Shown piece by piece: positions 1 through 56,805 of a stretch of DNA of 56,805 bases (position 1 is its first letter; each line of letters opens with the position of its first letter). Under the pieces are notes generated by a model that was given only the letters and a program-made list of their open reading frames with translations, was not told the DNA's origin and did no database searches. The stretch spans positions 1 to 56,805 of the forward strand of contig JAURZV010000051.1 in assembly GCA_030653175.1 (NCBI GenBank), read 5' to 3'. This DNA is from Methylobacter sp. (GTDB lineage Bacteria; Pseudomonadota; Gammaproteobacteria; Methylococcales; Methylomonadaceae). Position numbers and translations under genes: made by a program.

Positions 1-92
1 CGGATTTAAAAATCACAGCCACATAACATATTGATTTTAAAATAAATTAATTTTTTATTGCTTTTCGTTATAAAAAATAGTTTATATATATT

Positions 93-239
93 TCAATGAC
101 TTAGTATTTTTAGTGAGGCATAATCCGACAGCCTCCTAGAGGCTAATCTTTGATTAGCTTCCAAATGCCACATCTTTATTGCCGCCACTAGCAAAACACC
201 AAGAGCTAGAATAGAACCAACAACAACAGCAGTAAATAA
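93..239 (-). pseudogene. Coding-like fragment, single TM segment and basic tail
   Basis: An open frame of 48 codons without an ATG, GTG or TTG start. It reads as one hydrophobic segment (AVVVGSILALGVLLVAAI) followed by a basic, polar tail ending in KILSH and a stop. The frame is closed upstream by TAA at 240-242. An AAGGA sequence lies further upstream but no in-frame start follows it. It may be the broken end of a small membrane protein. I do not recognise a family. Confidence 0.25.
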
Positions 240-308
240 TTAGTTATGATTGTTCCTTGGTTTACTCAAAATTACAATTGGTATAAATACCTAAATAAAA
301 CTACATAA

Positions 309-473
309 CTTATTTCAAGCAGGCTTTTAGTGACGCCGGTCATAAAAAAAGACAACCGTGATGACGGCTGGATAGTCACGCTTGTCGGCAAGCATAAGCT
401 TAATCCAAAGCTGGAGGCCGCGCGGGGTAAAGTGTGGGTGTTCCATGCTTATCCGGTTGTCACATACACCTGC
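309..473 (+). pseudogene. Coding-like fragment of unknown gene
   Basis: An open frame closed by TAA at 306-308 upstream and ending at TAA 471-473. The only plausible start is GTG at 330, which would give a 47-residue product. The translation is protein-like (DDGWIVTLVGKHKLNP, then a Trp/Phe/His-rich end finishing in VVTYTC). It has no convincing ribosome binding site. It may be the 3' remnant of a gene whose front has been lost. No family recognised. Confidence 0.25.
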
Positions 474-706
474 TAAATATAGTTAGGTGGATTCGCTGTC
501 ATATAGCTCGGCCTTGGTGGAAGCGGTGTGTATACAATCAACATACTGCCTAAGTGCGTGCAAAGGGGGCTTGGTTAATTGTCAATGGCCAACAGAATTG
601 AGCCATTTTCGTGCCTTTTCGTGATTTGTAGCAATTGCAACAGGCTGTCATCGGCGTTGTGCGTTGATTGGCGGTTTGCTGGCGCGAAACCATCCTACAG
701 CTCTTA

Positions 707-885
707 AACCTAAAAAAATCAGTTAACCAAAGTGTTGTGAATTGAAATACCTGAATTACTTGCATTGAGCCATGGTTTTGCCTGCCAAAGTTGTTCACCT
801 GAATGGTGCGGACATTGTAGGGGCGACCGGCCGGTCGCCCCTACGGTAGCTCGGGAATATCAAATCCAACTGATTTTTTTAGGTT
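707..885. repeat. MITE-like element with 18-bp inverted ends
   Basis: AACCTAAAAAAATCAGTT at 707-724 is the exact reverse complement of 868-885. The 179-bp unit has no coding potential and carries a GTAG-headed palindrome (817-844) inside. This is seen directly. Whether it is mobile is inference. Confidence 0.55.
817..844. repeat. REP palindrome, GTAGGGGCGACC family
   Basis: A perfect 28-bp palindrome with half-site GTAGGGGCGACCGG. Relatives lie at 38972-38995, downstream of the mlaC-like gene, and inside cmoB at 40001-40049. GTAG directly before a hairpin is the format of REP sequences handled by RAYT transposases. Confidence 0.75.
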
Positions 886-970
886 AAAGGACAAATTCCG
901 AATGAGGATGGATGGGACGGGATAAATGCGAGCAAGAGACACATTAGTCTTCTTGCTCACGCGATTGCCA

Positions 971-1333
971 TTAACTTTTTCCAGGCAACATACCGACCGA
1001 GCCGGGCTTGATGCGTTTGCAAGTCACAACCACATCTTCCAGATGGCACTGACTTTTACCCTGATTAGTGCCACTGCATGTTGTACAGGCAGCCTTGCCC
1101 TCATCCTTTACTTTCTCAACATGCCAGCCGTAACCCTGCGACTGACAGAATGTTTTGCTGTATCGGGTTATGTTGTAGGGTTTTGATGCCGTTACAATGG
1201 CTTCGGATTCTACTTCACATCCCGCCGAGGGCAGCGTGTTAGCCATGAGATCCCGGTATACATATTCTGCCGCGAACGTTATTCCGGAAAACAAAGTTAA
1301 CGCCGCCCAAAGGCATATCAAATTAAGTTTCAT
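971..1333 (-). CDS. Small secreted cysteine-rich protein, unknown function
   Basis: This 120-residue product begins with a clear signal peptide (MKLNLICLWAALTLFSGITF, cleavage probably after Ala21 or Ala22). The mature part has six cysteines at about 39, 63, 83, 86, 96 and 105, including a CTTC pair, so it is probably exported to the periplasm and disulfide-bonded or metal-binding. A strong ribosome binding site (AGGAGAG) precedes the ATG, which supports a real gene. It stands alone, surrounded by repeats and small orphan frames. I do not recognise a family. Confidence 0.7.
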   Translation of the reverse strand: MKLNLICLWAALTLFSGITFAAEYVYRDLMANTLPSAGCEVESEAIVTASKPYNITRYSKTFCQSQGYGWHVEKVKDEGKAACTTCSGTNQGKSQCHLEDVVVTCKRIKPGSVGMLPGKS

Positions 1334-1485
1334 AGTTCTCTCCTGATTATTATTTTAAGTGGTACATGATCACGCTAAGGTTGACAAGAACTGCGGCTTA
1401 TATCCCCAGGCAAGTGCGCGAACTAATCAAAATCCGGTGTAGCTGATAAATAAGAATAACGCCTTGTCATGAACATAATGGCTGT

Positions 1486-1674
1486 TCAGTTCAATACGCG
1501 GATATTCATGAGAGCCGTCTCCTCTTCCAACTGCTGTTTGATCGGTGCAAATTTTTCATTCTCGCTTTGTTTGACCATTGCAATGACTATCAATAAAGTA
1601 ATTATTGTGCCGCTAACGTACAGCCAGAATTTGTCTTTTATTTGTACTTCTTCTATTTGTGCTTCGTTGCTCAT
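1486..1674 (-). CDS. Small single-span membrane protein, unknown function
   Basis: A 62-residue product with an acidic N-terminus, one transmembrane segment at about residues 17-36 (WLYVSGTIITLLIVIAMV) and a charged, helical C-terminal tail (KQQLEEETALMN). An AGAGG ribosome binding site lies about 9 bases before the ATG. A longer frame on the opposite strand (1469-1831) has no such support. Function unknown. The layout suits an inner-membrane small protein. Confidence 0.55.
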   Translation of the reverse strand: MSNEAQIEEVQIKDKFWLYVSGTIITLLIVIAMVKQSENEKFAPIKQQLEEETALMNIRVLN

Positions 1675-2111
1675 TTTTTATACCTCTTGTTGGTTTAAAT
1701 TATCAATGGATGCGGCAGGGTTGATATGGAAATCATGGCTTTCATCAACGCCGGAATTGATTCCCCCTGATAAACTACTTCACCTTGACATTTTTGAGCG
1801 ATCAACAATTTCGACCGCCAAGTTGTGGTGATGTCGGCAGTCGCGCGACGCTTAAAATATCTTCTTTTTGTGATAGTAGCGGATCAATACTATAAAAGAA
1901 GCTTGAGAATGCTGTCAACTAAATATCGATTCGATACAAGCTGCGCATATCAAACCGTTTCGCCATCTTTAAATCTAAAATACAAGCTCAGCGCTAAGGC
2001 CGCGTATCCAGAACTGCATCCTGAAGCAAATTCTGCGATAATATGCATAAGTTTTCCGCCTATAAAGTGCCGGACTGATGTCGGCATAACTATTTATTCA
2101 ACAACGCATCT
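1675..2111. other. Intergenic region upstream of zwf
   Basis: No supported gene. A frame on the plus strand at 1825-2115 overlaps the zwf start but has an unlikely composition and no ribosome binding site. The zwf promoter is presumably here, since zwf and the small gene at 1486-1674 diverge. I could not fix a -35/-10 pair. Confidence 0.5.
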
Positions 2112-3581
2112 ATGAACGAAAAAACAACATTTAAACCTTGTGACCTGGTTATCTTTGGCGCTTTGGGCGATTTATCCCGCCGCAAGTTGCTCATTTCTTT
2201 GTATCGACTTGAAAAAGCCAATTTGATTGAAGCCGATACCCGTGTCATAGGTATAGATCAACACGAGAGCGATAATTCAGGATTTGTCGGGATTATTCAT
2301 AACAGTTTGCAAGAGTTTTTAAATGAAATTGTTGATGAACAAATATGGGCACGGTTTTCGGCAAGATTTTCCTACCTGAAAATAGATTTAACTCAACTTG
2401 ATCAATACCAGCTGTTGAATAGCGTTATTGACGGACAATCCAGGGTTATGGTGAGTTATTTTGCCGTTGCCCCTTTCTTGTTTACCAATATTTGTCAAGG
2501 ACTGGCTAAGTGCGGGGTTTTGAATGAAGAATCGCGCATGGTGATGGAAAAACCGATAGGCCATGACCTTAAGTCCTCGAAAGATATTAATGATGCCGTT
2601 GCCGAGGTGTTCAGCGAAAAACAGGTCTATCGTATCGATCATTATCTGGGTAAAGAAACGGTACTCAATTTATTGGCGTTGCGCTTTGCCAATTCTATTT
2701 TTACCACCAACTGGGATCACAATACCATCGACCATATTCAGATTACCGTAGCTGAAGAAATCGGTATTGAAGGGCGTTGGGATTATTTCGACAAAACCGG
2801 ACAGTTGCGCGACATGCTGCAAAATCACCTGTTGCAGATTTTGACTTTTGTGGCGATGGAGCCGCCGGTCAATCTGGAAGCGCAAAGCATACATAATGAA
2901 AAAATAAAGGTTCTTGCCGCGCTACGGCCCATTACCAAAGAAAATGTCGAACAAAAAACCGTCCGTGGACAGTACTCGGCGGGGGAGCTCAAGGGCAAGC
3001 CGATGCCGGGCTATCTTGAAGAGGAAGGGGCTAATACTCAAAGCACCACAGAAAGCTTTGTCGCCTTGAAAGTGGCTATTGATAACTGGCGATGGGCCGG
3101 AGTGCCGTTTTACTTGCGTACCGGCAAGCGGATGACTTATAAACGCACTGAAATCGTCGTTAATTTTAAGCAATTGCCGCATAACATCTTTAAAGAAAGT
3201 TTTGAGGACCTGCCGTCAAATAAGCTCATCATTCACTTGCAGCCGAATGAGGGCGTAGAAATCCAGATGCTCAACAAAATACCGGGTATCGATGAAAATA
3301 TTAAGCTGCAAAAAACCAAGCTGGATTTGAGCTTTTCCGACACATTTAAAAACAGCAAAATTTTCGGCGGGTACGAGAAATTGGTGCTTGAAGCCATGCG
3401 CGGCAATCCTACCCTGTTTCTTAGTCGCGAGGAGATTGAGCAGGCCTGGACATGGATCGATTCGATACAGGACGCCTGGGCTCATGCCGATACTGCGCCA
3501 ATACCTTATCCGGCCGGAACATGGGGGCCTGATGCCGCTGACGAATTAATTACCAGAGACGGAAGAACCTGGGAAGAATAA
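2112..3581 (+). CDS. zwf: Glucose-6-phosphate 1-dehydrogenase
   Basis: Oxidises glucose-6-phosphate to 6-phosphogluconolactone with NAD(P)+, the entry step to the Entner-Doudoroff and oxidative pentose phosphate pathways; cytoplasmic. At 489 residues it has family length. The N-terminal dinucleotide fold carries GALGDLSRRK (residues 16-25), followed by EKPIGHDL (146-153) and the active-site signature RIDHYLGKE (174-182). No good ribosome binding site precedes the ATG. It lies upstream of edd and eda on the same strand, separated from edd by 152 bases that contain a repeat element. No 6-phosphogluconolactonase gene sits next to it. Confidence 0.97.
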   Translation: MNEKTTFKPCDLVIFGALGDLSRRKLLISLYRLEKANLIEADTRVIGIDQHESDNSGFVGIIHNSLQEFLNEIVDEQIWARFSARFSYLKIDLTQLDQYQLLNSVIDGQSRVMVSYFAVAPFLFTNICQGLAKCGVLNEESRMVMEKPIGHDLKSSKDINDAVAEVFSEKQVYRIDHYLGKETVLNLLALRFANSIFTTNWDHNTIDHIQITVAEEIGIEGRWDYFDKTGQLRDMLQNHLLQILTFVAMEPPVNLEAQSIHNEKIKVLAALRPITKENVEQKTVRGQYSAGELKGKPMPGYLEEEGANTQSTTESFVALKVAIDNWRWAGVPFYLRTGKRMTYKRTEIVVNFKQLPHNIFKESFEDLPSNKLIIHLQPNEGVEIQMLNKIPGIDENIKLQKTKLDLSFSDTFKNSKIFGGYEKLVLEAMRGNPTLFLSREEIEQAWTWIDSIQDAWAHADTAPIPYPAGTWGPDAADELITRDGRTWEE

Positions 3582-3594
3582 AATAGATACCTCT

Positions 3595-3700
3595 GTAGGA
3601 TAGGTAGAGGCGGTAGCCGAAACCCATCGTAATCAATTGACCGATGCGATGGTTTTCGCGTCGCCTAAAGCGCCTACTTTTGGTGCTCTACCCATCCTAC
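3595..3700. repeat. Inverted-repeat element between zwf and edd
   Basis: GTAGGATAGGTAGAG at 3595-3609 pairs with 3686-3700 (14 of 15 bases). The interior holds a second stem around 3622-3655. The segment 3658-3692 recurs in the opposite orientation at about 9466-9500. It again starts with GTAG. It could attenuate read-through from zwf into edd. Confidence 0.6.
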
Positions 3701-3733
3701 CGCATTGATTAACCGTAGACAAAAGGAACAAAT

Positions 3734-5554
3734 ATGCATCCCGTATTAGAAAAAGTGACTAACGAAGTTATTGAGCGCAGTCGTGAAACTCGCGCCGCCT
3801 ATCTGGCACGTATTGATGCGGCTGTAAAACAAGAGCCGCATCGTGCCGAACTTGCTTGCGGCAATCTGGCTCATGCTTTTGCCGCCTGCGGAGCCGAGGA
3901 AAAAAGCGATTTAACCGGACATCAGAAAGCCAATATTGCCATTATCTCTTCTTATAATGACATGTTGTCGGCCCACGAGCCGTATAAAGACGCGCCTGCG
4001 TTAATCAAGGCCGCCATAAAGGAAGCCGGTGGCGTTGCCCAGTTTGCCGGCGGTGTGCCGGCTATGTGCGACGGAGTTACGCAAGGCCGTCCCGGCATGG
4101 AGTTGTCGTTATTCAGCCGTGATGTGATTGCGATGGCGACGGCCGTGGGTTTAAGTCATAACATGTTTGACGGCGCACTGTACTTGGGCGTCTGCGACAA
4201 GATTGTGCCTGGACTGCTGATCGGTGCGCTGAGTTTTGGCCATTTGCCCGCCGTGTTTGTGCCGGCAGGACCGATGCCTAGCGGTTTGGCCAATAAAGAA
4301 AAAGTGCGTATCCGCCAGCTTTACGCCGAAGGTAAAATCGGTCGTAAAGAACTGCTGGAGTCCGAGTCTGCGTCCTATCACAGTGCGGGTACCTGTACGT
4401 TCTACGGTACCGCAAACAGCAACCAGATGATGGTTGAGATTATGGGCCTGCATCTGCCGGGCAGTTCGTTCATCAACCCTTATACGCCGTTGCGCGATGA
4501 ACTGACCAAAGCCGCAGCCAGACAGGTTTTAAAATTTACTGCGCTGGGCAATGATTTCCGTCCGGTTGGACATATGATCGACGAAAAAGCGATTGTGAAT
4601 GCCATTGTCGGCTTATTGGCAACGGGCGGATCCACCAATCACACCATGCATCTGGTCGCCATTGCGCGTGCAGCCGGCATCATTATCAACTGGGATGATT
4701 TTGATAATCTTTCCAGAGCAATACCGTTTTTAACCCGTATTTATCCGAACGGTCATGCAGACATCAATCACTTCCAGGCCGCCGGCGGTATGGGCGTATT
4801 GATTGCCGAACTGTTAAAGAACGGCCTTTTGCATGAAGATATTCTGACCGTTGCCGATCAGCGCGGCATGAAGAATTATGTACAAGAACCAAAATTGATT
4901 GACGGCAAATTAACATGGGAACCTTGCCCTGAAGCGTCTTTGGACGCGAAAATTATCAGTACCGTCGCCAAGCCTTTTGCAGTCGGTGGCGGCTTGCATG
5001 TTATGCACGGCAATTTGGGGCGCGGGGTGTCAAAAGTTTCTGCGGTAGCGGAAAAGCACCAGATCGTTGAGGCGCCTGCGATGGTGTTTGATGACCAGGA
5101 CGATGTGGTTGCGGCCTTCAGGCGCGGCGAAATGGAGAAAGATGTTATTGTGGTGCTCCGCTTCCAGGGACCGAAATCCAACGGTATGCCCGAACTGCAC
5201 AAATTGACGCCGCCTCTGGGTGTGTTGCAGGATAAAGGCTTCAAGGTCGCGCTGGTGACGGATGGACGGATGTCCGGCGCTTCGGGTAAAGTGCCATCAG
5301 CCATTCACATGTGTCCCGAGTGTGAAGAAGGCGGTCCGTTAACGAAAGTGCGCACCGGCGACATCATTCATCTGAACACCCAAACCGGCGAGGTCAATGT
5401 GCTGGTAGACGCGGATGAATTTAATGCCCGCATTCCGGCAGCGAATAGCGCCAAGGGCCACCATTTCGGCATGGGCCGCGAATTGTTCGGCGGTTTTCGT
5501 CTGGGGGCGTCTTCTGCTGAAACCGGCGCCACCAACCTGTTTGTCGCCGATTAA
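3734..5554 (+). CDS. edd: Phosphogluconate dehydratase
   Basis: Dehydrates 6-phosphogluconate to KDPG, the committed step of the Entner-Doudoroff pathway. The protein has 606 residues, normal for Edd, and belongs to the IlvD/Edd family of iron-sulfur dehydratases. Family motifs are present: [19 protein letters not shown] near residue 112, [10 protein letters not shown] near 297 and [17 protein letters not shown] near 510. AAGGAA ahead of the ATG is the ribosome binding site. eda follows 24 bases downstream, so the two are very likely cotranscribed. Confidence 0.97.
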
Positions 5555-5578
5555 TAACTATAAAAATTTGGTAAAACA

Positions 5579-6229
5579 ATGACTAAAAATAACTGGAAAA
5601 TTCAACCTAACATTATTTTAAATACTTGCCCGGTGATGCCTGTAATGGTCATCCAGAATTTGGAAGACGCTGTTCCTCTGGCGCAGGCCTTGGTCGCAGG
5701 CGGCATTAAAGTATTGGAAATAACACTACGTACCCCTATAGCGCTGGATGCCGTAAGGCTTATCAGCAGGGAAGTCAAAGACGCGATTGTCGGTGCGGGT
5801 ACTATTACTACGCCCGAGCAACTAAAGGCAGCGGAAGATGCAGGCGCCGTTTTTGCGATTAGTCCCGGATTAACGCCGAAGCTTTTAGCGGCCGCCAGCG
5901 CCGGAAATATCGCCTTGATTCCAGGCATATCGACGCTGTCGGAATTGATGTTGGGCATGGAGTACGGGCTGGATCATTTCAAGTTCTTCCCGGCCGAAGC
6001 GGCAGGCGGCATACCGATGCTAAAATCGATTGCAGGGCCTATTCCCAGGGCGACTTTTTGTCCGACAGGCGGCATTTCTCCGGAAAATTACAACAGTTAT
6101 TTGCAGTTAAGCAATGTTGCCTGCGTTGGCGGATCATGGCTGGCGCCTGTGGATGTGGTAAAATCAAAAAACTGGGCTAAGGTGACCGAATTGGCAAAAC
6201 AGGCCATAGACAGGGCGGTTTCGGTTTAA
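5579..6229 (+). CDS. eda: KDPG aldolase (2-dehydro-3-deoxyphosphogluconate aldolase)
   Basis: Cleaves KDPG to pyruvate and glyceraldehyde-3-phosphate, completing the Entner-Doudoroff route started by Zwf and Edd. The 216-residue protein is a class I aldolase with a TIM-barrel fold. Visible residues are Glu47 in VLEITLRT (general acid/base) and the Schiff-base lysine Lys135 in HFKFFPAEAAGG, with the phosphate-binding CPTGGIS near residue 161. It is spaced 24 bases after edd. The following 212 bases contain a strong palindrome before gltA. Confidence 0.96.
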   Translation: MTKNNWKIQPNIILNTCPVMPVMVIQNLEDAVPLAQALVAGGIKVLEITLRTPIALDAVRLISREVKDAIVGAGTITTPEQLKAAEDAGAVFAISPGLTPKLLAAASAGNIALIPGISTLSELMLGMEYGLDHFKFFPAEAAGGIPMLKSIAGPIPRATFCPTGGISPENYNSYLQLSNVACVGGSWLAPVDVVKSKNWAKVTELAKQAIDRAVSV

Positions 6230-6360
6230 TCGCGTATTTTTGCGTCGTCATTTATATGACTGCATGGAGTAGTTGTATGAATGAAAGATATTTTCCGGAA
6301 TTTGTTATTTTATAAGCAAATTCCTTTTAAAATACCAGCCAAGATTAATCACACTCAATT

Positions 6361-6398
6361 GGCGGGCTAAACTGTGAAACTTCGCAATTTAGCCCGCC
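6361..6398. repeat. Long hairpin between eda and gltA
   Basis: GGCGGGCTAAA (6361-6371) pairs perfectly with 6388-6398, and the loop side can pair further (TGTGAA with TTCGCA). There is no T-run after it, so it is not a textbook intrinsic terminator. It may end eda transcription with Rho, act in the gltA leader, or be one more REP-type palindrome. Confidence 0.5.
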
Positions 6399-6441
6399 TT
6401 CTGATGACGCTACAGACCATGCTTCAAAACTGAGAAAAACC

Positions 6442-7743
6442 ATGACTAAATTGCGCAGTGTTACCTTAAATGAGAAAACTCAGTCTTTATGCGAGTTGCC
6501 TATTTTATCTGGAACTACGGGCCCCGATGTAGTAGATATCCAATCTCTGTATCAACAGACCGGCATGTTTACCTATGATCCCGGATTTACTTCCACGGCC
6601 AGTTGCAGTTCATCGATAACCTATATAGACGGTGAAAAAGGGATATTGCTTTATCGCGGTTACCCTATTGAGCAACTTGCAGAACATTGTACTTTTTTGG
6701 AGGTTTGCTATCTGTTGCTGAATGGCGAATTGCCTAACACTGATGAAATGCAGCGGTTCGAAGGTACTATAACCATGCACACGATGGTGCATGATCAACT
6801 GACCAATTTTTTTAAAGGGTTTCGTCGAGACGCCCACCCGATGGCTATTATGGTAGCTGTCGTTGGGGCGTTGTCAGCGTTCTATCATGACGCGCTGGAC
6901 ATTAAATCTAAAAAGGATCGCGACCTGAGCGCCATCCGCCTGATTGCCAAAGTACCGACCATCGTAGCGATGTGTCATAAATACAGCACCGGCTTACCGT
7001 TTATGTACCCGCAAAACAAGCTGAGTTACGTTGAAAACTTTATGCGAATGATGCTTGGCACGCCTTGTGACGATTTTCAGCCCAATCCTGTCTTGGTAAA
7101 AGCGCTGGACAGAATCTTGATCCTTCATGCCGATCATGAACAAAATGCCTCGACTTCGACAGTACGTTTAGCAGGTTCCAGTGGTGCCAACCCTTATGCC
7201 TGTATTACTGCCGGGATTGCCTGCCTTTGGGGAGCCGCTCATGGCGGCGCTAATGAAGCTGTACTCAACATGCTTGAGGAGGTTGGCGATGTCTCGAATA
7301 TTTCCAAATTTATAAACAAGGCCAAGGATAAAAACGATCCGTTCAGACTCATGGGCTTCGGTCATCGGGTTTATAAAAATTATGATCCGCGTGCCAAATT
7401 AATGCGTGAAACCTGTCATGAAGTGCTCACGGAGCTCGGTCTGCATGATGACAAAATATTTAAACTGGCTCTGGAGCTGGAGCGCATTGCCCTTGAGGAC
7501 GAGTATTTCATCGAGAAAAAGCTCTACCCGAACGTCGATTATTATTCCGGCATCGTGTTGCACGCATTAGGCATCCCCTCCAACATGTTTACCGCCATGT
7601 TCGCGATGGGGCGAACCGTGGGCTGGATTGCCCATTGGGATGAAATGATAGCGGATCCGGATCAAAAAATAGGGCGGCCAAGGCAGCTTTATACCGGCAC
7701 AACAAGACGCGACATACCGGCACAGCGCATTAAAAGGGCTTAA
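6442..7743 (+). CDS. gltA: Citrate synthase, type II
   Basis: Condenses acetyl-CoA with oxaloacetate to citrate, the first TCA step. The 433-residue length and the N-terminal domain fit the hexameric, NADH-sensitive Gram-negative type. The catalytic triad is visible: His in [12 protein letters not shown] (about 229-233), His in [15 protein letters not shown] (about 308) and Asp in NVDYYSG (about 366). The gene stands alone 212 bases after eda and is followed by a hairpin (7782-7806). A link with Entner-Doudoroff flux is plausible from position, but cotranscription is not shown. Confidence 0.97.
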
Positions 7744-7781
7744 CTCGCCCGCAAAGATCAGAGTTGATTAAGACTCAAGTC

Positions 7782-7806
7782 CCGGCAAGGGCAGCCTTTG
7801 CCGGGC
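7782..7806 (+). terminator. Hairpin after gltA
   Basis: CCCGGCAAGG and CCTTTGCCGGG form a strong GC-rich stem just after the gltA stop and before the convergent esterase gene. The T-run is poor, so this is a probable but not classic terminator. Confidence 0.5.
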
Positions 7807-7861
7807 GGGTGATCGGGTATGCTTTATCAAGCGTTTGTTTGAAAAACGTTATGACTGTACG

Positions 7862-8533
7862 TCATATAAAAATCGAATTCATAAACACCGAAATGTGTTC
7901 GATTTCTTCAACGCAAAGTCTATGTTCCATCAGGTAATCATGCCATTCAATGATGTAGTCCATTGCTTTTAGCTTATCAAATGCGGCCTTGCCGGATTCA
8001 ACCGCTACGATGGGGTCGATGATGCCGTGAGCCATAAAGATCGGCGTGCCATTGTTGGCGGCTGAACGCTCGGTTTTTAATTGATCAATAGTTGGTAAAT
8101 AAGTCGACAGTGCGATAATTCCGGCCAGCTTATGTGGGTGCCTTAGTCCTGCATGAAGCGCAATTACACCTCCTTGAGAAAATCCTGCCAACAAAATATT
8201 TGTCGATGGAATGCCCTTGTCAATTTCCTGCAAGATCAGTGGTTCAAGTAAGCCGGCTGATTGATAGATGCCGTCAATATCGACTTTGCGTTCCAGCGAC
8301 ATCTCTAAAATATCGTACCAGGAGCGCATGGACATTCCGCCATTGATGGTAACAGGCTGGACAGGCGCATTGGGAAAGATAAAATGGATATTTGCTCTAG
8401 CGGTTAAATGCAGTTCGGGAATAAGACTTTCAAAATCATGACCATCCGCGCCTAATCCATGCAACCATATCACAGAATATTTATGCGCTGCTTCAGGTTG
8501 TATTTCAATGGTGCTAAGTTGTCCGGAATTCAT
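7862..8533 (-). CDS. Phospholipase/carboxylesterase family alpha/beta hydrolase
   Basis: A 223-residue serine hydrolase of the EstB/YpfH/acyl-protein-thioesterase group. The oxyanion-hole motif WLHGLGADGHDF is at residues 23-34, the nucleophile Ser119 in GFSQGG, the acid Asp173 in HGIIDPIV and the catalytic His204. The last motif reads MEHR, where the family usually has MGH, a small deviation next to the catalytic histidine. It probably hydrolyses short-chain or acyl esters in the cytoplasm; the substrate cannot be told. It is convergent with gltA. Confidence 0.88.
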   Translation of the reverse strand: MNSGQLSTIEIQPEAAHKYSVIWLHGLGADGHDFESLIPELHLTARANIHFIFPNAPVQPVTINGGMSMRSWYDILEMSLERKVDIDGIYQSAGLLEPLILQEIDKGIPSTNILLAGFSQGGVIALHAGLRHPHKLAGIIALSTYLPTIDQLKTERSAANNGTPIFMAHGIIDPIVAVESGKAAFDKLKAMDYIIEWHDYLMEHRLCVEEIEHISVFMNSIFI

Positions 8534-8572
8534 AAATTCTCCAAGATAAATAAAAATTGCAGGTAGCTTAAC

Positions 8573-8986
8573 TTAATGCCAGGGATTGCCGTCAAATTTT
8601 GGTAAGTCAGGGTTCATATAGTCCCATGGCTGGGCATCCGTCACCCAGATATCTTTTTGTGGATGAAAAATACCGGGATCATCAAGAGTTGCGGCGGCGA
8701 CCGGTCTTATGTCGATAAAGGCGCTGTTCCTGCCAAACAGGGAGGTTCCGCATTCAGGGCAAAAAGCGCGGTAAACCGTGTGGCCGCTTGCGGCAATGGT
8801 TGCGTATTCTTTATAGTTCCCGGTTATGGTGAGGGCTGAAGCTGGAACGAACATGCCTGCAAAATAGGGCGCTCCAATAGCTTTTTGACAGGTTCGGCAA
8901 TGGCAGTTGAAGCCGCCGATGGGTTTGGCCGAGATTTCATATCTGACTGCGCCGCAAAGGCAACCGCCGGTAATGGGAAGTTTCAT
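8573..8986 (-). CDS. GFA-family zinc protein (glutathione-dependent formaldehyde-activating-like)
   Basis: A 137-residue member of the GFA/CENP-V family. Zinc-binding cysteines are seen in GGCLCGAVRYE, CHCRTCQ and CPECGTSLFG. The start is set at the ATG at 8986 (MKLPITGGCLCG) because GGAG lies about 8 bases upstream; an earlier ATG at 9031 has no such signal. Some relatives speed the addition of formaldehyde to glutathione, which would suit a one-carbon organism, but most family members have no proven reaction. Treat the function as family-level only. Confidence 0.88.
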   Translation of the reverse strand: MKLPITGGCLCGAVRYEISAKPIGGFNCHCRTCQKAIGAPYFAGMFVPASALTITGNYKEYATIAASGHTVYRAFCPECGTSLFGRNSAFIDIRPVAAATLDDPGIFHPQKDIWVTDAQPWDYMNPDLPKFDGNPWH

Positions 8987-9114
8987 GTTGTTCTCCTTCG
9001 ACTGTATGGATGTAGAGCAATGCAGGAGCAATTGCCGAGAAGGTTTGTCGGCAAATCTTAGTACAATAGAGCAGGCACACCTAAACTCTGTTTAACAACA
9101 CCAAATCATAAACA

Positions 9115-9429
9115 ATGCTGGATGATCTTATTTTAATAGCTTTATTGCTGAGCGCATACCTGTACTGGTTTAACGGGCAGCAGGTGAAGGAGGTTGCGCT
9201 TAAGGCTGTCAGGGCGAATTGCCTGAATCTGGAAGTCCAGATGTTGGATGAGTATGTCGCTCTAAACAGTATCCGGTTAAAAAGAGATCAAGCAGGAAAA
9301 ATACGGGTGCGACGGATATTTTTGTTTGAATTTTCTTCAACCGGAAATGAACGTTATAACGGTGTTTGCATTATGCTGGGACGACATGTCGAATCCATTC
9401 GGATGGAGCCGTACCGGTTTGACGGCTGA
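9115..9429 (+). CDS. DUF3301 family protein
   Basis: A 104-residue protein with a short hydrophobic N-terminus (LILIALLLSAYLYWF, probably one membrane span) and the conserved body CLNLEVQMLDEYVALNSIRL ending in GRHVESIRMEPYRF, the hallmark of DUF3301. The family is widespread in gammaproteobacteria and its function is unknown. It diverges from the GFA-family gene, and a repeat segment and a zinc-ribbon protein gene follow it. Confidence 0.85.
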   Translation: MLDDLILIALLLSAYLYWFNGQQVKEVALKAVRANCLNLEVQMLDEYVALNSIRLKRDQAGKIRVRRIFLFEFSSTGNERYNGVCIMLGRHVESIRMEPYRFDG

Positions 9430-9465
9430 ATGGACAGATATTGCATAACGCCATGAATGGCGTGT

Positions 9466-9500
9466 GGTAGAGCACCAACAGTAGGCGCTTTACGCGACGC
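9466..9500. repeat. Second copy of the zwf-edd repeat
   Basis: This segment (GTGGTAGAGCACC, then GTAGGCGCTTTACGCGACG) matches, in inverted orientation, 3658-3692 in the zwf-edd gap. It lies between the DUF3301 gene and the zinc-ribbon gene. Confidence 0.55.
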
Positions 9501-9559
9501 AGGAGCAGCGTAGCGGTGTGCCGAAGAATTCTGAAGAAATGATTTTTGCGGAGGATTAA

Positions 9560-9847
9560 ATGAATAAATGTTCAGTATGTGGTTATGAACGTAATGACCG
9601 CGATATGAAATGTCCGGAATGCGGCAGTTATTATTCAAAGATTGCCGAGATTATTGCCGAGCAGGAAGCGCAGGAAGAAATGCAAACATTTCGTGGGCGA
9701 TGCAAAAGAATCCTTAACTCGGATGATATTAAGTATGAACTGCTGGCCGAATTGAGGCTGATAAGGTCGAGGTTGACTAAGAGAGGAATGTTCGCGCTTT
9801 TTGTTATTTTCGTCTTTGTGTTTGCTTTAGTCGTTTCTGTTTTGTAG
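9560..9847 (+). CDS. Zinc-ribbon protein with C-terminal membrane anchor
   Basis: A 95-residue protein. Its N-terminus is a zinc ribbon with cysteines 4, 7, 18 and 21 (CSVCGYERNDRDMKCPECG). A charged helical middle follows, then a transmembrane segment at the very end (MFALFVIFVFVFALVVSVL). This suggests a tail-anchored inner-membrane protein with a cytoplasmic ribbon. GGAGG precedes the ATG. No specific function can be assigned. Confidence 0.8.
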   Translation: MNKCSVCGYERNDRDMKCPECGSYYSKIAEIIAEQEAQEEMQTFRGRCKRILNSDDIKYELLAELRLIRSRLTKRGMFALFVIFVFVFALVVSVL

Positions 9848-9860
9848 CAAGCATCAATCA

Positions 9861-9888
9861 GTCGGGCAACGAAAAACAGTTGCCCGAC
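9861..9888 (+). terminator. Hairpin after the zinc-ribbon gene
   Basis: GTCGGGCAAC (9861-9870) pairs perfectly with GTTGCCCGAC (9879-9888) around an 8-base A-rich loop, 13 bases after the stop codon. No T-run follows. It is probably a terminator shared with convergent transcription from fdxA. Confidence 0.5.
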
Positions 9889-9925
9889 CCCCGACTCATT
9901 TCAAAATCCTTTATCTTTTGATCTA

Positions 9926-10048
9926 TCAGACAGGGGGCGGTGTTTTGTACGTGTCCTTCAATTTTTGTTGTCGCTCTGTATCCGCCTGGCCGTTCTTATC
10001 AGGGTCGCAGACATCGAGGATGAATGGCTGAAACAAGCAATAGAACAA
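9926..10048 (-). pseudogene. Coding-like fragment downstream of fdxA
   Basis: An open frame of 40 codons from a possible TTG start to TGA at 9926-9928. The protein-like tail reads LDVCDPDKNGQADTERQQK, then a Lys/Thr/Pro-rich end. It sits directly behind fdxA on the same strand. It has no clear ribosome binding site. It could be the 3' remnant of a lost gene or a tiny real gene. No family recognised. Confidence 0.25.
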
Positions 10049-10055
10049 GTTTTAT

Positions 10056-10379
10056 TTATCTTTCCAGTAGGTCGAGTTTGCCTTCTTTACCATTCCACTC
10101 ATCAGCATCAGGTAAAGCCGGTTTTACATCCGTAATAACAGGCCATTGTTTGGCTAGTTCTGCATTTAATGCGATAAAAACTTCTTGTCCTTCCGGCAAT
10201 TCATCTTCTGCAAAAATTGCGTTGGCAGGGCATTCAGGTTCGCATAACGTGCAATCAATACATTCATCCGGATCAATAACCAGAAAGTTAGGGCCTTCAT
10301 GAAAGCAATCTACAGGGCATACATCTACACAATCAGTAAATTTGCATTTAATACAGTTTTCGGTGACTACAAAAGTCAT
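10056..10379 (-). CDS. fdxA: 7Fe ferredoxin, FdxA type
   Basis: A 107-residue soluble ferredoxin closely resembling Azotobacter vinelandii ferredoxin I. Nine cysteines are visible at about 9, 12, 17, 21, 25, 40, 43, 46 and 50. The patterns [17 protein letters not shown] and [12 protein letters not shown] bind one 3Fe-4S and one 4Fe-4S cluster. The long C-terminal extension ([14 protein letters not shown]) is typical of FdxA. It carries low-potential electrons in the cytoplasm; the partner is not evident from its neighbours. Confidence 0.95.
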
Positions 10380-10505
10380 AATTATTACCAGGAAAGTTGA
10401 TTTTTAATTTAGGGCATTATTCTAGCAGAAAGAATTGCACGATTGAATGCCGAGTTTGTTAAAGGCGTCATTTAGCAGGATTGGGTGCGATGGTGAGTAT
10501 AAGGC

Positions 10506-11192
10506 TTACTTTGCGCTTGCCGAATTAAATACAGATAAAAACATGCCTTTTTCGTTGTTGATTTTTCGTTTTTGAGTATTTTGCAAGGCGAGCCTTGCTT
10601 CCGCTTTTAGTTGATTGTCGGCATAAAGCTGTTCAGCACGCGCTGGAGCAGCGGCTGCCCTTTCCAAATAAATGGCCGCATCGTTAAGTTTATTATGTAA
10701 CAACAGAAATTCGCCGTAAAAATAGTTGACATCAATGCCGTCAGGATTGATTTTAAGTGCGGTTTCCAGCATTTGTTTGGCGGCATCGTCATCGCCAAAT
10801 GAGATAGGCCATTTGGGCGCCATGTAATAAAGCGTGCCTAAAGTCACATAGGCTGACCCGCCCATGGTTTTCGGGTTGATTTTAATGGCTTTGATCAGTA
10901 AATCATGCGCCTCATGAATGGCGCCAAGCGCAGAAAAAGCATCTTGTTGATCGGCATAAGTCGCTTTTAACACGGCCTGCCAGAAAATGGGTTCGGCGGC
11001 GTCCGGGTGTTGTCGGGCTAAGTTGGTAGTCTTATCAAGCAGTTGAGCATAAGCAGGCCCTTGTTTGCTTTTGGGCGTGCTGTAGTAAATAGATGCCCAT
11101 TCAGCTTCAATGTTTTTTAAAGAGTCTTTAAGGCTCTCCGCAAAACATTGAGTCGATAGTAGCAATAAAACAACAAAAACTAATTTTTTCAT
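10506..11192 (-). CDS. Periplasmic tetratricopeptide-repeat protein
   Basis: A 228-residue protein from the ATG at 11192, chosen because it opens directly with a signal peptide (MKKLVFVVLLLLSTQCFA); an in-frame TTG lies six codons earlier. The mature protein is all-helical with TPR-like repeats (for example AVLKATYADQQDAFSALGAI and LINAIKINP-type units, then LKINPDGIDVNYFYGEFLL). It is probably a periplasmic scaffold or chaperone-like protein. No specific partner can be named. Confidence 0.75.
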   Translation of the reverse strand: MKKLVFVVLLLLSTQCFAESLKDSLKNIEAEWASIYYSTPKSKQGPAYAQLLDKTTNLARQHPDAAEPIFWQAVLKATYADQQDAFSALGAIHEAHDLLIKAIKINPKTMGGSAYVTLGTLYYMAPKWPISFGDDDAAKQMLETALKINPDGIDVNYFYGEFLLLHNKLNDAAIYLERAAAAPARAEQLYADNQLKAEARLALQNTQKRKINNEKGMFLSVFNSASAK

Positions 11193-11249
11193 GCGGAAAA
11201 TATAAAACAAAACTCATAATATTTCAATATGTCTATGAAATATTTAGCC

Positions 11250-11720
11250 TTAACGCCATTCTGAATACGGATGGATTGCGAGGTTGTTGTTGTAATAACG
11301 CAAATCACCGGTGACTTCCAAGCCTAACCAGGGCGGTTTTGAAAAAGATTGTCCTGTTTCGTCCAATTCGATTTCAGCGACTATCAAGCCCTGATTGTCG
11401 CCTTCAAACTCATCTATTTCCCAAAGATTGGCATCATCAGTAACGAAATGACGGGTTTTTTCGATTAATGGCTTTCTGCAAAGATTATCTAATATCTCGT
11501 TTGCATCAGTTATTGGAATTTCATATTCATATTCATGCCGGTGAGTGCCGATAGTCGCAGTTTTTATATTCAACCACGCATGGTCATTACTGATTCGCAC
11601 CCTGATTGAGCTGGTTGCCTGAGAGCTTAAATAGCCTTGCCGATATTTTACCGAGTGGCTAACGTGCTTGCGCCAGTCATCGTTGGCGAGCAAAAATTTA
11701 TGTTCTATTTCTATAGCCAT
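11250..11720 (-). CDS. CYTH-domain protein, probable inorganic triphosphatase
   Basis: A 156-residue protein of the CYTH superfamily. The signature ExExK is seen as EIEHKF (residues 3-8). It is followed by SIRVRIS, the lysine strand WLNIKTA, the EYEYEIP pair and WEIDEF, with EIEL further on. Bacterial members of this size (as in Nitrosomonas) hydrolyse tripolyphosphate using Mg2+. Class IV adenylate cyclase activity is a less likely alternative. AAGGAAA lies ahead of the ATG. Confidence 0.88.
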   Translation of the reverse strand: MAIEIEHKFLLANDDWRKHVSHSVKYRQGYLSSQATSSIRVRISNDHAWLNIKTATIGTHRHEYEYEIPITDANEILDNLCRKPLIEKTRHFVTDDANLWEIDEFEGDNQGLIVAEIELDETGQSFSKPPWLGLEVTGDLRYYNNNLAIHPYSEWR

Positions 11721-12087
11721 GATTAGATTTCCTTATAGGGGTTGCCAGTAGGGCAGGTTTAGTATTCTGGTATACGCGCATGGAAAATTTCTCCGGCGGT
11801 AACCTCGACTGCAAGTGGGGCGTTAGTTTTGTGTGCTATGTTAATGGAGGGAAAGAGAGCTATAAAATTACTTTGTAATGCAAGAATATTCAAGAGGCGG
11901 GTGTGGCTGCACTGCAAAGCCAAACTTAAATATTGAGCATTTTTTAGATGAGTCCGGCACACGCCGGTCCTGTTTTGACCGGTAATCTGGGTCATTTGAA
12001 GTATAAATGTATAGTTTCGTGCGATTTGTAGTCGGGCGTATCTGGTCGTCCCGGGCAATGCTTCCACGGAGTAAGGTAGGAACCCGG
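11721..12087. other. Gap between CYTH gene and yacG, possible gene remnant
   Basis: No intact gene is supported. On the minus strand a frame ending at 11759 finishes in a protein-like stretch (APLAVEVTAGEIFHARIPEY), but its upstream part is not protein-like. It may be the tail of a decayed gene. A short stem (CCGGCACACGCCGG) lies near 11954. Confidence 0.4.
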
Positions 12088-12294
12088 TTAATGAAAGAAA
12101 GTATCGTCCTCACTATCGCTTTCCAGCGACACTGATTGACCTGGAATCCTCTTTTCTTCCATTGCCCATTCTCCCAGGTCAATCAATTTACAACGTTCGG
12201 AGCAGAATGGTTTGGATTGCTGTTCAGGAGCCCAAGGCACAGAACATCCGCAGTTGGGACATTTTACAATGAGTGGTTTGCTGGATGACGACAT
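12088..12294 (-). CDS. yacG: DNA gyrase inhibitor YacG, zinc-binding
   Basis: A 68-residue zinc-finger protein with the four-cysteine motif CPNCG and [14 protein letters not shown], followed by an acidic tail. In E. coli YacG binds GyrB and inhibits gyrase. It overlaps the end of zapD by one base (TAATG), in the usual pilD-coaE-zapD-yacG order, so it is probably translated together with zapD. Confidence 0.93.
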
Positions 12295-13070
12295 TAGAAA
12301 AGGCAGCAGGTTAAGGAAAAAGGAATGTCATCAGAGGTTTGTGTTGGACGTTTGTTGTCGGAAGACGGCGCCATGAACCGGATGGTGCAGCGGTGTTTGC
12401 CGCCGCTGATTTCTGCAAAGCAGTGTATGGATTTGTCCAAGCTTATTTTAAGCAGTTGGTGGGGTTGGTTGGTGTTCAGCAAAAATTGAAAGAAGCCTGC
12501 TTCTGCAATCTCTTGAGTAGGTGAACTGCAATTACGGATAAAATTAAGAATCAGGTCAATTGCGATACGAATGTCGGCAAAGGGCTTGCTCCAGTGTTCC
12601 AGATCTTTTAATCGAATGGCTTCATCCTGTTCCAGCCAATAATGGAATTCGGGTAAATCAAAGGAGCAGGTTCCACCAGGGATGGAACTGCGTTGAGCTA
12701 TGCTCTGGAATAGGTCGCTTTCCATGACACGGGTACCGATCTTTCCGTTAGTGTCATAAAGTTTTTTGCTGGTTTGATTTAATTTATTAAGCAGTTCTTC
12801 CAGTTTTTGGGTGTCGACGCTCTGGTTATGGGCGATTTTATTCAGCACATTGGCATGGCGATCCAGCTCTTTCAGTATTTCCGATTTAAGATCATTGCGT
12901 CTGAAAATTGTCATGATATCGAGCAGCACATTAATAGCGGCGCGTTTATCGGCAACTGTCTCTCCCGTTAAAAAATGGCTGAATTGTTGGAAAAGCTGTT
13001 CTAACCGTATGAAAACCCGGATGCGTTCATTGAGTGGAAATTCATAGGTAATAGTGGTGTTCACAGACAA
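12294..13070 (-). CDS. zapD: Cell division protein ZapD
   Basis: A 258-residue all-alpha protein (former DUF1342) that cross-links and bundles FtsZ filaments at the division ring. Family features include the N-terminal [19 protein letters not shown] and the [15 protein letters not shown] motif. It lies one base after coaE and overlaps yacG, as in other gammaproteobacteria. Confidence 0.95.
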
Positions 13071-13071
13071 G

Positions 13072-13674
13072 TTAATCCCGGCAAGCGCTTAATGAAAGAT
13101 ATAAATTGTGCAGTTTTTTTACTTGTTCTGCAAGTCTATAATCAGCAGTCGAGTTATCAATCAAGTCATCGGCTTTTGCTTTTCTGTATGCACGCGATAC
13201 TTGATTGTCAATTATGGATTGTATTCTTTCAATGGTCAGGTTATCCCGGATTTGAACGCGCTCGATCTGTGTTTCAACAGGACAGTCGATAACCAGTATC
13301 CGGTCAACAAGATGAGTCATGCCGGTTTCGAATAATAATGGAATACTTATAATGCAGTAGGGAGCGACCAGCTGTTCAAGTTCTGCTTGTATCGTTTTAT
13401 AGATTAAGGGATGAAGTATCGATTCAAGTTTCTGTTTCTGCTTAAGGTCGGAAAAAACCTTTTCCCTGAGATTTTGTCTATTTAACGAGCCGTCCGGGTT
13501 AAGGATAGCCGTGCCAAACTCCTGTTGTATTTGAGCCAGTGCAGGTTGCCCTTTTTCGACCAGCCGATGGGCTATTTGGTCGGCATCGAGCACCGGGGTA
13601 TTTAAGTCAGCGAAAATCCCGGCAACAGTCGATTTGCCGCAGCCTATGCCGCCGGTTAATCCGACTTTCAACAT
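13072..13674 (-). CDS. coaE: Dephospho-CoA kinase
   Basis: Phosphorylates dephospho-CoA at the 3'-hydroxyl, the last step of coenzyme A synthesis. The P-loop GLTGGIGCGKST is at residues 5-16, and the DADQIAHRLV motif and IPLLFETG follow. Length (200 residues) is normal. It sits three bases after pilD and one base before zapD, so the run is clearly one operon. Confidence 0.96.
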   Translation of the reverse strand: MLKVGLTGGIGCGKSTVAGIFADLNTPVLDADQIAHRLVEKGQPALAQIQQEFGTAILNPDGSLNRQNLREKVFSDLKQKQKLESILHPLIYKTIQAELEQLVAPYCIISIPLLFETGMTHLVDRILVIDCPVETQIERVQIRDNLTIERIQSIIDNQVSRAYRKAKADDLIDNSTADYRLAEQVKKLHNLYLSLSACRD

Positions 13675-13677
13675 GCC

Positions 13678-14646
13678 TTATAGACCTACGGTGGTTAAAT
13701 AGAGTTGGTTGAGCTCATTTCCCCATAACAGTGCAATCCACCCTGCGATAGCTAAATAGGGGCCGAAAGGGATGGGGACGTTATGATCGTGTTTGACAAA
13801 AATGATCATGCTTACGCCAATAATTGCACCGACCAGCGATGATAATAAAATAATAATCGGTAAGTACTGCCAGCCCAGCCAGGCGCCGAATAAAGCCAGC
13901 AATTTGAAGTCGCCATAGCCCATGCCTTCTTTGCCGGTTGCCAGTTTAAACAGATGAAAGACAGCCCAAAGAGCGATATAGCCGGCTACTGCGCCGATGA
14001 TGCTGGCGTGAGCATCAGTAAAGACATTAAACAGGCTCAGACACATACCCAGCCAAAGCAAGGGGAGGGTGATGGAGTCAGGTAGTAACTGATGGTCAAT
14101 ATCAATAAAAATTAACGCAATCAACGACCAGGTCAGTATCAGAGCAAAAACAGCTTGAGGCGTGTAGCCAAAATGCCAAGCCACTATGATTGAGGCTAGT
14201 GCCGTGAAAGTTTCTACGATCGGATAACGCATTGAAATGCGACAGTCGCATTTTGCACATTTACCTCTTAAAAAAAGGTAGCTGATGACTGGAATGTTTT
14301 GGTAAGGTTTGATGGGCGCATTGCAGCCGGGACAGCGGGATAAAGGGAAAACCAGGTTGAAGGGTTCCTCGGCAACCGCCCCCTGCGTTGTTCTCGGCAA
14401 CTGCTCCTTGCGTTGCTCTACCTCTGGGGTCGTGCCTCCTGCATTCATGCCGTTGCCGGCCTGTGCCTGTATAGCTTCCGGATTGATTTGCAGATACTCC
14501 ATGCATTCCCTACGCCATCCTCGTTGCATCATTATCGGTAATCTGTAGATAACAACATTGAGAAAACTGCCGACAAGCAAGCCGATAACACCGGCCAGAG
14601 CCGAAAATAGGACGGTTATATTTAAAAGCATACTAAGCTGTTGCAT
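13678..14646 (-). CDS. pilD: Prepilin peptidase PilD, with repeat-derived insert
   Basis: An inner-membrane aspartic protease that cleaves and N-methylates type IV prepilins. The four zinc cysteines lie in CPGCN and CAKCDC, and the catalytic aspartates in IDIDHQLLPD and GMGYGDFKLL. About eight membrane segments follow. I set the start at 14646 (MQQLSMLLN), which gives the usual spacing to VGSFLNVVIYRLP; a TTG at 14709 and an ATG at 14673 are alternatives. Residues about 60-92, between the N-terminal helix and the cysteine domain, have no counterpart in typical PilD. They are encoded by a repeat also seen at the lptF 3' end. Confidence 0.94.
   Translation of the reverse strand: MQQLSMLLNITVLFSALAGVIGLLVGSFLNVVIYRLPIMMQRGWRRECMEYLQINPEAIQAQAGNGMNAGGTTPEVEQRKEQLPRTTQGAVAEEPFNLVFPLSRCPGCNAPIKPYQNIPVISYLFLRGKCAKCDCRISMRYPIVETFTALASIIVAWHFGYTPQAVFALILTWSLIALIFIDIDHQLLPDSITLPLLWLGMCLSLFNVFTDAHASIIGAVAGYIALWAVFHLFKLATGKEGMGYGDFKLLALFGAWLGWQYLPIIILLSSLVGAIIGVSMIIFVKHDHNVPIPFGPYLAIAGWIALLWGNELNQLYLTTVGL
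14375..14480. repeat. Repeat inserted in frame within pilD
   Basis: On the plus strand it contains TCGGCAACTGCTCCTTGCGT followed by TGCTCTACCTC, preceded by a partial tandem copy (TCGGCAACCGCCCCCTGCGT). The same core occurs at 33740-33770 at the end of lptF. It keeps the pilD frame open and adds about 33 residues in a linker. Confidence 0.65.
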
Positions 14647-14753
14647 CTTTTTTTGATAAAGTGGGCGCTCCATGGCGGGAGCGTTTATGAATAGGGTATT
14701 TGAGGACAATTACTCCTGCATAAGCAGTCGTGTCTAACCAGTAACGTACAACG

Positions 14754-15974
14754 TTACTTAATAGCTGCGCCCATTTTAAATATCGGTAAATACATTGCGA
14801 CAATCAGGCCGCCGACTAAAATGCCTAAAATAACCATGATGAAGGGTTCCATTAAGCTGCTCAAATTATCGACGAGATTATCGACTTCCTCATCGAAAAA
14901 ATCGGCAACTTTTAACAGCATAGAGTCCATAGAGCCTGATTCCTCTCCGATAGCCACCATCTGTATCACCATATTGGGCCAAAGATTTGCCTGCTGCATG
15001 GCAAATTGAAGTCTTTGTCCGGTCGCCACCTCATCGCGCATTTTTAAAACGGCTTCGGCGTAGATAATATTGCCGCAGGCTCCGGCAACGGACTCCAGTG
15101 CCTCTACCAAAGGCACCCCGGCTGCCGACATGGTAGCCAAGGTTCTGGCAAACCGTGCGATTGCAGACTTATGTAAAATGAGACCGACTACCGGTATTTT
15201 TAGCAGGGTTTTATCAAGGAAGTGATTGAATTTCTTTGAGCGTTTTTTAAAATAGCCAAATGTGTAAACGACGCCGACAACAATGCCGACAACAACATAC
15301 CACCATGCCTGCATCCATTCAGACATGGTGACAACCATTTTAGTGAAGGCCGGCAGGTCTGCGCCGAAGCTTTTGAACATGTCGGAAAATACCGGTACCA
15401 CAAATATCAGCAGGATAGTGGTGACGATAAAGGCTACGACTATTACCGCGATCGGATAGGTCAGAGCCTTTTTGATCTTTTTCTTCATCGACTCGGTTTT
15501 TTCTTTGTAGGTTGCGATTTTATCCAGCAGTGTTTCTAATACCCCTGCCTGTTCGCCTGCTTCAACCAAGTTGCAAGTTAATTCATCAAAATACAACGGT
15601 CTTTTGTTAAGCGCTTGGGCTAAGGTGTCGCCGCCTTCAATATCGGTTTTGATACCCATGAGCAGAGCCTCCATGCTTGGATTGTCGTGGCCTTTGCCGA
15701 CAATATCGAATGACTGAACCAACGGTACGCCCGCTTTAAGCATGGTGGCTAATTGCCTGGAAAAAACGGCTATATCGCCCGGCGTGATAGCCTGGATTTT
15801 TTGAGTGAATAGCGGCTTGGGTTTTTTCTTGAATTTAACAACGCGATATCCCTGCCGCCGCAGCTCAGTCTTTGCAATGACTTCACTTTTTGCGGAGATG
15901 ATTCCTCCTGCTTTCTTTTTATTTTTATCGGTTCCCGCCCAGACGAAATCTATTTGTTCAGTTTGCTCTGCCAT
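14754..15974 (-). CDS. pilC: Type IV pilus inner-membrane platform protein PilC
   Basis: A 406-residue polytopic protein with two T2SSF domains (residues about 75-198 and 278-400), each ending in a membrane helix pair, as in PilC/GspF. It couples the PilB motor to pilin insertion. The N-terminal domain before PGDIAVFSRQLATMLKAGVP is cytoplasmic. It lies two bases after pilB and about 100 bases before pilD. No major pilin gene is in the window. Confidence 0.96.
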   Translation of the reverse strand: MAEQTEQIDFVWAGTDKNKKKAGGIISAKSEVIAKTELRRQGYRVVKFKKKPKPLFTQKIQAITPGDIAVFSRQLATMLKAGVPLVQSFDIVGKGHDNPSMEALLMGIKTDIEGGDTLAQALNKRPLYFDELTCNLVEAGEQAGVLETLLDKIATYKEKTESMKKKIKKALTYPIAVIVVAFIVTTILLIFVVPVFSDMFKSFGADLPAFTKMVVTMSEWMQAWWYVVVGIVVGVVYTFGYFKKRSKKFNHFLDKTLLKIPVVGLILHKSAIARFARTLATMSAAGVPLVEALESVAGACGNIIYAEAVLKMRDEVATGQRLQFAMQQANLWPNMVIQMVAIGEESGSMDSMLLKVADFFDEEVDNLVDNLSSLMEPFIMVILGILVGGLIVAMYLPIFKMGAAIK

Positions 15975-15976
15975 GT

Positions 15977-17689
15977 TTATTCCTTGGTGATTCGATCAAT
16001 TTCTTCCAAGCTGGTTATGCCCATGCGCACTTTGTTTAACCCTGACCTGCGTAAATCATTAAAACCTTCGGCCAGAGCGCACTCTGCCAGCTGATCGGTA
16101 TTACCCCCGTTTAGTATAAGGGTACGCATTTTGTCGGTCAGCGTCAGGACTTGATAAACACCGACTCGACCTTTGTAACCATTGGTGCAATATTCGCAAC
16201 CCACTGCACTGAATATTTTAAGGTCGTGCAACTCTTCTTGTTTAAAACCGGCAGCAAGGAGGACTTTATCGGGAAAGTCGGCGGGGACTTTGCAATGTTC
16301 ACATAGCCGTCGGCCTAAACGTTGCGCCATAATCAAATTGACCGCTGCAACGATATTGAAGGCGGGGATGCCCATTTGCAGGAGGCGGTTTAAGGTTTGC
16401 GGCGCATCGTTAGTATGTAAGGTCGATAGCACCAAATGGCCTGTTTGTGCGGCTTTGACGGCGATTTCGGCGGTTTCCAAATCACGAATCTCACCCACCA
16501 TGATAATGTCAGGATCCTGCCGCAAAAAGGCGCGTAAAGCACTGGCGAAGGTCAGGCCGGCTTTAGGATTCATGTTGACCTGATTGATGCCCTCTACGGT
16601 AATTTCCACAGGGTCTTCGGCCGTGGAAATGTTGCGCTCCATGGTGTTGAGGATGTTTAGCCCCGTGTAGAGCGTAACCGTTTTACCGCTACCCGTTGGT
16701 CCCGTTACCAGTACTAAGCCGTAGGGTTTGTTAATAGCCTCAAGAAATATCCGTTGCTGTTCAGGCTCAAAACCCAGTTTTTCGATACCCAGCTGAGCAC
16801 TGGTAGGATCTAAAATACGCATAACGACCTTTTCACCGAACAAGGTAGGGCAGGTGTTTACCCGAAAATCAATCGCACGGTTTTTGGATAAGGTCATTTT
16901 GATACGGCCGTCCTGTGGAACCCTGCGTTCGGCAATATCCATTTTAGACATGACCTTAATGCGGGAGACGAGTCTGCCGGCGATGCTGGCGGGTGGCGTG
17001 GCAACCTGACGGAGTATGCCATCCGATCTATAGCGGATACGGAAGATTTTTTCGTAGGGCTCCATGTGTATATCGGATACCCCTTGTTTTATGGAGTCCA
17101 ACAGTATTTTGTTCACGTAACGAACAATGGGGGCGTCATCAATATCCGAGTTAACATCGGCTTTAGCGGTATCTTCTTCACCGCCGGTAATTTCCAGATT
17201 ATCCAGATCTTCATCAAGCATATCGCTCATTGATGTATCGGCGGCCTCTAAGGAGGCTTCGATGGCTTTGATAAGCTTGTCTTCTTCAACCAGAATGGCT
17301 TCGGGGTTAAGGCGACTGTGAAACTTGATGTCATCCAGAGCGCGAAAGTCGGTTGGGTCCGATACGGCGACAAATAGGGTTTTGCCTCTGACGAACAGGG
17401 GCAGCGCATGGCATTTGCGGATGAGCTTTTCACTGACCAGATTGATAGGGAGTCTACGGAAGTCAATTGCATCCAGATCAAAAAAAGGTACGCCAAATTC
17501 TTGCGAGGCTTGAGATGCTAAGGCTTTGCTGCTAATCAGCTTATTGGTAACAAGATAGCGTATTAACGGGACTTGGTTTTTTTGTGCTTCCCGGCTATGA
17601 ATTTGCGCATCGCTCTCAGTTAGCAAACCTTTTTCAATCAAGCACCGTGTAAGGCCGCTGAATTGTAAATTTGTTGATGCGGTAGTCAT
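15977..17689 (-). CDS. pilB: Type IV pilus assembly ATPase PilB
   Basis: A hexameric cytoplasmic motor for pilus extension, 570 residues. An N-terminal GspE/MshEN domain is followed by the ATPase core: Walker A GPTGSGKTVTLY near residue 330, Walker B DPDIIMVGEIRD near 394 and the His box TGHLVLSTLHTNDAP. The zinc tetracysteine is formed by CEHC (about 463) and CEYC (about 496). No pilT-type features are present. It is the first gene of the pilB-pilC-pilD-coaE-zapD-yacG run, behind a repeat-rich gap after valS. Confidence 0.97.
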   Translation of the reverse strand: MTTASTNLQFSGLTRCLIEKGLLTESDAQIHSREAQKNQVPLIRYLVTNKLISSKALASQASQEFGVPFFDLDAIDFRRLPINLVSEKLIRKCHALPLFVRGKTLFVAVSDPTDFRALDDIKFHSRLNPEAILVEEDKLIKAIEASLEAADTSMSDMLDEDLDNLEITGGEEDTAKADVNSDIDDAPIVRYVNKILLDSIKQGVSDIHMEPYEKIFRIRYRSDGILRQVATPPASIAGRLVSRIKVMSKMDIAERRVPQDGRIKMTLSKNRAIDFRVNTCPTLFGEKVVMRILDPTSAQLGIEKLGFEPEQQRIFLEAINKPYGLVLVTGPTGSGKTVTLYTGLNILNTMERNISTAEDPVEITVEGINQVNMNPKAGLTFASALRAFLRQDPDIIMVGEIRDLETAEIAVKAAQTGHLVLSTLHTNDAPQTLNRLLQMGIPAFNIVAAVNLIMAQRLGRRLCEHCKVPADFPDKVLLAAGFKQEELHDLKIFSAVGCEYCTNGYKGRVGVYQVLTLTDKMRTLILNGGNTDQLAECALAEGFNDLRRSGLNKVRMGITSLEEIDRITKE

Positions 17690-17757
17690 ATGTATGATGA
17701 TTGCTTTGTCAGTTGTTTAAACAAATATAGATGAAAAAGGGGGAGGGTACAAGGCGA

Positions 17758-17812
17758 AAGGCGAAAGGCTAAAGGGGGCTTTCCTTTGCCTTTAGCCTTT
17801 CGTCTTTTGCCT
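17758..17812. repeat. GCCTTT-type palindromic repeat after valS
   Basis: CGAAAGGCTAAAG (17762-17774) pairs perfectly with 17790-17802, with more AAGGCGAAAGG units around it. Similar phrases sit after pgk (47105-47161), ubiJ (51400-51427) and hslU (53208-53270). It could serve as the valS terminator on the minus strand. Confidence 0.6.
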
Positions 17813-17822
17813 GCTTTTTTTC

Positions 17823-20723
17823 TTATAAAGCCCGGATTTTACGTTGCTGTTCTTCAAGGTTGTTAAGCATTGAACGTAAATCAGCCAATTTGGCTTTTTC
17901 TTTATCAATAACTTCCGGCGGCGCTTTATCGACAAATGCCGGGTTATTTAACTTGCCTTCGACTCTGGGCAGGTCGTTATTGACTTTTTGTATTTCCTTT
18001 TCCAGCCTTATCAGTTCCGCTTCCTTGTCGATTAAGCCCGCCATGGGAATCAGGATTTTCATCTCGCCAACTAGTGCCATCGCCGATTCCGGTGCGACTT
18101 CAGTACTGTTTAGCCAGATTATCGATTCCAGCTTACCCATTTTTCGTAAATAAATCAGGTTGTTGTCCAGACTTTGTTGGTCAGCATACGAGCCGTTTTG
18201 CAGTAACACCGGCAGCGGTTTGCTCGGGGAGATATTCATTTCACCGCGAATACGGCGTACACCCAGGATAAAGCTCATTACCCAGTTGGTTTCGGCGATG
18301 GCCTTGCTGTCGATTTGCGCTTCATCCGCTACCGGATAAGGCTGCAACATGATGGTATTTGCCTGCGCCGCGCCAGCTCCCGGCTGGTGGCCTGCGGCAT
18401 ACACACCATCCCCGGCGATAATACCGGCTAGAGGTGCAACGCGCTGCCAGATCTCTTCGGTAATAAACGGCATGATCGGATGCGCCAAACGTAAAATCGA
18501 CTCCAGAACTGTCAGCAGGGTTTTGCGCGTGCCGCGCTGCAATGCCTTATCACCGGATTGCAGGGATATTTTTGCCAGCTCCAGATACCAATCGCAGTAT
18601 TCATTCCAGGTGAACTCGTAAATGGCTTGCGCCGCCAGGTCAAAACGGTAATTATCGATGGCGGTGGAGGTCGCAGCCGTTACCTGATGCAGACGGGAAG
18701 TAATCCAGCGATCCACTTGGCTGTATTTGCAAGGTGCGTCGGATAAACCGTTATCCTGTTCCTCTGTGTTCATCAGTACGAAACGTGCCGCATTCCAGAG
18801 TTTGTTGCAGAAATTGCGGTAACCTTCGGTGCGGGCAAGGTCGAAACGAATATCGCGACCTGTGGACGCTAATGAAGCAAAGGTAAAACGCAACGCATCG
18901 GTGCCGTAAGACTGAATGCCGTCCGGAAAATGTTTGCGCGTATCCTGCTCGATTTTTTTGGCTAAATGCGGCTGCATCATGCCGGAAATACGTTTTGCAA
19001 CCAAAGCTTCCAGTTCTATGCCGTCGATGATGTCGATCGGGTCGAGCACGTTGCCTTTGGATTTGGACATTTTTTGCCCTTCGGCATCCCGTACCAGGCC
19101 GTGGATGTAGACTTCCTTAAACGGCACGGCGCCCTGGAATTTCAGCCCCATCATAATCATCCTTGCCACCCAGAAGAAAATGATGTCAAAGCCGGTTACC
19201 AGTACGCTGGTTGGGTAATGCTTGGCCAATTCCGGGGTTTGTTCCGGCCAGTCCAGCGTGGAAAAAGGCCACAAGGCGGAAGAAAACCAGGTGTCCAGCA
19301 CATCTTCATCCTGTTTAAGCGCATAGTCGGCGGGCAGGTTGTGTTTTTCCCGGATGTCCTGCTCGGAGTTGCCGACGTAAATATTGCCCAGCTCATCATA
19401 CCAGGCCGGGATGCGGTGACCCCACCAGATTTGCCGGGATATGCACCAGTCCTGAATATTGCGCATCCAGTCGAAATAAGTGTTTTTCCAGTTGTCGGGC
19501 ACAAACTTGATGTCGCCGTTCTCAACGGCGGCAATCGCAGGTTCGGCCAGCGGCGCTACTTTCACATACCACTGGTCGGTCAACAGCGGTTCGATATCGC
19601 TGTTGGTGCGGTCGCCGCGCGGCACCATCAATTTGTGATCGGCGACTTTTTCCAGCAAACCTTTCGCATCGAGATCGGCAACAATCTGTTTGCGCGCTTC
19701 AAAGCGGTCAAGGCCTTGATATTGAACAGGGACTAACTCATCGGCACAAATGCTCGCGTCGACAGTTAAAATATTAATCAAGCCGCCATGCGGCAAATTC
19801 TGAATAACCGAAGTATGGCGGTGGCGCATCCAGACCTCGTAATCGTTAAAGTCATGGGCCGGGGTGATCTTGACGCAGCCGGTGCCGAACTCGGGATCGA
19901 CATACTCATCGGCAATAATCGGAATGCGGCGGCCGGTTAACGGCAATTCCACAAATTCACCGAGCAGATGTTTATAGCGCTCGTCGTTGGGATGTATCGC
20001 TACCGCGGCATCGCCGAGCATGGTTTCAGGACGCGTCGTGGCGACGATCAAATGCCCTTGACCATTCGACAGCGGATACCGCAAATGCCACATCGAACCG
20101 TTTTCTTCTTCCGACAACACTTCCAGATCGGAAACGGCGGTGTGCAGCACAGGATCCCAATTGACCAAGCGCTTGCCGCGATAAATCAGGCCTTCCTCAT
20201 ACAAGCGTATAAACACTTCCTGCACCGCATCGGACATGCCGTTATCCATCGTGAAGCGTTCCCTGTTCCAGTCCAGCGAAGAACCCATACGCCGCAATTG
20301 ACGGGTAATCGTGCCGCCGGATTCTTCCTTCCATTCCCAGATTTTTTCGATGAACTTTTCACGTCCATAATCATGGCGGGTAAGGCCTTCCGCATTGCAT
20401 AAACGTTCCACCACCATTTGCGTGGCAATGCCCGCATGGTCGGTGCCCGGCTGCCATAAGGTGCTGTAGCCTTTCATACGGTGATAGCGGGTAAGGGCAT
20501 CCATGATGGTAACCTGAAACGCATGGCCCATGTGCAAACTGCCGGTAACGTTGGGCGGCGGAATCATGATGCAATAGGACTCGCCCTCCGGCTTGGCCGC
20601 CGCCGAACCTGCTCCCGGCAGGTTTCCGGCATACACACCATCCCTGGCGATAAAATAGCCTTTTTCTTCCCAGGTTTGATACCAGCGTTGTTCAATTGAA
20701 TGCGGGGCGTATGTTTTTTCCAT
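17823..20723 (-). CDS. valS: Valyl-tRNA synthetase, with two repeat-derived inserts
   Basis: Charges tRNA-Val with valine; class I synthetase with editing domain. HMGH is at residues 64-67 ([10 protein letters not shown]) and KMSKS near 554; a C-terminal coiled coil closes the protein. At 966 residues it is somewhat longer than E. coli ValS. The excess is largely two inserts sharing a GDGVYA-like start and a PGAG core: residues about 27-47, just before [12 protein letters not shown], and about 766-789, before NTIMLQPYP. Both are encoded by related DNA (20590-20655 and 18355-18425). The order valS, holC, pepA is the usual one, here with a toxin-antitoxin pair between valS and holC. Confidence 0.97.
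18355..18425. repeat. Repeat inside valS, copy 2
   Basis: Plus-strand core: GCTCCCGGCTGGTGGCCTGC then GGCATACACACCATCCCCGG. It resembles the copy at 20590-20655. In frame within valS (residues about 766-789). Confidence 0.7.
20590..20655. repeat. Repeat inside valS, copy 1
   Basis: Plus-strand core: CCTGCTCCCGGCAGGTTTCC then GGCATACACACCATCCCTGG. CCTGC and GCAGG form a small stem. In frame within valS (residues about 27-47), in a region where E. coli ValS has only a short linker. Confidence 0.7.
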
Positions 20724-20825
20724 GGATGCGTTATTGTTTTCGTGAAAAATTAGCTATTTTAGCAGGATTAAGATTGGGAATCAGATAGTGGACTTGATTA
20801 TTGATTTTGTAGCCATTCAGCGATG

Positions 20826-21146
20826 TTACTTCTTAATTTTATTAAGCCTGAGAATATCGATAGTACCCCGCTTGCCGAGTAGAATGTCATCGCCAACAAC
20901 AGCGAGCCTACTTGCACGTATCAGGCTGGACTGCTTTAAGCCGGTTTGCTGGAAGTCCGGTTCTTCCGAGTCAATAATTTCATCCATGTCTGAAATGACT
21001 TGATGAAGCTGGCTGGAAATCATGCAGATAAGCCAATCATCAAATTTGCCAGGGAGTTTTCGAAGTATAAGTGCAGGGCGAAGTTTTCCGTCTTTTTGAT
21101 CTGCTTGAGGAAAACGAAACAGAACAATCCGGCCTTCTGAAATCAT
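20826..21146 (-). CDS. PemK/MazF-family toxin
   Basis: A 106-residue protein with the beta-barrel pattern of MazF-type endoribonucleases: an N-terminal GRIVLFRFPQADQKDGKLRPALI strand-loop (GxKRPAL-like), then LICMISSQ and SLIRASRLAVV. It would cut mRNA when freed from its partner. The ATG overlaps the stop of the upstream antitoxin gene by one base (TGATG), a typical toxin-antitoxin arrangement. The pair lies between valS and holC, genes that usually lie close together. Confidence 0.82.
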   Translation of the reverse strand: MISEGRIVLFRFPQADQKDGKLRPALILRKLPGKFDDWLICMISSQLHQVISDMDEIIDSEEPDFQQTGLKQSSLIRASRLAVVGDDILLGKRGTIDILRLNKIKK

Positions 21147-21355
21147 CAGTACGTTTCTTTCAAATCAGTAACGGAATAATTGGAAACCTCGTTTTCCATA
21201 TCCTTCATTGCGGATGTAACAGAAAAACGATTCCAGGTGCTATTTTCTTCTTTTTCCGTTTTTAGTTTAAGGTATTCTACAAAATCAAGCACTTCCTGCT
21301 GTTTTGATTCAGGCAATGAGGCGGCTGTCGCTAATATTTTTTCCGATAAATTCAT
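21146..21355 (-). CDS. DUF2281-family antitoxin
   Basis: A 69-residue protein with the N-terminal pattern of DUF2281 antitoxins (SEKILATAASLPESKQQEVL, then DFVEYLKLK). The variable acidic C-terminus presumably wraps the toxin. It precedes and overlaps the PemK-like toxin by one base, so the two are translationally coupled. Autoregulation is likely by analogy, but no operator was identified. Confidence 0.78.
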   Translation of the reverse strand: MNLSEKILATAASLPESKQQEVLDFVEYLKLKTEKEENSTWNRFSVTSAMKDMENEVSNYSVTDLKETY

Positions 21356-21419
21356 ATCTGTCTCCGGATAAACCTAAAAATCAGGTTGGGTTAGCGATAG
21401 TATAAACCAACATTTGAGG

Positions 21420-21851
21420 CTACCAATCTTTATGCGTAGTAACCGTCATGCCTGACTGTTGATACCGGCGATAACGGTTCCTGCCCGCTTCTTTGGTTGT
21501 TTCGCTATTATCCAGTATTTCAAGAATGCGCCCGGTTTGCGGCCCTACGTCAGGATAGCGTGAGGACAGGTTGAACAGGATTTTTTGCCAGTACTCGGGC
21601 GCATCCAGCGAGCCGATCAAGATGACTTTTTCCGTATCCGGCGGCTCGCCGGTGTATATCTGGTGCGGAATAAAACTGCCTGCCCTGAAGGTCCAGAGCA
21701 GGTCGTCTATGGTTCGGCTTTGTTCGGCAGAATCAGTAAGTACATAACAAAAACTGCCGCTACGATAGGCTTTCTCGATCAGTTTGCAGGCAAACAGATA
21801 CCTGTCTTCCAGCGATTCTGTCGGCAGTATATAAAAGCTGACTTCAGCCAC
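21420..21851 (-). CDS. holC: DNA polymerase III subunit chi
   Basis: A 143-residue subunit of the clamp loader that links SSB to the psi subunit. It starts [10 protein letters not shown] and contains the family pattern [19 protein letters not shown] and [12 protein letters not shown]. It overlaps the end of pepA by 8 bases, as expected for the pepA-holC-valS order. Confidence 0.93.
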
Positions 21852-23349
21852 TTATGTTCTGTGATGGTTGCGCCCGGCTGATCAGATATTGGCTTAATAG
21901 CGGCACAGGGCGGCCGGTCGCGCCTTTGGTTGGGCCGGTGCGCCAGGCCGTGGCGGCAATGTCCAGATGCGCCCAACGGAATTTTTCGGCAAATCGTGCC
22001 AGAAAGCAGGCGGCGGTAATGGTGCCGCCATCTTTGCCGCCGACATTGGCCATGTCGGCGAAATTGGATTTAAGTTGTTCCTGGTATTCTTCCCAGAGCG
22101 GTAAACGCCAGATGCTGTCGTTGGCGATCTCACCGGCCGCTGTCAGTTCATTGCATAAGGCATCATCGTTGCCGAGCAGGCCGCTGGCTACGCGGCCTAA
22201 AGCGACTCCGCACGCGCCGGTCAGGGTGGCGATGTCTATCACGACCTCGGGGTTGTAGCGTTCCGCATAAGTCAAGGTGTCGCAAAGCAGCAGACGACCC
22301 TCGGCGTCGGTGTTTAACACTTCAATGGTTTTACCGGACATGCTGGTCAAAATATCGCCCGGTTTATTGGCGTCGCCGTCGGGCATGTTTTCCGATGAAG
22401 GGATCAGGCCGATAATATTCAGCGGCAGCTGCATTTGAGCCACGGCGAGCAAAGTACCCAGAACAGTCGCGCCGCCGCACATGTCGTATTTCATTTCATC
22501 CATGCCTGGGCCCGGTTTTAATGAAATGCCGCCCGCGTCAAAGGTGAGGCCTTTGCCGATCAGCACGATAGGCTTGGCGTTTTTCTCGCCACCTTGATAA
22601 TCCAGAGTGATTAATTTTGCGGGTTGACGACTGCCGCGCGAGACGGACAGGAAAGCGCCCATGCCCAGTGCCGCCATGTCGGATTCTTCCAATATTTTAA
22701 CAGCCAGACTGTCGTATTTTTTGCCCAGTTCAATTGCCTGTTCGGCAAGAAAAGCCGGTGTACAGATGTTGCCCGGTAAATCGCCAAGATGTTTGGTCAA
22801 ATTCATACCTTCGGCAACAGCCTTGCCTTGCACTAATCCGGCGTGCGTCAAAGCATGTTCGGTCTCCGTGGCGGCAATGGAGATTTTTTCAATCTTGCTT
22901 TCGGTTTCTTTATCGGATTTTGTGTGGGTGAACTGATAGATGGCATCGTTAAAAACTTCGATGATTTGTTGAGATTTCCATTGCCGGTCGCGGTCTGTAA
23001 CATCGCATTCCGCCAGGCAGCAGACGATCGATTTTATTTGCGGCTTTTTTAGGCTGTTAACGGCGGCCAGCAAGGCTTTTTTGTAGTTTTTGCCGGATAA
23101 AGGCTTGTTCTCGCCCAGTCCGACCAGCAAAACACGTTCAATCTTGCTGCCTGGAATCGCATTGATTAACACGGTTTCGCTGTTTTTCCCGCTCAGGTCG
23201 CCGCGGTTGACGATGTTGTTAATGAGCCCTTGAGTGCTGTTGTTAAGGGCAGTTGCCGACGGACTGAGTTGTCGGTCTTGATAAACGCCGACAATAATAC
23301 AGTCGCATTGCAGTTCTTCTAGTGGCGCGGTTTCTACTGAATAGTCCAT
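21844..23349 (-). CDS. pepA: Leucyl aminopeptidase PepA
   Basis: A cytosolic M17 metallo-aminopeptidase of 501 residues, hexameric with two metal ions. The signature [10 protein letters not shown] is near residue 340, and the metal/active-site lysine region [16 protein letters not shown] is near 265. In E. coli PepA is also a DNA-binding accessory factor in recombination and carAB regulation; whether that holds here is unknown. holC overlaps its end. In many gammaproteobacteria lptF diverges from pepA directly; here about 9 kb intervene. Confidence 0.97.
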
Positions 23350-23675
23350 AACTTAACTCGGTTATTTGTTGAATAGAGCGTTATCTTGGGGCAGACTGAA
23401 AATAGGGCGCTGCAAGATGGGCCGTTTAGCTGGGATTATACAACACAAATATCGGTTTTTGATTGGGGAGGCACGGTTGATGGTAAATTGGATTGAAGCT
23501 CTTGGTTTTATCAAGCCTTTTTTGTGGAGGAAGTGGCCCGCCTTTTTTGGTACGCTTATCCTATTGATATATACTTGATCCAATCAATTCACGATGATCT
23601 TATGAGGACCATGCAATAAGTTAGTTTTTTATAAGACAATCATTGTCGTGTATATCACGTTGGGCTCCTCAGTAA
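23350..23675. other. pepA upstream gap with a partial copy of the lptF leader
   Basis: No supported gene. Positions 23455-23500 are about three quarters identical by eye to 32601-32645, just upstream of and around the lptF start (shared GTTTTTGAT, GGGGA, CACG, TTG, AATTGGA). A 32-codon frame starting MVNWIEALGF runs through the copy and ends before 23584. The pepA promoter is presumably also here. Confidence 0.5.
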
Positions 23676-24344
23676 ATGACCTGTATTTGTGTAATTTTTG
23701 ATTTGGACGGTACGCTTGTAGATAGCGAGGGACTTTGCAATCAAGCGTTTCTCGATCTGCTTCCGCAGCTGAGTGATACGGTGGAGTCATTGATCCAGCG
23801 GTATCGTGGCAAAAAGTTGGCTCCAATCCTTGCTGATCTTGAGAAACGTCTTTGCCAGAATCTGCCAGATGCGTTTGAACAGCATTATCGCCAGCATGTT
23901 GCGGAGCTCTTTTCTCGTGAGTTGAAACCTATGCCCGGCGTTCTTGAAATGCTCGAAGCCACGAACTTTCCCATGTGCATTGCTTCAAGCGGGCCTCCCT
24001 TGAAAATCCATCAGGCGCTGCAAGTTAGCGGCCTCGCGGCTTACTTTGGTGACAATATCTTCAGTTCATATGAAGTTGGCTCTTGGAAGCCGGAACCGGA
24101 TCTATTCCAATACGCAGCAAATACGATGGGCTTTATGCCTAGTCAATGCGCGGTTGTAGAAGATAGTGAGGTTGGGATTGAGGCAGCCGCAGCAGCGGGA
24201 ATGAAAGCATTCCAGTATGTGCGAAATGGTGAAATCTCATCATGCCGAGCCAGAAACGGAGTACCATTTGACGATATGTCGCAGCTTCCAAAATTGCTCG
24301 CTCATTTCGCTAGTAATGCCCAACACATCGTTCCAGTCCATTAG
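23676..24344 (+). CDS. HAD-superfamily phosphatase (YieH/beta-phosphoglucomutase-like)
   Basis: A 222-residue HAD subfamily IA hydrolase. Motif I FDLDGTLVDS is at residues 8-17, motif II IASSG near 105, the lysine in WKPEPDLF near 144 and motif III VVEDSEVGIEAA near 163. It probably dephosphorylates a small sugar phosphate or nucleotide in the cytoplasm; the substrate is unknown. Its TAG stop codon is the first triplet of a repeat element (24342-24459). It is the first gene of the block separating pepA from lptF. Confidence 0.85.
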   Translation: MTCICVIFDLDGTLVDSEGLCNQAFLDLLPQLSDTVESLIQRYRGKKLAPILADLEKRLCQNLPDAFEQHYRQHVAELFSRELKPMPGVLEMLEATNFPMCIASSGPPLKIHQALQVSGLAAYFGDNIFSSYEVGSWKPEPDLFQYAANTMGFMPSQCAVVEDSEVGIEAAAAAGMKAFQYVRNGEISSCRARNGVPFDDMSQLPKLLAHFASNAQHIVPVH

Positions 24345-24459
24345 GCCGGAATAAGACCATCCAAGCGCTTAGCGTGAGGCGGCGTTTCCGGCAGATTCGC
24401 TCAGTGTTCGCCGGAAACACCTATTTTAGCTATCGCTCAAACAGGCTATTTTGGCCTAC
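24342..24459. repeat. MITE-like element, left of brnTA
   Basis: Starts TAGGCCGGAATAAG and ends with a degenerate inverted end (GGCTATTTTGGCCTAC). Its interior includes GTTTCCGGCAGATTCGCTCA and the partly complementary GTTCGCCGGAAACACC. It matches the reverse complement of 25055-25195 along most of its length. It overlaps the stop codon of the HAD gene. Confidence 0.75.
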
Positions 24460-24523
24460 AGAACTCTAAGCCAAAGCTGGCAATCAAGCGCAAAGATCAT
24501 ATGATAAGGTTTTGCATATAAAC

Positions 24524-24543
24524 ATATGGCTATTTATATGGCT
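24524..24543. promoter_or_regulatory. Possible brnTA operator (direct repeat)
   Basis: ATATGGCT occurs at 24524-24531 and again at 24536-24543 in a very AT-rich stretch just before brnT, a suitable place for the autoregulatory site of a BrnT-BrnA complex. No convincing -35/-10 pair could be fixed. Low certainty. Confidence 0.3.
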
Positions 24544-24561
24544 GTATGATAATTTTAATAT

Positions 24562-24852
24562 ATGCCAAAAACTAAATTTGAGTGGGATACAGAAAAAGAT
24601 ACGCTAAATCAAGAAAAGCATGGTATTTCATTTGCCGTTGCGCAATATGCTTTTGCTGATCCGCTTCGTATCATCGCTAAAAATGAATCCCATAGCCAAT
24701 CTGAAGAACGCTTTTATTGCTTTGGTGAGGTTAATGGTGGCATTCTAACGGTGCGATTTACTTATCGCGCCTCTGTTATTCGAATTATTGGCGCGGGTTA
24801 CTGGCGTAAAGGAAGGGCGATTTATGAACGCGAAAATAAAATACACGAATGA
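24562..24852 (+). CDS. brnT: BrnT-family toxin
   Basis: A 96-residue RNase-type toxin of the BrnT family (RelE-like fold). Typical features are the N-terminal FEWDTEKDTLNQEKHGISF, the middle ADPLRIIAKNESHS and the YRASVIRIIGAGYWRKGR end. It is cotranscribed with brnA, whose start lies 29 bases inside the brnT end. The toxin-first order is usual for brnTA. The pair is bracketed by inverted copies of a repeat element. Confidence 0.9.
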   Translation: MPKTKFEWDTEKDTLNQEKHGISFAVAQYAFADPLRIIAKNESHSQSEERFYCFGEVNGGILTVRFTYRASVIRIIGAGYWRKGRAIYERENKIHE

Positions 24853-25078
24853 ACCTTTGGGTGATGTTAAGGTGATTGCAGATTTTTTACCATCGCCTGC
24901 TGAGCTGGCTTTTAATGAAGAAGGCGTTAAGGTTACGTTGGCGCTGAGTAAAAAAAGCATAGAGTTTTTTAAGTCTGAGGCGGCTAAAAACCATACCCAA
25001 TATCAACGTATGATCCGCCGCTTACTTGATGCTTACGTCGATTCACATAGTCAAGTAGGCCGGAATAAGCCTGTTTGA
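24824..25078 (+). CDS. brnA: BrnA-family antitoxin
   Basis: An 84-residue antitoxin. The ATG at 24824 (MNAKIKYTNEPLG) has AAGGAAGG upstream and is preferred over an earlier frame opening at 24788. The C-terminal half (VTLALSKKSIEFFKSEAAK, then YQRMIRRLLDAYV) is the ribbon-helix-helix DNA-binding part typical of BrnA. The last residues (VGRNKPV) and the stop are encoded by the repeat element beginning at 25055, so the original C-terminus has probably been replaced or extended. Confidence 0.88.
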   Translation: MNAKIKYTNEPLGDVKVIADFLPSPAELAFNEEGVKVTLALSKKSIEFFKSEAAKNHTQYQRMIRRLLDAYVDSHSQVGRNKPV

Positions 25079-25195
25079 GCGGCAGCGAAAAGAGGTGTTT
25101 CCGGCGAACACTCTGCGAATCTGCCGGAAACGCTACCTCGCGCTACACCCTTCGACAAGCTCAGGACAGGCTTGGGTAGTCTTATTTCGGCCTAC
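25055..25195. repeat. MITE-like element, right of brnTA
   Basis: Starts GTAGGCCGGAATAAG and ends CTTATTTCGGCCTAC, so it has inverted ends. It is an inverted copy of 24342-24459, with an extra CCTTCGACAAGCTCAGGACAG segment near the right end. It forms the 3' ends of both brnA (plus strand) and arnD (minus strand, TAG stop at 25192-25194). Confidence 0.8.
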
Positions 25196-26100
25196 GGAGC
25201 GATCTTCGATCCTTGCAAGGCCAATACACCGGAACGACCCTCTATTTCCGACATGACCAGCTCATGCCTAGGCAATGCGGCGGTATCAATATCAGCGACA
25301 TAATCTTCCAGCGTACCGATGTCATCCTCGGCTTTTTGCCACAGTCGCAGTAGTTTTTCCATGACCGGCAGCAATTTCATGCCTTCCAGCTCCGCATGCA
25401 AGGTATACACATGACCTTCCGGCGCGGGCTTGCGGCTGGCGGCGAATACCGCTTCATGCACGTTGGCTTCGGTGATGCCGTTGCAGCCGAGCAGTTCGTC
25501 CAGCGTTGGCAGGGTGGTGGGGATTTGCGGGCATTGAAAGGTTTCGCCTTCCATTTGAGGGATAAAAGGAGACTGGCCGCGGCAGTCGCTGGCATAACGA
25601 AAACCCAGTTGCTGTTCCAGTTGTAACGTGTGTTTGTTTAACTGCCAGCCGGCCGCGCCATGCACTGTAGGCAGATGACCGAAAACGTCCTGAAATGAAT
25701 CGATGGCCGCCTGCATTTCTTTTTGGGTCCATGCGGCATCGCGGTCGGCGACAAAATCCTGCCAGCGGATGTGGTCGTAGCAATGCACGCCCACTTCATG
25801 CCCGGCCTTCTCAGCTTGGAGCATGATGGCACGACCCCGGCGGCCGATATGCGGGCCGGGAAGCAAGGTGCCGTAGAGCAAGGTTTTCAGTCCGTAGTGG
25901 CTGAGCACCGAGGTGCGTTGAACCTTGCTGAAAAATCCGGGCCTGAATATCCGGCGCAGCGCCCGGCCGGTATGGTCGGGGCCGAGGCTAAAAAGAAATG
26001 TGGCCTTCACGCCGTAGCGTTGATACAGATCCAGCAATGCGGGCACGCCTTCCAGTGTGCCGCGCAGTGTATCCACATCGACTTTCAGCGCGATTTTCAT
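25192..26100 (-). CDS. arnD: ArnD-type deformylase of undecaprenyl-phospho-formyl-Ara4N
   Basis: A 302-residue polysaccharide-deacetylase-family enzyme that removes the formyl group from undecaprenyl phosphate-4-formamido-arabinose, a step in lipid A Ara4N modification. Family pattern: KVDVDTLRGTLEGVP at the N-terminus, then HEVGVHCYDHIRWQ (metal-binding His), AAGWQLN, YASDCRG and YTLHAELEG. It overlaps the upstream dehydrogenase gene by 4 bases and is the last gene of the arn operon. Its stop codon comes from the repeat element at 25055-25195. Confidence 0.92.
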   Translation of the reverse strand: MKIALKVDVDTLRGTLEGVPALLDLYQRYGVKATFLFSLGPDHTGRALRRIFRPGFFSKVQRTSVLSHYGLKTLLYGTLLPGPHIGRRGRAIMLQAEKAGHEVGVHCYDHIRWQDFVADRDAAWTQKEMQAAIDSFQDVFGHLPTVHGAAGWQLNKHTLQLEQQLGFRYASDCRGQSPFIPQMEGETFQCPQIPTTLPTLDELLGCNGITEANVHEAVFAASRKPAPEGHVYTLHAELEGMKLLPVMEKLLRLWQKAEDDIGTLEDYVADIDTAALPRHELVMSEIEGRSGVLALQGSKIAP

Positions 26101-27152
26101 AAAGTCAGGTCTTGATCGATCAGTTCTCTTGCGGCGGCAACTTCATGACTGTAGGCGTCGAAAATTTTGCGCAAGGCGTCTTCCACGCTGACCTCCGGTT
26201 TCCAGCCCAGATCATCCATGGTATTGCCGATCCAGGGCACACGGGTTTTAACGTCCTGATAGCCTTTTCCATAGTAATCATTGGCACTGGTATCGATTAA
26301 TTCGACTTTAGCCGCCAGTTCCCGATATGCGGTATGTTCTTTGGCGATTTTCAGCATCAGCTCGGCAAGCTCTCTAATTGACAAGTCGTTGACCGGGTTG
26401 CCGATATTGTAAATACTGCCGGTTGCCTTGCCGTTTTCGTTTTTGATGATGCGCACCAAGGCGTCGATACCGTCGCTGACAAAGGTAAAGCTGCGACGTT
26501 GTTGCCCGCCATCGACCAGTTTAATGGATTCGCCTCTGGCGATGTGGCCCAGGAATTGGGTCACTACCCGTGAGCTGCCTTCTTTGGGTGTGTGGATGCT
26601 GTCAAGACCTGGGCCTATCCAGTTGAAAGGTCTGAACAGCGTGTAATCAAAACCCTGTTCCTGTCCGTAAGCGCAGATGACCCGATCCAGCAACTGCTTG
26701 GAGCAGGAGTAAATCCAGCGTTGTTTGTTCAGCGGGCCTAAGACCAGTTCGGACTCATACGGATGGAATTCATCGTCCTTGCACATGCCGTAAACTTCCG
26801 AGGTTGAAGGGAACAGCACGCGTTTTTTATACTTCACACAGGCGCGGATAATCGGCAGGTTTGCCTCGAAATCCAGCTCGAAAACCGCCAGCGGGTGGCT
26901 CACATAAGTGGCAGGCGTGGCGATGGCAACCAGCGGCAGAATCACGTCGCATTTCTTGATGTGATATTCCATCCATTCATGATTGATGGTGATGTCGCCT
27001 TCAAAGAAATGGAAGCGTTCATTCCCGCGAAATGCTTCAACGCGGTTGGATTGCATGTCCATGCCATAGACATGCCAGTCGGTGGTTTCGAGTATGCGCT
27101 TTGAAAGATGATGACCGATAAAGCCATTTACACCCAGTATGAGTACGTTCAT
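26097..27152 (-). CDS. arnA: UDP-glucuronate decarboxylase, ArnA C-terminal domain as a separate protein
   Basis: Oxidatively decarboxylates UDP-glucuronate to UDP-4-keto-arabinose with NAD+. The 351-residue short-chain dehydrogenase corresponds to the C-terminal half of E. coli ArnA. Visible are the NAD motif GVNGFIGHHL (7-16), Ser118-Glu119 in STSEVYG, and Tyr148/Lys152 in YSCSK. The 30-residue spacing matches Ser433/Tyr463 of ArnA. The formyltransferase half is a separate gene 28 bases upstream. ArnD follows with a 4-base overlap. Confidence 0.93.
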   Translation of the reverse strand: MNVLILGVNGFIGHHLSKRILETTDWHVYGMDMQSNRVEAFRGNERFHFFEGDITINHEWMEYHIKKCDVILPLVAIATPATYVSHPLAVFELDFEANLPIIRACVKYKKRVLFPSTSEVYGMCKDDEFHPYESELVLGPLNKQRWIYSCSKQLLDRVICAYGQEQGFDYTLFRPFNWIGPGLDSIHTPKEGSSRVVTQFLGHIARGESIKLVDGGQQRRSFTFVSDGIDALVRIIKNENGKATGSIYNIGNPVNDLSIRELAELMLKIAKEHTAYRELAAKVELIDTSANDYYGKGYQDVKTRVPWIGNTMDDLGWKPEVSVEDALRKIFDAYSHEVAAARELIDQDLTL

Positions 27153-27180
27153 AAGATCCTGATTGGTTATATTAAAGTTG

Positions 27181-28110
27181 TTAGTTGGTTAGCCATAACA
27201 GTTCATCACCGGTTAAGGTTCTAAAAGCGGCCTGATCCAGCAATATTCCGTCGCAGCTAAGTTGTTCAATACGGAAGCGTTTGTTATCGGCGCAGTCGGC
27301 ATAAAAATGGCCGTCTTGACAATAGATGCAAGCTTTTCCCGAATGCACAGCAGTCTCGCCGCTGTAATGACTGCCGAGCGGGAAAAAACGCTTGCCGTTA
27401 AGATCGAAGAATGCGCCCGGATAAGGCGGCGCCACGGCCCTGACCAGGTTATGGATAGCCCAGGCCGATTGCTGCCAGTCGATACGACCGTGTTCAGGCT
27501 TGCGACCCCCGAAATAACTGCCTAGTCCAAGATCCAAAGGCTTGGGTTCTATGCGTCCGGTTAGCAGCAATGGCAAACAGCGACCCAGCAGCGTTTTTGC
27601 GGCCGGCGTAAGTTTCAAAAAAACATCGTGTGCCGTATCGTTGGGCAAAATAGCGACGGCTTCCTGGTCAATCAGCGAGCCTGCATCGGGTTTTTCTACC
27701 ATTTGATGGAGACTGACGCCGGTTGTCGATTCGCCATGCAAAACCGCCCAATTGACGGGCGCGCGGCCCCGGTATTTCGGCAGTAACGAGCCGTGCAGGT
27801 TATAAGCGCCTCGGGGCGGGATCGCCAGCAGCTCGGGACTCAACATGTGCCGGTAATAAAAGGAAAAAAACCATTGCGGATGAAGGTCGGCAATGTGTTT
27901 GATTACGTCCGCCCGATTGGGATTGTCCGGCGTTATCACAGGAATTTGGCGCCTGTTTGCCAGTTCGGCAACGCTGCCGAACCAGATATTTTCCTCGGGG
28001 TCATCCTGATGGGTGACCACCAGTTTAATCTCGACCCCGGCTTGCAGCAGACATTCTATGCCGGTAACGCCAATATTGTGGTAGGCAAAAACAACGGCTG
28101 ACGTCTTCAT
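27181..28110 (-). CDS. arnA: UDP-Ara4N formyltransferase, ArnA N-terminal domain as a separate protein
   Basis: Transfers a formyl group from 10-formyl-tetrahydrofolate to UDP-4-amino-arabinose. The 309-residue protein equals the N-terminal half of ArnA. The catalytic Asn104 and His106 are in NLHGSLLPKYRGRAP, and Asp142 is in EKPDAG, matching Asn102/His104/Asp140 of E. coli. A C-terminal OB-like domain follows. It overlaps arnC by one base (TAATG). With the dehydrogenase as its own gene, arnA is split here. Confidence 0.93.
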   Translation of the reverse strand: MKTSAVVFAYHNIGVTGIECLLQAGVEIKLVVTHQDDPEENIWFGSVAELANRRQIPVITPDNPNRADVIKHIADLHPQWFFSFYYRHMLSPELLAIPPRGAYNLHGSLLPKYRGRAPVNWAVLHGESTTGVSLHQMVEKPDAGSLIDQEAVAILPNDTAHDVFLKLTPAAKTLLGRCLPLLLTGRIEPKPLDLGLGSYFGGRKPEHGRIDWQQSAWAIHNLVRAVAPPYPGAFFDLNGKRFFPLGSHYSGETAVHSGKACIYCQDGHFYADCADNKRFRIEQLSCDGILLDQAAFRTLTGDELLWLTN

Positions 28111-29072
28111 TAAGACTTGTCACTCTTGGCATTATCCAGCACAGCCTTGATCAGATAACGGGGGCGCGACCGGGTCTGGGAATAAATTCGTCCGATGTAC
28201 TCGCCCAACAGGCCGATACCGAACAATAGAATGCCGATCAAAAAAAACACAATGGCGAACAGCGTAAAAACGCCCTCAGCTTCCGGCCCAACCGTCAGTC
28301 TGCGCCAGCCCAGATAACATACAAAGAGCAGCGACAGTATCGAAACTCCGATGCCGAGCAAAGAAAATGCCTGCAAAGGAGCAATGGAGAATCCTGTCAT
28401 CAAGTCGAAATTGAGATGGATTAACTTGAACAGCGAATATTTCGATTCCCCGGCCGCGCGTTCTTCGTGGTCAATAACGATTTCAGTGGGATTTCCGGCA
28501 TAAAGATAGGCCAGTGCCGGTATAAAAGTATTGGTTTCGGTGGTGGCTAAAACTGCATCGATAATGTCACGGTGATAACCTCGCATCATGCAGCCCTGAT
28601 CGGTAATATGAATGCGCGTAATTTTTTCGCGTAAGCGATTCATCGCCAATGACGCCCAATGCCGCCAGCGACTATCCCGACGCTCCCTCCGGATAGTGCC
28701 GACATAATCGTAACCGGCATCCATTTGCAGCAGCAGGTTGGGGATTTCTTCAGGGGGATTTTGCAGGTCGGCATCCAGGGTAAGGATGTAGTTTCCTCTG
28801 GCGAGTTCAAAACCTGCGATCAGCGCCGCATGCTGTCCGGCGTTGGCGCGCAGAAATACTACGCGGGTGGTATTGGGGTAAAGTTGAAACTGCTTGCGGA
28901 GTAAGGCGGCCGATTGGTCGCGGCTACCGTCATCGACAAAAATGACTTCGTAGCGGTGCTTAAGGTTTTCCAGGACGGGGTAGAGTCTTTCAAACAGTAG
29001 CGATAAAACGGCTTCTTCGTTATAGACGGGAATAACGATGGATACTTCCGGTGTTTCAAAATTGTTCGTCAT
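28110..29072 (-). CDS. arnC: Undecaprenyl-phosphate Ara4FN transferase
   Basis: Transfers 4-formamido-arabinose from its UDP form to undecaprenyl phosphate at the inner membrane. A 320-residue GT2 glycosyltransferase with SIVIPVYNEE, the DDGSRD and TLDADLQNPPEE (DxD) motifs, an amphipathic middle and two C-terminal membrane helices (about 233-253 and 270-292). It lies 88 bases after arnB, the longest internal gap of the operon. Confidence 0.94.
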   Translation of the reverse strand: MTNNFETPEVSIVIPVYNEEAVLSLLFERLYPVLENLKHRYEVIFVDDGSRDQSAALLRKQFQLYPNTTRVVFLRANAGQHAALIAGFELARGNYILTLDADLQNPPEEIPNLLLQMDAGYDYVGTIRRERRDSRWRHWASLAMNRLREKITRIHITDQGCMMRGYHRDIIDAVLATTETNTFIPALAYLYAGNPTEIVIDHEERAAGESKYSLFKLIHLNFDLMTGFSIAPLQAFSLLGIGVSILSLLFVCYLGWRRLTVGPEAEGVFTLFAIVFFLIGILLFGIGLLGEYIGRIYSQTRSRPRYLIKAVLDNAKSDKS

Positions 29073-29160
29073 TTAAATTTAGGGGTATGGTTTTAAATAG
29101 GTAAGGGCGCTGTAAAACTTAGCGCAGCGCAGTAGGGTACGCTGCTCTGCTCTTCATTAA

Positions 29161-30276
29161 TTAAGAGTCATTCAGTAATGAAATCACTGCCGAACAGACC
29201 CGGTCGACGTCTTTTTCTTCCATGCCGGGAAATAGCGGCAGCGTTAAGGTTTGCTCGCCGATTCTTTCGGCATTGGGAAAATCGCCGGGCTTGTAGCCGT
29301 ATTGACGATAAAGCGAAAACAGATGCATAGCCGGGTAATGGATGCCCGCAGCGATGGATTGTTGCTTGAGCGCTTCGAGAGTCTGGTTGCGGTTCAGGCC
29401 TGTCTTCTCCCAATCGAGCAGGATACAGAACATGTGCCAGCTGTGGCCTTCCGCATCATCGGCAGGCAACACCAATGCGTCATGGACAGGAAGCTGCTGG
29501 AAGTATCGCTCAACCAGTGCCCGGCGTTTCCGGTTAAAGCCATCCAGTTTTTTCAATTGCACTAAACCCAAGGCCGCACTCACATCAGGCATATTCATTT
29601 TACCGCCCCATGCAGTCACATCCATGCCGCCCTGCGCGTCTCTTTCGATACCGTGAAAACGAATGCCTTCAATTTTTTTCAGTAAAGCAGGATCGTTGAT
29701 GGCAAGCGCGCCGCCTTCAATCGTGGTCATGTTCTTATTGGGATGAAAGCTGAAACAGACGGGATTACCCAAACTGCCGATCCGGCGGCCCTTATATTGA
29801 GTGCCGATCGCCTGGGCGGCGTCTTCAAGCACCAAAAGATCATGCTGCTCGGCCAGCTGATAAATAGGATCCATATCGACAGCTCGACCGGCAAAATGCA
29901 CCGGTATAACGGCTTTTGTGTTGGGAGTGATTGCCGCCGCAACCGCATCAGCATCAATATTACGTGAGATCAGGTCAACATCGACAAATTTAGGCGTTGC
30001 ACCACAGCGAACGATGATATTGGCGCTGGCGACAAAACTCATTGCAGGAACGATAACCTCGTCGCCCGGCCCGATTCCGTAAGCCAGTAAAACGGCTTCC
30101 AGCGCGCTGGTGCCGGAATTGAACACCCGAAGCTGTACATCGCCGCCGATATAATCGGCTAATGCGGTTTCAAAAGCGGCAACCTTGGGGCCGGTTGCCA
30201 GCCATCCTGATTGAAGCACCTCTTTGATGGCTTCAAATTCTTCTGTATCGAGTGTGGGGCGAGTGAATGGCAGCAT
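29161..30276 (-). CDS. arnB: UDP-4-amino-arabinose aminotransferase
   Basis: A PLP enzyme that aminates UDP-4-keto-arabinose using glutamate. A 371-residue DegT/DnrJ/EryC1 fold: the Schiff-base lysine is Lys181 in FHPNKNMTTIEGG, with EDAAQAIG (151-158) and the N-terminal SGTSALEA. It starts one base after the ArnE/F-like gene, so it is cotranscribed. Other members of this family make different amino sugars, but the arn context settles the substrate. Confidence 0.94.
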   Translation of the reverse strand: MLPFTRPTLDTEEFEAIKEVLQSGWLATGPKVAAFETALADYIGGDVQLRVFNSGTSALEAVLLAYGIGPGDEVIVPAMSFVASANIIVRCGATPKFVDVDLISRNIDADAVAAAITPNTKAVIPVHFAGRAVDMDPIYQLAEQHDLLVLEDAAQAIGTQYKGRRIGSLGNPVCFSFHPNKNMTTIEGGALAINDPALLKKIEGIRFHGIERDAQGGMDVTAWGGKMNMPDVSAALGLVQLKKLDGFNRKRRALVERYFQQLPVHDALVLPADDAEGHSWHMFCILLDWEKTGLNRNQTLEALKQQSIAAGIHYPAMHLFSLYRQYGYKPGDFPNAERIGEQTLTLPLFPGMEEKDVDRVCSAVISLLNDS

Positions 30277-30277
30277 C

Positions 30278-30649
30278 TTAACTCCTTGCTAAAACGTAAA
30301 CGCCGAGCAGGACGATGCCCATCCCGATCATGCGGGCAGGATTCATGGCTTCGCCGAACAACTGCCACGCGAAAAACGCATTGACGACATAGCCCATGGA
30401 CAGCATCGGATAGGCGATGCTGACATCGACCCTGGACAGCGCCAATATCCAGACGACGACGCTGATGCCGTAACAAACCAATCCTGCCCAGAGAAAAGGC
30501 TCGCAGGCCAGCCTCAAAAACGCCGTAGCGGATGAGGAAAAGTTCAGGCCGATAGCGCCCATTTCCTTGACGCTGGCTTTGAGCGCCAATTGTGCGATTG
30601 CATTCAGCATGACGCCGGTCAGAATAATACTGAAACTAACAATATTCAT
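30278..30649 (-). CDS. ArnE/ArnF-like small flippase subunit
   Basis: A 123-residue EamA/SMR-type membrane protein with four transmembrane segments. In E. coli ArnE and ArnF together flip undecaprenyl-phospho-Ara4N across the inner membrane. Here I see only one such gene in the operon, so it may act as a homo-oligomer, or a partner may lie elsewhere. It overlaps the end of arnT by 4 bases. Confidence 0.82.
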   Translation of the reverse strand: MNIVSFSIILTGVMLNAIAQLALKASVKEMGAIGLNFSSSATAFLRLACEPFLWAGLVCYGISVVVWILALSRVDVSIAYPMLSMGYVVNAFFAWQLFGEAMNPARMIGMGIVLLGVYVLARS

Positions 30650-32298
30650 CGGCGAGCCACCGCGATAGAACGGGAATTTTCATAGATTAATTGCATGGGA
30701 ATTTTCTGTTGCTGCCATTGAGCATAGGTTGTCTGAGTCAATACGCTTATTGCTTGGTCTGAATTTAACCATAAAGGCAGAAAATCCGCCTCATTTAACC
30801 ATTTTTGCGGCTCCTGGTTAATCCCGAATTCCAGTTCGCCTGTAAAGCCAACCAAGTTAACGGTTCTGCCCAAATAATAAGGCAGCGATTGATCATAGCG
30901 ATGAACGTCATAAATCTCCACGATGTCTTTGCCGCTCTTGTCGAGGTAGGATTGAATCGCTGCTGCCATAGTTCTGCTGGAGCGTAACTCGCTGATGCTT
31001 TGATAACCCCATGAAACCATTTGTATGCCAAGCAAGGCGCAAAGGGCGAAAATGGAGATAGCCAGATTTTTTTGGCGCCTTAACAGCAGCATGGAAACAC
31101 CGGCCGCGCCGATTAAAGCTACCGCTGCCATAATCCAGGGGCGAAACAGTACCAGGGTCGCTAACTTGTCAGGCTTGGCAATACTGTCGACTTTCCAGAT
31201 AAAGAAAATGAATATAATGGCGGCAAGTACTATAGCCACAATGCCGTCGGCAATAAAATGCTTGCGCTTAGCCATGTTCTCGCCGACTAACAGCGCCAGT
31301 GCCGGAAACATCGGCAAAATATAGCCCGGTAACTTGGAGTGGGAGATTGAAAAAAAGAAAAATACAAAAATCGCATAAACCCAAAGCAATCTTGATGCTT
31401 CAAATTTTCCGGCTTCAGCCCGCCAGGAAAAAGGCGGTTTAACCAAGCCGTTTAATGACGAGAACAGCCAGGGCATCGCCCCTATTGCAAAGACCGCGAA
31501 GAAATACCAGTTGGACTTGGTGCGCCCGTGAACGTCGCTGGTAAAACGCTCGAAATGTTCATGGATGAAAAAGAAATGGGGGAACTCCGGATTTGCCTGA
31601 CTGACAGCCACAAACCAAGGCGCGGCTATCAACAAATACAGCAGCAAACCTTTGCCCATATGCAAATGACGCCACAAGGCCCAGTCGCGCTGCCAGAGGC
31701 TGTACAGGATCAGCGCGCCGCCGGGAAGCACCAGGCCGATCAGGCCTTTGCTCAGTGTTGCCCCGGCAAGCGCGGCCCAGGCCAGCAGCATCCAGTTTCG
31801 CTCCTGTACCGGCAGATGCCGCACTGACTGAGCCAGCGCCAGTGCGCCGACAGCGATGATCAACAGCGCACTGACCCCCATATCCAGACTGTTGGCGTGT
31901 CCCAGTCCAACATAAAGAACCGTGCTGATTAAAAACAGGAATGCGAAATAACCGGCGCTACCTCCGTAAAGTCGGCGGCCTACAAAACCGACCCATAATG
32001 CGCCGATAAATCCGAGTCCTGAACACCACACCCTGGCGGCCGCATTGGTTTCACCCAATAAGGCCATACTGATGGCGGAGCCCCAATACTGTAAAGGCGG
32101 TTTTTCAAAATACTTGAATCCGTTGAGGCGCGGTGTAATCCAATTGCCGGAATTCAGCATTTCCCTGGCGATTTCGGCGTAGCGCCCTTCATCCGGGTCT
32201 ATCAGATCACGGTAACCCAGCAACAGAAACCATATAAATCCGGCAACAACTATTACAATTCCATTGATCCGGCATTGACGCAAAGACACTGGTGTCAT
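30646..32298 (-). CDS. arnT: Lipid A Ara4N transferase ArnT
   Basis: An inner-membrane GT83 glycosyltransferase that moves Ara4N from undecaprenyl phosphate to lipid A phosphates in the periplasm, lowering negative charge and binding of cationic peptides such as polymyxin. 550 residues with about 12 membrane segments. The DPDEGRYAEIAREM motif near residue 33 and the YFEKPPLQYWG loop carry the catalytic acidic residues of the family. It is the first gene of the operon, diverges from lptF, and has AAGGATC ahead of the ATG. Confidence 0.95.
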   Translation of the reverse strand: MTPVSLRQCRINGIVIVVAGFIWFLLLGYRDLIDPDEGRYAEIAREMLNSGNWITPRLNGFKYFEKPPLQYWGSAISMALLGETNAAARVWCSGLGFIGALWVGFVGRRLYGGSAGYFAFLFLISTVLYVGLGHANSLDMGVSALLIIAVGALALAQSVRHLPVQERNWMLLAWAALAGATLSKGLIGLVLPGGALILYSLWQRDWALWRHLHMGKGLLLYLLIAAPWFVAVSQANPEFPHFFFIHEHFERFTSDVHGRTKSNWYFFAVFAIGAMPWLFSSLNGLVKPPFSWRAEAGKFEASRLLWVYAIFVFFFFSISHSKLPGYILPMFPALALLVGENMAKRKHFIADGIVAIVLAAIIFIFFIWKVDSIAKPDKLATLVLFRPWIMAAVALIGAAGVSMLLLRRQKNLAISIFALCALLGIQMVSWGYQSISELRSSRTMAAAIQSYLDKSGKDIVEIYDVHRYDQSLPYYLGRTVNLVGFTGELEFGINQEPQKWLNEADFLPLWLNSDQAISVLTQTTYAQWQQQKIPMQLIYENSRSIAVARR

Positions 32299-32654
32299 GT
32301 TTTTGGAGATCCTTTTAAATTGCCGACCTTAGTAAAATGCTGGCAATGATAATACAATTCGGCGCCTAAAACACATTTCATAAAAATAAACAATTAAAAA
32401 ATAAATGTAATCAATGTGTTGTTATTTGATTTTGGTGGGAGGGCTATAATTTCTTAAGGTATGCGAAATGTTGGCTCAATCACAATGAGCTACTTCCAAT
32501 AGCGCTGTTTCTATAAAATAGTTCATAATTTACCGGCTCAAGGTAGAAGTCGATACGCTTTTGGCTTTGCGCCTTTTACTTTCGTTGTATAACAACACAT
32601 ACGTTTTTGATGGGGGAGACACGCTTGGAAGCGAATTGGACTAAAGGCTATAAA
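32299..32654. other. arnT-lptF divergent intergenic region
   Basis: No gene seen. Both the arn and lptFG promoters must lie here. A perfect TATAAT on the plus strand at 32445-32450 could be a -10 box, but no good -35 is at the right distance. Positions 32601-32645 are a near copy of a sequence next to pepA (23455-23500). Confidence 0.45.
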
Positions 32655-33809
32655 ATGGGGCGGCGTAAGTTAGTCACCGTTCTGGACAAAATGATTGCTT
32701 TGGATTTGTTAAGGACGCTATTGGCGGTTTGGTCGGTGATTGTCGTTATTATCGTCAGTCGGCAGTTTATCAGGATTCTTGACAAGGCTATTGAAGGGCA
32801 GGTATCCAATCAAACCTTGCTGACCGTTCTGGGCTTGAAAACGATTATTGCCAGCGCCGCGTTTTTGCCGGCAGCCTTATTTATGGCGGTGTTGATGGTC
32901 TTGGGCAGAATGTACAGGGATCAGGAAATGTCGGCAGTGGCTTCAGCAGGAGGCGGTGCAGGGACAGTCTACCGATCTATATTTCTGCTGGTTTTTCCTT
33001 TAAGTGTACTGGCTGCCGGCTTGTCATTTTACGTCTCACCCTGGGCGGAAGCCATGATGGAGCAGCTGATGCATCAGGATAAGGAATCGGCTGATCTCAG
33101 AGGTATTGCCGCCGGAAAATTTAGTGAATACAGTCAGGGGGATCTGGTTTTTTATGTGGAAAAGATTGATGACGATAAAACAATGCACCAGGTTTTTGTA
33201 CAGCACAGGCAGGGAGATCGCTTGGCGATTATTAATGCCGAAGTGGGCAGGTTGAGGAATTTACCTGACGGGCGCTATATCGTTTTGGAAAAGGGTGAGC
33301 GCATACAGGGACAGCCCGGAACCGTAAATTATGTGCTTGAACAGTTCGCCGAATATGCAGTGAGAATGGAGACCAAAGAATCAGCCGCAAATTTCGGAAA
33401 GGAGTCGGTCGCCAGCGATGCTTTGGCGAGTTCCGGTCAAATAATCGATATTGCCGAATTGCAGCGTCGGTTTTCTATACCCATGGGGATAGTGTTACTT
33501 AGTTTTATTGCCGTGCCTTTGGCACAAATGTCGCCTCGAGGGGGTGTTTACGGGAATATGCTGGTTGGCTTTTTAATCTATTTCAGCTATGGAAATTTTA
33601 TCCGTGTCAGCCAGAGCTGGGTAATGAACCAAACTATTCCGGCGTGGCTGGGTATTTTTGGCGTCAATGCACTGTTGTTGTTGATAGGCGGAATTTTATT
33701 GGCAAGATTATACGGATGGCAATGGCTGGTTATGAAAGTCTCGGCAACTGCTCCTGCGTTGCTCTACCTCCTGCGGTCCGTGCAGTCGAGGGAGAAGGTG
33801 GACAAGTGA
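32655..33809 (+). CDS. lptF: LPS export permease LptF
   Basis: One of the two inner-membrane permeases of the LptB2FG transporter that extracts LPS and passes it to LptC. A 384-residue protein with six membrane segments (three at each end) around a periplasmic beta-jellyroll. The start at 32655 (MGRRKLVTVLDK) is chosen for AAGG ahead of it; frames open as far up as 32607. The last residues (from about SATAPALLYLL to the end) are encoded by a repeat shared with pilD and extend past the normal LptF C-terminus. The stop overlaps the lptG start. Confidence 0.92.
   Translation: MGRRKLVTVLDKMIALDLLRTLLAVWSVIVVIIVSRQFIRILDKAIEGQVSNQTLLTVLGLKTIIASAAFLPAALFMAVLMVLGRMYRDQEMSAVASAGGGAGTVYRSIFLLVFPLSVLAAGLSFYVSPWAEAMMEQLMHQDKESADLRGIAAGKFSEYSQGDLVFYVEKIDDDKTMHQVFVQHRQGDRLAIINAEVGRLRNLPDGRYIVLEKGERIQGQPGTVNYVLEQFAEYAVRMETKESAANFGKESVASDALASSGQIIDIAELQRRFSIPMGIVLLSFIAVPLAQMSPRGGVYGNMLVGFLIYFSYGNFIRVSQSWVMNQTIPAWLGIFGVNALLLLIGGILLARLYGWQWLVMKVSATAPALLYLLRSVQSREKVDK
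33740..33800. repeat. Repeat forming the lptF 3' end and lptG ribosome binding site
   Basis: TCGGCAACTGCTCCTGCGTT then GCTCTACCTCCTGC matches the insert in pilD (14393-14424) apart from an extra T. It encodes the last residues of LptF, and the GGAGAAGGTGG at 33791 that serves lptG lies directly behind it. Confidence 0.6.
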
Positions 33810-34879
33810 ATGTATTAACAGGCTACATAGTCAGGGAAATATTAAAGGGTTCTTTGGTTGCCGCTTTATTATTATTGACTTTATTCAATTTGTTTACCTT
33901 CAGCGATCAGCTAAAGGATCTGGGCAAAGGGCACTACGGCTTAACAGAGATCTTTTATTATCTTGCGCTGACTTCGCCTACCGTTTTTTATGAATTGATG
34001 CCTGCCTCCGCCTTACTAGGCAGTCTGTTTATATTGGGTGCGATGGGTAATAACCGCGAACTTATTGCCATGCGAGCGGCAGGCTTATCCGTTTTGGGGA
34101 TCATCAGGGCGGTTATGCTGGCCGGTATCATTTTGGTCATGATTTCAATATTGATCGGTGAATTTGTCGCGCCGGTAGCCGAGCGGGCGGCGCAGATGGT
34201 TAAGGTCAACGCCGTGGACGAAGGGCGGGTTGTCATGAATGTCAAATACGGACTCTGGCTGCGTGAAGGTAAAAAATTCATCAATGTACGAAAAATACAG
34301 GATGACGGAAATCTGGGGGACATCAGTATTTATGAGCTGGATGACCGGCGCCGTTTGCGTTATTCAACACATGCAGAGAAAGCTGTTTTTCAAGGCAACC
34401 AGCAGTGGAAATTAGAGGGCATCAAGCAATCAGACATTTCAACAGAGCAGATGACCGCAAGTACCCAAAATGAGCAGATATGGCAATCAACGGTTGCCCC
34501 CGATTTATTGGAGATTGTTGTGGTCAACCCGCATGATCTATCCATGTATGATCTGGCGATGTATGTCGACTTTTTAAAAGATAATCATCAAAAATCGCAC
34601 GAGTTTGAACTGGCTTTTTGGGGGCGCGTGGTAAACCCTTTGGTTGTTTTGGTTATGCTGCTGGTGTCTGCGCCCTTTGTTATTGGTGTTAAACGCGGTA
34701 TTAACGTTGGCGCAAGGATGATGATAGGCGTTGTCATCGGCATGGGATTTAATATTATCGATAAAATTGTCGGGCATATCGGGTTGATTTATGATCTTAA
34801 TCCGCCGCTGATGGCCGTTACGCCCAGTTTGACTGTATTGGTCCTGGCGCTATTTGCGTTGAGTCGGGTGCAAGCTTGA
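33806..34879 (+). CDS. lptG: LPS export permease LptG
   Basis: Partner of LptF in the LptB2FG LPS exporter. 357 residues, six membrane segments with a periplasmic domain between. The start is the GTG at 33806, which overlaps the lptF TGA by two bases and has AAGGTGG upstream; the frame is open further up, but that part lies inside lptF. The N-terminus (VLTGYIVREILKGSLVAALL) matches the family. lptF and lptG are clearly one transcript. Confidence 0.94.
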   Translation: MNVLTGYIVREILKGSLVAALLLLTLFNLFTFSDQLKDLGKGHYGLTEIFYYLALTSPTVFYELMPASALLGSLFILGAMGNNRELIAMRAAGLSVLGIIRAVMLAGIILVMISILIGEFVAPVAERAAQMVKVNAVDEGRVVMNVKYGLWLREGKKFINVRKIQDDGNLGDISIYELDDRRRLRYSTHAEKAVFQGNQQWKLEGIKQSDISTEQMTASTQNEQIWQSTVAPDLLEIVVVNPHDLSMYDLAMYVDFLKDNHQKSHEFELAFWGRVVNPLVVLVMLLVSAPFVIGVKRGINVGARMMIGVVIGMGFNIIDKIVGHIGLIYDLNPPLMAVTPSLTVLVLALFALSRVQA

Positions 34880-34925
34880 TTCAGCTCAGCGCAAACGATC
34901 GGGAGTTCAAAGCTGGCTTTGAACA

Positions 34926-34950
34926 TAAAAACCGCAGTTAGTCCACGAAA
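34926..34950. repeat. 25-bp inverted repeat, left of gamma carbonic anhydrase
   Basis: This 25-mer (TAAAAACCGCAGTTAGTCCA then CGAAA) is the reverse complement of 35688-35712 with one mismatch. A related, looser inverted pair (34942-34968 with 35043-35070) lies inside the left flank. Confidence 0.75.
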
Positions 34951-35150
34951 AACACGAAAGACACGAAATATATCAGTATGTTATATGGGTTTAGCTATCC
35001 ACCCTTTGGGTGATGGTCTACAGTTTGGTATCTCTTTGAAAATTTTTGTGCTTTTTGTGCTTTTCGTGGACGAAATGATTTTTCTAGGTTGAACAGCCAA
35101 AGTCGGCTTTGGATTCCAAAATAGTTGAACAGTGATTGAATGAGGTTAGG

Positions 35151-35687
35151 ATGGCAGTCAGGAAATTTAACGATAAACAACCAAAAATCGGCAAGTCGGT
35201 CTTTATAGACGACAGCGCCGTGGTGATTGGCGACGTTACCTTGGGCGATGATGTTTCGATATGGCCTGCGACAGTGGTCAGGGGCGATGTGGAGCGTATC
35301 ACTATTGGCGACGGCACCAATGTGCAGGACGGTTCGGTATTGCACGTCACTCACGCCGGTAAATATACGGCACAAGGCTACCCTTTAACTATAGGCAAAG
35401 GCGTTACTATAGGGCATAGAGCGGTGGTGCATGCCTGCACCGTGGGCGATTATTGTCTGATAGGGATAGGTGCGATTATTATGGATGGCGCCGTTCTTGA
35501 AGATTATGTGATGCTGGGTGCCGGGGCACTGGTTCCGCCGGGGAAAAAGCTGGAAAGCGGCTATCTTTATGTGGGGGTTCCTGCCAAACAGGTCCGGCCT
35601 TTAAAGCAGTCCGAAAAGGAGTTTCTGGAATACTCGTCTCGGCAGTATATTCAGTTGAAAAATGAGCATTTGAATTTAGAAAAATAA
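35151..35687 (+). CDS. Gamma-class carbonic anhydrase family protein (YrdA-like)
   Basis: A 178-residue left-handed beta-helix protein built from hexapeptide repeats. The metal-binding histidines of the family are seen in VLHVTHAG and IGHRAVVHAC, and the Arg-Gly-Asp region in VVRGDVERI. The ATG at 35151 (MAVRKFNDKQP) has GAGG in place; a TTG at 35136 is also in frame. Relatives may hydrate CO2 or bind zinc without proven activity. It is next to aroE, as yrdA is in E. coli, and is closely flanked by a 25-bp inverted repeat. Confidence 0.88.
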   Translation: MAVRKFNDKQPKIGKSVFIDDSAVVIGDVTLGDDVSIWPATVVRGDVERITIGDGTNVQDGSVLHVTHAGKYTAQGYPLTIGKGVTIGHRAVVHACTVGDYCLIGIGAIIMDGAVLEDYVMLGAGALVPPGKKLESGYLYVGVPAKQVRPLKQSEKEFLEYSSRQYIQLKNEHLNLEK

Positions 35688-35712
35688 TTTCGTGGACAAA
35701 CTGCGGTTTTTA
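35688..35712. repeat. 25-bp inverted repeat, right of gamma carbonic anhydrase
   Basis: Begins on the base after the stop codon of the carbonic anhydrase gene and ends three bases before the aroE stop. It pairs with 34926-34950 (24 of 25). Confidence 0.75.
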
Positions 35713-35715
35713 GGA

Positions 35716-36549
35716 TCAAGCTTGCCGCTCTGAATTCAACAGCTCAATAACAGGCCGGGTTTGGGGGCGAACGCCACGCCAGATAAAAAAAGCTTCCGCC
35801 GCCTGTTCAACCAGCATACCCAGTCCATCCAGGCTTTTTGCCGCATGATTTTCCAGTCCCCAACGCACAAAAGCCGTCGGTTCGTTGCCGTAGGCGAGAT
35901 CATAACAGTTGCCGCCTGTTGCCAGTAATCCGGCCGGTAGCGCCGGTACACAACCGCTCAAACTGGCTGATGTTGCGTTTAAAATTAAGTCGAACTGCCG
36001 GTTTTTTAAATCATCAAAGCCGCAGCCGGTGATAGCCCCTTTATCGTGAAATTCAGCGGCCAGCTTGACGGCCTTATCAACGGTGCGGTTGGCAATAACA
36101 AGGGTTTGCGGAGATTGCTCAAGGATAGGGGCTATGATGCCCCGGCTGGCGCCACCGGCACCCAGAATCAGTATTCGAATGCCCGATAAGGTGATGGCAT
36201 GGTTGGTAAGCAAGTCTGTTACCAGGCCTATGCCGTCGGTGTTATCGCCTAATATAGAACCGTCCGCCTGAAGTGCGAGCGTGTTGACTGCCTTGCTCAG
36301 TTGGGCGCGTTCTGTTTTATGGTCGGCGTAGTTCCAGGCAAGTTCTTTCAGCGGTACGGTGCAATTTAAGCCTTTGCCGCCTTCAGCAAAAAACATCGCA
36401 ACGGCTGTCCGGAACTGTTCGGCCGGCACGTCCACCGCAGTATATTCAAGTGCTTGTCCGGTTTGTTCGGCAAAAAGACGATGAATTCGTGGTGATTTAC
36501 TGTGCTTGATAGGGTGACCAAACACAGCGTAGCGGTCTATTGAGGTCAT
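35716..36549 (-). CDS. aroE: Shikimate dehydrogenase
   Basis: Reduces 3-dehydroshikimate to shikimate with NADPH in aromatic amino-acid synthesis. About 277 residues from the ATG at 36549 (MTSIDRYAVFGHPIKHSKSP), which overlaps the stop of the upstream membrane-protein gene (ATGA) and so looks translationally coupled. Substrate-binding SKSPRIH, catalytic Lys in NCTVPLKELA, NTDGIG and the NADP loop GAGGASRG are all visible. Confidence 0.95.
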   Translation of the reverse strand: MTSIDRYAVFGHPIKHSKSPRIHRLFAEQTGQALEYTAVDVPAEQFRTAVAMFFAEGGKGLNCTVPLKELAWNYADHKTERAQLSKAVNTLALQADGSILGDNTDGIGLVTDLLTNHAITLSGIRILILGAGGASRGIIAPILEQSPQTLVIANRTVDKAVKLAAEFHDKGAITGCGFDDLKNRQFDLILNATSASLSGCVPALPAGLLATGGNCYDLAYGNEPTAFVRWGLENHAAKSLDGLGMLVEQAAEAFFIWRGVRPQTRPVIELLNSERQA

Positions 36550-37079
36550 GATTGTGCTTTTTTCTCCGTCCATAATTCCCATGCAATGGTCACCGCAACA
36601 ATCAAAATGGCAACGCCCAATTCTATCCAGAGAAAATGCGGGGTATATACCGAAACAACAGCGGCAACCCCCAGGAAAATGCCAACCAGACTAAAGCGCC
36701 AGCCTACGCGGAGACCGTCAAGTATGGTTGAAAGCGATAAAATCAGCAGGATAATAAGACCGGCATCTTCCTCGGGTATCCGTCCGGACTGATGTATTAA
36801 AAATACTCCGCCAACTACCAGTAACGATGTGGCCCAGTGTATCGATTGCTCACGAAAGATAATCTTGAAATCATCACTGCGGTGCTTCGATTGCAGCCAG
36901 CCGATAATCATCGCAAACAGGCAAAATACAAAAACCAAAATGAGCCAGTAACCATAGCCGTCGGCAGGGGAAAAATCCATGATGCCGATACCGACTAGCG
37001 ACAGGAGCAGCAGTAAAACCAAAATGGCTTCCTCGATGTGAAATCTTCTTTTTTCGGCGATTAGAGTATCTTCTGACAT
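36546..37079 (-). CDS. Six-span inner-membrane protein, unknown function
   Basis: A 177-residue hydrophobic protein with about six transmembrane segments, starting after a charged N-terminus (MSEDTLIAEKRRFHIEE). Its stop overlaps the aroE start and it follows hemB by 53 bases on the same strand. I recognise no domain. Its place between hemB and aroE suggests cotranscription rather than a shared function. Confidence 0.75.
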   Translation of the reverse strand: MSEDTLIAEKRRFHIEEAILVLLLLLSLVGIGIMDFSPADGYGYWLILVFVFCLFAMIIGWLQSKHRSDDFKIIFREQSIHWATSLLVVGGVFLIHQSGRIPEEDAGLIILLILSLSTILDGLRVGWRFSLVGIFLGVAAVVSVYTPHFLWIELGVAILIVAVTIAWELWTEKKAQS

Positions 37080-37132
37080 AACACAGGCCTCACTTTAGGT
37101 TGTTAGATTAAGGATTATTTAAAATGTCTGTA

Positions 37133-38242
<1,110 letters not shown>

Positions 38243-38307
38243 TCAGGGAATACAACTTCGATATTTGAAGAGTGAATGCATCCGCCAGTTTGATTTTAGA
38301 GGGTTTT

Positions 38308-38952
38308 ATGAAAGCTAAGCAAGTTACAATGTTCGGTTTATTTGCTGTATTACTCAGTTTAATGCCTGTCACTAAGGGTGTTGCGGCTGATTTGTTGCCT
38401 CCACAACAGGCGATACAAGTCGCTTCTGCAAAATTACAGGAAAAACTGCAGGATAAATCGTTTACCAAAGATTTTGCCAAGATCACACAATTCGTTAACG
38501 AAGTCATTTATCCGCATACTGATTTCGACAGAATTTCAGAACTGGTTTTGGGGAAAATCTGGAAAACAGCAACTATTGATGAACGCGAGCGTTTTAAACA
38601 TGAATTCCAAACACTGCTGGTAAGAACCTATTCCCGCGCTTTTGTGGAATTTAATGATTGGTCGGTTCGTTTTCTGCCTCTTGAAATGGGAAGCGATGAG
38701 AAAAAAGTTATTGTAAAAACCGAAGTTTTGCAACCCGGTATACAGCCTATCGGCGTTAATTACCGGATGCTGCTAAATGGCGGCGAATGGAAGGCCTACG
38801 ATATTATGATTGAAGGCGTAAGTTTAGTGACCAACTATCGCAGCACTTTTACCAATGAGGTTCAAACCAAAGGTTCATTAAACGCGGTTATTGAAGGACT
38901 GGTTAAGCGTAATGCTGAGGCGCTGGCGGCAAAGCCTGCAGCGCATTCCTGA
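38308..38952 (+). CDS. MlaC/Ttg2D-family periplasmic phospholipid-binding protein
   Basis: A 214-residue exported protein: signal peptide MKAKQVTMFGLFAVLLSLMP with cleavage near VAA, then the MlaC fold (FTKDFAKITQFVNEVIYPHTDFDRIS). The ATG at 38308 has GAGGG upstream. MlaC carries phospholipids between membranes. Here no mlaFEDB genes are adjacent, so it may instead be the hopanoid-associated relative HpnM, which belongs to the same family. It diverges from hemB. Confidence 0.85.
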   Translation: MKAKQVTMFGLFAVLLSLMPVTKGVAADLLPPQQAIQVASAKLQEKLQDKSFTKDFAKITQFVNEVIYPHTDFDRISELVLGKIWKTATIDERERFKHEFQTLLVRTYSRAFVEFNDWSVRFLPLEMGSDEKKVIVKTEVLQPGIQPIGVNYRMLLNGGEWKAYDIMIEGVSLVTNYRSTFTNEVQTKGSLNAVIEGLVKRNAEALAAKPAAHS

Positions 38953-38971
38953 TTCATTGAAAAAACTAGAT

Positions 38972-38995
38972 GTAGGGGCGACCGGTCGGTCGCCC
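38972..38995. repeat. REP palindrome, GTAGGGGCGACC family
   Basis: GTAGGGGCGACCGGTCGGTC followed by GCCC: a GTAG head and a stable hairpin, 20 bases after the mlaC-like gene. Nearly identical to the palindrome at 817-844. Confidence 0.75.
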
Positions 38996-39045
38996 TTTTG
39001 CCCGCATTCTCCGTCCGTCCCGCCCAGCGCGGTTTTTGTTAAGTC

Positions 39046-39777
39046 ATGAATTCCCCGAAAGACTCCATTTATGCCAGCCCCATTGGCGAAGTCGGCGCTT
39101 TTAAATTTGACGAAACAGTAGCCGGCGTCTTCCCGGACATGATTCAACGATCCGTTCCCGGTTATAGCGCAATTATTTCTGCGATAGGCCTTTTGGCCGG
39201 GCGTTTTGCCCGTGAGCATAGCGTCTGTTACGATCTGGGCTGCTCGCTGGGCGCGGCGACCTTATCGATGCGCCACCAGATTGAAGCCGGAAACTGCCGC
39301 ATCATTGCCGTTGATAATTCCGAGGCGATGGTGGCACGCTTTCAGGAAATTTTACAAAAAGACCAAGCGCCGGTTGCAGTCGATGTGCTGTGCGCAGACA
39401 TTCGCGAGGTTGCGATTGAAAATGCCTCGGTGGTGGTTTTAAATTTTACCCTCCAGTTTATCCCGCTTGAACACCGATCCGATTTTTTGCAAAAAATCTA
39501 TCAGGGACTTTTGCCCGGCGGCATTTTAATCCTGTCGGAAAAACTCAAATTCGATGACGAAAGGCAGCAGGAATTGCAGACGCAAATGCATCACGCATTT
39601 AAAAAAGCGCAAGGTTACAGCGACCTGGAAATCAGCCAGAAACGCACGGCTTTGGAAAATGTGCTGATTCCTGAAACCTTTGCCCGGCATCAAAACCGTT
39701 TGCGGCAAGTCGGTTTCAGCAGTGCGGAAGTCTGGTTTCAATACTTCAACTTTGCTTCCATCATTGCGCTGAAATGA
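39046..39777 (+). CDS. cmoA: Carboxy-SAM synthase CmoA
   Basis: Converts S-adenosylmethionine and prephenate to carboxy-S-adenosylmethionine, the donor used by CmoB for wobble uridine modification in tRNA. 243 residues, Rossmann methyltransferase fold with CYDLGCSLGAATLS near residue 62, the IIAVDNSEAM strand and NFTLQFIP. It overlaps cmoB by 4 bases (ATGA). Confidence 0.95.
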   Translation: MNSPKDSIYASPIGEVGAFKFDETVAGVFPDMIQRSVPGYSAIISAIGLLAGRFAREHSVCYDLGCSLGAATLSMRHQIEAGNCRIIAVDNSEAMVARFQEILQKDQAPVAVDVLCADIREVAIENASVVVLNFTLQFIPLEHRSDFLQKIYQGLLPGGILILSEKLKFDDERQQELQTQMHHAFKKAQGYSDLEISQKRTALENVLIPETFARHQNRLRQVGFSSAEVWFQYFNFASIIALK

Positions 39778-40781
39778 TTGATTATCAACCTTTATACAAT
39801 ACACTGATCAATGCAAAGGCCGATGCTTGGGCAAAGATACTGCCGCAGCAGCTTGAACGGGGTTTTGATCAAGCCAAACATGGCGATTTAGCGCAGTGGC
39901 AGGCGCTGGTCGACAGCGTCCCGCACTTGCCCACCACACAACGAGTGCTGGATGCCGATGCGGTGCAAATAGGCAGTGCTGATGATTTGGTCGAAGAGCA
40001 TTGTAGGGGCGACTTTAGTCGCCCAGGGCGAATGAATTCGCCCCTACAAAGCCAATTAAAAGCACTGCATCCCTGGCGTAAAGGCCCCTACAACTTATTC
40101 GGCATCAACATAGATACCGAATGGCGATCAGACTGGAAGTGGAACCGTCTAAAAGACCATATCGCGCCGTTAGAGCATCGCCTGGTATTGGATGTAGGTT
40201 GCGGCAACGGCTACCATTGTTGGCGTATGCTGGGAGCCGGAGCAAAAACAGTGGTCGGCATCGACCCCATGTTACTCAATGTGATGCAGTTTCAGCTGGT
40301 TAGAAAACTGTATGGCGAGGCGCCGGTTTACGTCTTGCCGATAGGCATAGAAGAGTTGCCTTACGGCCTCAAGGCATTCGATACGGTATTTTCGATGGGG
40401 GTGCTGTACCATCGCCGTTCGCCTATCGATCATCTAATGGAATTAAGAGACTGCCTGCAACCCGGCGGCGAACTGGTATTGGAAACCCTGATTATCGATG
40501 GCGGCTTAGGTCAGGTATTACTGCCGGAAGACCGTTACGCCAGAATGCGCAACGTTTGGTTCCTTCCCAGTTGCGACACCCTGATCAGCTGGTTAAAGCG
40601 TTGCGGATTTAAAAATATCCGTTTGGTTGATGTTACCGTAACCAGCATTGAAGAACAGCGAACTACAGAATGGATGACTTTTCATTCGTTGAAAGATTTT
40701 CTGGATGCGGAAAATCCGCAACTGACTTGCGAAGGCTTGCCGGCTCCGAAACGGGCAATTGTTATTGCGAATGTGGCGTAG
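39774..40781 (+). CDS. cmoB: tRNA U34 carboxymethyltransferase CmoB, with repeat-derived insert
   Basis: Transfers the carboxymethyl group of carboxy-SAM to 5-hydroxyuridine at position 34 of certain tRNAs. 335 residues, about 12 more than E. coli CmoB. The SAM fold shows VLDVGCGNGYHCWRM near residue 140, and FSMGVLYHRRSP and RNVWFLPS follow. Residues about 77-92 (CRGDFSRPGRMNSPLQ) are encoded by a 49-bp palindromic REP (40001-40049), inserted in frame just before the conserved PWRKGPYNLFG. The TAG stop codon is also part of a repeat (40778 onward). Confidence 0.94.
   Translation: MIDYQPLYNTLINAKADAWAKILPQQLERGFDQAKHGDLAQWQALVDSVPHLPTTQRVLDADAVQIGSADDLVEEHCRGDFSRPGRMNSPLQSQLKALHPWRKGPYNLFGINIDTEWRSDWKWNRLKDHIAPLEHRLVLDVGCGNGYHCWRMLGAGAKTVVGIDPMLLNVMQFQLVRKLYGEAPVYVLPIGIEELPYGLKAFDTVFSMGVLYHRRSPIDHLMELRDCLQPGGELVLETLIIDGGLGQVLLPEDRYARMRNVWFLPSCDTLISWLKRCGFKNIRLVDVTVTSIEEQRTTEWMTFHSLKDFLDAENPQLTCEGLPAPKRAIVIANVA
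40001..40049. repeat. REP palindrome inside cmoB
   Basis: TTGTAGGGGCGA at the left is the exact reverse complement of TCGCCCCTACAA at the right. Between them are two small stems (GGGCGACTTTAGTCGCCC and GGGCGAATGAATTCGCCC). Same family as 817-844 and 38972-38995. Length and phase keep cmoB open. Confidence 0.85.
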
Positions 40782-40850
40782 GCCGGAATAAGGCCATCCA
40801 AGCGCGTAGCGCGAGGTGGCGTTTCCGGCGAATCAGGGTGGTGCTACAGA
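40778..40850. repeat. Partial copy of the GTAGGCCGGAATAAG element
   Basis: GTAGGCCGGAATAAGGCCAT then CCAAGCGCG, with GTTTCCGGCGAATC, matches the left half of the element at 24342-24459. The TAG at 40779-40781 is the cmoB stop codon. Confidence 0.7.
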
Positions 40851-40853
40851 GTT

Positions 40854-40896
40854 GGAGTGCAGGCTTCGCCTGCCTTGCAAGCAAAGCTTGCACTCC
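40854..40896. repeat. REP flanking the RAYT gene, left copy
   Basis: GGAGTGCAGGCTTCGCCTGC then CTTGCAAGCAAAGCTTGCAC and TCC. It forms two hairpins and an outer GGAGTGCA/TGCACTCC pair. The same sequence lies in inverted orientation at 41480-41521 on the other side of the RAYT gene. Confidence 0.8.
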
Positions 40897-40906
40897 CGCC
40901 GTTTAT

Positions 40907-41441
40907 TTAAAAGTCGTCTTCGGTCAGAATTAAGGATTGGTATTTCGGGTTATTGCTAAATTGCCGCCGCAAGTTTTCTCGGCCAACTTTTTCTATGTGC
41001 TGATGAAAACTGGAAAAAGGATAATCAGCCAGATTTTTCGTATAGCCATGTTTTACCGGATTGTTCAGCAAATAGTTAAGGTGAATTAAATAATCGTTTT
41101 CATCACGCGGACAATAATCCCAGTAATTCCACCATGCCGGTAAATTAGAGGGATAGGTTTTTCTGATTAACTGCCCCGATTGATAATGCACCCGACCTAT
41201 GATTTTCGGCAAATCTTCGCCTTTATGACTAAACGCTATCAGGTGGTAGTGATTATTCAACACCACCCAATGTTCCAGCGTCCAGAAAAATTCAGTAAAC
41301 GTTTGTTGCAACAAGGCGGTCAACTGTTCTTTAAGTTGATCGTTTAATAGGTGGCGTTTTAGATAAATACTGCCGGTTATAAAAGTAACTGGTATTATCT
41401 AGCAGAAGGTGTGCGGGGCGATGCTTATAGCGTTTTAACAT
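40907..41441 (-). pseudogene. REP-associated tyrosine transposase (RAYT), frameshifted
   Basis: An HUH single-strand transposase of the IS200-like Y1/TnpA_REP group. The front part (MLKRYKHRPAHLLLDNTSYF from 41441) is followed, after a +1 base at a run of four A's near 41381-41384 (plus strand), by ITGSIYLKRHLLNDQLKEQ and the catalytic LNNHYHLI (His-x-His) in the next frame. The C-terminal YLLNNPVKHGY is intact. Removing one base would restore about 177 residues. It lies between cmoB and ubiC with REP copies on both sides. Either it is a decayed gene or the base is a sequencing error. Confidence 0.85.
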
Positions 41442-41479
41442 AGTCAGCTCGTAAGGTGTATTAATGTACGAAGCGCGGT

Positions 41480-41521
41480 GGAGTGCAAGCTTTGCTTGCA
41501 AGGCAGGCGAAGCCTGCACTC
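41480..41521. repeat. REP flanking the RAYT gene, right copy
   Basis: GGAGTGCAAGCTTTGCTTGC then AAGGCAGGCGAAGCCTGCAC: the inverted copy of 40854-40896. It lies between the RAYT start and the ubiC end. Confidence 0.8.
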
Positions 41522-41547
41522 GTGTTAGAGCTGTTCTACTTGCCCAG

Positions 41548-42111
41548 CTAAAAAACCTCCAAAACCCCCGGTAAAAAAAACTCACTGACCAGCATTTGCC
41601 GGTGCGCTATCGCGTAAACGGTTCTTCTGCCCCATATCGGCTGGTCGATATGGCCTTCAGATATCGCGGGCTGCGTCCAGGTCGGCGGGTCGATCAAGGT
41701 GACATCCATTTCGATGCGTTCCAGTTTGGGGTAGGAAAAAATAACTTCCCCCAGCGGACGACTGCCGAGATGAGCCAGGTTGCTTTTAGCCACTTTGACG
41801 GTTTTTGCCGGTATGATGGTTCTGGCTAAAATCAGGGGTTTGCCGTCGGCGTGGAGTAAAACTTCACGGATCAGGCTGTATTTGTTTTCGTGCAATTTAA
41901 GCAGTCTGCGTTCACTTAAGAACGGCGTATTCCATTGCTGAAGCAGGATTTTAACGCCAATCGCATCGCCGTAATAATCTCGCAGACGCTGGGTCAGCGA
42001 TCCCGGTTCATAGGTCCATGACTGGACATTTTCCGGCAGGGTATGGCGGATGCCTGACCGGTTTTCCAGCCATAAGGGTTCCCGGTTAAATAAAAAGCTT
42101 TTGGTTGCCAA
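41548..42111 (-). CDS. ubiC: Chorismate lyase UbiC
   Basis: Splits chorismate into 4-hydroxybenzoate and pyruvate, the first committed step of ubiquinone synthesis. 187 residues. Family features: SLIREVLLHADGKPLILART, SRPLGEVIF (arginine) and IWGRRTVYAIAHRQMLVSEFFLP with the active-site glutamate. It follows recG by 6 bases on the same strand. Confidence 0.92.
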   Translation of the reverse strand: MATKSFLFNREPLWLENRSGIRHTLPENVQSWTYEPGSLTQRLRDYYGDAIGVKILLQQWNTPFLSERRLLKLHENKYSLIREVLLHADGKPLILARTIIPAKTVKVAKSNLAHLGSRPLGEVIFSYPKLERIEMDVTLIDPPTWTQPAISEGHIDQPIWGRRTVYAIAHRQMLVSEFFLPGVLEVF

Positions 42112-42117
42112 CTTAAA

Positions 42118-44220
42118 TTAAACCTCGGAATATTCTGTAGACGCGCCCAGCCAGCGATCGCATAAGGGTTGGACGGCTTGGGGCGAGTGAGTGAAAAAGC
42201 TGTCGCCTATCTGTTGAACGGCAGCCAGCAAATCGGAATCCCTGGCCAAATCGGCAATTTTAAAATGCATTTGTCCGGTCTGCCGGGTGCCCATGACTTC
42301 GCCGGGGCCGCGCAGCTCAAGGTCTTTTTCGGCAATGACAAAGCCGTCGTTGCTGTCCCGTAAAACCCCCAGACGATGGCGGGCGGTATCGGACAAAGGC
42401 GCTTGATACATCAGCAGGCAATAACTGTCGTCATTGCCGCGACCGACCCGGCCGCGCAATTGATGCAGCTGCGACAGCCCGAGACGTTCCGGATTTTCGA
42501 TAATCATTAATCCGGCATTGGGCACATCGACGCCGACTTCTATGACGGTCGTGGCGACCAGCAAATCAATTTGGTGATTTTTAAAAGCCTGCATGACGGC
42601 GTCTTTTTCGGCGGATTTCATGCGTCCGTGTATCAGCGCAACACGTACATTCGGCAAGGCTTCTGTCAGTCGCTCGGCGGTTTTTTCCGCAGCCTCGCAT
42701 TGCAACACTTCCGACTCTTCAATCAGCGTGCAGACCCAATAGACCTGTTTTTTTTTGCCGACCCAGCCGTTGATCCGGTCGATCACATCGGCGCGCCGTT
42801 CGGCGGGAATCACGCTGGTGACGATCGGTTTTCTACCCGGCGGCAGCTCGTCGATAATGGATATGTCCAGATCGGAATATTGCAGCATGGCCAGCGTGCG
42901 GGGAATCGGCGTGGCGGTCATCACTAACTGGTGCGGTCTGACGCCGCCGCCCTGTTGGCCTTTTTCCCTGAGTGCCAGCCGCTGGTGTACGCCGAAACGG
43001 TGTTGCTCATCAATAATAATCAGGCCGAGACGATGAAAGTTCACGCTGTCCTGAAATAACGCATGAGTACCGATAATAATGCCTGCGGTGCCGTTCTCCA
43101 ACGCTTGTAAAACGGCTTTTCTGGCATTGCCTTTGAGTTGTCCGGTTAAGTACGCCACCTGGGTCTGAAAGCCGTCAAACCAAGCGCTGAAATTGCGCTT
43201 ATGTTGCTCCGCCAGCAACTCGGTCGGAGCCATCACCGCAACCTGATAACCTGCCGTTAGCGCCAGTAATGCCGCGTAGGCGGAGACTATGGTTTTACCT
43301 GAGCCGACATCGCCCTGTACCAAGCGCATCATCGGATGTTGCAGGCGACAATCGGCTTCAATTTCCGCGATGACCCGTTGCTGCGCGCCGGTCAGTTTAA
43401 ACGGCAGGGAGCGGATGAAATGCTCAGTGGCGATTTGACCTGCCGCCGCCACATGAAAAGAGGGCGCCAGCCAGGCTTTGGTTTTATTCCGGGTTATTCT
43501 CAGGCTTAAATAATGCGCCAGCAGTTCTTCAAAGGCCAGCCGTTTTAGCGCGGGTACGCTGCCGTTTTGCAAGGCTTCAATCGACACCGATTCGTCCGGC
43601 GCATGAAGGGTCCGGATTGCATCGGCCAAGGTAGGGTAATGGTATTGCTTTAAGATCGACTCGGGTATCCAGTCGGTCAGCAACTCGGGCTCATGGTTGC
43701 AAAGCTCTAAAGCCTGTTTAACCGCCTTGCGTATGACATTCTGGCTAAGCCCTTCGGTCAGCGGATAAACGGGAGTCAAGCGCGTTTCCGTTATGCAGTC
43801 GTCGGGATTGGCGATGACCTTGTATTCAGGATGAACCATTTCCAGCCCGGCAAAACCGTAGCGGACTTCGGCAAAACAGCTGATCGATGTGCCGGGTTTC
43901 AGCGTGTTGTGCTGGTTGGCGGAAAAGTGGAAGAACTTCAGGCTGATAAAGCCGGTGCCGTCGCCGATTCGACAGATCAGGCTTTTTCGGCCTCTGGGTA
44001 AAACGTCGATAAATTCGACCTTGCCGCTGATCAGTACCGTCATGCCCGGTTTTAACGAGCCGATCGGATATACGCGGGTGCGGTCTTCGTAACGCAGAGG
44101 TAAGTGAAAAATCAAGTCCTGAAGTGTGTGAAGGCCGAGTTTTTGCAGGCGGTTTGCGGATTGAGCGCCTATCCCTGTCAATATGCTGACTGGTTGATTC
44201 AGGGTATTCGGGGTTTTCAT
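42118..44220 (-). CDS. recG: ATP-dependent DNA helicase RecG
   Basis: Remodels stalled replication forks and branch-migrates recombination intermediates. 700 residues: an N-terminal OB/wedge domain, then the SF2 helicase core with Walker A GDVGSGKT, the DEQH box (IIDEQHRFG), MTATPIPRTL and the motif VI QLRGRVGRG. It sits in the rpoZ-spoT-ridA-recG-ubiC run, 23 bases after ridA. Confidence 0.97.
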   Translation of the reverse strand: MKTPNTLNQPVSILTGIGAQSANRLQKLGLHTLQDLIFHLPLRYEDRTRVYPIGSLKPGMTVLISGKVEFIDVLPRGRKSLICRIGDGTGFISLKFFHFSANQHNTLKPGTSISCFAEVRYGFAGLEMVHPEYKVIANPDDCITETRLTPVYPLTEGLSQNVIRKAVKQALELCNHEPELLTDWIPESILKQYHYPTLADAIRTLHAPDESVSIEALQNGSVPALKRLAFEELLAHYLSLRITRNKTKAWLAPSFHVAAAGQIATEHFIRSLPFKLTGAQQRVIAEIEADCRLQHPMMRLVQGDVGSGKTIVSAYAALLALTAGYQVAVMAPTELLAEQHKRNFSAWFDGFQTQVAYLTGQLKGNARKAVLQALENGTAGIIIGTHALFQDSVNFHRLGLIIIDEQHRFGVHQRLALREKGQQGGGVRPHQLVMTATPIPRTLAMLQYSDLDISIIDELPPGRKPIVTSVIPAERRADVIDRINGWVGKKKQVYWVCTLIEESEVLQCEAAEKTAERLTEALPNVRVALIHGRMKSAEKDAVMQAFKNHQIDLLVATTVIEVGVDVPNAGLMIIENPERLGLSQLHQLRGRVGRGNDDSYCLLMYQAPLSDTARHRLGVLRDSNDGFVIAEKDLELRGPGEVMGTRQTGQMHFKIADLARDSDLLAAVQQIGDSFFTHSPQAVQPLCDRWLGASTEYSEV

Positions 44221-44243
44221 TAACGGGGTATGTTAGCGAGTAA

Positions 44244-44648
44244 TCAACAAGCCGGGTATTCCTGGGGCTTTAAAATCATAATCGCATCCATTTCCACATC
44301 GGCGGCTTTAGGCAAAGCGGCAACGCCGATAGCGGCGCGTGCGGGGTAGGGTTCCTGGAAATAATGCCCCATGATTTCGTTGACTAACGGGAAGTGCGCC
44401 AGATCGGTCAAAAAAACATTCAACTTGACGATGTCCGAAAAATCGCCGCCCGCAGCTTCTGCAACCGCTTGCAAGTTGTCGAATACCTGGGTGATTTGCG
44501 CGCCTATATCGCCTTCAATAAGGGTCATGGTTTCAGGCACCAAAGGAATTTGTCCTGAAAGATAAACCGTGCGATCAACCCTGACCGCTTGCGAATAGGT
44601 GCCGATGGCTTGCGGCGCTTTGTCGGACTGGATGATTTGTTTGGTCAT
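44244..44648 (-). CDS. ridA: RidA family enamine/imine deaminase
   Basis: Hydrolyses reactive 2-aminoacrylate and related imines. 134 residues, trimeric YjgF fold. The catalytic arginine lies in [20 protein letters not shown], and [10 protein letters not shown] and IGTYSQAV are typical. AAAGGAT precedes the ATG. It lies between spoT and recG, where E. coli has trmH. Confidence 0.95.
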
Positions 44649-44658
44649 TTTTGATCCT

Positions 44659-46827
44659 TTATGCTTTAACGCGAGTAATTTTTAACACTATCGATAACTC
44701 TTTCAAGCGACGCATAATTTTGGCCAGATGCACCCGGTCTTTGACGGTTAAAGTGATTAAATCGACGCTAATACGGTCATCCTGATCGACGACGGTGACA
44801 TTTTCAATGTTGGAATTCAGTTCGGAAATAGTCGAGGCGATGGTCGCCAGCGAGCCGCGTTGATTGAGTATTTCTATACGAATTTCAACAGGAAAGTCGC
44901 CGGCGATATCCGAACTCCATTCTACATCCAGCCAGTTGGTTTGTTTTTTTCTGACCACACTGCTGTTGCGGCATTCGTGATGATGCACGACGATGCCTTT
45001 GCCGGGGTTGAAATAGCCGATGATCGAATCGCCCGGAATCGGCCTGCAACATTTCGCCAGGGTGATAACCATGCCTTCCGTGCCTTTTATGACCAACGGC
45101 TTTTTTTGCGTTTGGTCGCCGTCATCCAGTTTGATGGTGGCATTAATATCATCCTGAGCGATGCGCTTGGCGACCAAAAACGGCATTTTATTGCCCAGTC
45201 CTATGTCTTCAAGCAATTCATCCAGCGATTGTTTGGACAAGACCTGAAGCAAGGCTTGTATTTTGTCTTTGTCGATGTTTTCCAGATGCAGATGCATGGA
45301 CAGCAGTTCTTTTTCCAGTAAACGGCGACCCAGGTTAATAGCTTCCTGCTGTTTGAAATGTTTCAGATAGTTGCGAATGCCGGAGCGGGCTTTGGCGGTG
45401 ATCACATAATTGAGCCAAAGCGGGTTGGGTCTGGCCCACGATGCGGTAATGACTTCGACAGTGACGCCGTTTTCCAGTTTGGTTTGCAGCGGCACCAGCT
45501 GTTTGTCGATTCTGGCGGAGACGCAGGCATTACCCACGTCGGTATGTACCGCGTAGGCAAAATCGATAATAGTCGCGCCGCGAGGCAGTTTAATAATGGC
45601 GCCCTGCGGGGTAAATACGAATACTTCCTGCGGAAACAGATCCACTTTCAGGTTATCGATGAATTCCAGCGAATCGCCGGCGGATTTTTGGATTTCCAGC
45701 AAATCTCTCAGCCACTCGTTGGCGCGATCCTGAAATTTTTCGATTTTATCGTCATCGGATTTATATAGCCAATGCGCGGCGATGCCCGATTCCGACATGT
45801 GGTGCATTTCATGAGTTCTAATCTGAACCTCAATGGGCACGCCGTAGGGCCCCATTAATATGGAGTGCAGGGATTGATAGCCGTTGGCTTTGGGCAGGGC
45901 GATATAATCTTTAAAGCGCCCGGGTATCGGCTTGTACAGGTTGTGCATGACGCCTAAGACGCGGTAACAGGTATCAACGTCATCGCAAAAAATCCTGAAC
46001 GCATAGACATCAAAAACGTCGGCCAGGGAAATCTTTTTGTTGAGCATTTTTTTATAAATGCTGTAAAGGTTTTTCTCCCGTCCGGCAACGTCGCAGTTTA
46101 GACTGGCCTGTTCCAAACGGTTTTTTATAGTGTTTTCTATGATGTCGACAATTTTGCGGCGGTTGCCCCGCGCTTTTTTTACGGCATTATTTAAAACCGC
46201 ATGCCGCATCGGGTACATCGCCTCAAAACTCAGCGCTTCGAGTTTTTGCCGGATATTATTCATGCCCAGACGATTGGCAATCGGGGCGTAAATGTCCAGA
46301 GTTTCACGGGCGATGCGGCGTTTTTTTGCAGCCGGCATGACACCGAGAGTCTGCATGTTGTGCAGCCGGTCAGCCAGTTTGACGATGATGACGCGTAAAT
46401 CCTTGGCCATAGCCAGAAACATTTTGCGGACATTTTCCGCTTGCGTTTCTGCATGTGATTTACTGTCGATTTTGGTTAATTTGGTAACCCCGTCTACCAG
46501 TTCCGCGACTTCTGAGCCGAACTGAATAGCCAGCTCTTTTTTACTGACCGGGGTATCTTCTATAACATCATGCAGTATGGCGGCCATGATGCCGTTGGCG
46601 TCCATGCGCATTTCAGCAAGGCTGATCGCGACAGAGACAGGGTGGCAAATATAGGCTTCGCCGCTTTTACGAAATTGACCTTCATGAGCGGTCGCGCCGA
46701 CTTCATAAGCACGGACGCATTGGTCGATTTGGGTTTGATCCAGATAGCCGGACAAGGTCGTGCATAAACGCCGGATCAGTTTGTCCTGAGGGCGTTCCAG
46801 CTCGATCGTGTCCGCTATTTCCAGCAT
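44659..46827 (-). CDS. spoT: Bifunctional (p)ppGpp synthase/hydrolase SpoT
   Basis: Makes and degrades the stringent alarmone. 722 residues: the HD hydrolase domain has an intact HDVIED (His86, Asp87, Glu90, Asp91), which argues for SpoT rather than RelA. Next are the synthetase domain ([19 protein letters not shown]), the TGS domain ([19 protein letters not shown]) and a C-terminal ACT domain. It follows rpoZ by 12 bases and precedes ridA by 10. Confidence 0.96.
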
Positions 46828-46839
46828 AGGCTCTATGAA

Positions 46840-47082
46840 TTAGAACATCGGGTTATGGTGATCATGGGCTTCGCCGACACGATGCAGCAGATTGACGTTT
46901 TCAGTCGTGACATGACCTGCCGCAATTTCGCGCAAGGCGACAACCGTATCCTTGTCTTTACCGCGAGGCACAAATTCAGTCGCACCGTGGCTGAGTTGGC
47001 GCGCTCTGGTGCTGGCTAACAAAACCAGTTTGAAGCGGTTTTCAACGTGTTCTAAACAATCTTCGATAGTGACTCTGGCCAT
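46840..47082 (-). CDS. rpoZ: RNA polymerase omega subunit
   Basis: Small core subunit that supports beta-prime folding and forms part of a ppGpp site on RNA polymerase. 80 residues, starting [20 protein letters not shown] with the conserved RARQL. It is directly upstream of spoT. gmk, which often precedes it, is absent; pgk lies next, beyond a repeat. Confidence 0.95.
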
Positions 47083-47104
47083 TTTTAATCCTGATTTAGT
47101 GAGT

Positions 47105-47161
47105 TAAAGGCTAAAGGCTCAGGGCAAAAGGTTTTTTGCCTTTTGCCTTTCGCCTTGTGCC
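47105..47161. repeat. GCCTTT-type repeat after pgk
   Basis: AAAGGCTAAAGGC, GGGCAAAAGG, TTTTTTGCCTTTTGCCTTTC then GCCTTGTGCC. It can fold and lies between the end of pgk and the start of rpoZ, both on the minus strand. Related to 17758-17812, 51400-51427 and 53208-53270. Confidence 0.55.
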
Positions 47162-48333
47162 TATTGTTTTGATTTTAACATAGAAACGGCAGGAAGTTCT
47201 TTGCCTTCAAGAAATTCAAGGAATGCGCCGCCGCCGGTCGAGGTGTAAGACACGTCATCGTTAATGCCGTATTTGTCGATAGCGGCCAAGGTATCGCCGC
47301 CGCCTGCTATCGAGAACGCCTTGCTTTCGGCAATCGCGGTTGCCAGCACTTTGGTGCCGTTGCCGAACTGGTCGAATTCAAACACGCCGACCGGGCCGTT
47401 CCAGACAATGGTGCCTGCGGTTTTTAATAGCTCGGCATACTGTTTTGCGGTTTCAGGCCCTATATCCATGATCATGTCATCCGCTTCGACATCGGCCACT
47501 TTTTTAACGGTAGCAACGGCGGTTTCTGAAAATTCCTTGGCGCAAACCACGTCAACGGGGATCGGAATGTCGGAACCGTTGCTTTTGGCGGCGGCAATCA
47601 AGCGTCTGGCTTCGTCCAGCAAATCGGCTTCATAGAGCGATTTGCCGACCGGGAAACCTGCGGCTGCAATAAAGGTGTTGGCAATGCCGCCGCCGACGAT
47701 TAACTGGTCGACCTTTTCCGACAGCGATTTTAACACCGTCAATTTAGTCGATACTTTAGAGCCGCCGACAATGGCAACCAACGGCTTGGCCGGTGTTTCC
47801 AGGGCTTTGCCCAGCGCGTCCAGTTCGCTGGCTAACAATGGGCCCGCGCAAGCAATCGGTGCGAATTTGGCTACGCTGTGGGTTGACGCTTGTGCTCTGT
47901 GTGCGGTGCCGAAAGCATCCATCACAAATACGTCGCAAAGAGCCGCCATTTTTTTACCCAGCGCATCGTCGTTTTTTTCTTCGCCGATATTAAAGCGCAC
48001 ATTTTCGCAAAGCACGACTTCGCCCGGCTGTATGGCGATGCCGTCGAGCCAGTCTTTTTCCAGTCTGACCGGCTTGCCCAGCAGGCTGGATAAGCGTTCG
48101 GCGACCGGTTTCAACGAAGACTCTTCGTCGTATTGGCCTTCAACAGGTCGACCCAGATGCGATAGCACCATGACCGCAGCACCCGCAGCCAGGGCTTTTT
48201 CAATAGTGGGTACGCTGGCCTGGATACGAATATCGCTGGTCACTTTGCCGTTTTTTACCGGTACATTCAGATCCTGACGGATTAATACCCGTTTGCCCGA
48301 CAAGTCCAGATCTACCATTCTCTTAATTGACAT
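47161..48333 (-). CDS. pgk: Phosphoglycerate kinase
   Basis: Transfers phosphate between 1,3-bisphosphoglycerate and ADP in glycolysis/gluconeogenesis. 390 residues, two-domain enzyme. The N-terminal [13 protein letters not shown], the VLSHLGRP motif, GGSKVSTK and the nucleotide loop GGGDTLAAI are visible. GAGAG precedes the ATG. It stands alone between repeats; gap and fba are not adjacent. Confidence 0.97.
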
Positions 48334-48362
48334 ATTACGCTCTCATTGTGTGGGTTGTGTTT

Positions 48363-48419
48363 CGTCTGTGGGAGGGGCTTCAGCCCCGATTGTCGGGGCT
48401 AAAGCCCCTCCCACAGACG
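48363..48419. repeat. Large REP palindrome upstream of pgk
   Basis: CGTCTGTGGGAGGGGCTT (48363-48380) is the perfect reverse complement of 48402-48419, with an inner AGCCCCGA/TCGGGGCT stem. GGAG heads the inner hairpin. It lies between the thioredoxin-like gene and pgk, both on the minus strand, and could terminate the former. Confidence 0.75.
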
Positions 48420-48431
48420 TTGGGTTTAGGG

Positions 48432-48989
48432 TTAATCTTGTTTCCATTTGATGGAGCAACCGATGCTGTTGATTTGCACCAGTGGGCCGTGACCGGTTTC
48501 GGCGACCAGTTTCATTGCTTCAAATAATTCCCGTTTGGTGCCTTCAGGTGCGGTTTCCTTGCGGCTGGCATCCAGCCGTCCGCGGTATTGCAGTTCATAG
48601 TCGGCATTATAGCCAAAAAAGTCCGGTGTACAGACAGCGCCGTAAGCCTTGGCGACCTGTTGCGTTTCATCAAGCAAATAAGGGAAGCTAAAATTCAATT
48701 GTTCGGACAGCCGTTTCATGTTGTCGAATGAATCGGCGGGGTATTCAACCGTATCGTTGGACATGATCGCTACCGATTCGATGCCCAGCGCTTTAAGTTC
48801 CTGCGTATCTCTGACAATCCGGTCCTGCACGGCTTTGACATACGGACAATGATTGCAGATAAACATCACCAACAGGCCTTTCTTGCCCATGCACTGTTGC
48901 AGAGACCACGTGCGCCCGTCAACGCCGGGCAATTCAAAATCGATCGCTTTCTTGCCGAAATCACAGATTGGCGTTTCCAGTGTTACCAT
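48432..48989 (-). CDS. Thioredoxin-like (redoxin/AhpC-TSA family) protein
   Basis: A 185-residue thioredoxin-fold protein with the redox motif CNHCPYVKAVQDR near residue 45, the distal proline region CTPDFFGY and no signal peptide. CNHCPYVK-type redoxins are common, and their substrates are mostly unknown. It is probably a cytoplasmic thiol oxidoreductase or peroxiredoxin-like protein. The upstream DNA is the large direct repeat region next to ubiB. Confidence 0.87.
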   Translation of the reverse strand: MVTLETPICDFGKKAIDFELPGVDGRTWSLQQCMGKKGLLVMFICNHCPYVKAVQDRIVRDTQELKALGIESVAIMSNDTVEYPADSFDNMKRLSEQLNFSFPYLLDETQQVAKAYGAVCTPDFFGYNADYELQYRGRLDASRKETAPEGTKRELFEAMKLVAETGHGPLVQINSIGCSIKWKQD

Positions 48990-49454
48990 TTTTGCACCTC
49001 TCTTTGTATGAAAAAACGAAGTAATTATTCACCACGAAGGACACGAATTAGCGCGTGTGCCGGAAAAGCTTCCGCTCCTGCTCACGCCCCTTACCTACAT
49101 CCATGTAGGCAACGCCCGTTCTTGCCGGCGCTCGAACAGGCTTATTCCGGCCTACAGAATTTAATTATTGAAACACCACCACCACCGCCGCGCTGATGAC
49201 CGCCGCACTATCAAGCGGAACGGGGTTTGCAACCCCGCTCCTAACGTTTCTGCAATTTCTAAGCAAAGTGGTTGAACTTAATCAACGCAAAACGTTTCGG
49301 ACGGGGCAACATGCCCCGTCCGGCTTGCAAACACGAATTAGCGCGTGTGCCGGAAAAGCTTCCGCTCCTGCTCACGCCCCTTACCTACATCCATGTAGGC
49401 AACGCCCGTTCTTGCCGGCGCTCGAACAGGCTTATTCCGGCCTACAGAATTTAA
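48990..49454. other. Repeat-filled gap between ubiB and thioredoxin-like gene
   Basis: No gene. Contains two direct copies of a segment of about 120 bp (about 49043-49165 and 49333-49464). Between them are two short palindromes: GGAACGGGGTTTGCAACCCC (near 49217) and GGACGGGGCAACATGCCCCG (near 49299). Open frames across the copies give near-identical peptides but have no gene-like features. Confidence 0.65.
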
Positions 49455-49464
49455 TTATTGAAAC
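49043..49464. repeat. Direct repeat that includes the ubiB 3' end
   Basis: Both copies read CACGAATTAGCGCGTGTGCC, continue identically through GCTTATTCCGGCCTACAG and on to AATTTAATTATTGAAACA. The second copy runs into the real ubiB end; the first continues into a diverged copy of the last ubiB codons (CCGCCGCGCTGATGACCGCC). The right part of each is the inverted form of the GTAGGCCGGAATAAG element. Confidence 0.75.
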
Positions 49465-51005
49465 AACACCGCCGCACTGATGACTGCCGCGCTGATCAGC
49501 ATAGCCCAGACCGTTCTGCGATGATTGTTATCCATTTGTTCGCGCAGCAGCATTAATTCCCTGTTTTGTATTTCGACATGCTGCTTTGCGTGAGCGGCAT
49601 TGTCCAGCGCTTTATAAATCAAAGAGGGGATTTCGGGGAATTGCTGGGCAAAGTCGGGAAACTGTTTGATGAGTTTGTCGATTTTGGCTTTAGGGCCGAT
49701 GCGCTCATGAAACCATTTTTCAAGGAAAGGTTTGGCGGTTTGCCATAAATCCAGGTCAGGGTAAAGTTGTCGCCCCAAGCCCTCGATATTGAGCAGGGTT
49801 TTTTGCAGCAAGACCAGCTGAGGTTGAACGTGCATATCGAAACGCCGCGCAGTCTGGAATAAACGCAACAGCAATTGACCGAAGGAAATGTCTTTTAACG
49901 GCTTTTCAAAAATCGGCTCGCAAACGGTGCGTATTGCGGATTCAAATTCTTCTATCCGGGTCGATTCGGAAACCCAGCCGGATTCGACATGCATCTCGGC
50001 CACTTTGCGATAGTCGCGATTGAAAAAAGCCAGAAAGTTTTCCGCCAGGTAGTGCTGGTCTGATAATGACAGGGTGCCGACGATACCAAAATCGACAGCG
50101 ATATATTTGGCCGGCAGATCGACGAAAATATTGCCGGGATGCATGTCGGCATGGAAAAAATTATCCCTGAACACCTGGGTGAAAAAGATTTCCACGCCGC
50201 GTTCGGCGAGCAATTTAAAATCGGCGCCGCCTTCTCTAAGCTGGTCGATGTTACCTACCGGTATGCCGTGAATCCTTTCCATGACCAGAACTTTCCGGCG
50301 CGTTAGCGGCCAGTGAATCTCCGGGATGTAGATGATGTCGGAATTCTCGAAGTTGCGGCGCAATTTGGAGGCATTGGCGGCCTCCCTGACCAGATCGAGT
50401 TCATCCAGCGTGGTTCTTTCAAATTCGGCAACGACATCGATAGGGCGTAATCTTCTTGCGTCGGCCCAGAAGCGCTCGGCAAAACGGGCCAGTTCGTAGA
50501 GCAGCCCTATATCCGAGCGTATGCGACTTTCTATGTCGGGACGCAGTACTTTAACCACAACGCTTTCTCCGCTGTGCAAGACGGCGGTATGAACCTGTGC
50601 GACTGACGCCGAGGCCAGCGGTTCGGCATCAAACTCGGCAAACGCGTCGCTGATAGACATGCCCAGTTCTTTTTCAATAATGCTGCGCGCAAGTTCGTTG
50701 GCAAAAGGCGGAACCCGGTCCTGTAGTTTGATCAGTTCATCGGCGATGTCATCGGGCAACAGATCTCTTCGGGTAGATAAGGCCTGGCCGAATTTGACAT
50801 AAATAGGGCCCAAATCTTCCAGTGCGCGCCGGATTCTGACACCGCGAGAGTCTGATGAGTTTCTGAGCCAGAAGTTGGGGGAGAAAACCGCTAAATAACG
50901 GACAGGTCGGAATAAATGGGTTTTTAAAACGATTTCGTCCAGGCCGTGAAAGACCAGAACCCAGTTAATATGGATCAGACGCAATAATAATTTAGGGCGG
51001 ATCAC
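49455..51005 (-). CDS. ubiB: Ubiquinone biosynthesis kinase-like protein UbiB
   Basis: An atypical ADCK/ABC1 kinase needed for ubiquinone synthesis, membrane-bound. 516 residues from a GTG start. The family motifs are the KxGQ segment [16 protein letters not shown], the Ala-rich loop ASASVAQVH and the metal-binding VDFG. A hydrophobic C-terminal segment ([16 protein letters not shown]) anchors it. It is separated from ubiJ by the small DUF1640 gene. Confidence 0.95.
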
Positions 51006-51085
51006 GAGTTACCTTTATTTGTAGAGTGGGCAGTGCATTTTGTGCCCATCAACTAAATGGTTTTAATGGTGGGCTATAGACTAGA

Positions 51086-51337
51086 CTATAGTGGAAAAAA
51101 TGCTTTAAGAATTAACGTTAATACGCCACCTAACAAGATACCCAACATCCACTTAATTAGATTAATATCCGCTCGAATTGGGGCAAGTTCAATTTGCAGA
51201 TCTTTTTTTGAAACCAAGTCAGCTTCCCCTGAGGCATCACGGAATGCCTCAGATATGGCCTTAGCTTGTTCATCAGGGATACCGCCTGCTTTGAGCTTTT
51301 CAACAAATTTTAATGTATCAAAAGTGATTGTTGCCAT
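51086..51337 (-). CDS. DUF1640 coiled-coil protein with C-terminal membrane span
   Basis: An 83-residue protein from the ATG at 51337 (MATITFDTLKFVEKLKAGGI); 16 further codons upstream are open but do not match the family. It has the DUF1640 (CCDC90-like) pattern, then a charged segment DLVSKKDLQIELAPIRADI and a transmembrane end (WMLGILLGGVLTLILKAFF). Function unknown; often found near mobile or repeat DNA. It sits inside the ubi run between ubiJ and ubiB, where it is not usual. Confidence 0.8.
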   Translation of the reverse strand: MATITFDTLKFVEKLKAGGIPDEQAKAISEAFRDASGEADLVSKKDLQIELAPIRADINLIKWMLGILLGGVLTLILKAFFPL

Positions 51338-51399
51338 AACACTGTCCGGTAAGCTTTTAGGGTAACCACAGTATAACAAAGCCAACAGGTGAAAGCTTT

Positions 51400-51427
51400 T
51401 TTAGTCTTGTGCCTTGTGCCTTGTGCC
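51400..51427. repeat. Short tandem CTTGTGC repeat at the ubiJ end
   Basis: Three tandem CCTTGTG units overlap the 3' end of ubiJ and encode its last residues (GTRHKAQD). Same style as the GCCTTT repeats elsewhere in the window. Confidence 0.5.
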
Positions 51428-52033
51428 TAAAATATTTTTCAGCCGTTCAGCCCTGCTTTGCAATCGATCAAAATCGGTGCGTAACTCATCAACCTGGGCG
51501 TAATAAATATCCACTTCAGGCGCTGACGGTAAATCGCGGGTTTCTTCCTGCAAAAATTCTGCGGCGTTCAGTCTGAAGGTTTCAACCGAATCTTTGCTCC
51601 AGCTCTGCCCGGCGCGAAAAAACCTTGCCACTTTATGGGCGATTATATCGCCGGTGACATGCGACAGTTTTTCTTCCAGATCGATGTCCAGCTTGGCGAA
51701 CAGCTCCTGAAATTTGCGGCCGGTTTGCATATCGCCTTCAATTTTTACCTCGCCCGAGAAAACAGAACGCATCGGCGTTGAACTGAGTCCCATTAAGCCC
51801 AGCGCCCAAATCGAGCCGGTCAGGCGGGTGTCGGCTTGGTCAGGGAACTGATCCAGGCACTGAATGGAATCGGTAGTCGGGCACAGGTAAATGGTTTCAT
51901 CAAACGGCTGAACGGTAACGGCAATGACTTTACCGGCCAGCGGCGTTAAAAAATAGCCGCTGTCCTGATCCAAGGCAAGATATTGATTGAGTGTGGCTTC
52001 CAGTGCGCCAATCAGCAAGGGTTTGATGGACAT
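51401..52033 (-). CDS. ubiJ: Ubiquinone biosynthesis accessory factor UbiJ
   Basis: A 210-residue SCP2-domain protein that binds ubiquinone intermediates within the Ubi complex. N-terminal SCP2 fold (residues about 1-110), then a helical tail (VDELRTDFDRLQSRAERL). It is one base from the ubiE end. The final residues are encoded by a repeat, so the C-terminus is probably not conserved. Confidence 0.92.
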   Translation of the reverse strand: MSIKPLLIGALEATLNQYLALDQDSGYFLTPLAGKVIAVTVQPFDETIYLCPTTDSIQCLDQFPDQADTRLTGSIWALGLMGLSSTPMRSVFSGEVKIEGDMQTGRKFQELFAKLDIDLEEKLSHVTGDIIAHKVARFFRAGQSWSKDSVETFRLNAAEFLQEETRDLPSAPEVDIYYAQVDELRTDFDRLQSRAERLKNILGTRHKAQD

Positions 52034-52034
52034 G

Positions 52035-52781
52035 CTAGATTTTATAACCTCTATGAACGGCGACGATGCCTTGTGTCATGTTGAAGTATTCGCAGCGTTC
52101 GAGACCTGCGTTTTCCATCATTTTTTTCAGCTCATCCTGTTTGGGATGCATGCGGATAGACTCGGCAAGATAGCGATAACTGTCCTCATCTTTCGCAACA
52201 ATTTTGCCAATTTTGGGTAGCAGTTTGAAGGAATAAAAATCGTAGACCTTTTCGGTGATTTTATCGACCGGATGCGAAAATTCCAGCACGATAACGCGGC
52301 CGCCGGGTTTAAGGACGCGGTGCATGGAGCGCAACGCGGCATCTTTATCGGTGACATTACGCAAGCCGAAGGCAATGCAGACGCAATCGAAAGTATTGTC
52401 TTCAAAGGGCAGGCATTCGGCATTGACTTGCGCATAGCGGATATTGCCGACCAGGCCTCTGTCGATCAGCCGGTCGCGTCCGGTGCGCAGCATCTCGGAA
52501 TTAATATCGGCCAGGACGATTTGGCCTTCCGCGCCGACGCGTTTTTCGAACAGCGTGGTTAAATCGCCGGTGCCGCCGGCCAGATCAAGCACTTGCTCGC
52601 CTTTGCGCACATTGCTGAGTTGCACGGCAATACGTTTCCAGATGCGGTGGATGCCCAATGACATCAGGTCATTCATGATGTCGTATTGTCCGGCAACGGA
52701 ATCAAATACGCCGCGTACCAGATTGACTTTGTCTTCTGTGGCTACTTGTTTAAATCCGAAATGGGTGGTGTTAGTGGTCAT
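52035..52781 (-). CDS. ubiE: Ubiquinone/menaquinone methyltransferase UbiE
   Basis: A SAM-dependent C-methyltransferase in ubiquinone synthesis. 248 residues from the ATG at 52781 ([13 protein letters not shown]), matching E. coli length and with AGGTA upstream; the frame is open for another 62 codons into the DUF971 gene, which I reject. Motifs: [15 protein letters not shown], the AFGLRNVTD signature and [10 protein letters not shown]. Confidence 0.96.
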
Positions 52782-52809
52782 TGTTGTACCTATGTCATCA
52801 ACGATGAAG

Positions 52810-53199
52810 TTAGTTTTGTAGCGGTTCTTTGCGTTTATATCCGGCAGCTTCCAGATTATGGAGATAATTAGCCCATAAAGTCTGGTATTCGGCGCCCAAT
52901 TTATATAACAAATCCCAAGTATAAATGCCGCTGTCATGGCCGTCGCTAAATACAAGGGCGACTGCATAATTACCTATCGGCTTGATCTCTTTAATGGTGA
53001 CATCTTCCTTGCCGACCTGTAGAACTTCCTGTCCGGGCGCGTGACCTGCCGCTTCCGCCGAAGGCGTGTAGACGCGCAAATATTCACTTGGCAATTGAAA
53101 CACGCTGTCGTCATCAAAGCTGATTTCAACAATGTTGGAAACCTGATGCAGCTTGATTTCAGTCGGATGGGTATTGGCAGGTTTTGCGGTTAGGCGCAT
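52810..53199 (-). CDS. DUF971 family protein
   Basis: A 129-residue protein related to the N-terminal domain of gamma-butyrobetaine hydroxylase ([20 protein letters not shown], then [11 protein letters not shown]). It is usually found, as here, between hslU and ubiE in proteobacteria. Function unknown; a role in iron-sulfur or Ubi proteins has been guessed for the family but cannot be read here. I take the ATG at 53199 rather than the TTG two codons earlier. Confidence 0.88.
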
Positions 53200-53207
53200 A
53201 AACAATA

Positions 53208-53270
53208 TAAGGCAAAAGGTAAAAGGCTAAGGGCGCAAGGTAGTAGGGACACATTTTTGCCTTTAACCTT
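53208..53270. repeat. GCCTTT-type repeat after hslU
   Basis: AAGGCAAAAGGTAAAAGGCT, GGGCGCAAGG and, to the right, TTTTTGCCTTTAACCTTGCG. Imperfect inverted arms. It lies between the end of hslU and the DUF971 gene. Confidence 0.5.
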
Positions 53271-53274
53271 GCGT

Positions 53275-54594
53275 CTACAGGATATAACGACTCAAATCCT
53301 CGTCTTCAACAAACTCGGCTAAATGATCATCAACATAAGCGGCATCGATAAGGATGTTTTTTCCCATAAGATCCGGGGCGTTAAAGGAAATATCTTCCAG
53401 TAACCGCTCCAGAACTGTGTGCAATCTTCTGGCGCCAATGTTTTCGGTGGTTTCATTCACCTGCCAGCCGAGTTCGGCAATGCGCTTGACGCCGTCTGTA
53501 GAAAACGACAGCGATACGCCCTCGGTACCCAGTAACGCGGTATATTGCTCGGTTAACGAAGCATCCGGCTCGGTCAGAATGCGCACAAAATCATCGGCCG
53601 AGAGCGCATCCAGTTCAACGCGGATAGGGAAGCGGCCTTGCAGTTCGGGGATTAAATCCGACGGTTTGGTCAAGTGGAACGCCCCCGATGCGATAAACAA
53701 AATATGGTCGGTTTTGATAGAGCCGTACTTGGTGCTGACAGTAGTGCCTTCAACCAACGGCAACAAATCCCGTTGTACGCCTTCGCGGGAAACTTCGCCG
53801 CCGCCCAGTTCGGAACGTTTGCAGATTTTGTCAATTTCGTCCAGGAACACGATGCCGTTTTGCTCAACGGATTCTACCGCGCGTAACCGGATGTCATCTT
53901 CATTAACCAGTTTGGCCGCTTCCTCGTCCTGTAAAACCTTCAAAGCCTTGTTGATTTTCATTTTGCGGGAGCGGGTTTTGCCCGAACCCAGGTTCTGGAA
54001 CATGCCTTGCAACTGGCTGGTCATTTCTTCCATGCCGGGAGGCGCCATGATTTCAACGCCCACCGGTGCAAGATGCACATCGATTTCAATTTCCTTGTCA
54101 TCCAGATTGCCCTCACGTAATTTCTTGCGCATTTTTTGGCGGGTCGATTCTTCCGTGTCGGACAGCATGCCGCCATTCGCTCTGGGCAGCAGAATATCAA
54201 GAATTCTGTCCTCGGCGGCATCGAAAGCCTTGTTTTCAACCTTGTCCATTTCTGTCGTGCGGGTCATTTTGACGGCGGTATCGACTAAGTCACGGATAAT
54301 GGAATCGACATCACGGCCGACGTAGCCGACTTCGGTAAATTTGGTGGCTTCAATTTTAATAAAAGGCGCATTTGCCAGACGCGCGAGACGGCGGGCAATT
54401 TCAGTCTTACCGACACCGGTAGGGCCAATCATTAAAATATTTTTAGGGGTGATTTCTTCACGCAGGGCAGGGTCAACCTGTTGGCGGCGCCAGCGGTCAC
54501 GTAGCGCGATCGCGACAGAACGCTTGGCATTGGCTTGGCCGACAATATGCTTGTCCAGCTCGCTTACAATTTCTTTGGGGGTCATTTGAGTCAT
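53275..54594 (-). CDS. hslU: HslU, ATPase/unfoldase of the HslUV protease
   Basis: A hexameric AAA+ unfoldase that feeds HslV. 439 residues from the ATG at 54594 ([10 protein letters not shown]), close to the E. coli length; an ATG at 54630 lies inside hslV. Walker [16 protein letters not shown], the pore loop GYVGRD, Walker B FLDEIDKI and the C-terminal LSRYIL that activates HslV are all present. Four bases separate it from the hslV stop. Confidence 0.96.
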
Positions 54595-54598
54595 TCGT

Positions 54599-55144
54599 TT
54601 ACTCGTTAGGTTCGGCGTCGAGTTCTTCAATACGCAAATTGTGGTTGGTATAAATACAAATATCGGCAGCTATATTTAAAGACCTGATGACAATTTCGCG
54701 GGCGCTAAGATCGGTGTTTTCCAGTAATGCACGTGCGGCGGCCTGGGCAAAAGCCCCGCCGGAGCCTATCGCCATCAAGTCGAATTCAGGTTCGATAACA
54801 TCGCCGGTACCGGAAATAATCAGTGACGTTTTTGCATCGGCAATGGTCAGCAATGCTTCCAGTTTGCGCAAAGCGCGGTCGGTACGCCAGTCCTTAGCCA
54901 TTTCCACGGCGGCTCGGGTTAAATTGCCGCGGTGTTTTTCCAGCTTGCCTTCAAAATGCTCAAATAAAGTGAACGCGTCCGCCGTTGCTCCGGCAAAACC
55001 GGCAATGACTTTATCGTGATATAAACGGCGCACCTTGCGGGCATTGCCTTTCATCACCGTGTTGCCCAATGTGACCTGGCCGTCGCCGCCGATCACAACT
55101 TTGTCGCCCCGGCGAACGGAAAGTATTGTTGTTCCTCTAAACAC
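54599..55144 (-). CDS. hslV: HslV, peptidase subunit of the HslUV protease
   Basis: A threonine protease with a proteasome beta-subunit fold. 181 residues from a GTG start with AGGA upstream. The catalytic Thr is the first of [11 protein letters not shown], preceded by a short propeptide MFRG that must be removed (E. coli has only Met). [16 protein letters not shown] and [14 protein letters not shown] are conserved. A sigma-32 promoter would be expected but I did not find a clear one. Confidence 0.96.
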
Positions 55145-55309
55145 TTTAAAATCCTAAAATTACCAAACACATGGATTAATTTTACATGGTCTGAATTTAA
55201 ATGTGCGAAAAAATGAAGACAGGGTCATATTAGCGTGCCGGATACGGTTTAGCGAAGGTTCAGGAAAATATGCTACTCTGAGTAAAATAGTTAGAAAAAG
55301 GGCACTCTA

Positions 55310-55948
55310 ATGGACGCACTTGATCAAATATCAACAACCCTGGCCTTAACAATGGGGTTGGCGTGGGCCAGCGGCATTAACCTGTACGCGACGCTGTTCA
55401 CGCTGGGTTACCTTGCCAATACCGGAAATATCGATCTGCCGCCGGATTTGCAAATAGTCGCTAACCCGATGGTCATGGGCGCGGCAGGTGTCATGTATCT
55501 TATCGAATTTTTTGCCGATAAAATGCCGGGCGTCGATACCGGCTGGGATACGATACATACCTTTATCCGTATTCCGGCAGGAGCCATGCTCGCGGCCGGA
55601 GCGGTTGGAGACTTGAATCCTGTCGTTGAATTAGCCGCAGCCATTATGGGCGGCGGCCTGGCCGCAGGGTCGCATGCGACCAAAGCCGGAAGCCGGGTGT
55701 TGATCAATACATCCCCGGAACCCTTTAGCAACTGGATTGCATCGATCAGCGAGGATGTCGTCGTGATAGCCGGCGTTTGGGCATGCATCAATCATCCGAT
55801 ACTGTTTTTAATAGCGCTGGCGGGCTTTATCCTGCTGATGATCTGGCTGTTGCCGCGGATATGGGTGGGCGTGAAAAAAGTCTTTAGTTCTATTATTAAC
55901 CTGTTCAGGAACGAAAACACCCCGACCGGCCAAAATCCGCCCCAATAA
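55310..55948 (+). CDS. DUF4126 membrane protein
   Basis: A 212-residue inner-membrane protein with several hydrophobic helices. The family pattern is ALTMGLAWASGINLYAT, FFADKMPGVDTGWDTIHTF and the Gly-rich GGGLAAGSHATKAGSR. Function unknown. It diverges from hslV and is followed by two tRNA genes. Confidence 0.85.
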   Translation: MDALDQISTTLALTMGLAWASGINLYATLFTLGYLANTGNIDLPPDLQIVANPMVMGAAGVMYLIEFFADKMPGVDTGWDTIHTFIRIPAGAMLAAGAVGDLNPVVELAAAIMGGGLAAGSHATKAGSRVLINTSPEPFSNWIASISEDVVVIAGVWACINHPILFLIALAGFILLMIWLLPRIWVGVKKVFSSIINLFRNENTPTGQNPPQ

Positions 55949-55961
55949 AAAACATTATTTA

Positions 55962-55990
55962 TTGACTGTCGGCACATAATCGAGTCTAAT
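55962..55990 (+). promoter_or_regulatory. Sigma-70 promoter for the tRNA-Phe pair
   Basis: TTGACT (55962-55967), a 17-base spacer and TCTAAT (55985-55990). GGCGCTC directly after the -10 box is the GC-rich discriminator typical of stringently controlled stable-RNA promoters. Expected start about 20 bases or less before the first tRNA. Confidence 0.75.
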
Positions 55991-56009
55991 GGCGCTCTTT
56001 TGTAGTTCC

Positions 56010-56085
<76 letters not shown>

Positions 56086-56113
56086 CTGCAAAAAATCAGT
56101 AACACCTCAAAAT

Positions 56114-56189
<76 letters not shown>

Positions 56190-56198
56190 TGAATTCCA

Positions 56199-56228
56199 AA
56201 GGCTCCGATCTGATCGGGGCCTTTTTTA
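56199..56228 (+). terminator. Intrinsic terminator after the tRNA pair
   Basis: GGCTCCGATC-TG-ATCGGGGCC stem followed directly by a run of six T's. Classic Rho-independent form. Confidence 0.85.
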
Positions 56229-56229
56229 T

Positions 56230-56665
56230 TTGTGCCCGCTGGTCCATGGCTGGTCCGAGCTGCGTCTAGCTCACTCCTGTTCAGGCATTATCGTTGTGTG
56301 CCAAACTCTCATTCTTCGCGTAAAACGGCAATGTGCCGCAGATCAACCATCGTGCGCGACGCGGCGGGAAGAAATTGTTCATTTTTCATCAGGCTAGGTT
56401 TTACGGCCACCAAAATTGCTACTTTTGGGTTCATTTCCGGTTTTCGTCAGGCAACTTCAGTCCACCCGATAGCCTTTCGGGACAAAATTTGCATGCTGTT
56501 TAACATTTGATGAGAGCTGCGTAAACAAGTAGGCAGAAGGTCTTAGTGCCATGATCGCTTGGGCGGTTTGAAAGTGGTAATCGAATTTATCCAGACTTTT
56601 CAACTGCAAGCCTATGAGGATGTACGGTATAATCCCCTCCAAATTCTACTAATCAGCACTCATCA
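56230..56665. other. Gap between tRNA terminator and yciO
   Basis: No gene supported. Two small frames (plus 56232-56510, minus 56457-56642) lack ribosome binding sites and protein-like composition. The yciO promoter is expected near the right end. Confidence 0.5.
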
Positions 56666-56805
56666 ATGGCTCAATTTTTTGAAATACACCCGGAGAGTCC
56701 GCAGCTGCGCTTGATACATCGTGCCGTGGAAATAATCCGTAAAGGTGGCGTTATCGTTTACCCGACTGATTCATCTTATGCGATTGCCTGTCATATAGGC
56801 GATAA
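56666..56805 (+). CDS. yciO: YciO/Sua5-YrdC family protein, 5' part only
   Basis: The first 46 codons of a YrdC-domain protein. MAQFFEIHPESPQLRLIHRA and then GGVIVYPTDSSYAIAC match the YciO branch closely; YciO is related to the threonylcarbamoyl-AMP synthase that acts in tRNA t6A synthesis. KGGVIVYPTDS is the nucleotide-binding signature start. The gene runs off the window. Confidence 0.88.
   Translation, partial: MAQFFEIHPESPQLRLIHRAVEIIRKGGVIVYPTDSSYAIACHIGD

Follow-up and report, generated by a model that had tools for sequence, protein, structure and literature searches.

The best-known palindromic elements lying in frame within protein genes are those of Rickettsia, an obligate intracellular group that is difficult to work with, and to our knowledge the mechanism by which these Rickettsia palindromic elements (RPEs) move is still open. 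Two other groups bear on the element described below, namely the small dispersed repeats (SDR) of cyanobacteria, which are very small mobile repeats, and the IS200/IS605 elements, which insert beside a short motif without duplicating the target. In the portions of two accounts available to us, RPEs are described as dispersed stem-loop repeats that lie in frame within numerous conserved protein genes as well as in intergenic stretches (PMC2229807, PMC10969869), with a length of 105-146 bp and 12-bp terminal inverted repeats in one account (PMC2229807) and of about 150 bp in the other (PMC10969869). The accessible part of a third article presents GTAG- and CGTC-tagged REPs from Opitutus terrae, together with RPE-4 and RPE-6 of R. 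conorii, as short stem-loops of which some lie inside ORFs; over half of the intra-ORF REPs form dimers or groups, with replication/repair and tRNA synthetase genes among the hosts, while most REPs are intergenic, 20-40 bp long and tagged with GTAG or CGTC at one end (PMC3733652). The main text of that article, as far as it was accessible, does not name Methylobacter. REPs have been linked to RAYT in the part consulted of a further report (PMC3116915). Among open-licence papers, judged by title and the start of the abstract, no description of the present element was found.

The window, a stretch of Methylobacter sp. DNA of 56,805 nucleotides, contains a valS gene whose product scored above the cut-offs of two NCBIfam valine--tRNA ligase models (1288 and 1172 bits). 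The initial annotation had recognised two related in-frame inserts with a common DNA core in this gene, which holds, the core being above chance by blastn; its residue ranges (27-47 and 766-789) captured both inserts, with bounds a few residues away from those given in Table 1. The coordinates of copy 1 were recovered by a covariance model, R1, with 78.3 bits. The proposal that the inserts occupy surface loops fits insert 2 in part, as it coincides with a low-confidence segment (769-788) flanked by better-predicted stretches in the predicted ValS structure (mean pLDDT 57.5), and the model is uninformative for insert 1. Thermus ValS (1gax) has gaps at site 1, and site 2 falls outside the aligned part. 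It is very likely that the two inserts are copies of a non-autonomous mobile 51-bp DNA element, a judgement that covers the whole explanation developed below except the enzymatic step.

Table 1 Features of valS and its two inserted element copies (positions in the window).
Feature	Position	Strand	Basis
valS, valyl-tRNA synthetase, 966 aa, host of both inserts	17823..20723	-	ORF and NCBIfam
Element copy 1, 51 nt, in frame, residues 25-41	20601..20651	-	Alignment to insert-free relatives
Element copy 2, in frame, 54 nt (the 51-nt unit with a codon added), residues 769-786	18366..18419	-	Alignment to insert-free relatives
TT to the left of copy 1 (target dinucleotide), belonging to the gene	20652..20653	-	Present in empty same-genus alleles except one (TTC)
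TT to the left of copy 2 (target dinucleotide), belonging to the gene	18420..18421	-	Present in most empty alleles

ValS was compared in 30 aligned rows (21 from the same genus, 2 from elsewhere in the family and 7 from elsewhere in the order; one of the analyses took in 25 of the 30). Site 1 is occupied in 10 of the 21 same-genus rows and empty in the other 11, and the number of units there ranges from 0 to 3: seven occupied rows hold one unit (cut to 48 nt in one case), two hold two and one holds three. In two rows (G009 and G019) a further unit lies to the left of one resembling the window's own. Site 2 is occupied in 7 of the 21, one row carrying three units and another an added partial unit, and an eighth row (G010) retains a remnant. 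In the remaining family rows, one from another genus (G023) has the site 2 insert and the other (G024) has neither; both inserts are absent from all seven same-order rows. The expectation that relatives lack the inserts at the same ValS sites was thus borne out, by the aligned rows and the codon-level junctions alike, and the inserts are not found throughout distant ValS, with 0/7 same-order ValS rows and 0/16 same-order genomes positive. The closest row (G012, 97%) lacks insert 1 and has copy 2 in the 51-nt form, other relatives showing the empty allele ATT/NNN (the slash marks the junction), which suggests that the extra codon of the window's copy 2 was probably added in its own lineage. Taken together, the alignments show that occupancy at one site varies between species.

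That the core recurs inside and between genes elsewhere in the genome, as had also been anticipated, was confirmed by blastn and profile searches. Copies in the window's own genome (4.0 Mb in 109 contigs) were sought by blastn with a valS copy, window positions 18355-18600, as the query; with the place of the query itself counted, 49 matches reached E <= 0.001. A profile search over 33 stretches of this genome and the window gave 55 hits at E <= 0.001 in 43 places, of which 12 hold tandem copies; two of the hits (L028:3401 and L033:1621) belong to a related type. Named genomes were scanned with a 21-base core, which matched at least 111 stretches; selection by this exact pattern inflates the apparent conservation of unit positions 4-24. 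The 80 matches listed are from Methylobacter species, Methyloglobulus morosus, and Methylovulum and Methylococcaceae bins. By blastn, the element was present in at least 24 of 41 genomes, comprising all 23 of the genus and at least one of two from other genera of the family, with none positive among 16 genomes of the order beyond the family (all these counts are lower bounds). The covariance model, whose genome counts are likewise lower bounds, found matches in at least 38 of 151 genomes of the order, in 18 of 44 genera; six of these genomes belong to other families and have one or two weak matches each. The element occurs in all searched genomes of Methylobacter and in other genera of the family.

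Several kinds of known entity were set aside. Carriage by phages was rejected on an exact-pattern scan of viral_contigs, which returned 0 matches, and membership of a known RNA family on an Rfam search of the whole window at gathering score, which returned two tRNAs only. A named protein domain was likewise rejected: the consensus peptides of the six frames fell below every NCBIfam and Pfam cut-off, the best being choice_anch_X with 22.1 bits against a cut-off of 25. Among solved structures, the element peptide in two of the six frames had weak matches only (E 0.011 and above), to a designed protein and FlgG.

The 51-bp element has the consensus ATCGCCAGGGATGGTGTGTATGCC-GCAAGCCNGYCGGGARCNGGCGCGGCG, each unit running from ATCGCC to GCG, and no duplication or loss of target sequence was observed at the codon-level junctions. 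In relatives the junction of copy 1 reads TTT/GCG GCC, and the ValS flanks in general are TTT/GCGGCC-like at site 1 and ATT/NNNGCN-like at site 2. In total, 252 units were collected in 180 unique arrays, 173 of which have a length that is a multiple of three; array lengths in this family and in a sister family (below) were extended to the model ends, and the exact figure of 51 nt therefore derives from the empty-site junctions and the tandem periods instead of these lengths. The target motif was derived after discarding hits with E greater than 1e-6 and 6 arrays whose left flank was identical. To the left of the element, T occupies position -1 in 98% and A or T position -2 in 96% of 173 arrays, and to the right G occupies +4 in 80% of 157; with one array per cluster, T at -1 was retained in 66/68 and G at +4 in 52/64. 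The motif is present in all six classes of orientation and frame, including the 13 arrays that lie outside ORFs. For 55 of the 180 unique arrays a relative offers a gap-free junction, although four of these still show unit sequence. Of the 33 distinct alleles obtained (the four included), 28 have T at -1, 28 have A or T at -2 and 29 have G at +4; in most cases, then, the motif is older than the insertion. Filled and empty alleles set side by side establish, at the level of sequence comparison, precise insertion between YTWT-like left and NNNGCC-like right flanks that are already in place in the empty relatives.

A sister 51-nt family, family B (GACTGCCAGGGATGGCGGAAGTGTCGCAATCGGTAGGGAACCGATGCGACC), has matches in 22 of the 23 genomes of the genus and 35 in the window's own genome, none of them within the window. 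Among 29 unique family B arrays from the fetched loci, 27 lie in ORFs of >=150 aa, all have C at -1, and a few are composites with a nested element. The commonest bases of their right flank, GACTGCC, match the family's own start, GACTGCC, some of these flanks possibly being decayed units, and the consensus has a stop in one frame. A third related type is nested inside family B copies at four places in M. tundripaludum SV96. More divergent relatives were encountered in three genomes of another genus, with 90-119 model matches each at E <= 0.01 over 48-50 nt; of 15 examined, 11 have a length (that of the model match) that is not a multiple of three, and 3 lie in an ORF of >=100 aa.

Each unit folds into two hairpins, CGCCA-GGGA-TGGTG and GCCGC-AA-GCCNGY-CGGGA-RCNGGC-GCGGC, with GGGA in both loops, and its ends are not paired with each other. 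A DDE-type MITE was rejected on these unpaired ends and on the junctions free of duplication. For copy 1 modelled as single-stranded DNA, none of 200 shuffles folds as well as the real sequence, whether the sense strand (z -3.4) or the opposite one (z -3.6) is taken; copy 2, which has the extra codon, is not better than its shuffles (z -1.45 sense, 20/200 as good; z -0.33 opposite). Both the equal folding of the two strands of copy 1 and the result for copy 2 weigh against the explanation given here. The fold was then assessed across copies, using 80 aligned units out of 189 distinct ones (220 units had been kept after gapped and short matches were dropped). Standard pairs fill 95.8% of the pair cells compared to 87.2% in shuffles, and both sides have changed in 11 of the 16 pairs, with 124 such cells versus 40.0 in shuffles; at pair 32-42 all four Watson-Crick types are seen. 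The covariation score of 0.308 (0.146 in shuffles) was reached by 0/500 shuffles, and slid versions scored far below. This pattern shows the hairpins to have been maintained, as judged from the aligned units, through compensatory change. On the element strand G.T pairs outnumber A.C mismatches by 253 to 53 cells (97 to 52 when pair 4-15 is set aside), a hint that the folded strand is this one.

Regarding the mode of movement, the hairpins may have been kept because they are read by a protein acting in trans, perhaps as single-stranded DNA. The combination of conserved hairpins and precise insertion beside a short motif without duplication makes putative HUH/Y1 transposases of the IS200/IS605-RAYT kind the leading, if tentative, candidate class for the mover, which we put forward with less than even confidence. 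A right-side target motif is unusual for HUH/Y1 systems. Y1 transposase matches are present in 23/23 genomes of the genus, but their number does not follow that of the repeat (one Y1 match with 29 repeat matches in G011, one with one in G004). None of 10 Y1 loci inspected carries a copy of the element, no gene that would mobilise it emerged, and no autonomous partner with the same ends was noticed in the fetched stretches. A replication-strand bias, estimated by local GC skew in 136 arrays, is not clear (Wilcoxon p 0.03, sign test p 0.35). The same step might instead be performed by a site-specific (tyrosine) recombinase on a 51-bp circle, with crossover at the shared ATCGCC/NNNGCC. This would agree with the head-to-tail arrays and with the resemblance of the right flank to the element's own start in both families; nevertheless, the T at -1 (C in family B) is nearly fixed although it lies outside the shared stretch, some of the family B right flanks may be decayed units, and no circle, recombinase or paired inverted core sites were noticed in the material examined. 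We regard this route as unlikely.

The right flank preferred by the element, AWNGCC, resembles its own start, ATCGCC, and a resident copy offers YTWT/ATCGCC, close to the best target; since YTWT followed by ATCGCC would itself be a good target, a new copy would tend to land in front of an old one, giving head-to-tail arrays of 51n bp. Tandem arrays are arranged head to tail with lengths of 51n bp. Among 58 of them the leftmost unit is better conserved in 32 and the rightmost in 7, with 19 ties (p = 7e-5); by score, the leftmost leads in 39 and the rightmost in 18, with one tie, and within the window's own genome the figures are 6, 0 and 6 ties. The fresher unit is thus generally the one on the T side (leftmost), as would follow if the target is rebuilt by a copy already in place. 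Adjacent units are on average little more similar than random ones (0.854 compared to 0.818, 71 pairs), but some arrays look duplicated, with 24% of the adjacent pairs >=96% alike versus 2.3% of random pairs. When orthologous arrays with one copy and with many were compared, no direction stood out: the best match was the right unit in 34 cases, the left in 29 and a middle one in 16, with 14 ties, and a large share of the pairs are valS and non-independent. An alternative account holds that there is little or no present-day insertion, the repeats having spread by whole-gene recombination between species and the pattern having arisen by precise deletion. In line with this account, several species have units at the same ValS sites, similar ones in some cases, and slippage could remove tandem units, yet it does not explain that rightmost units are more decayed than leftmost ones, that the units of one array often differ in a hairpin, or that a related element is nested in copies of the sister family, and we consider it improbable.

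The effect of the mobile element on its host genes was examined in a gene-context set of 170 arrays, 10 arrays near the end of a stretch being left out. Of these, 155 lie within a gene call of >=150 aa and 15 outside; random positions are genic in 761/875, so that arrays are about as genic as random positions and genes are therefore not avoided. In 148 of the 170, intact ORFs of >=150 aa are simply lengthened by the array, 74 in each orientation. In 7 the ORF is altered otherwise, five of these arrays having a length that is not a multiple of three, and the one from the window's own genome sits at the 3' end of its ORF. In that genome, valS and 20 further host ORFs were scanned, out of 36 ORF-borne arrays. 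Hosts above curated cut-offs include the DNA polymerase III beta clamp (DnaN), with two copies in one gene, dihydropteroate synthase, two dihydrolipoyl dehydrogenases, DapC, EpmA, adenylylsulfate kinase and L-threonylcarbamoyladenylate synthase, among others; five of the 20 scanned ORFs had no family at E 1e-25. Genes stay readable because 51 is divisible by three and none of the six frames of the consensus contains a stop. Such openness is not unusual, being found in 11.8% of shuffled consensus sequences and in 110 of the 189 units, and taken by itself it is weak evidence.

The frames in use were more informative. Arrays on the same strand as the ORF are distributed over phases 0, 1 and 2 as 68, 0 and 6, against 43.1, 8.7 and 24.0 expected from the target motif, and those on the opposite strand as 36, 5 and 33 against 39.7, 15.0 and 17.5, the expectation being built on a motif from the same arrays. 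The departure persists when each of 69 clusters, 62 of them in ORFs, is represented by a single array (chi-square p = 8e-5, one cell having an expectation of 3.6). The depleted frames encode peptides with a high content of Cys, Trp and Arg, or of His and Pro. Such a departure suggests that the insert is probably translated, adding 17 residues per copy, and that selection has purged harmful frames, of which it is the expected trace and not a proof.

A role at the RNA level, in which the hairpins would be kept for an RNA-binding protein on the transcript and the copies would tune mRNA fate, is very improbable. Hairpin 1 (CCAGGGAUGG) bears a resemblance to the CsrA/RsmA site CARGGAUG, and both the excess of G.T-type pairs over A.C mismatches and the GGGA in both loops would suit such a role. 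However, antisense copies are as common as sense ones (74 to 74), ribosomes would unfold hairpins inside translated regions, and occupancy varies among near relatives. Hardly credible, and rejected by orientation and covariation, is the notion of protein-level repeats that evolved in place as linker expansions for ValS function: a like peptide does recur in frame in many proteins, in the frame used 68 times versus 43.1 expected, but 74 of the 148 intact genic arrays are oppositely oriented and give unrelated peptides, the changes preserve base pairing, and unrelated genes are hit.

We would accordingly view the mobile 51-bp element as selfish DNA that its length and open frames may have rendered nearly neutral; the new peptide segments that conserved proteins acquire would be a by-product. 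A stronger form, that these element families are tuned to life in protein genes, gene-friendliness itself being a selected transposon trait, is conceivable, though on balance we doubt it. It is suggested by two sister families that both measure 51 nt (17 codons), are mostly free of stops in their frames and rebuild the target with their own end, and is supported by the divergent 48-50-nt relatives, which are seldom in ORFs (3/15) in contrast to family B arrays (27/29). Should it be true, proteins would gain 17-residue steps.

As for its wider use, the element is compact and abundant, differs in occupancy between species and resides in methanotrophs that include named strains (M. tundripaludum SV96). 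The host is free-living. Since the ends, target motif, structure, empty sites and array polarity are all defined, movement and peptide tolerance are directly testable. For annotation, the extra peptides in ValS, DnaN and other proteins look like mobile DNA, not functional insertions.

Compared with the systems described at the outset, the likeness to RPEs proposed in the initial annotation applies to the kind of element, with hairpins, dispersal and in-frame location in conserved genes, and fails for size and architecture. In-frame insertion in unrelated conserved genes is shared, here in 148/170 arrays (ValS, DnaN, dihydropteroate synthase, DapC, EpmA and dihydrolipoyl dehydrogenase). Unlike the RPEs of the accounts available in part, which have a long stem from terminal repeats, the present element has 51 nt with two internal hairpins; on the same partial accounts it also differs in its defined target motif, head-to-tail 51n arrays and host, a gammaproteobacterial methanotroph family. 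The comparison with RPE families covers peptides, the six-frame consensus peptides being below the NCBIfam and Pfam cut-offs, and DNA by description. The likeness to cyanobacterial SDR, again by description only, is one of very small size. The hairpins and the insertion beside a short motif without target duplication are shared with the non-autonomous IS200/IS605 elements; unlike REPINs, which are inverted REP pairs, the element is not such a pair, and an NNNGCC right-side motif is preferred as well. The consensus of 80 units contains neither GTAG nor CGTC; in some units and in family B, GTAG appears in the loop of hairpin 2, not at its foot. In contrast to the GTAG/CGTC REPs, as far as the accessible part of their description goes, the element is 51 bp long and lies mostly in ORFs, with all its arrays head to tail. 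In its manner of working the element resembles RPEs and intragenic REPs; size and tag or ends set it apart from both, and its preference for genes further separates it from REPs.

Among the genes hosting the element, the DNA polymerase III beta clamp gene in L038, a stretch from the window's own genome, carries two separate copies (see table). Two dihydrolipoyl dehydrogenase genes of a single genome (stretches L016 and L034) contain one copy each, and the right-hand flanks of these copies are similar between the two genes.

The window also holds REP-like palindromes, among which two direct copies of 143 nt start at 49041 and 49331. In two fetched stretches, a GTAGGGGCGACCGGCCGGTCGCCC palindrome truncates the second tandem unit of the element after ~27 nt (L015:3293-3319 and L039:1024-1050), as if a REP had inserted into these units.

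Locations of repeat and tRNA features
Feature	Location	Remark
Two separate element copies in one gene (DNA polymerase III beta clamp)	L038:1047-1099 and 1207-1258	
REP-like palindromes sharing TAGGCCGGAATAAG	window 24342-24447, 25055-25155, 40778-40829, 49041-49473	
Identical pair of tRNA genes	window 56010-56085 and 56114-56189	start-to-start spacing 104 nt

A match to the Y1 transposase class (PF01797) was observed at window 41129-41359, within a region (40855-41521) that contains two short minus-strand ORFs and is flanked by perfectly complementary inverted repeats of 42 nt. This region has the appearance of a degenerate Y1 element bounded by terminal inverted repeats.

Further related elements were found in other genomes. 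A third one (TGACCTCCATGGATGGAGGAAATGCCG and similar) lies within copies of sister family B, a distinct 51-nt repeat family, in four stretches of M. tundripaludum SV96 (L234, L236, L237 and L238); the longest ORF across it runs in the opposite orientation in three of these and in the same orientation in one. In three genomes from another genus of the family (L205-L231), a two-hairpin relative of 48-50 nt gave 90-119 matches per genome. The copies inspected were mostly outside ORFs, often with similar flanks, and this relative perhaps belongs to a longer repeat.
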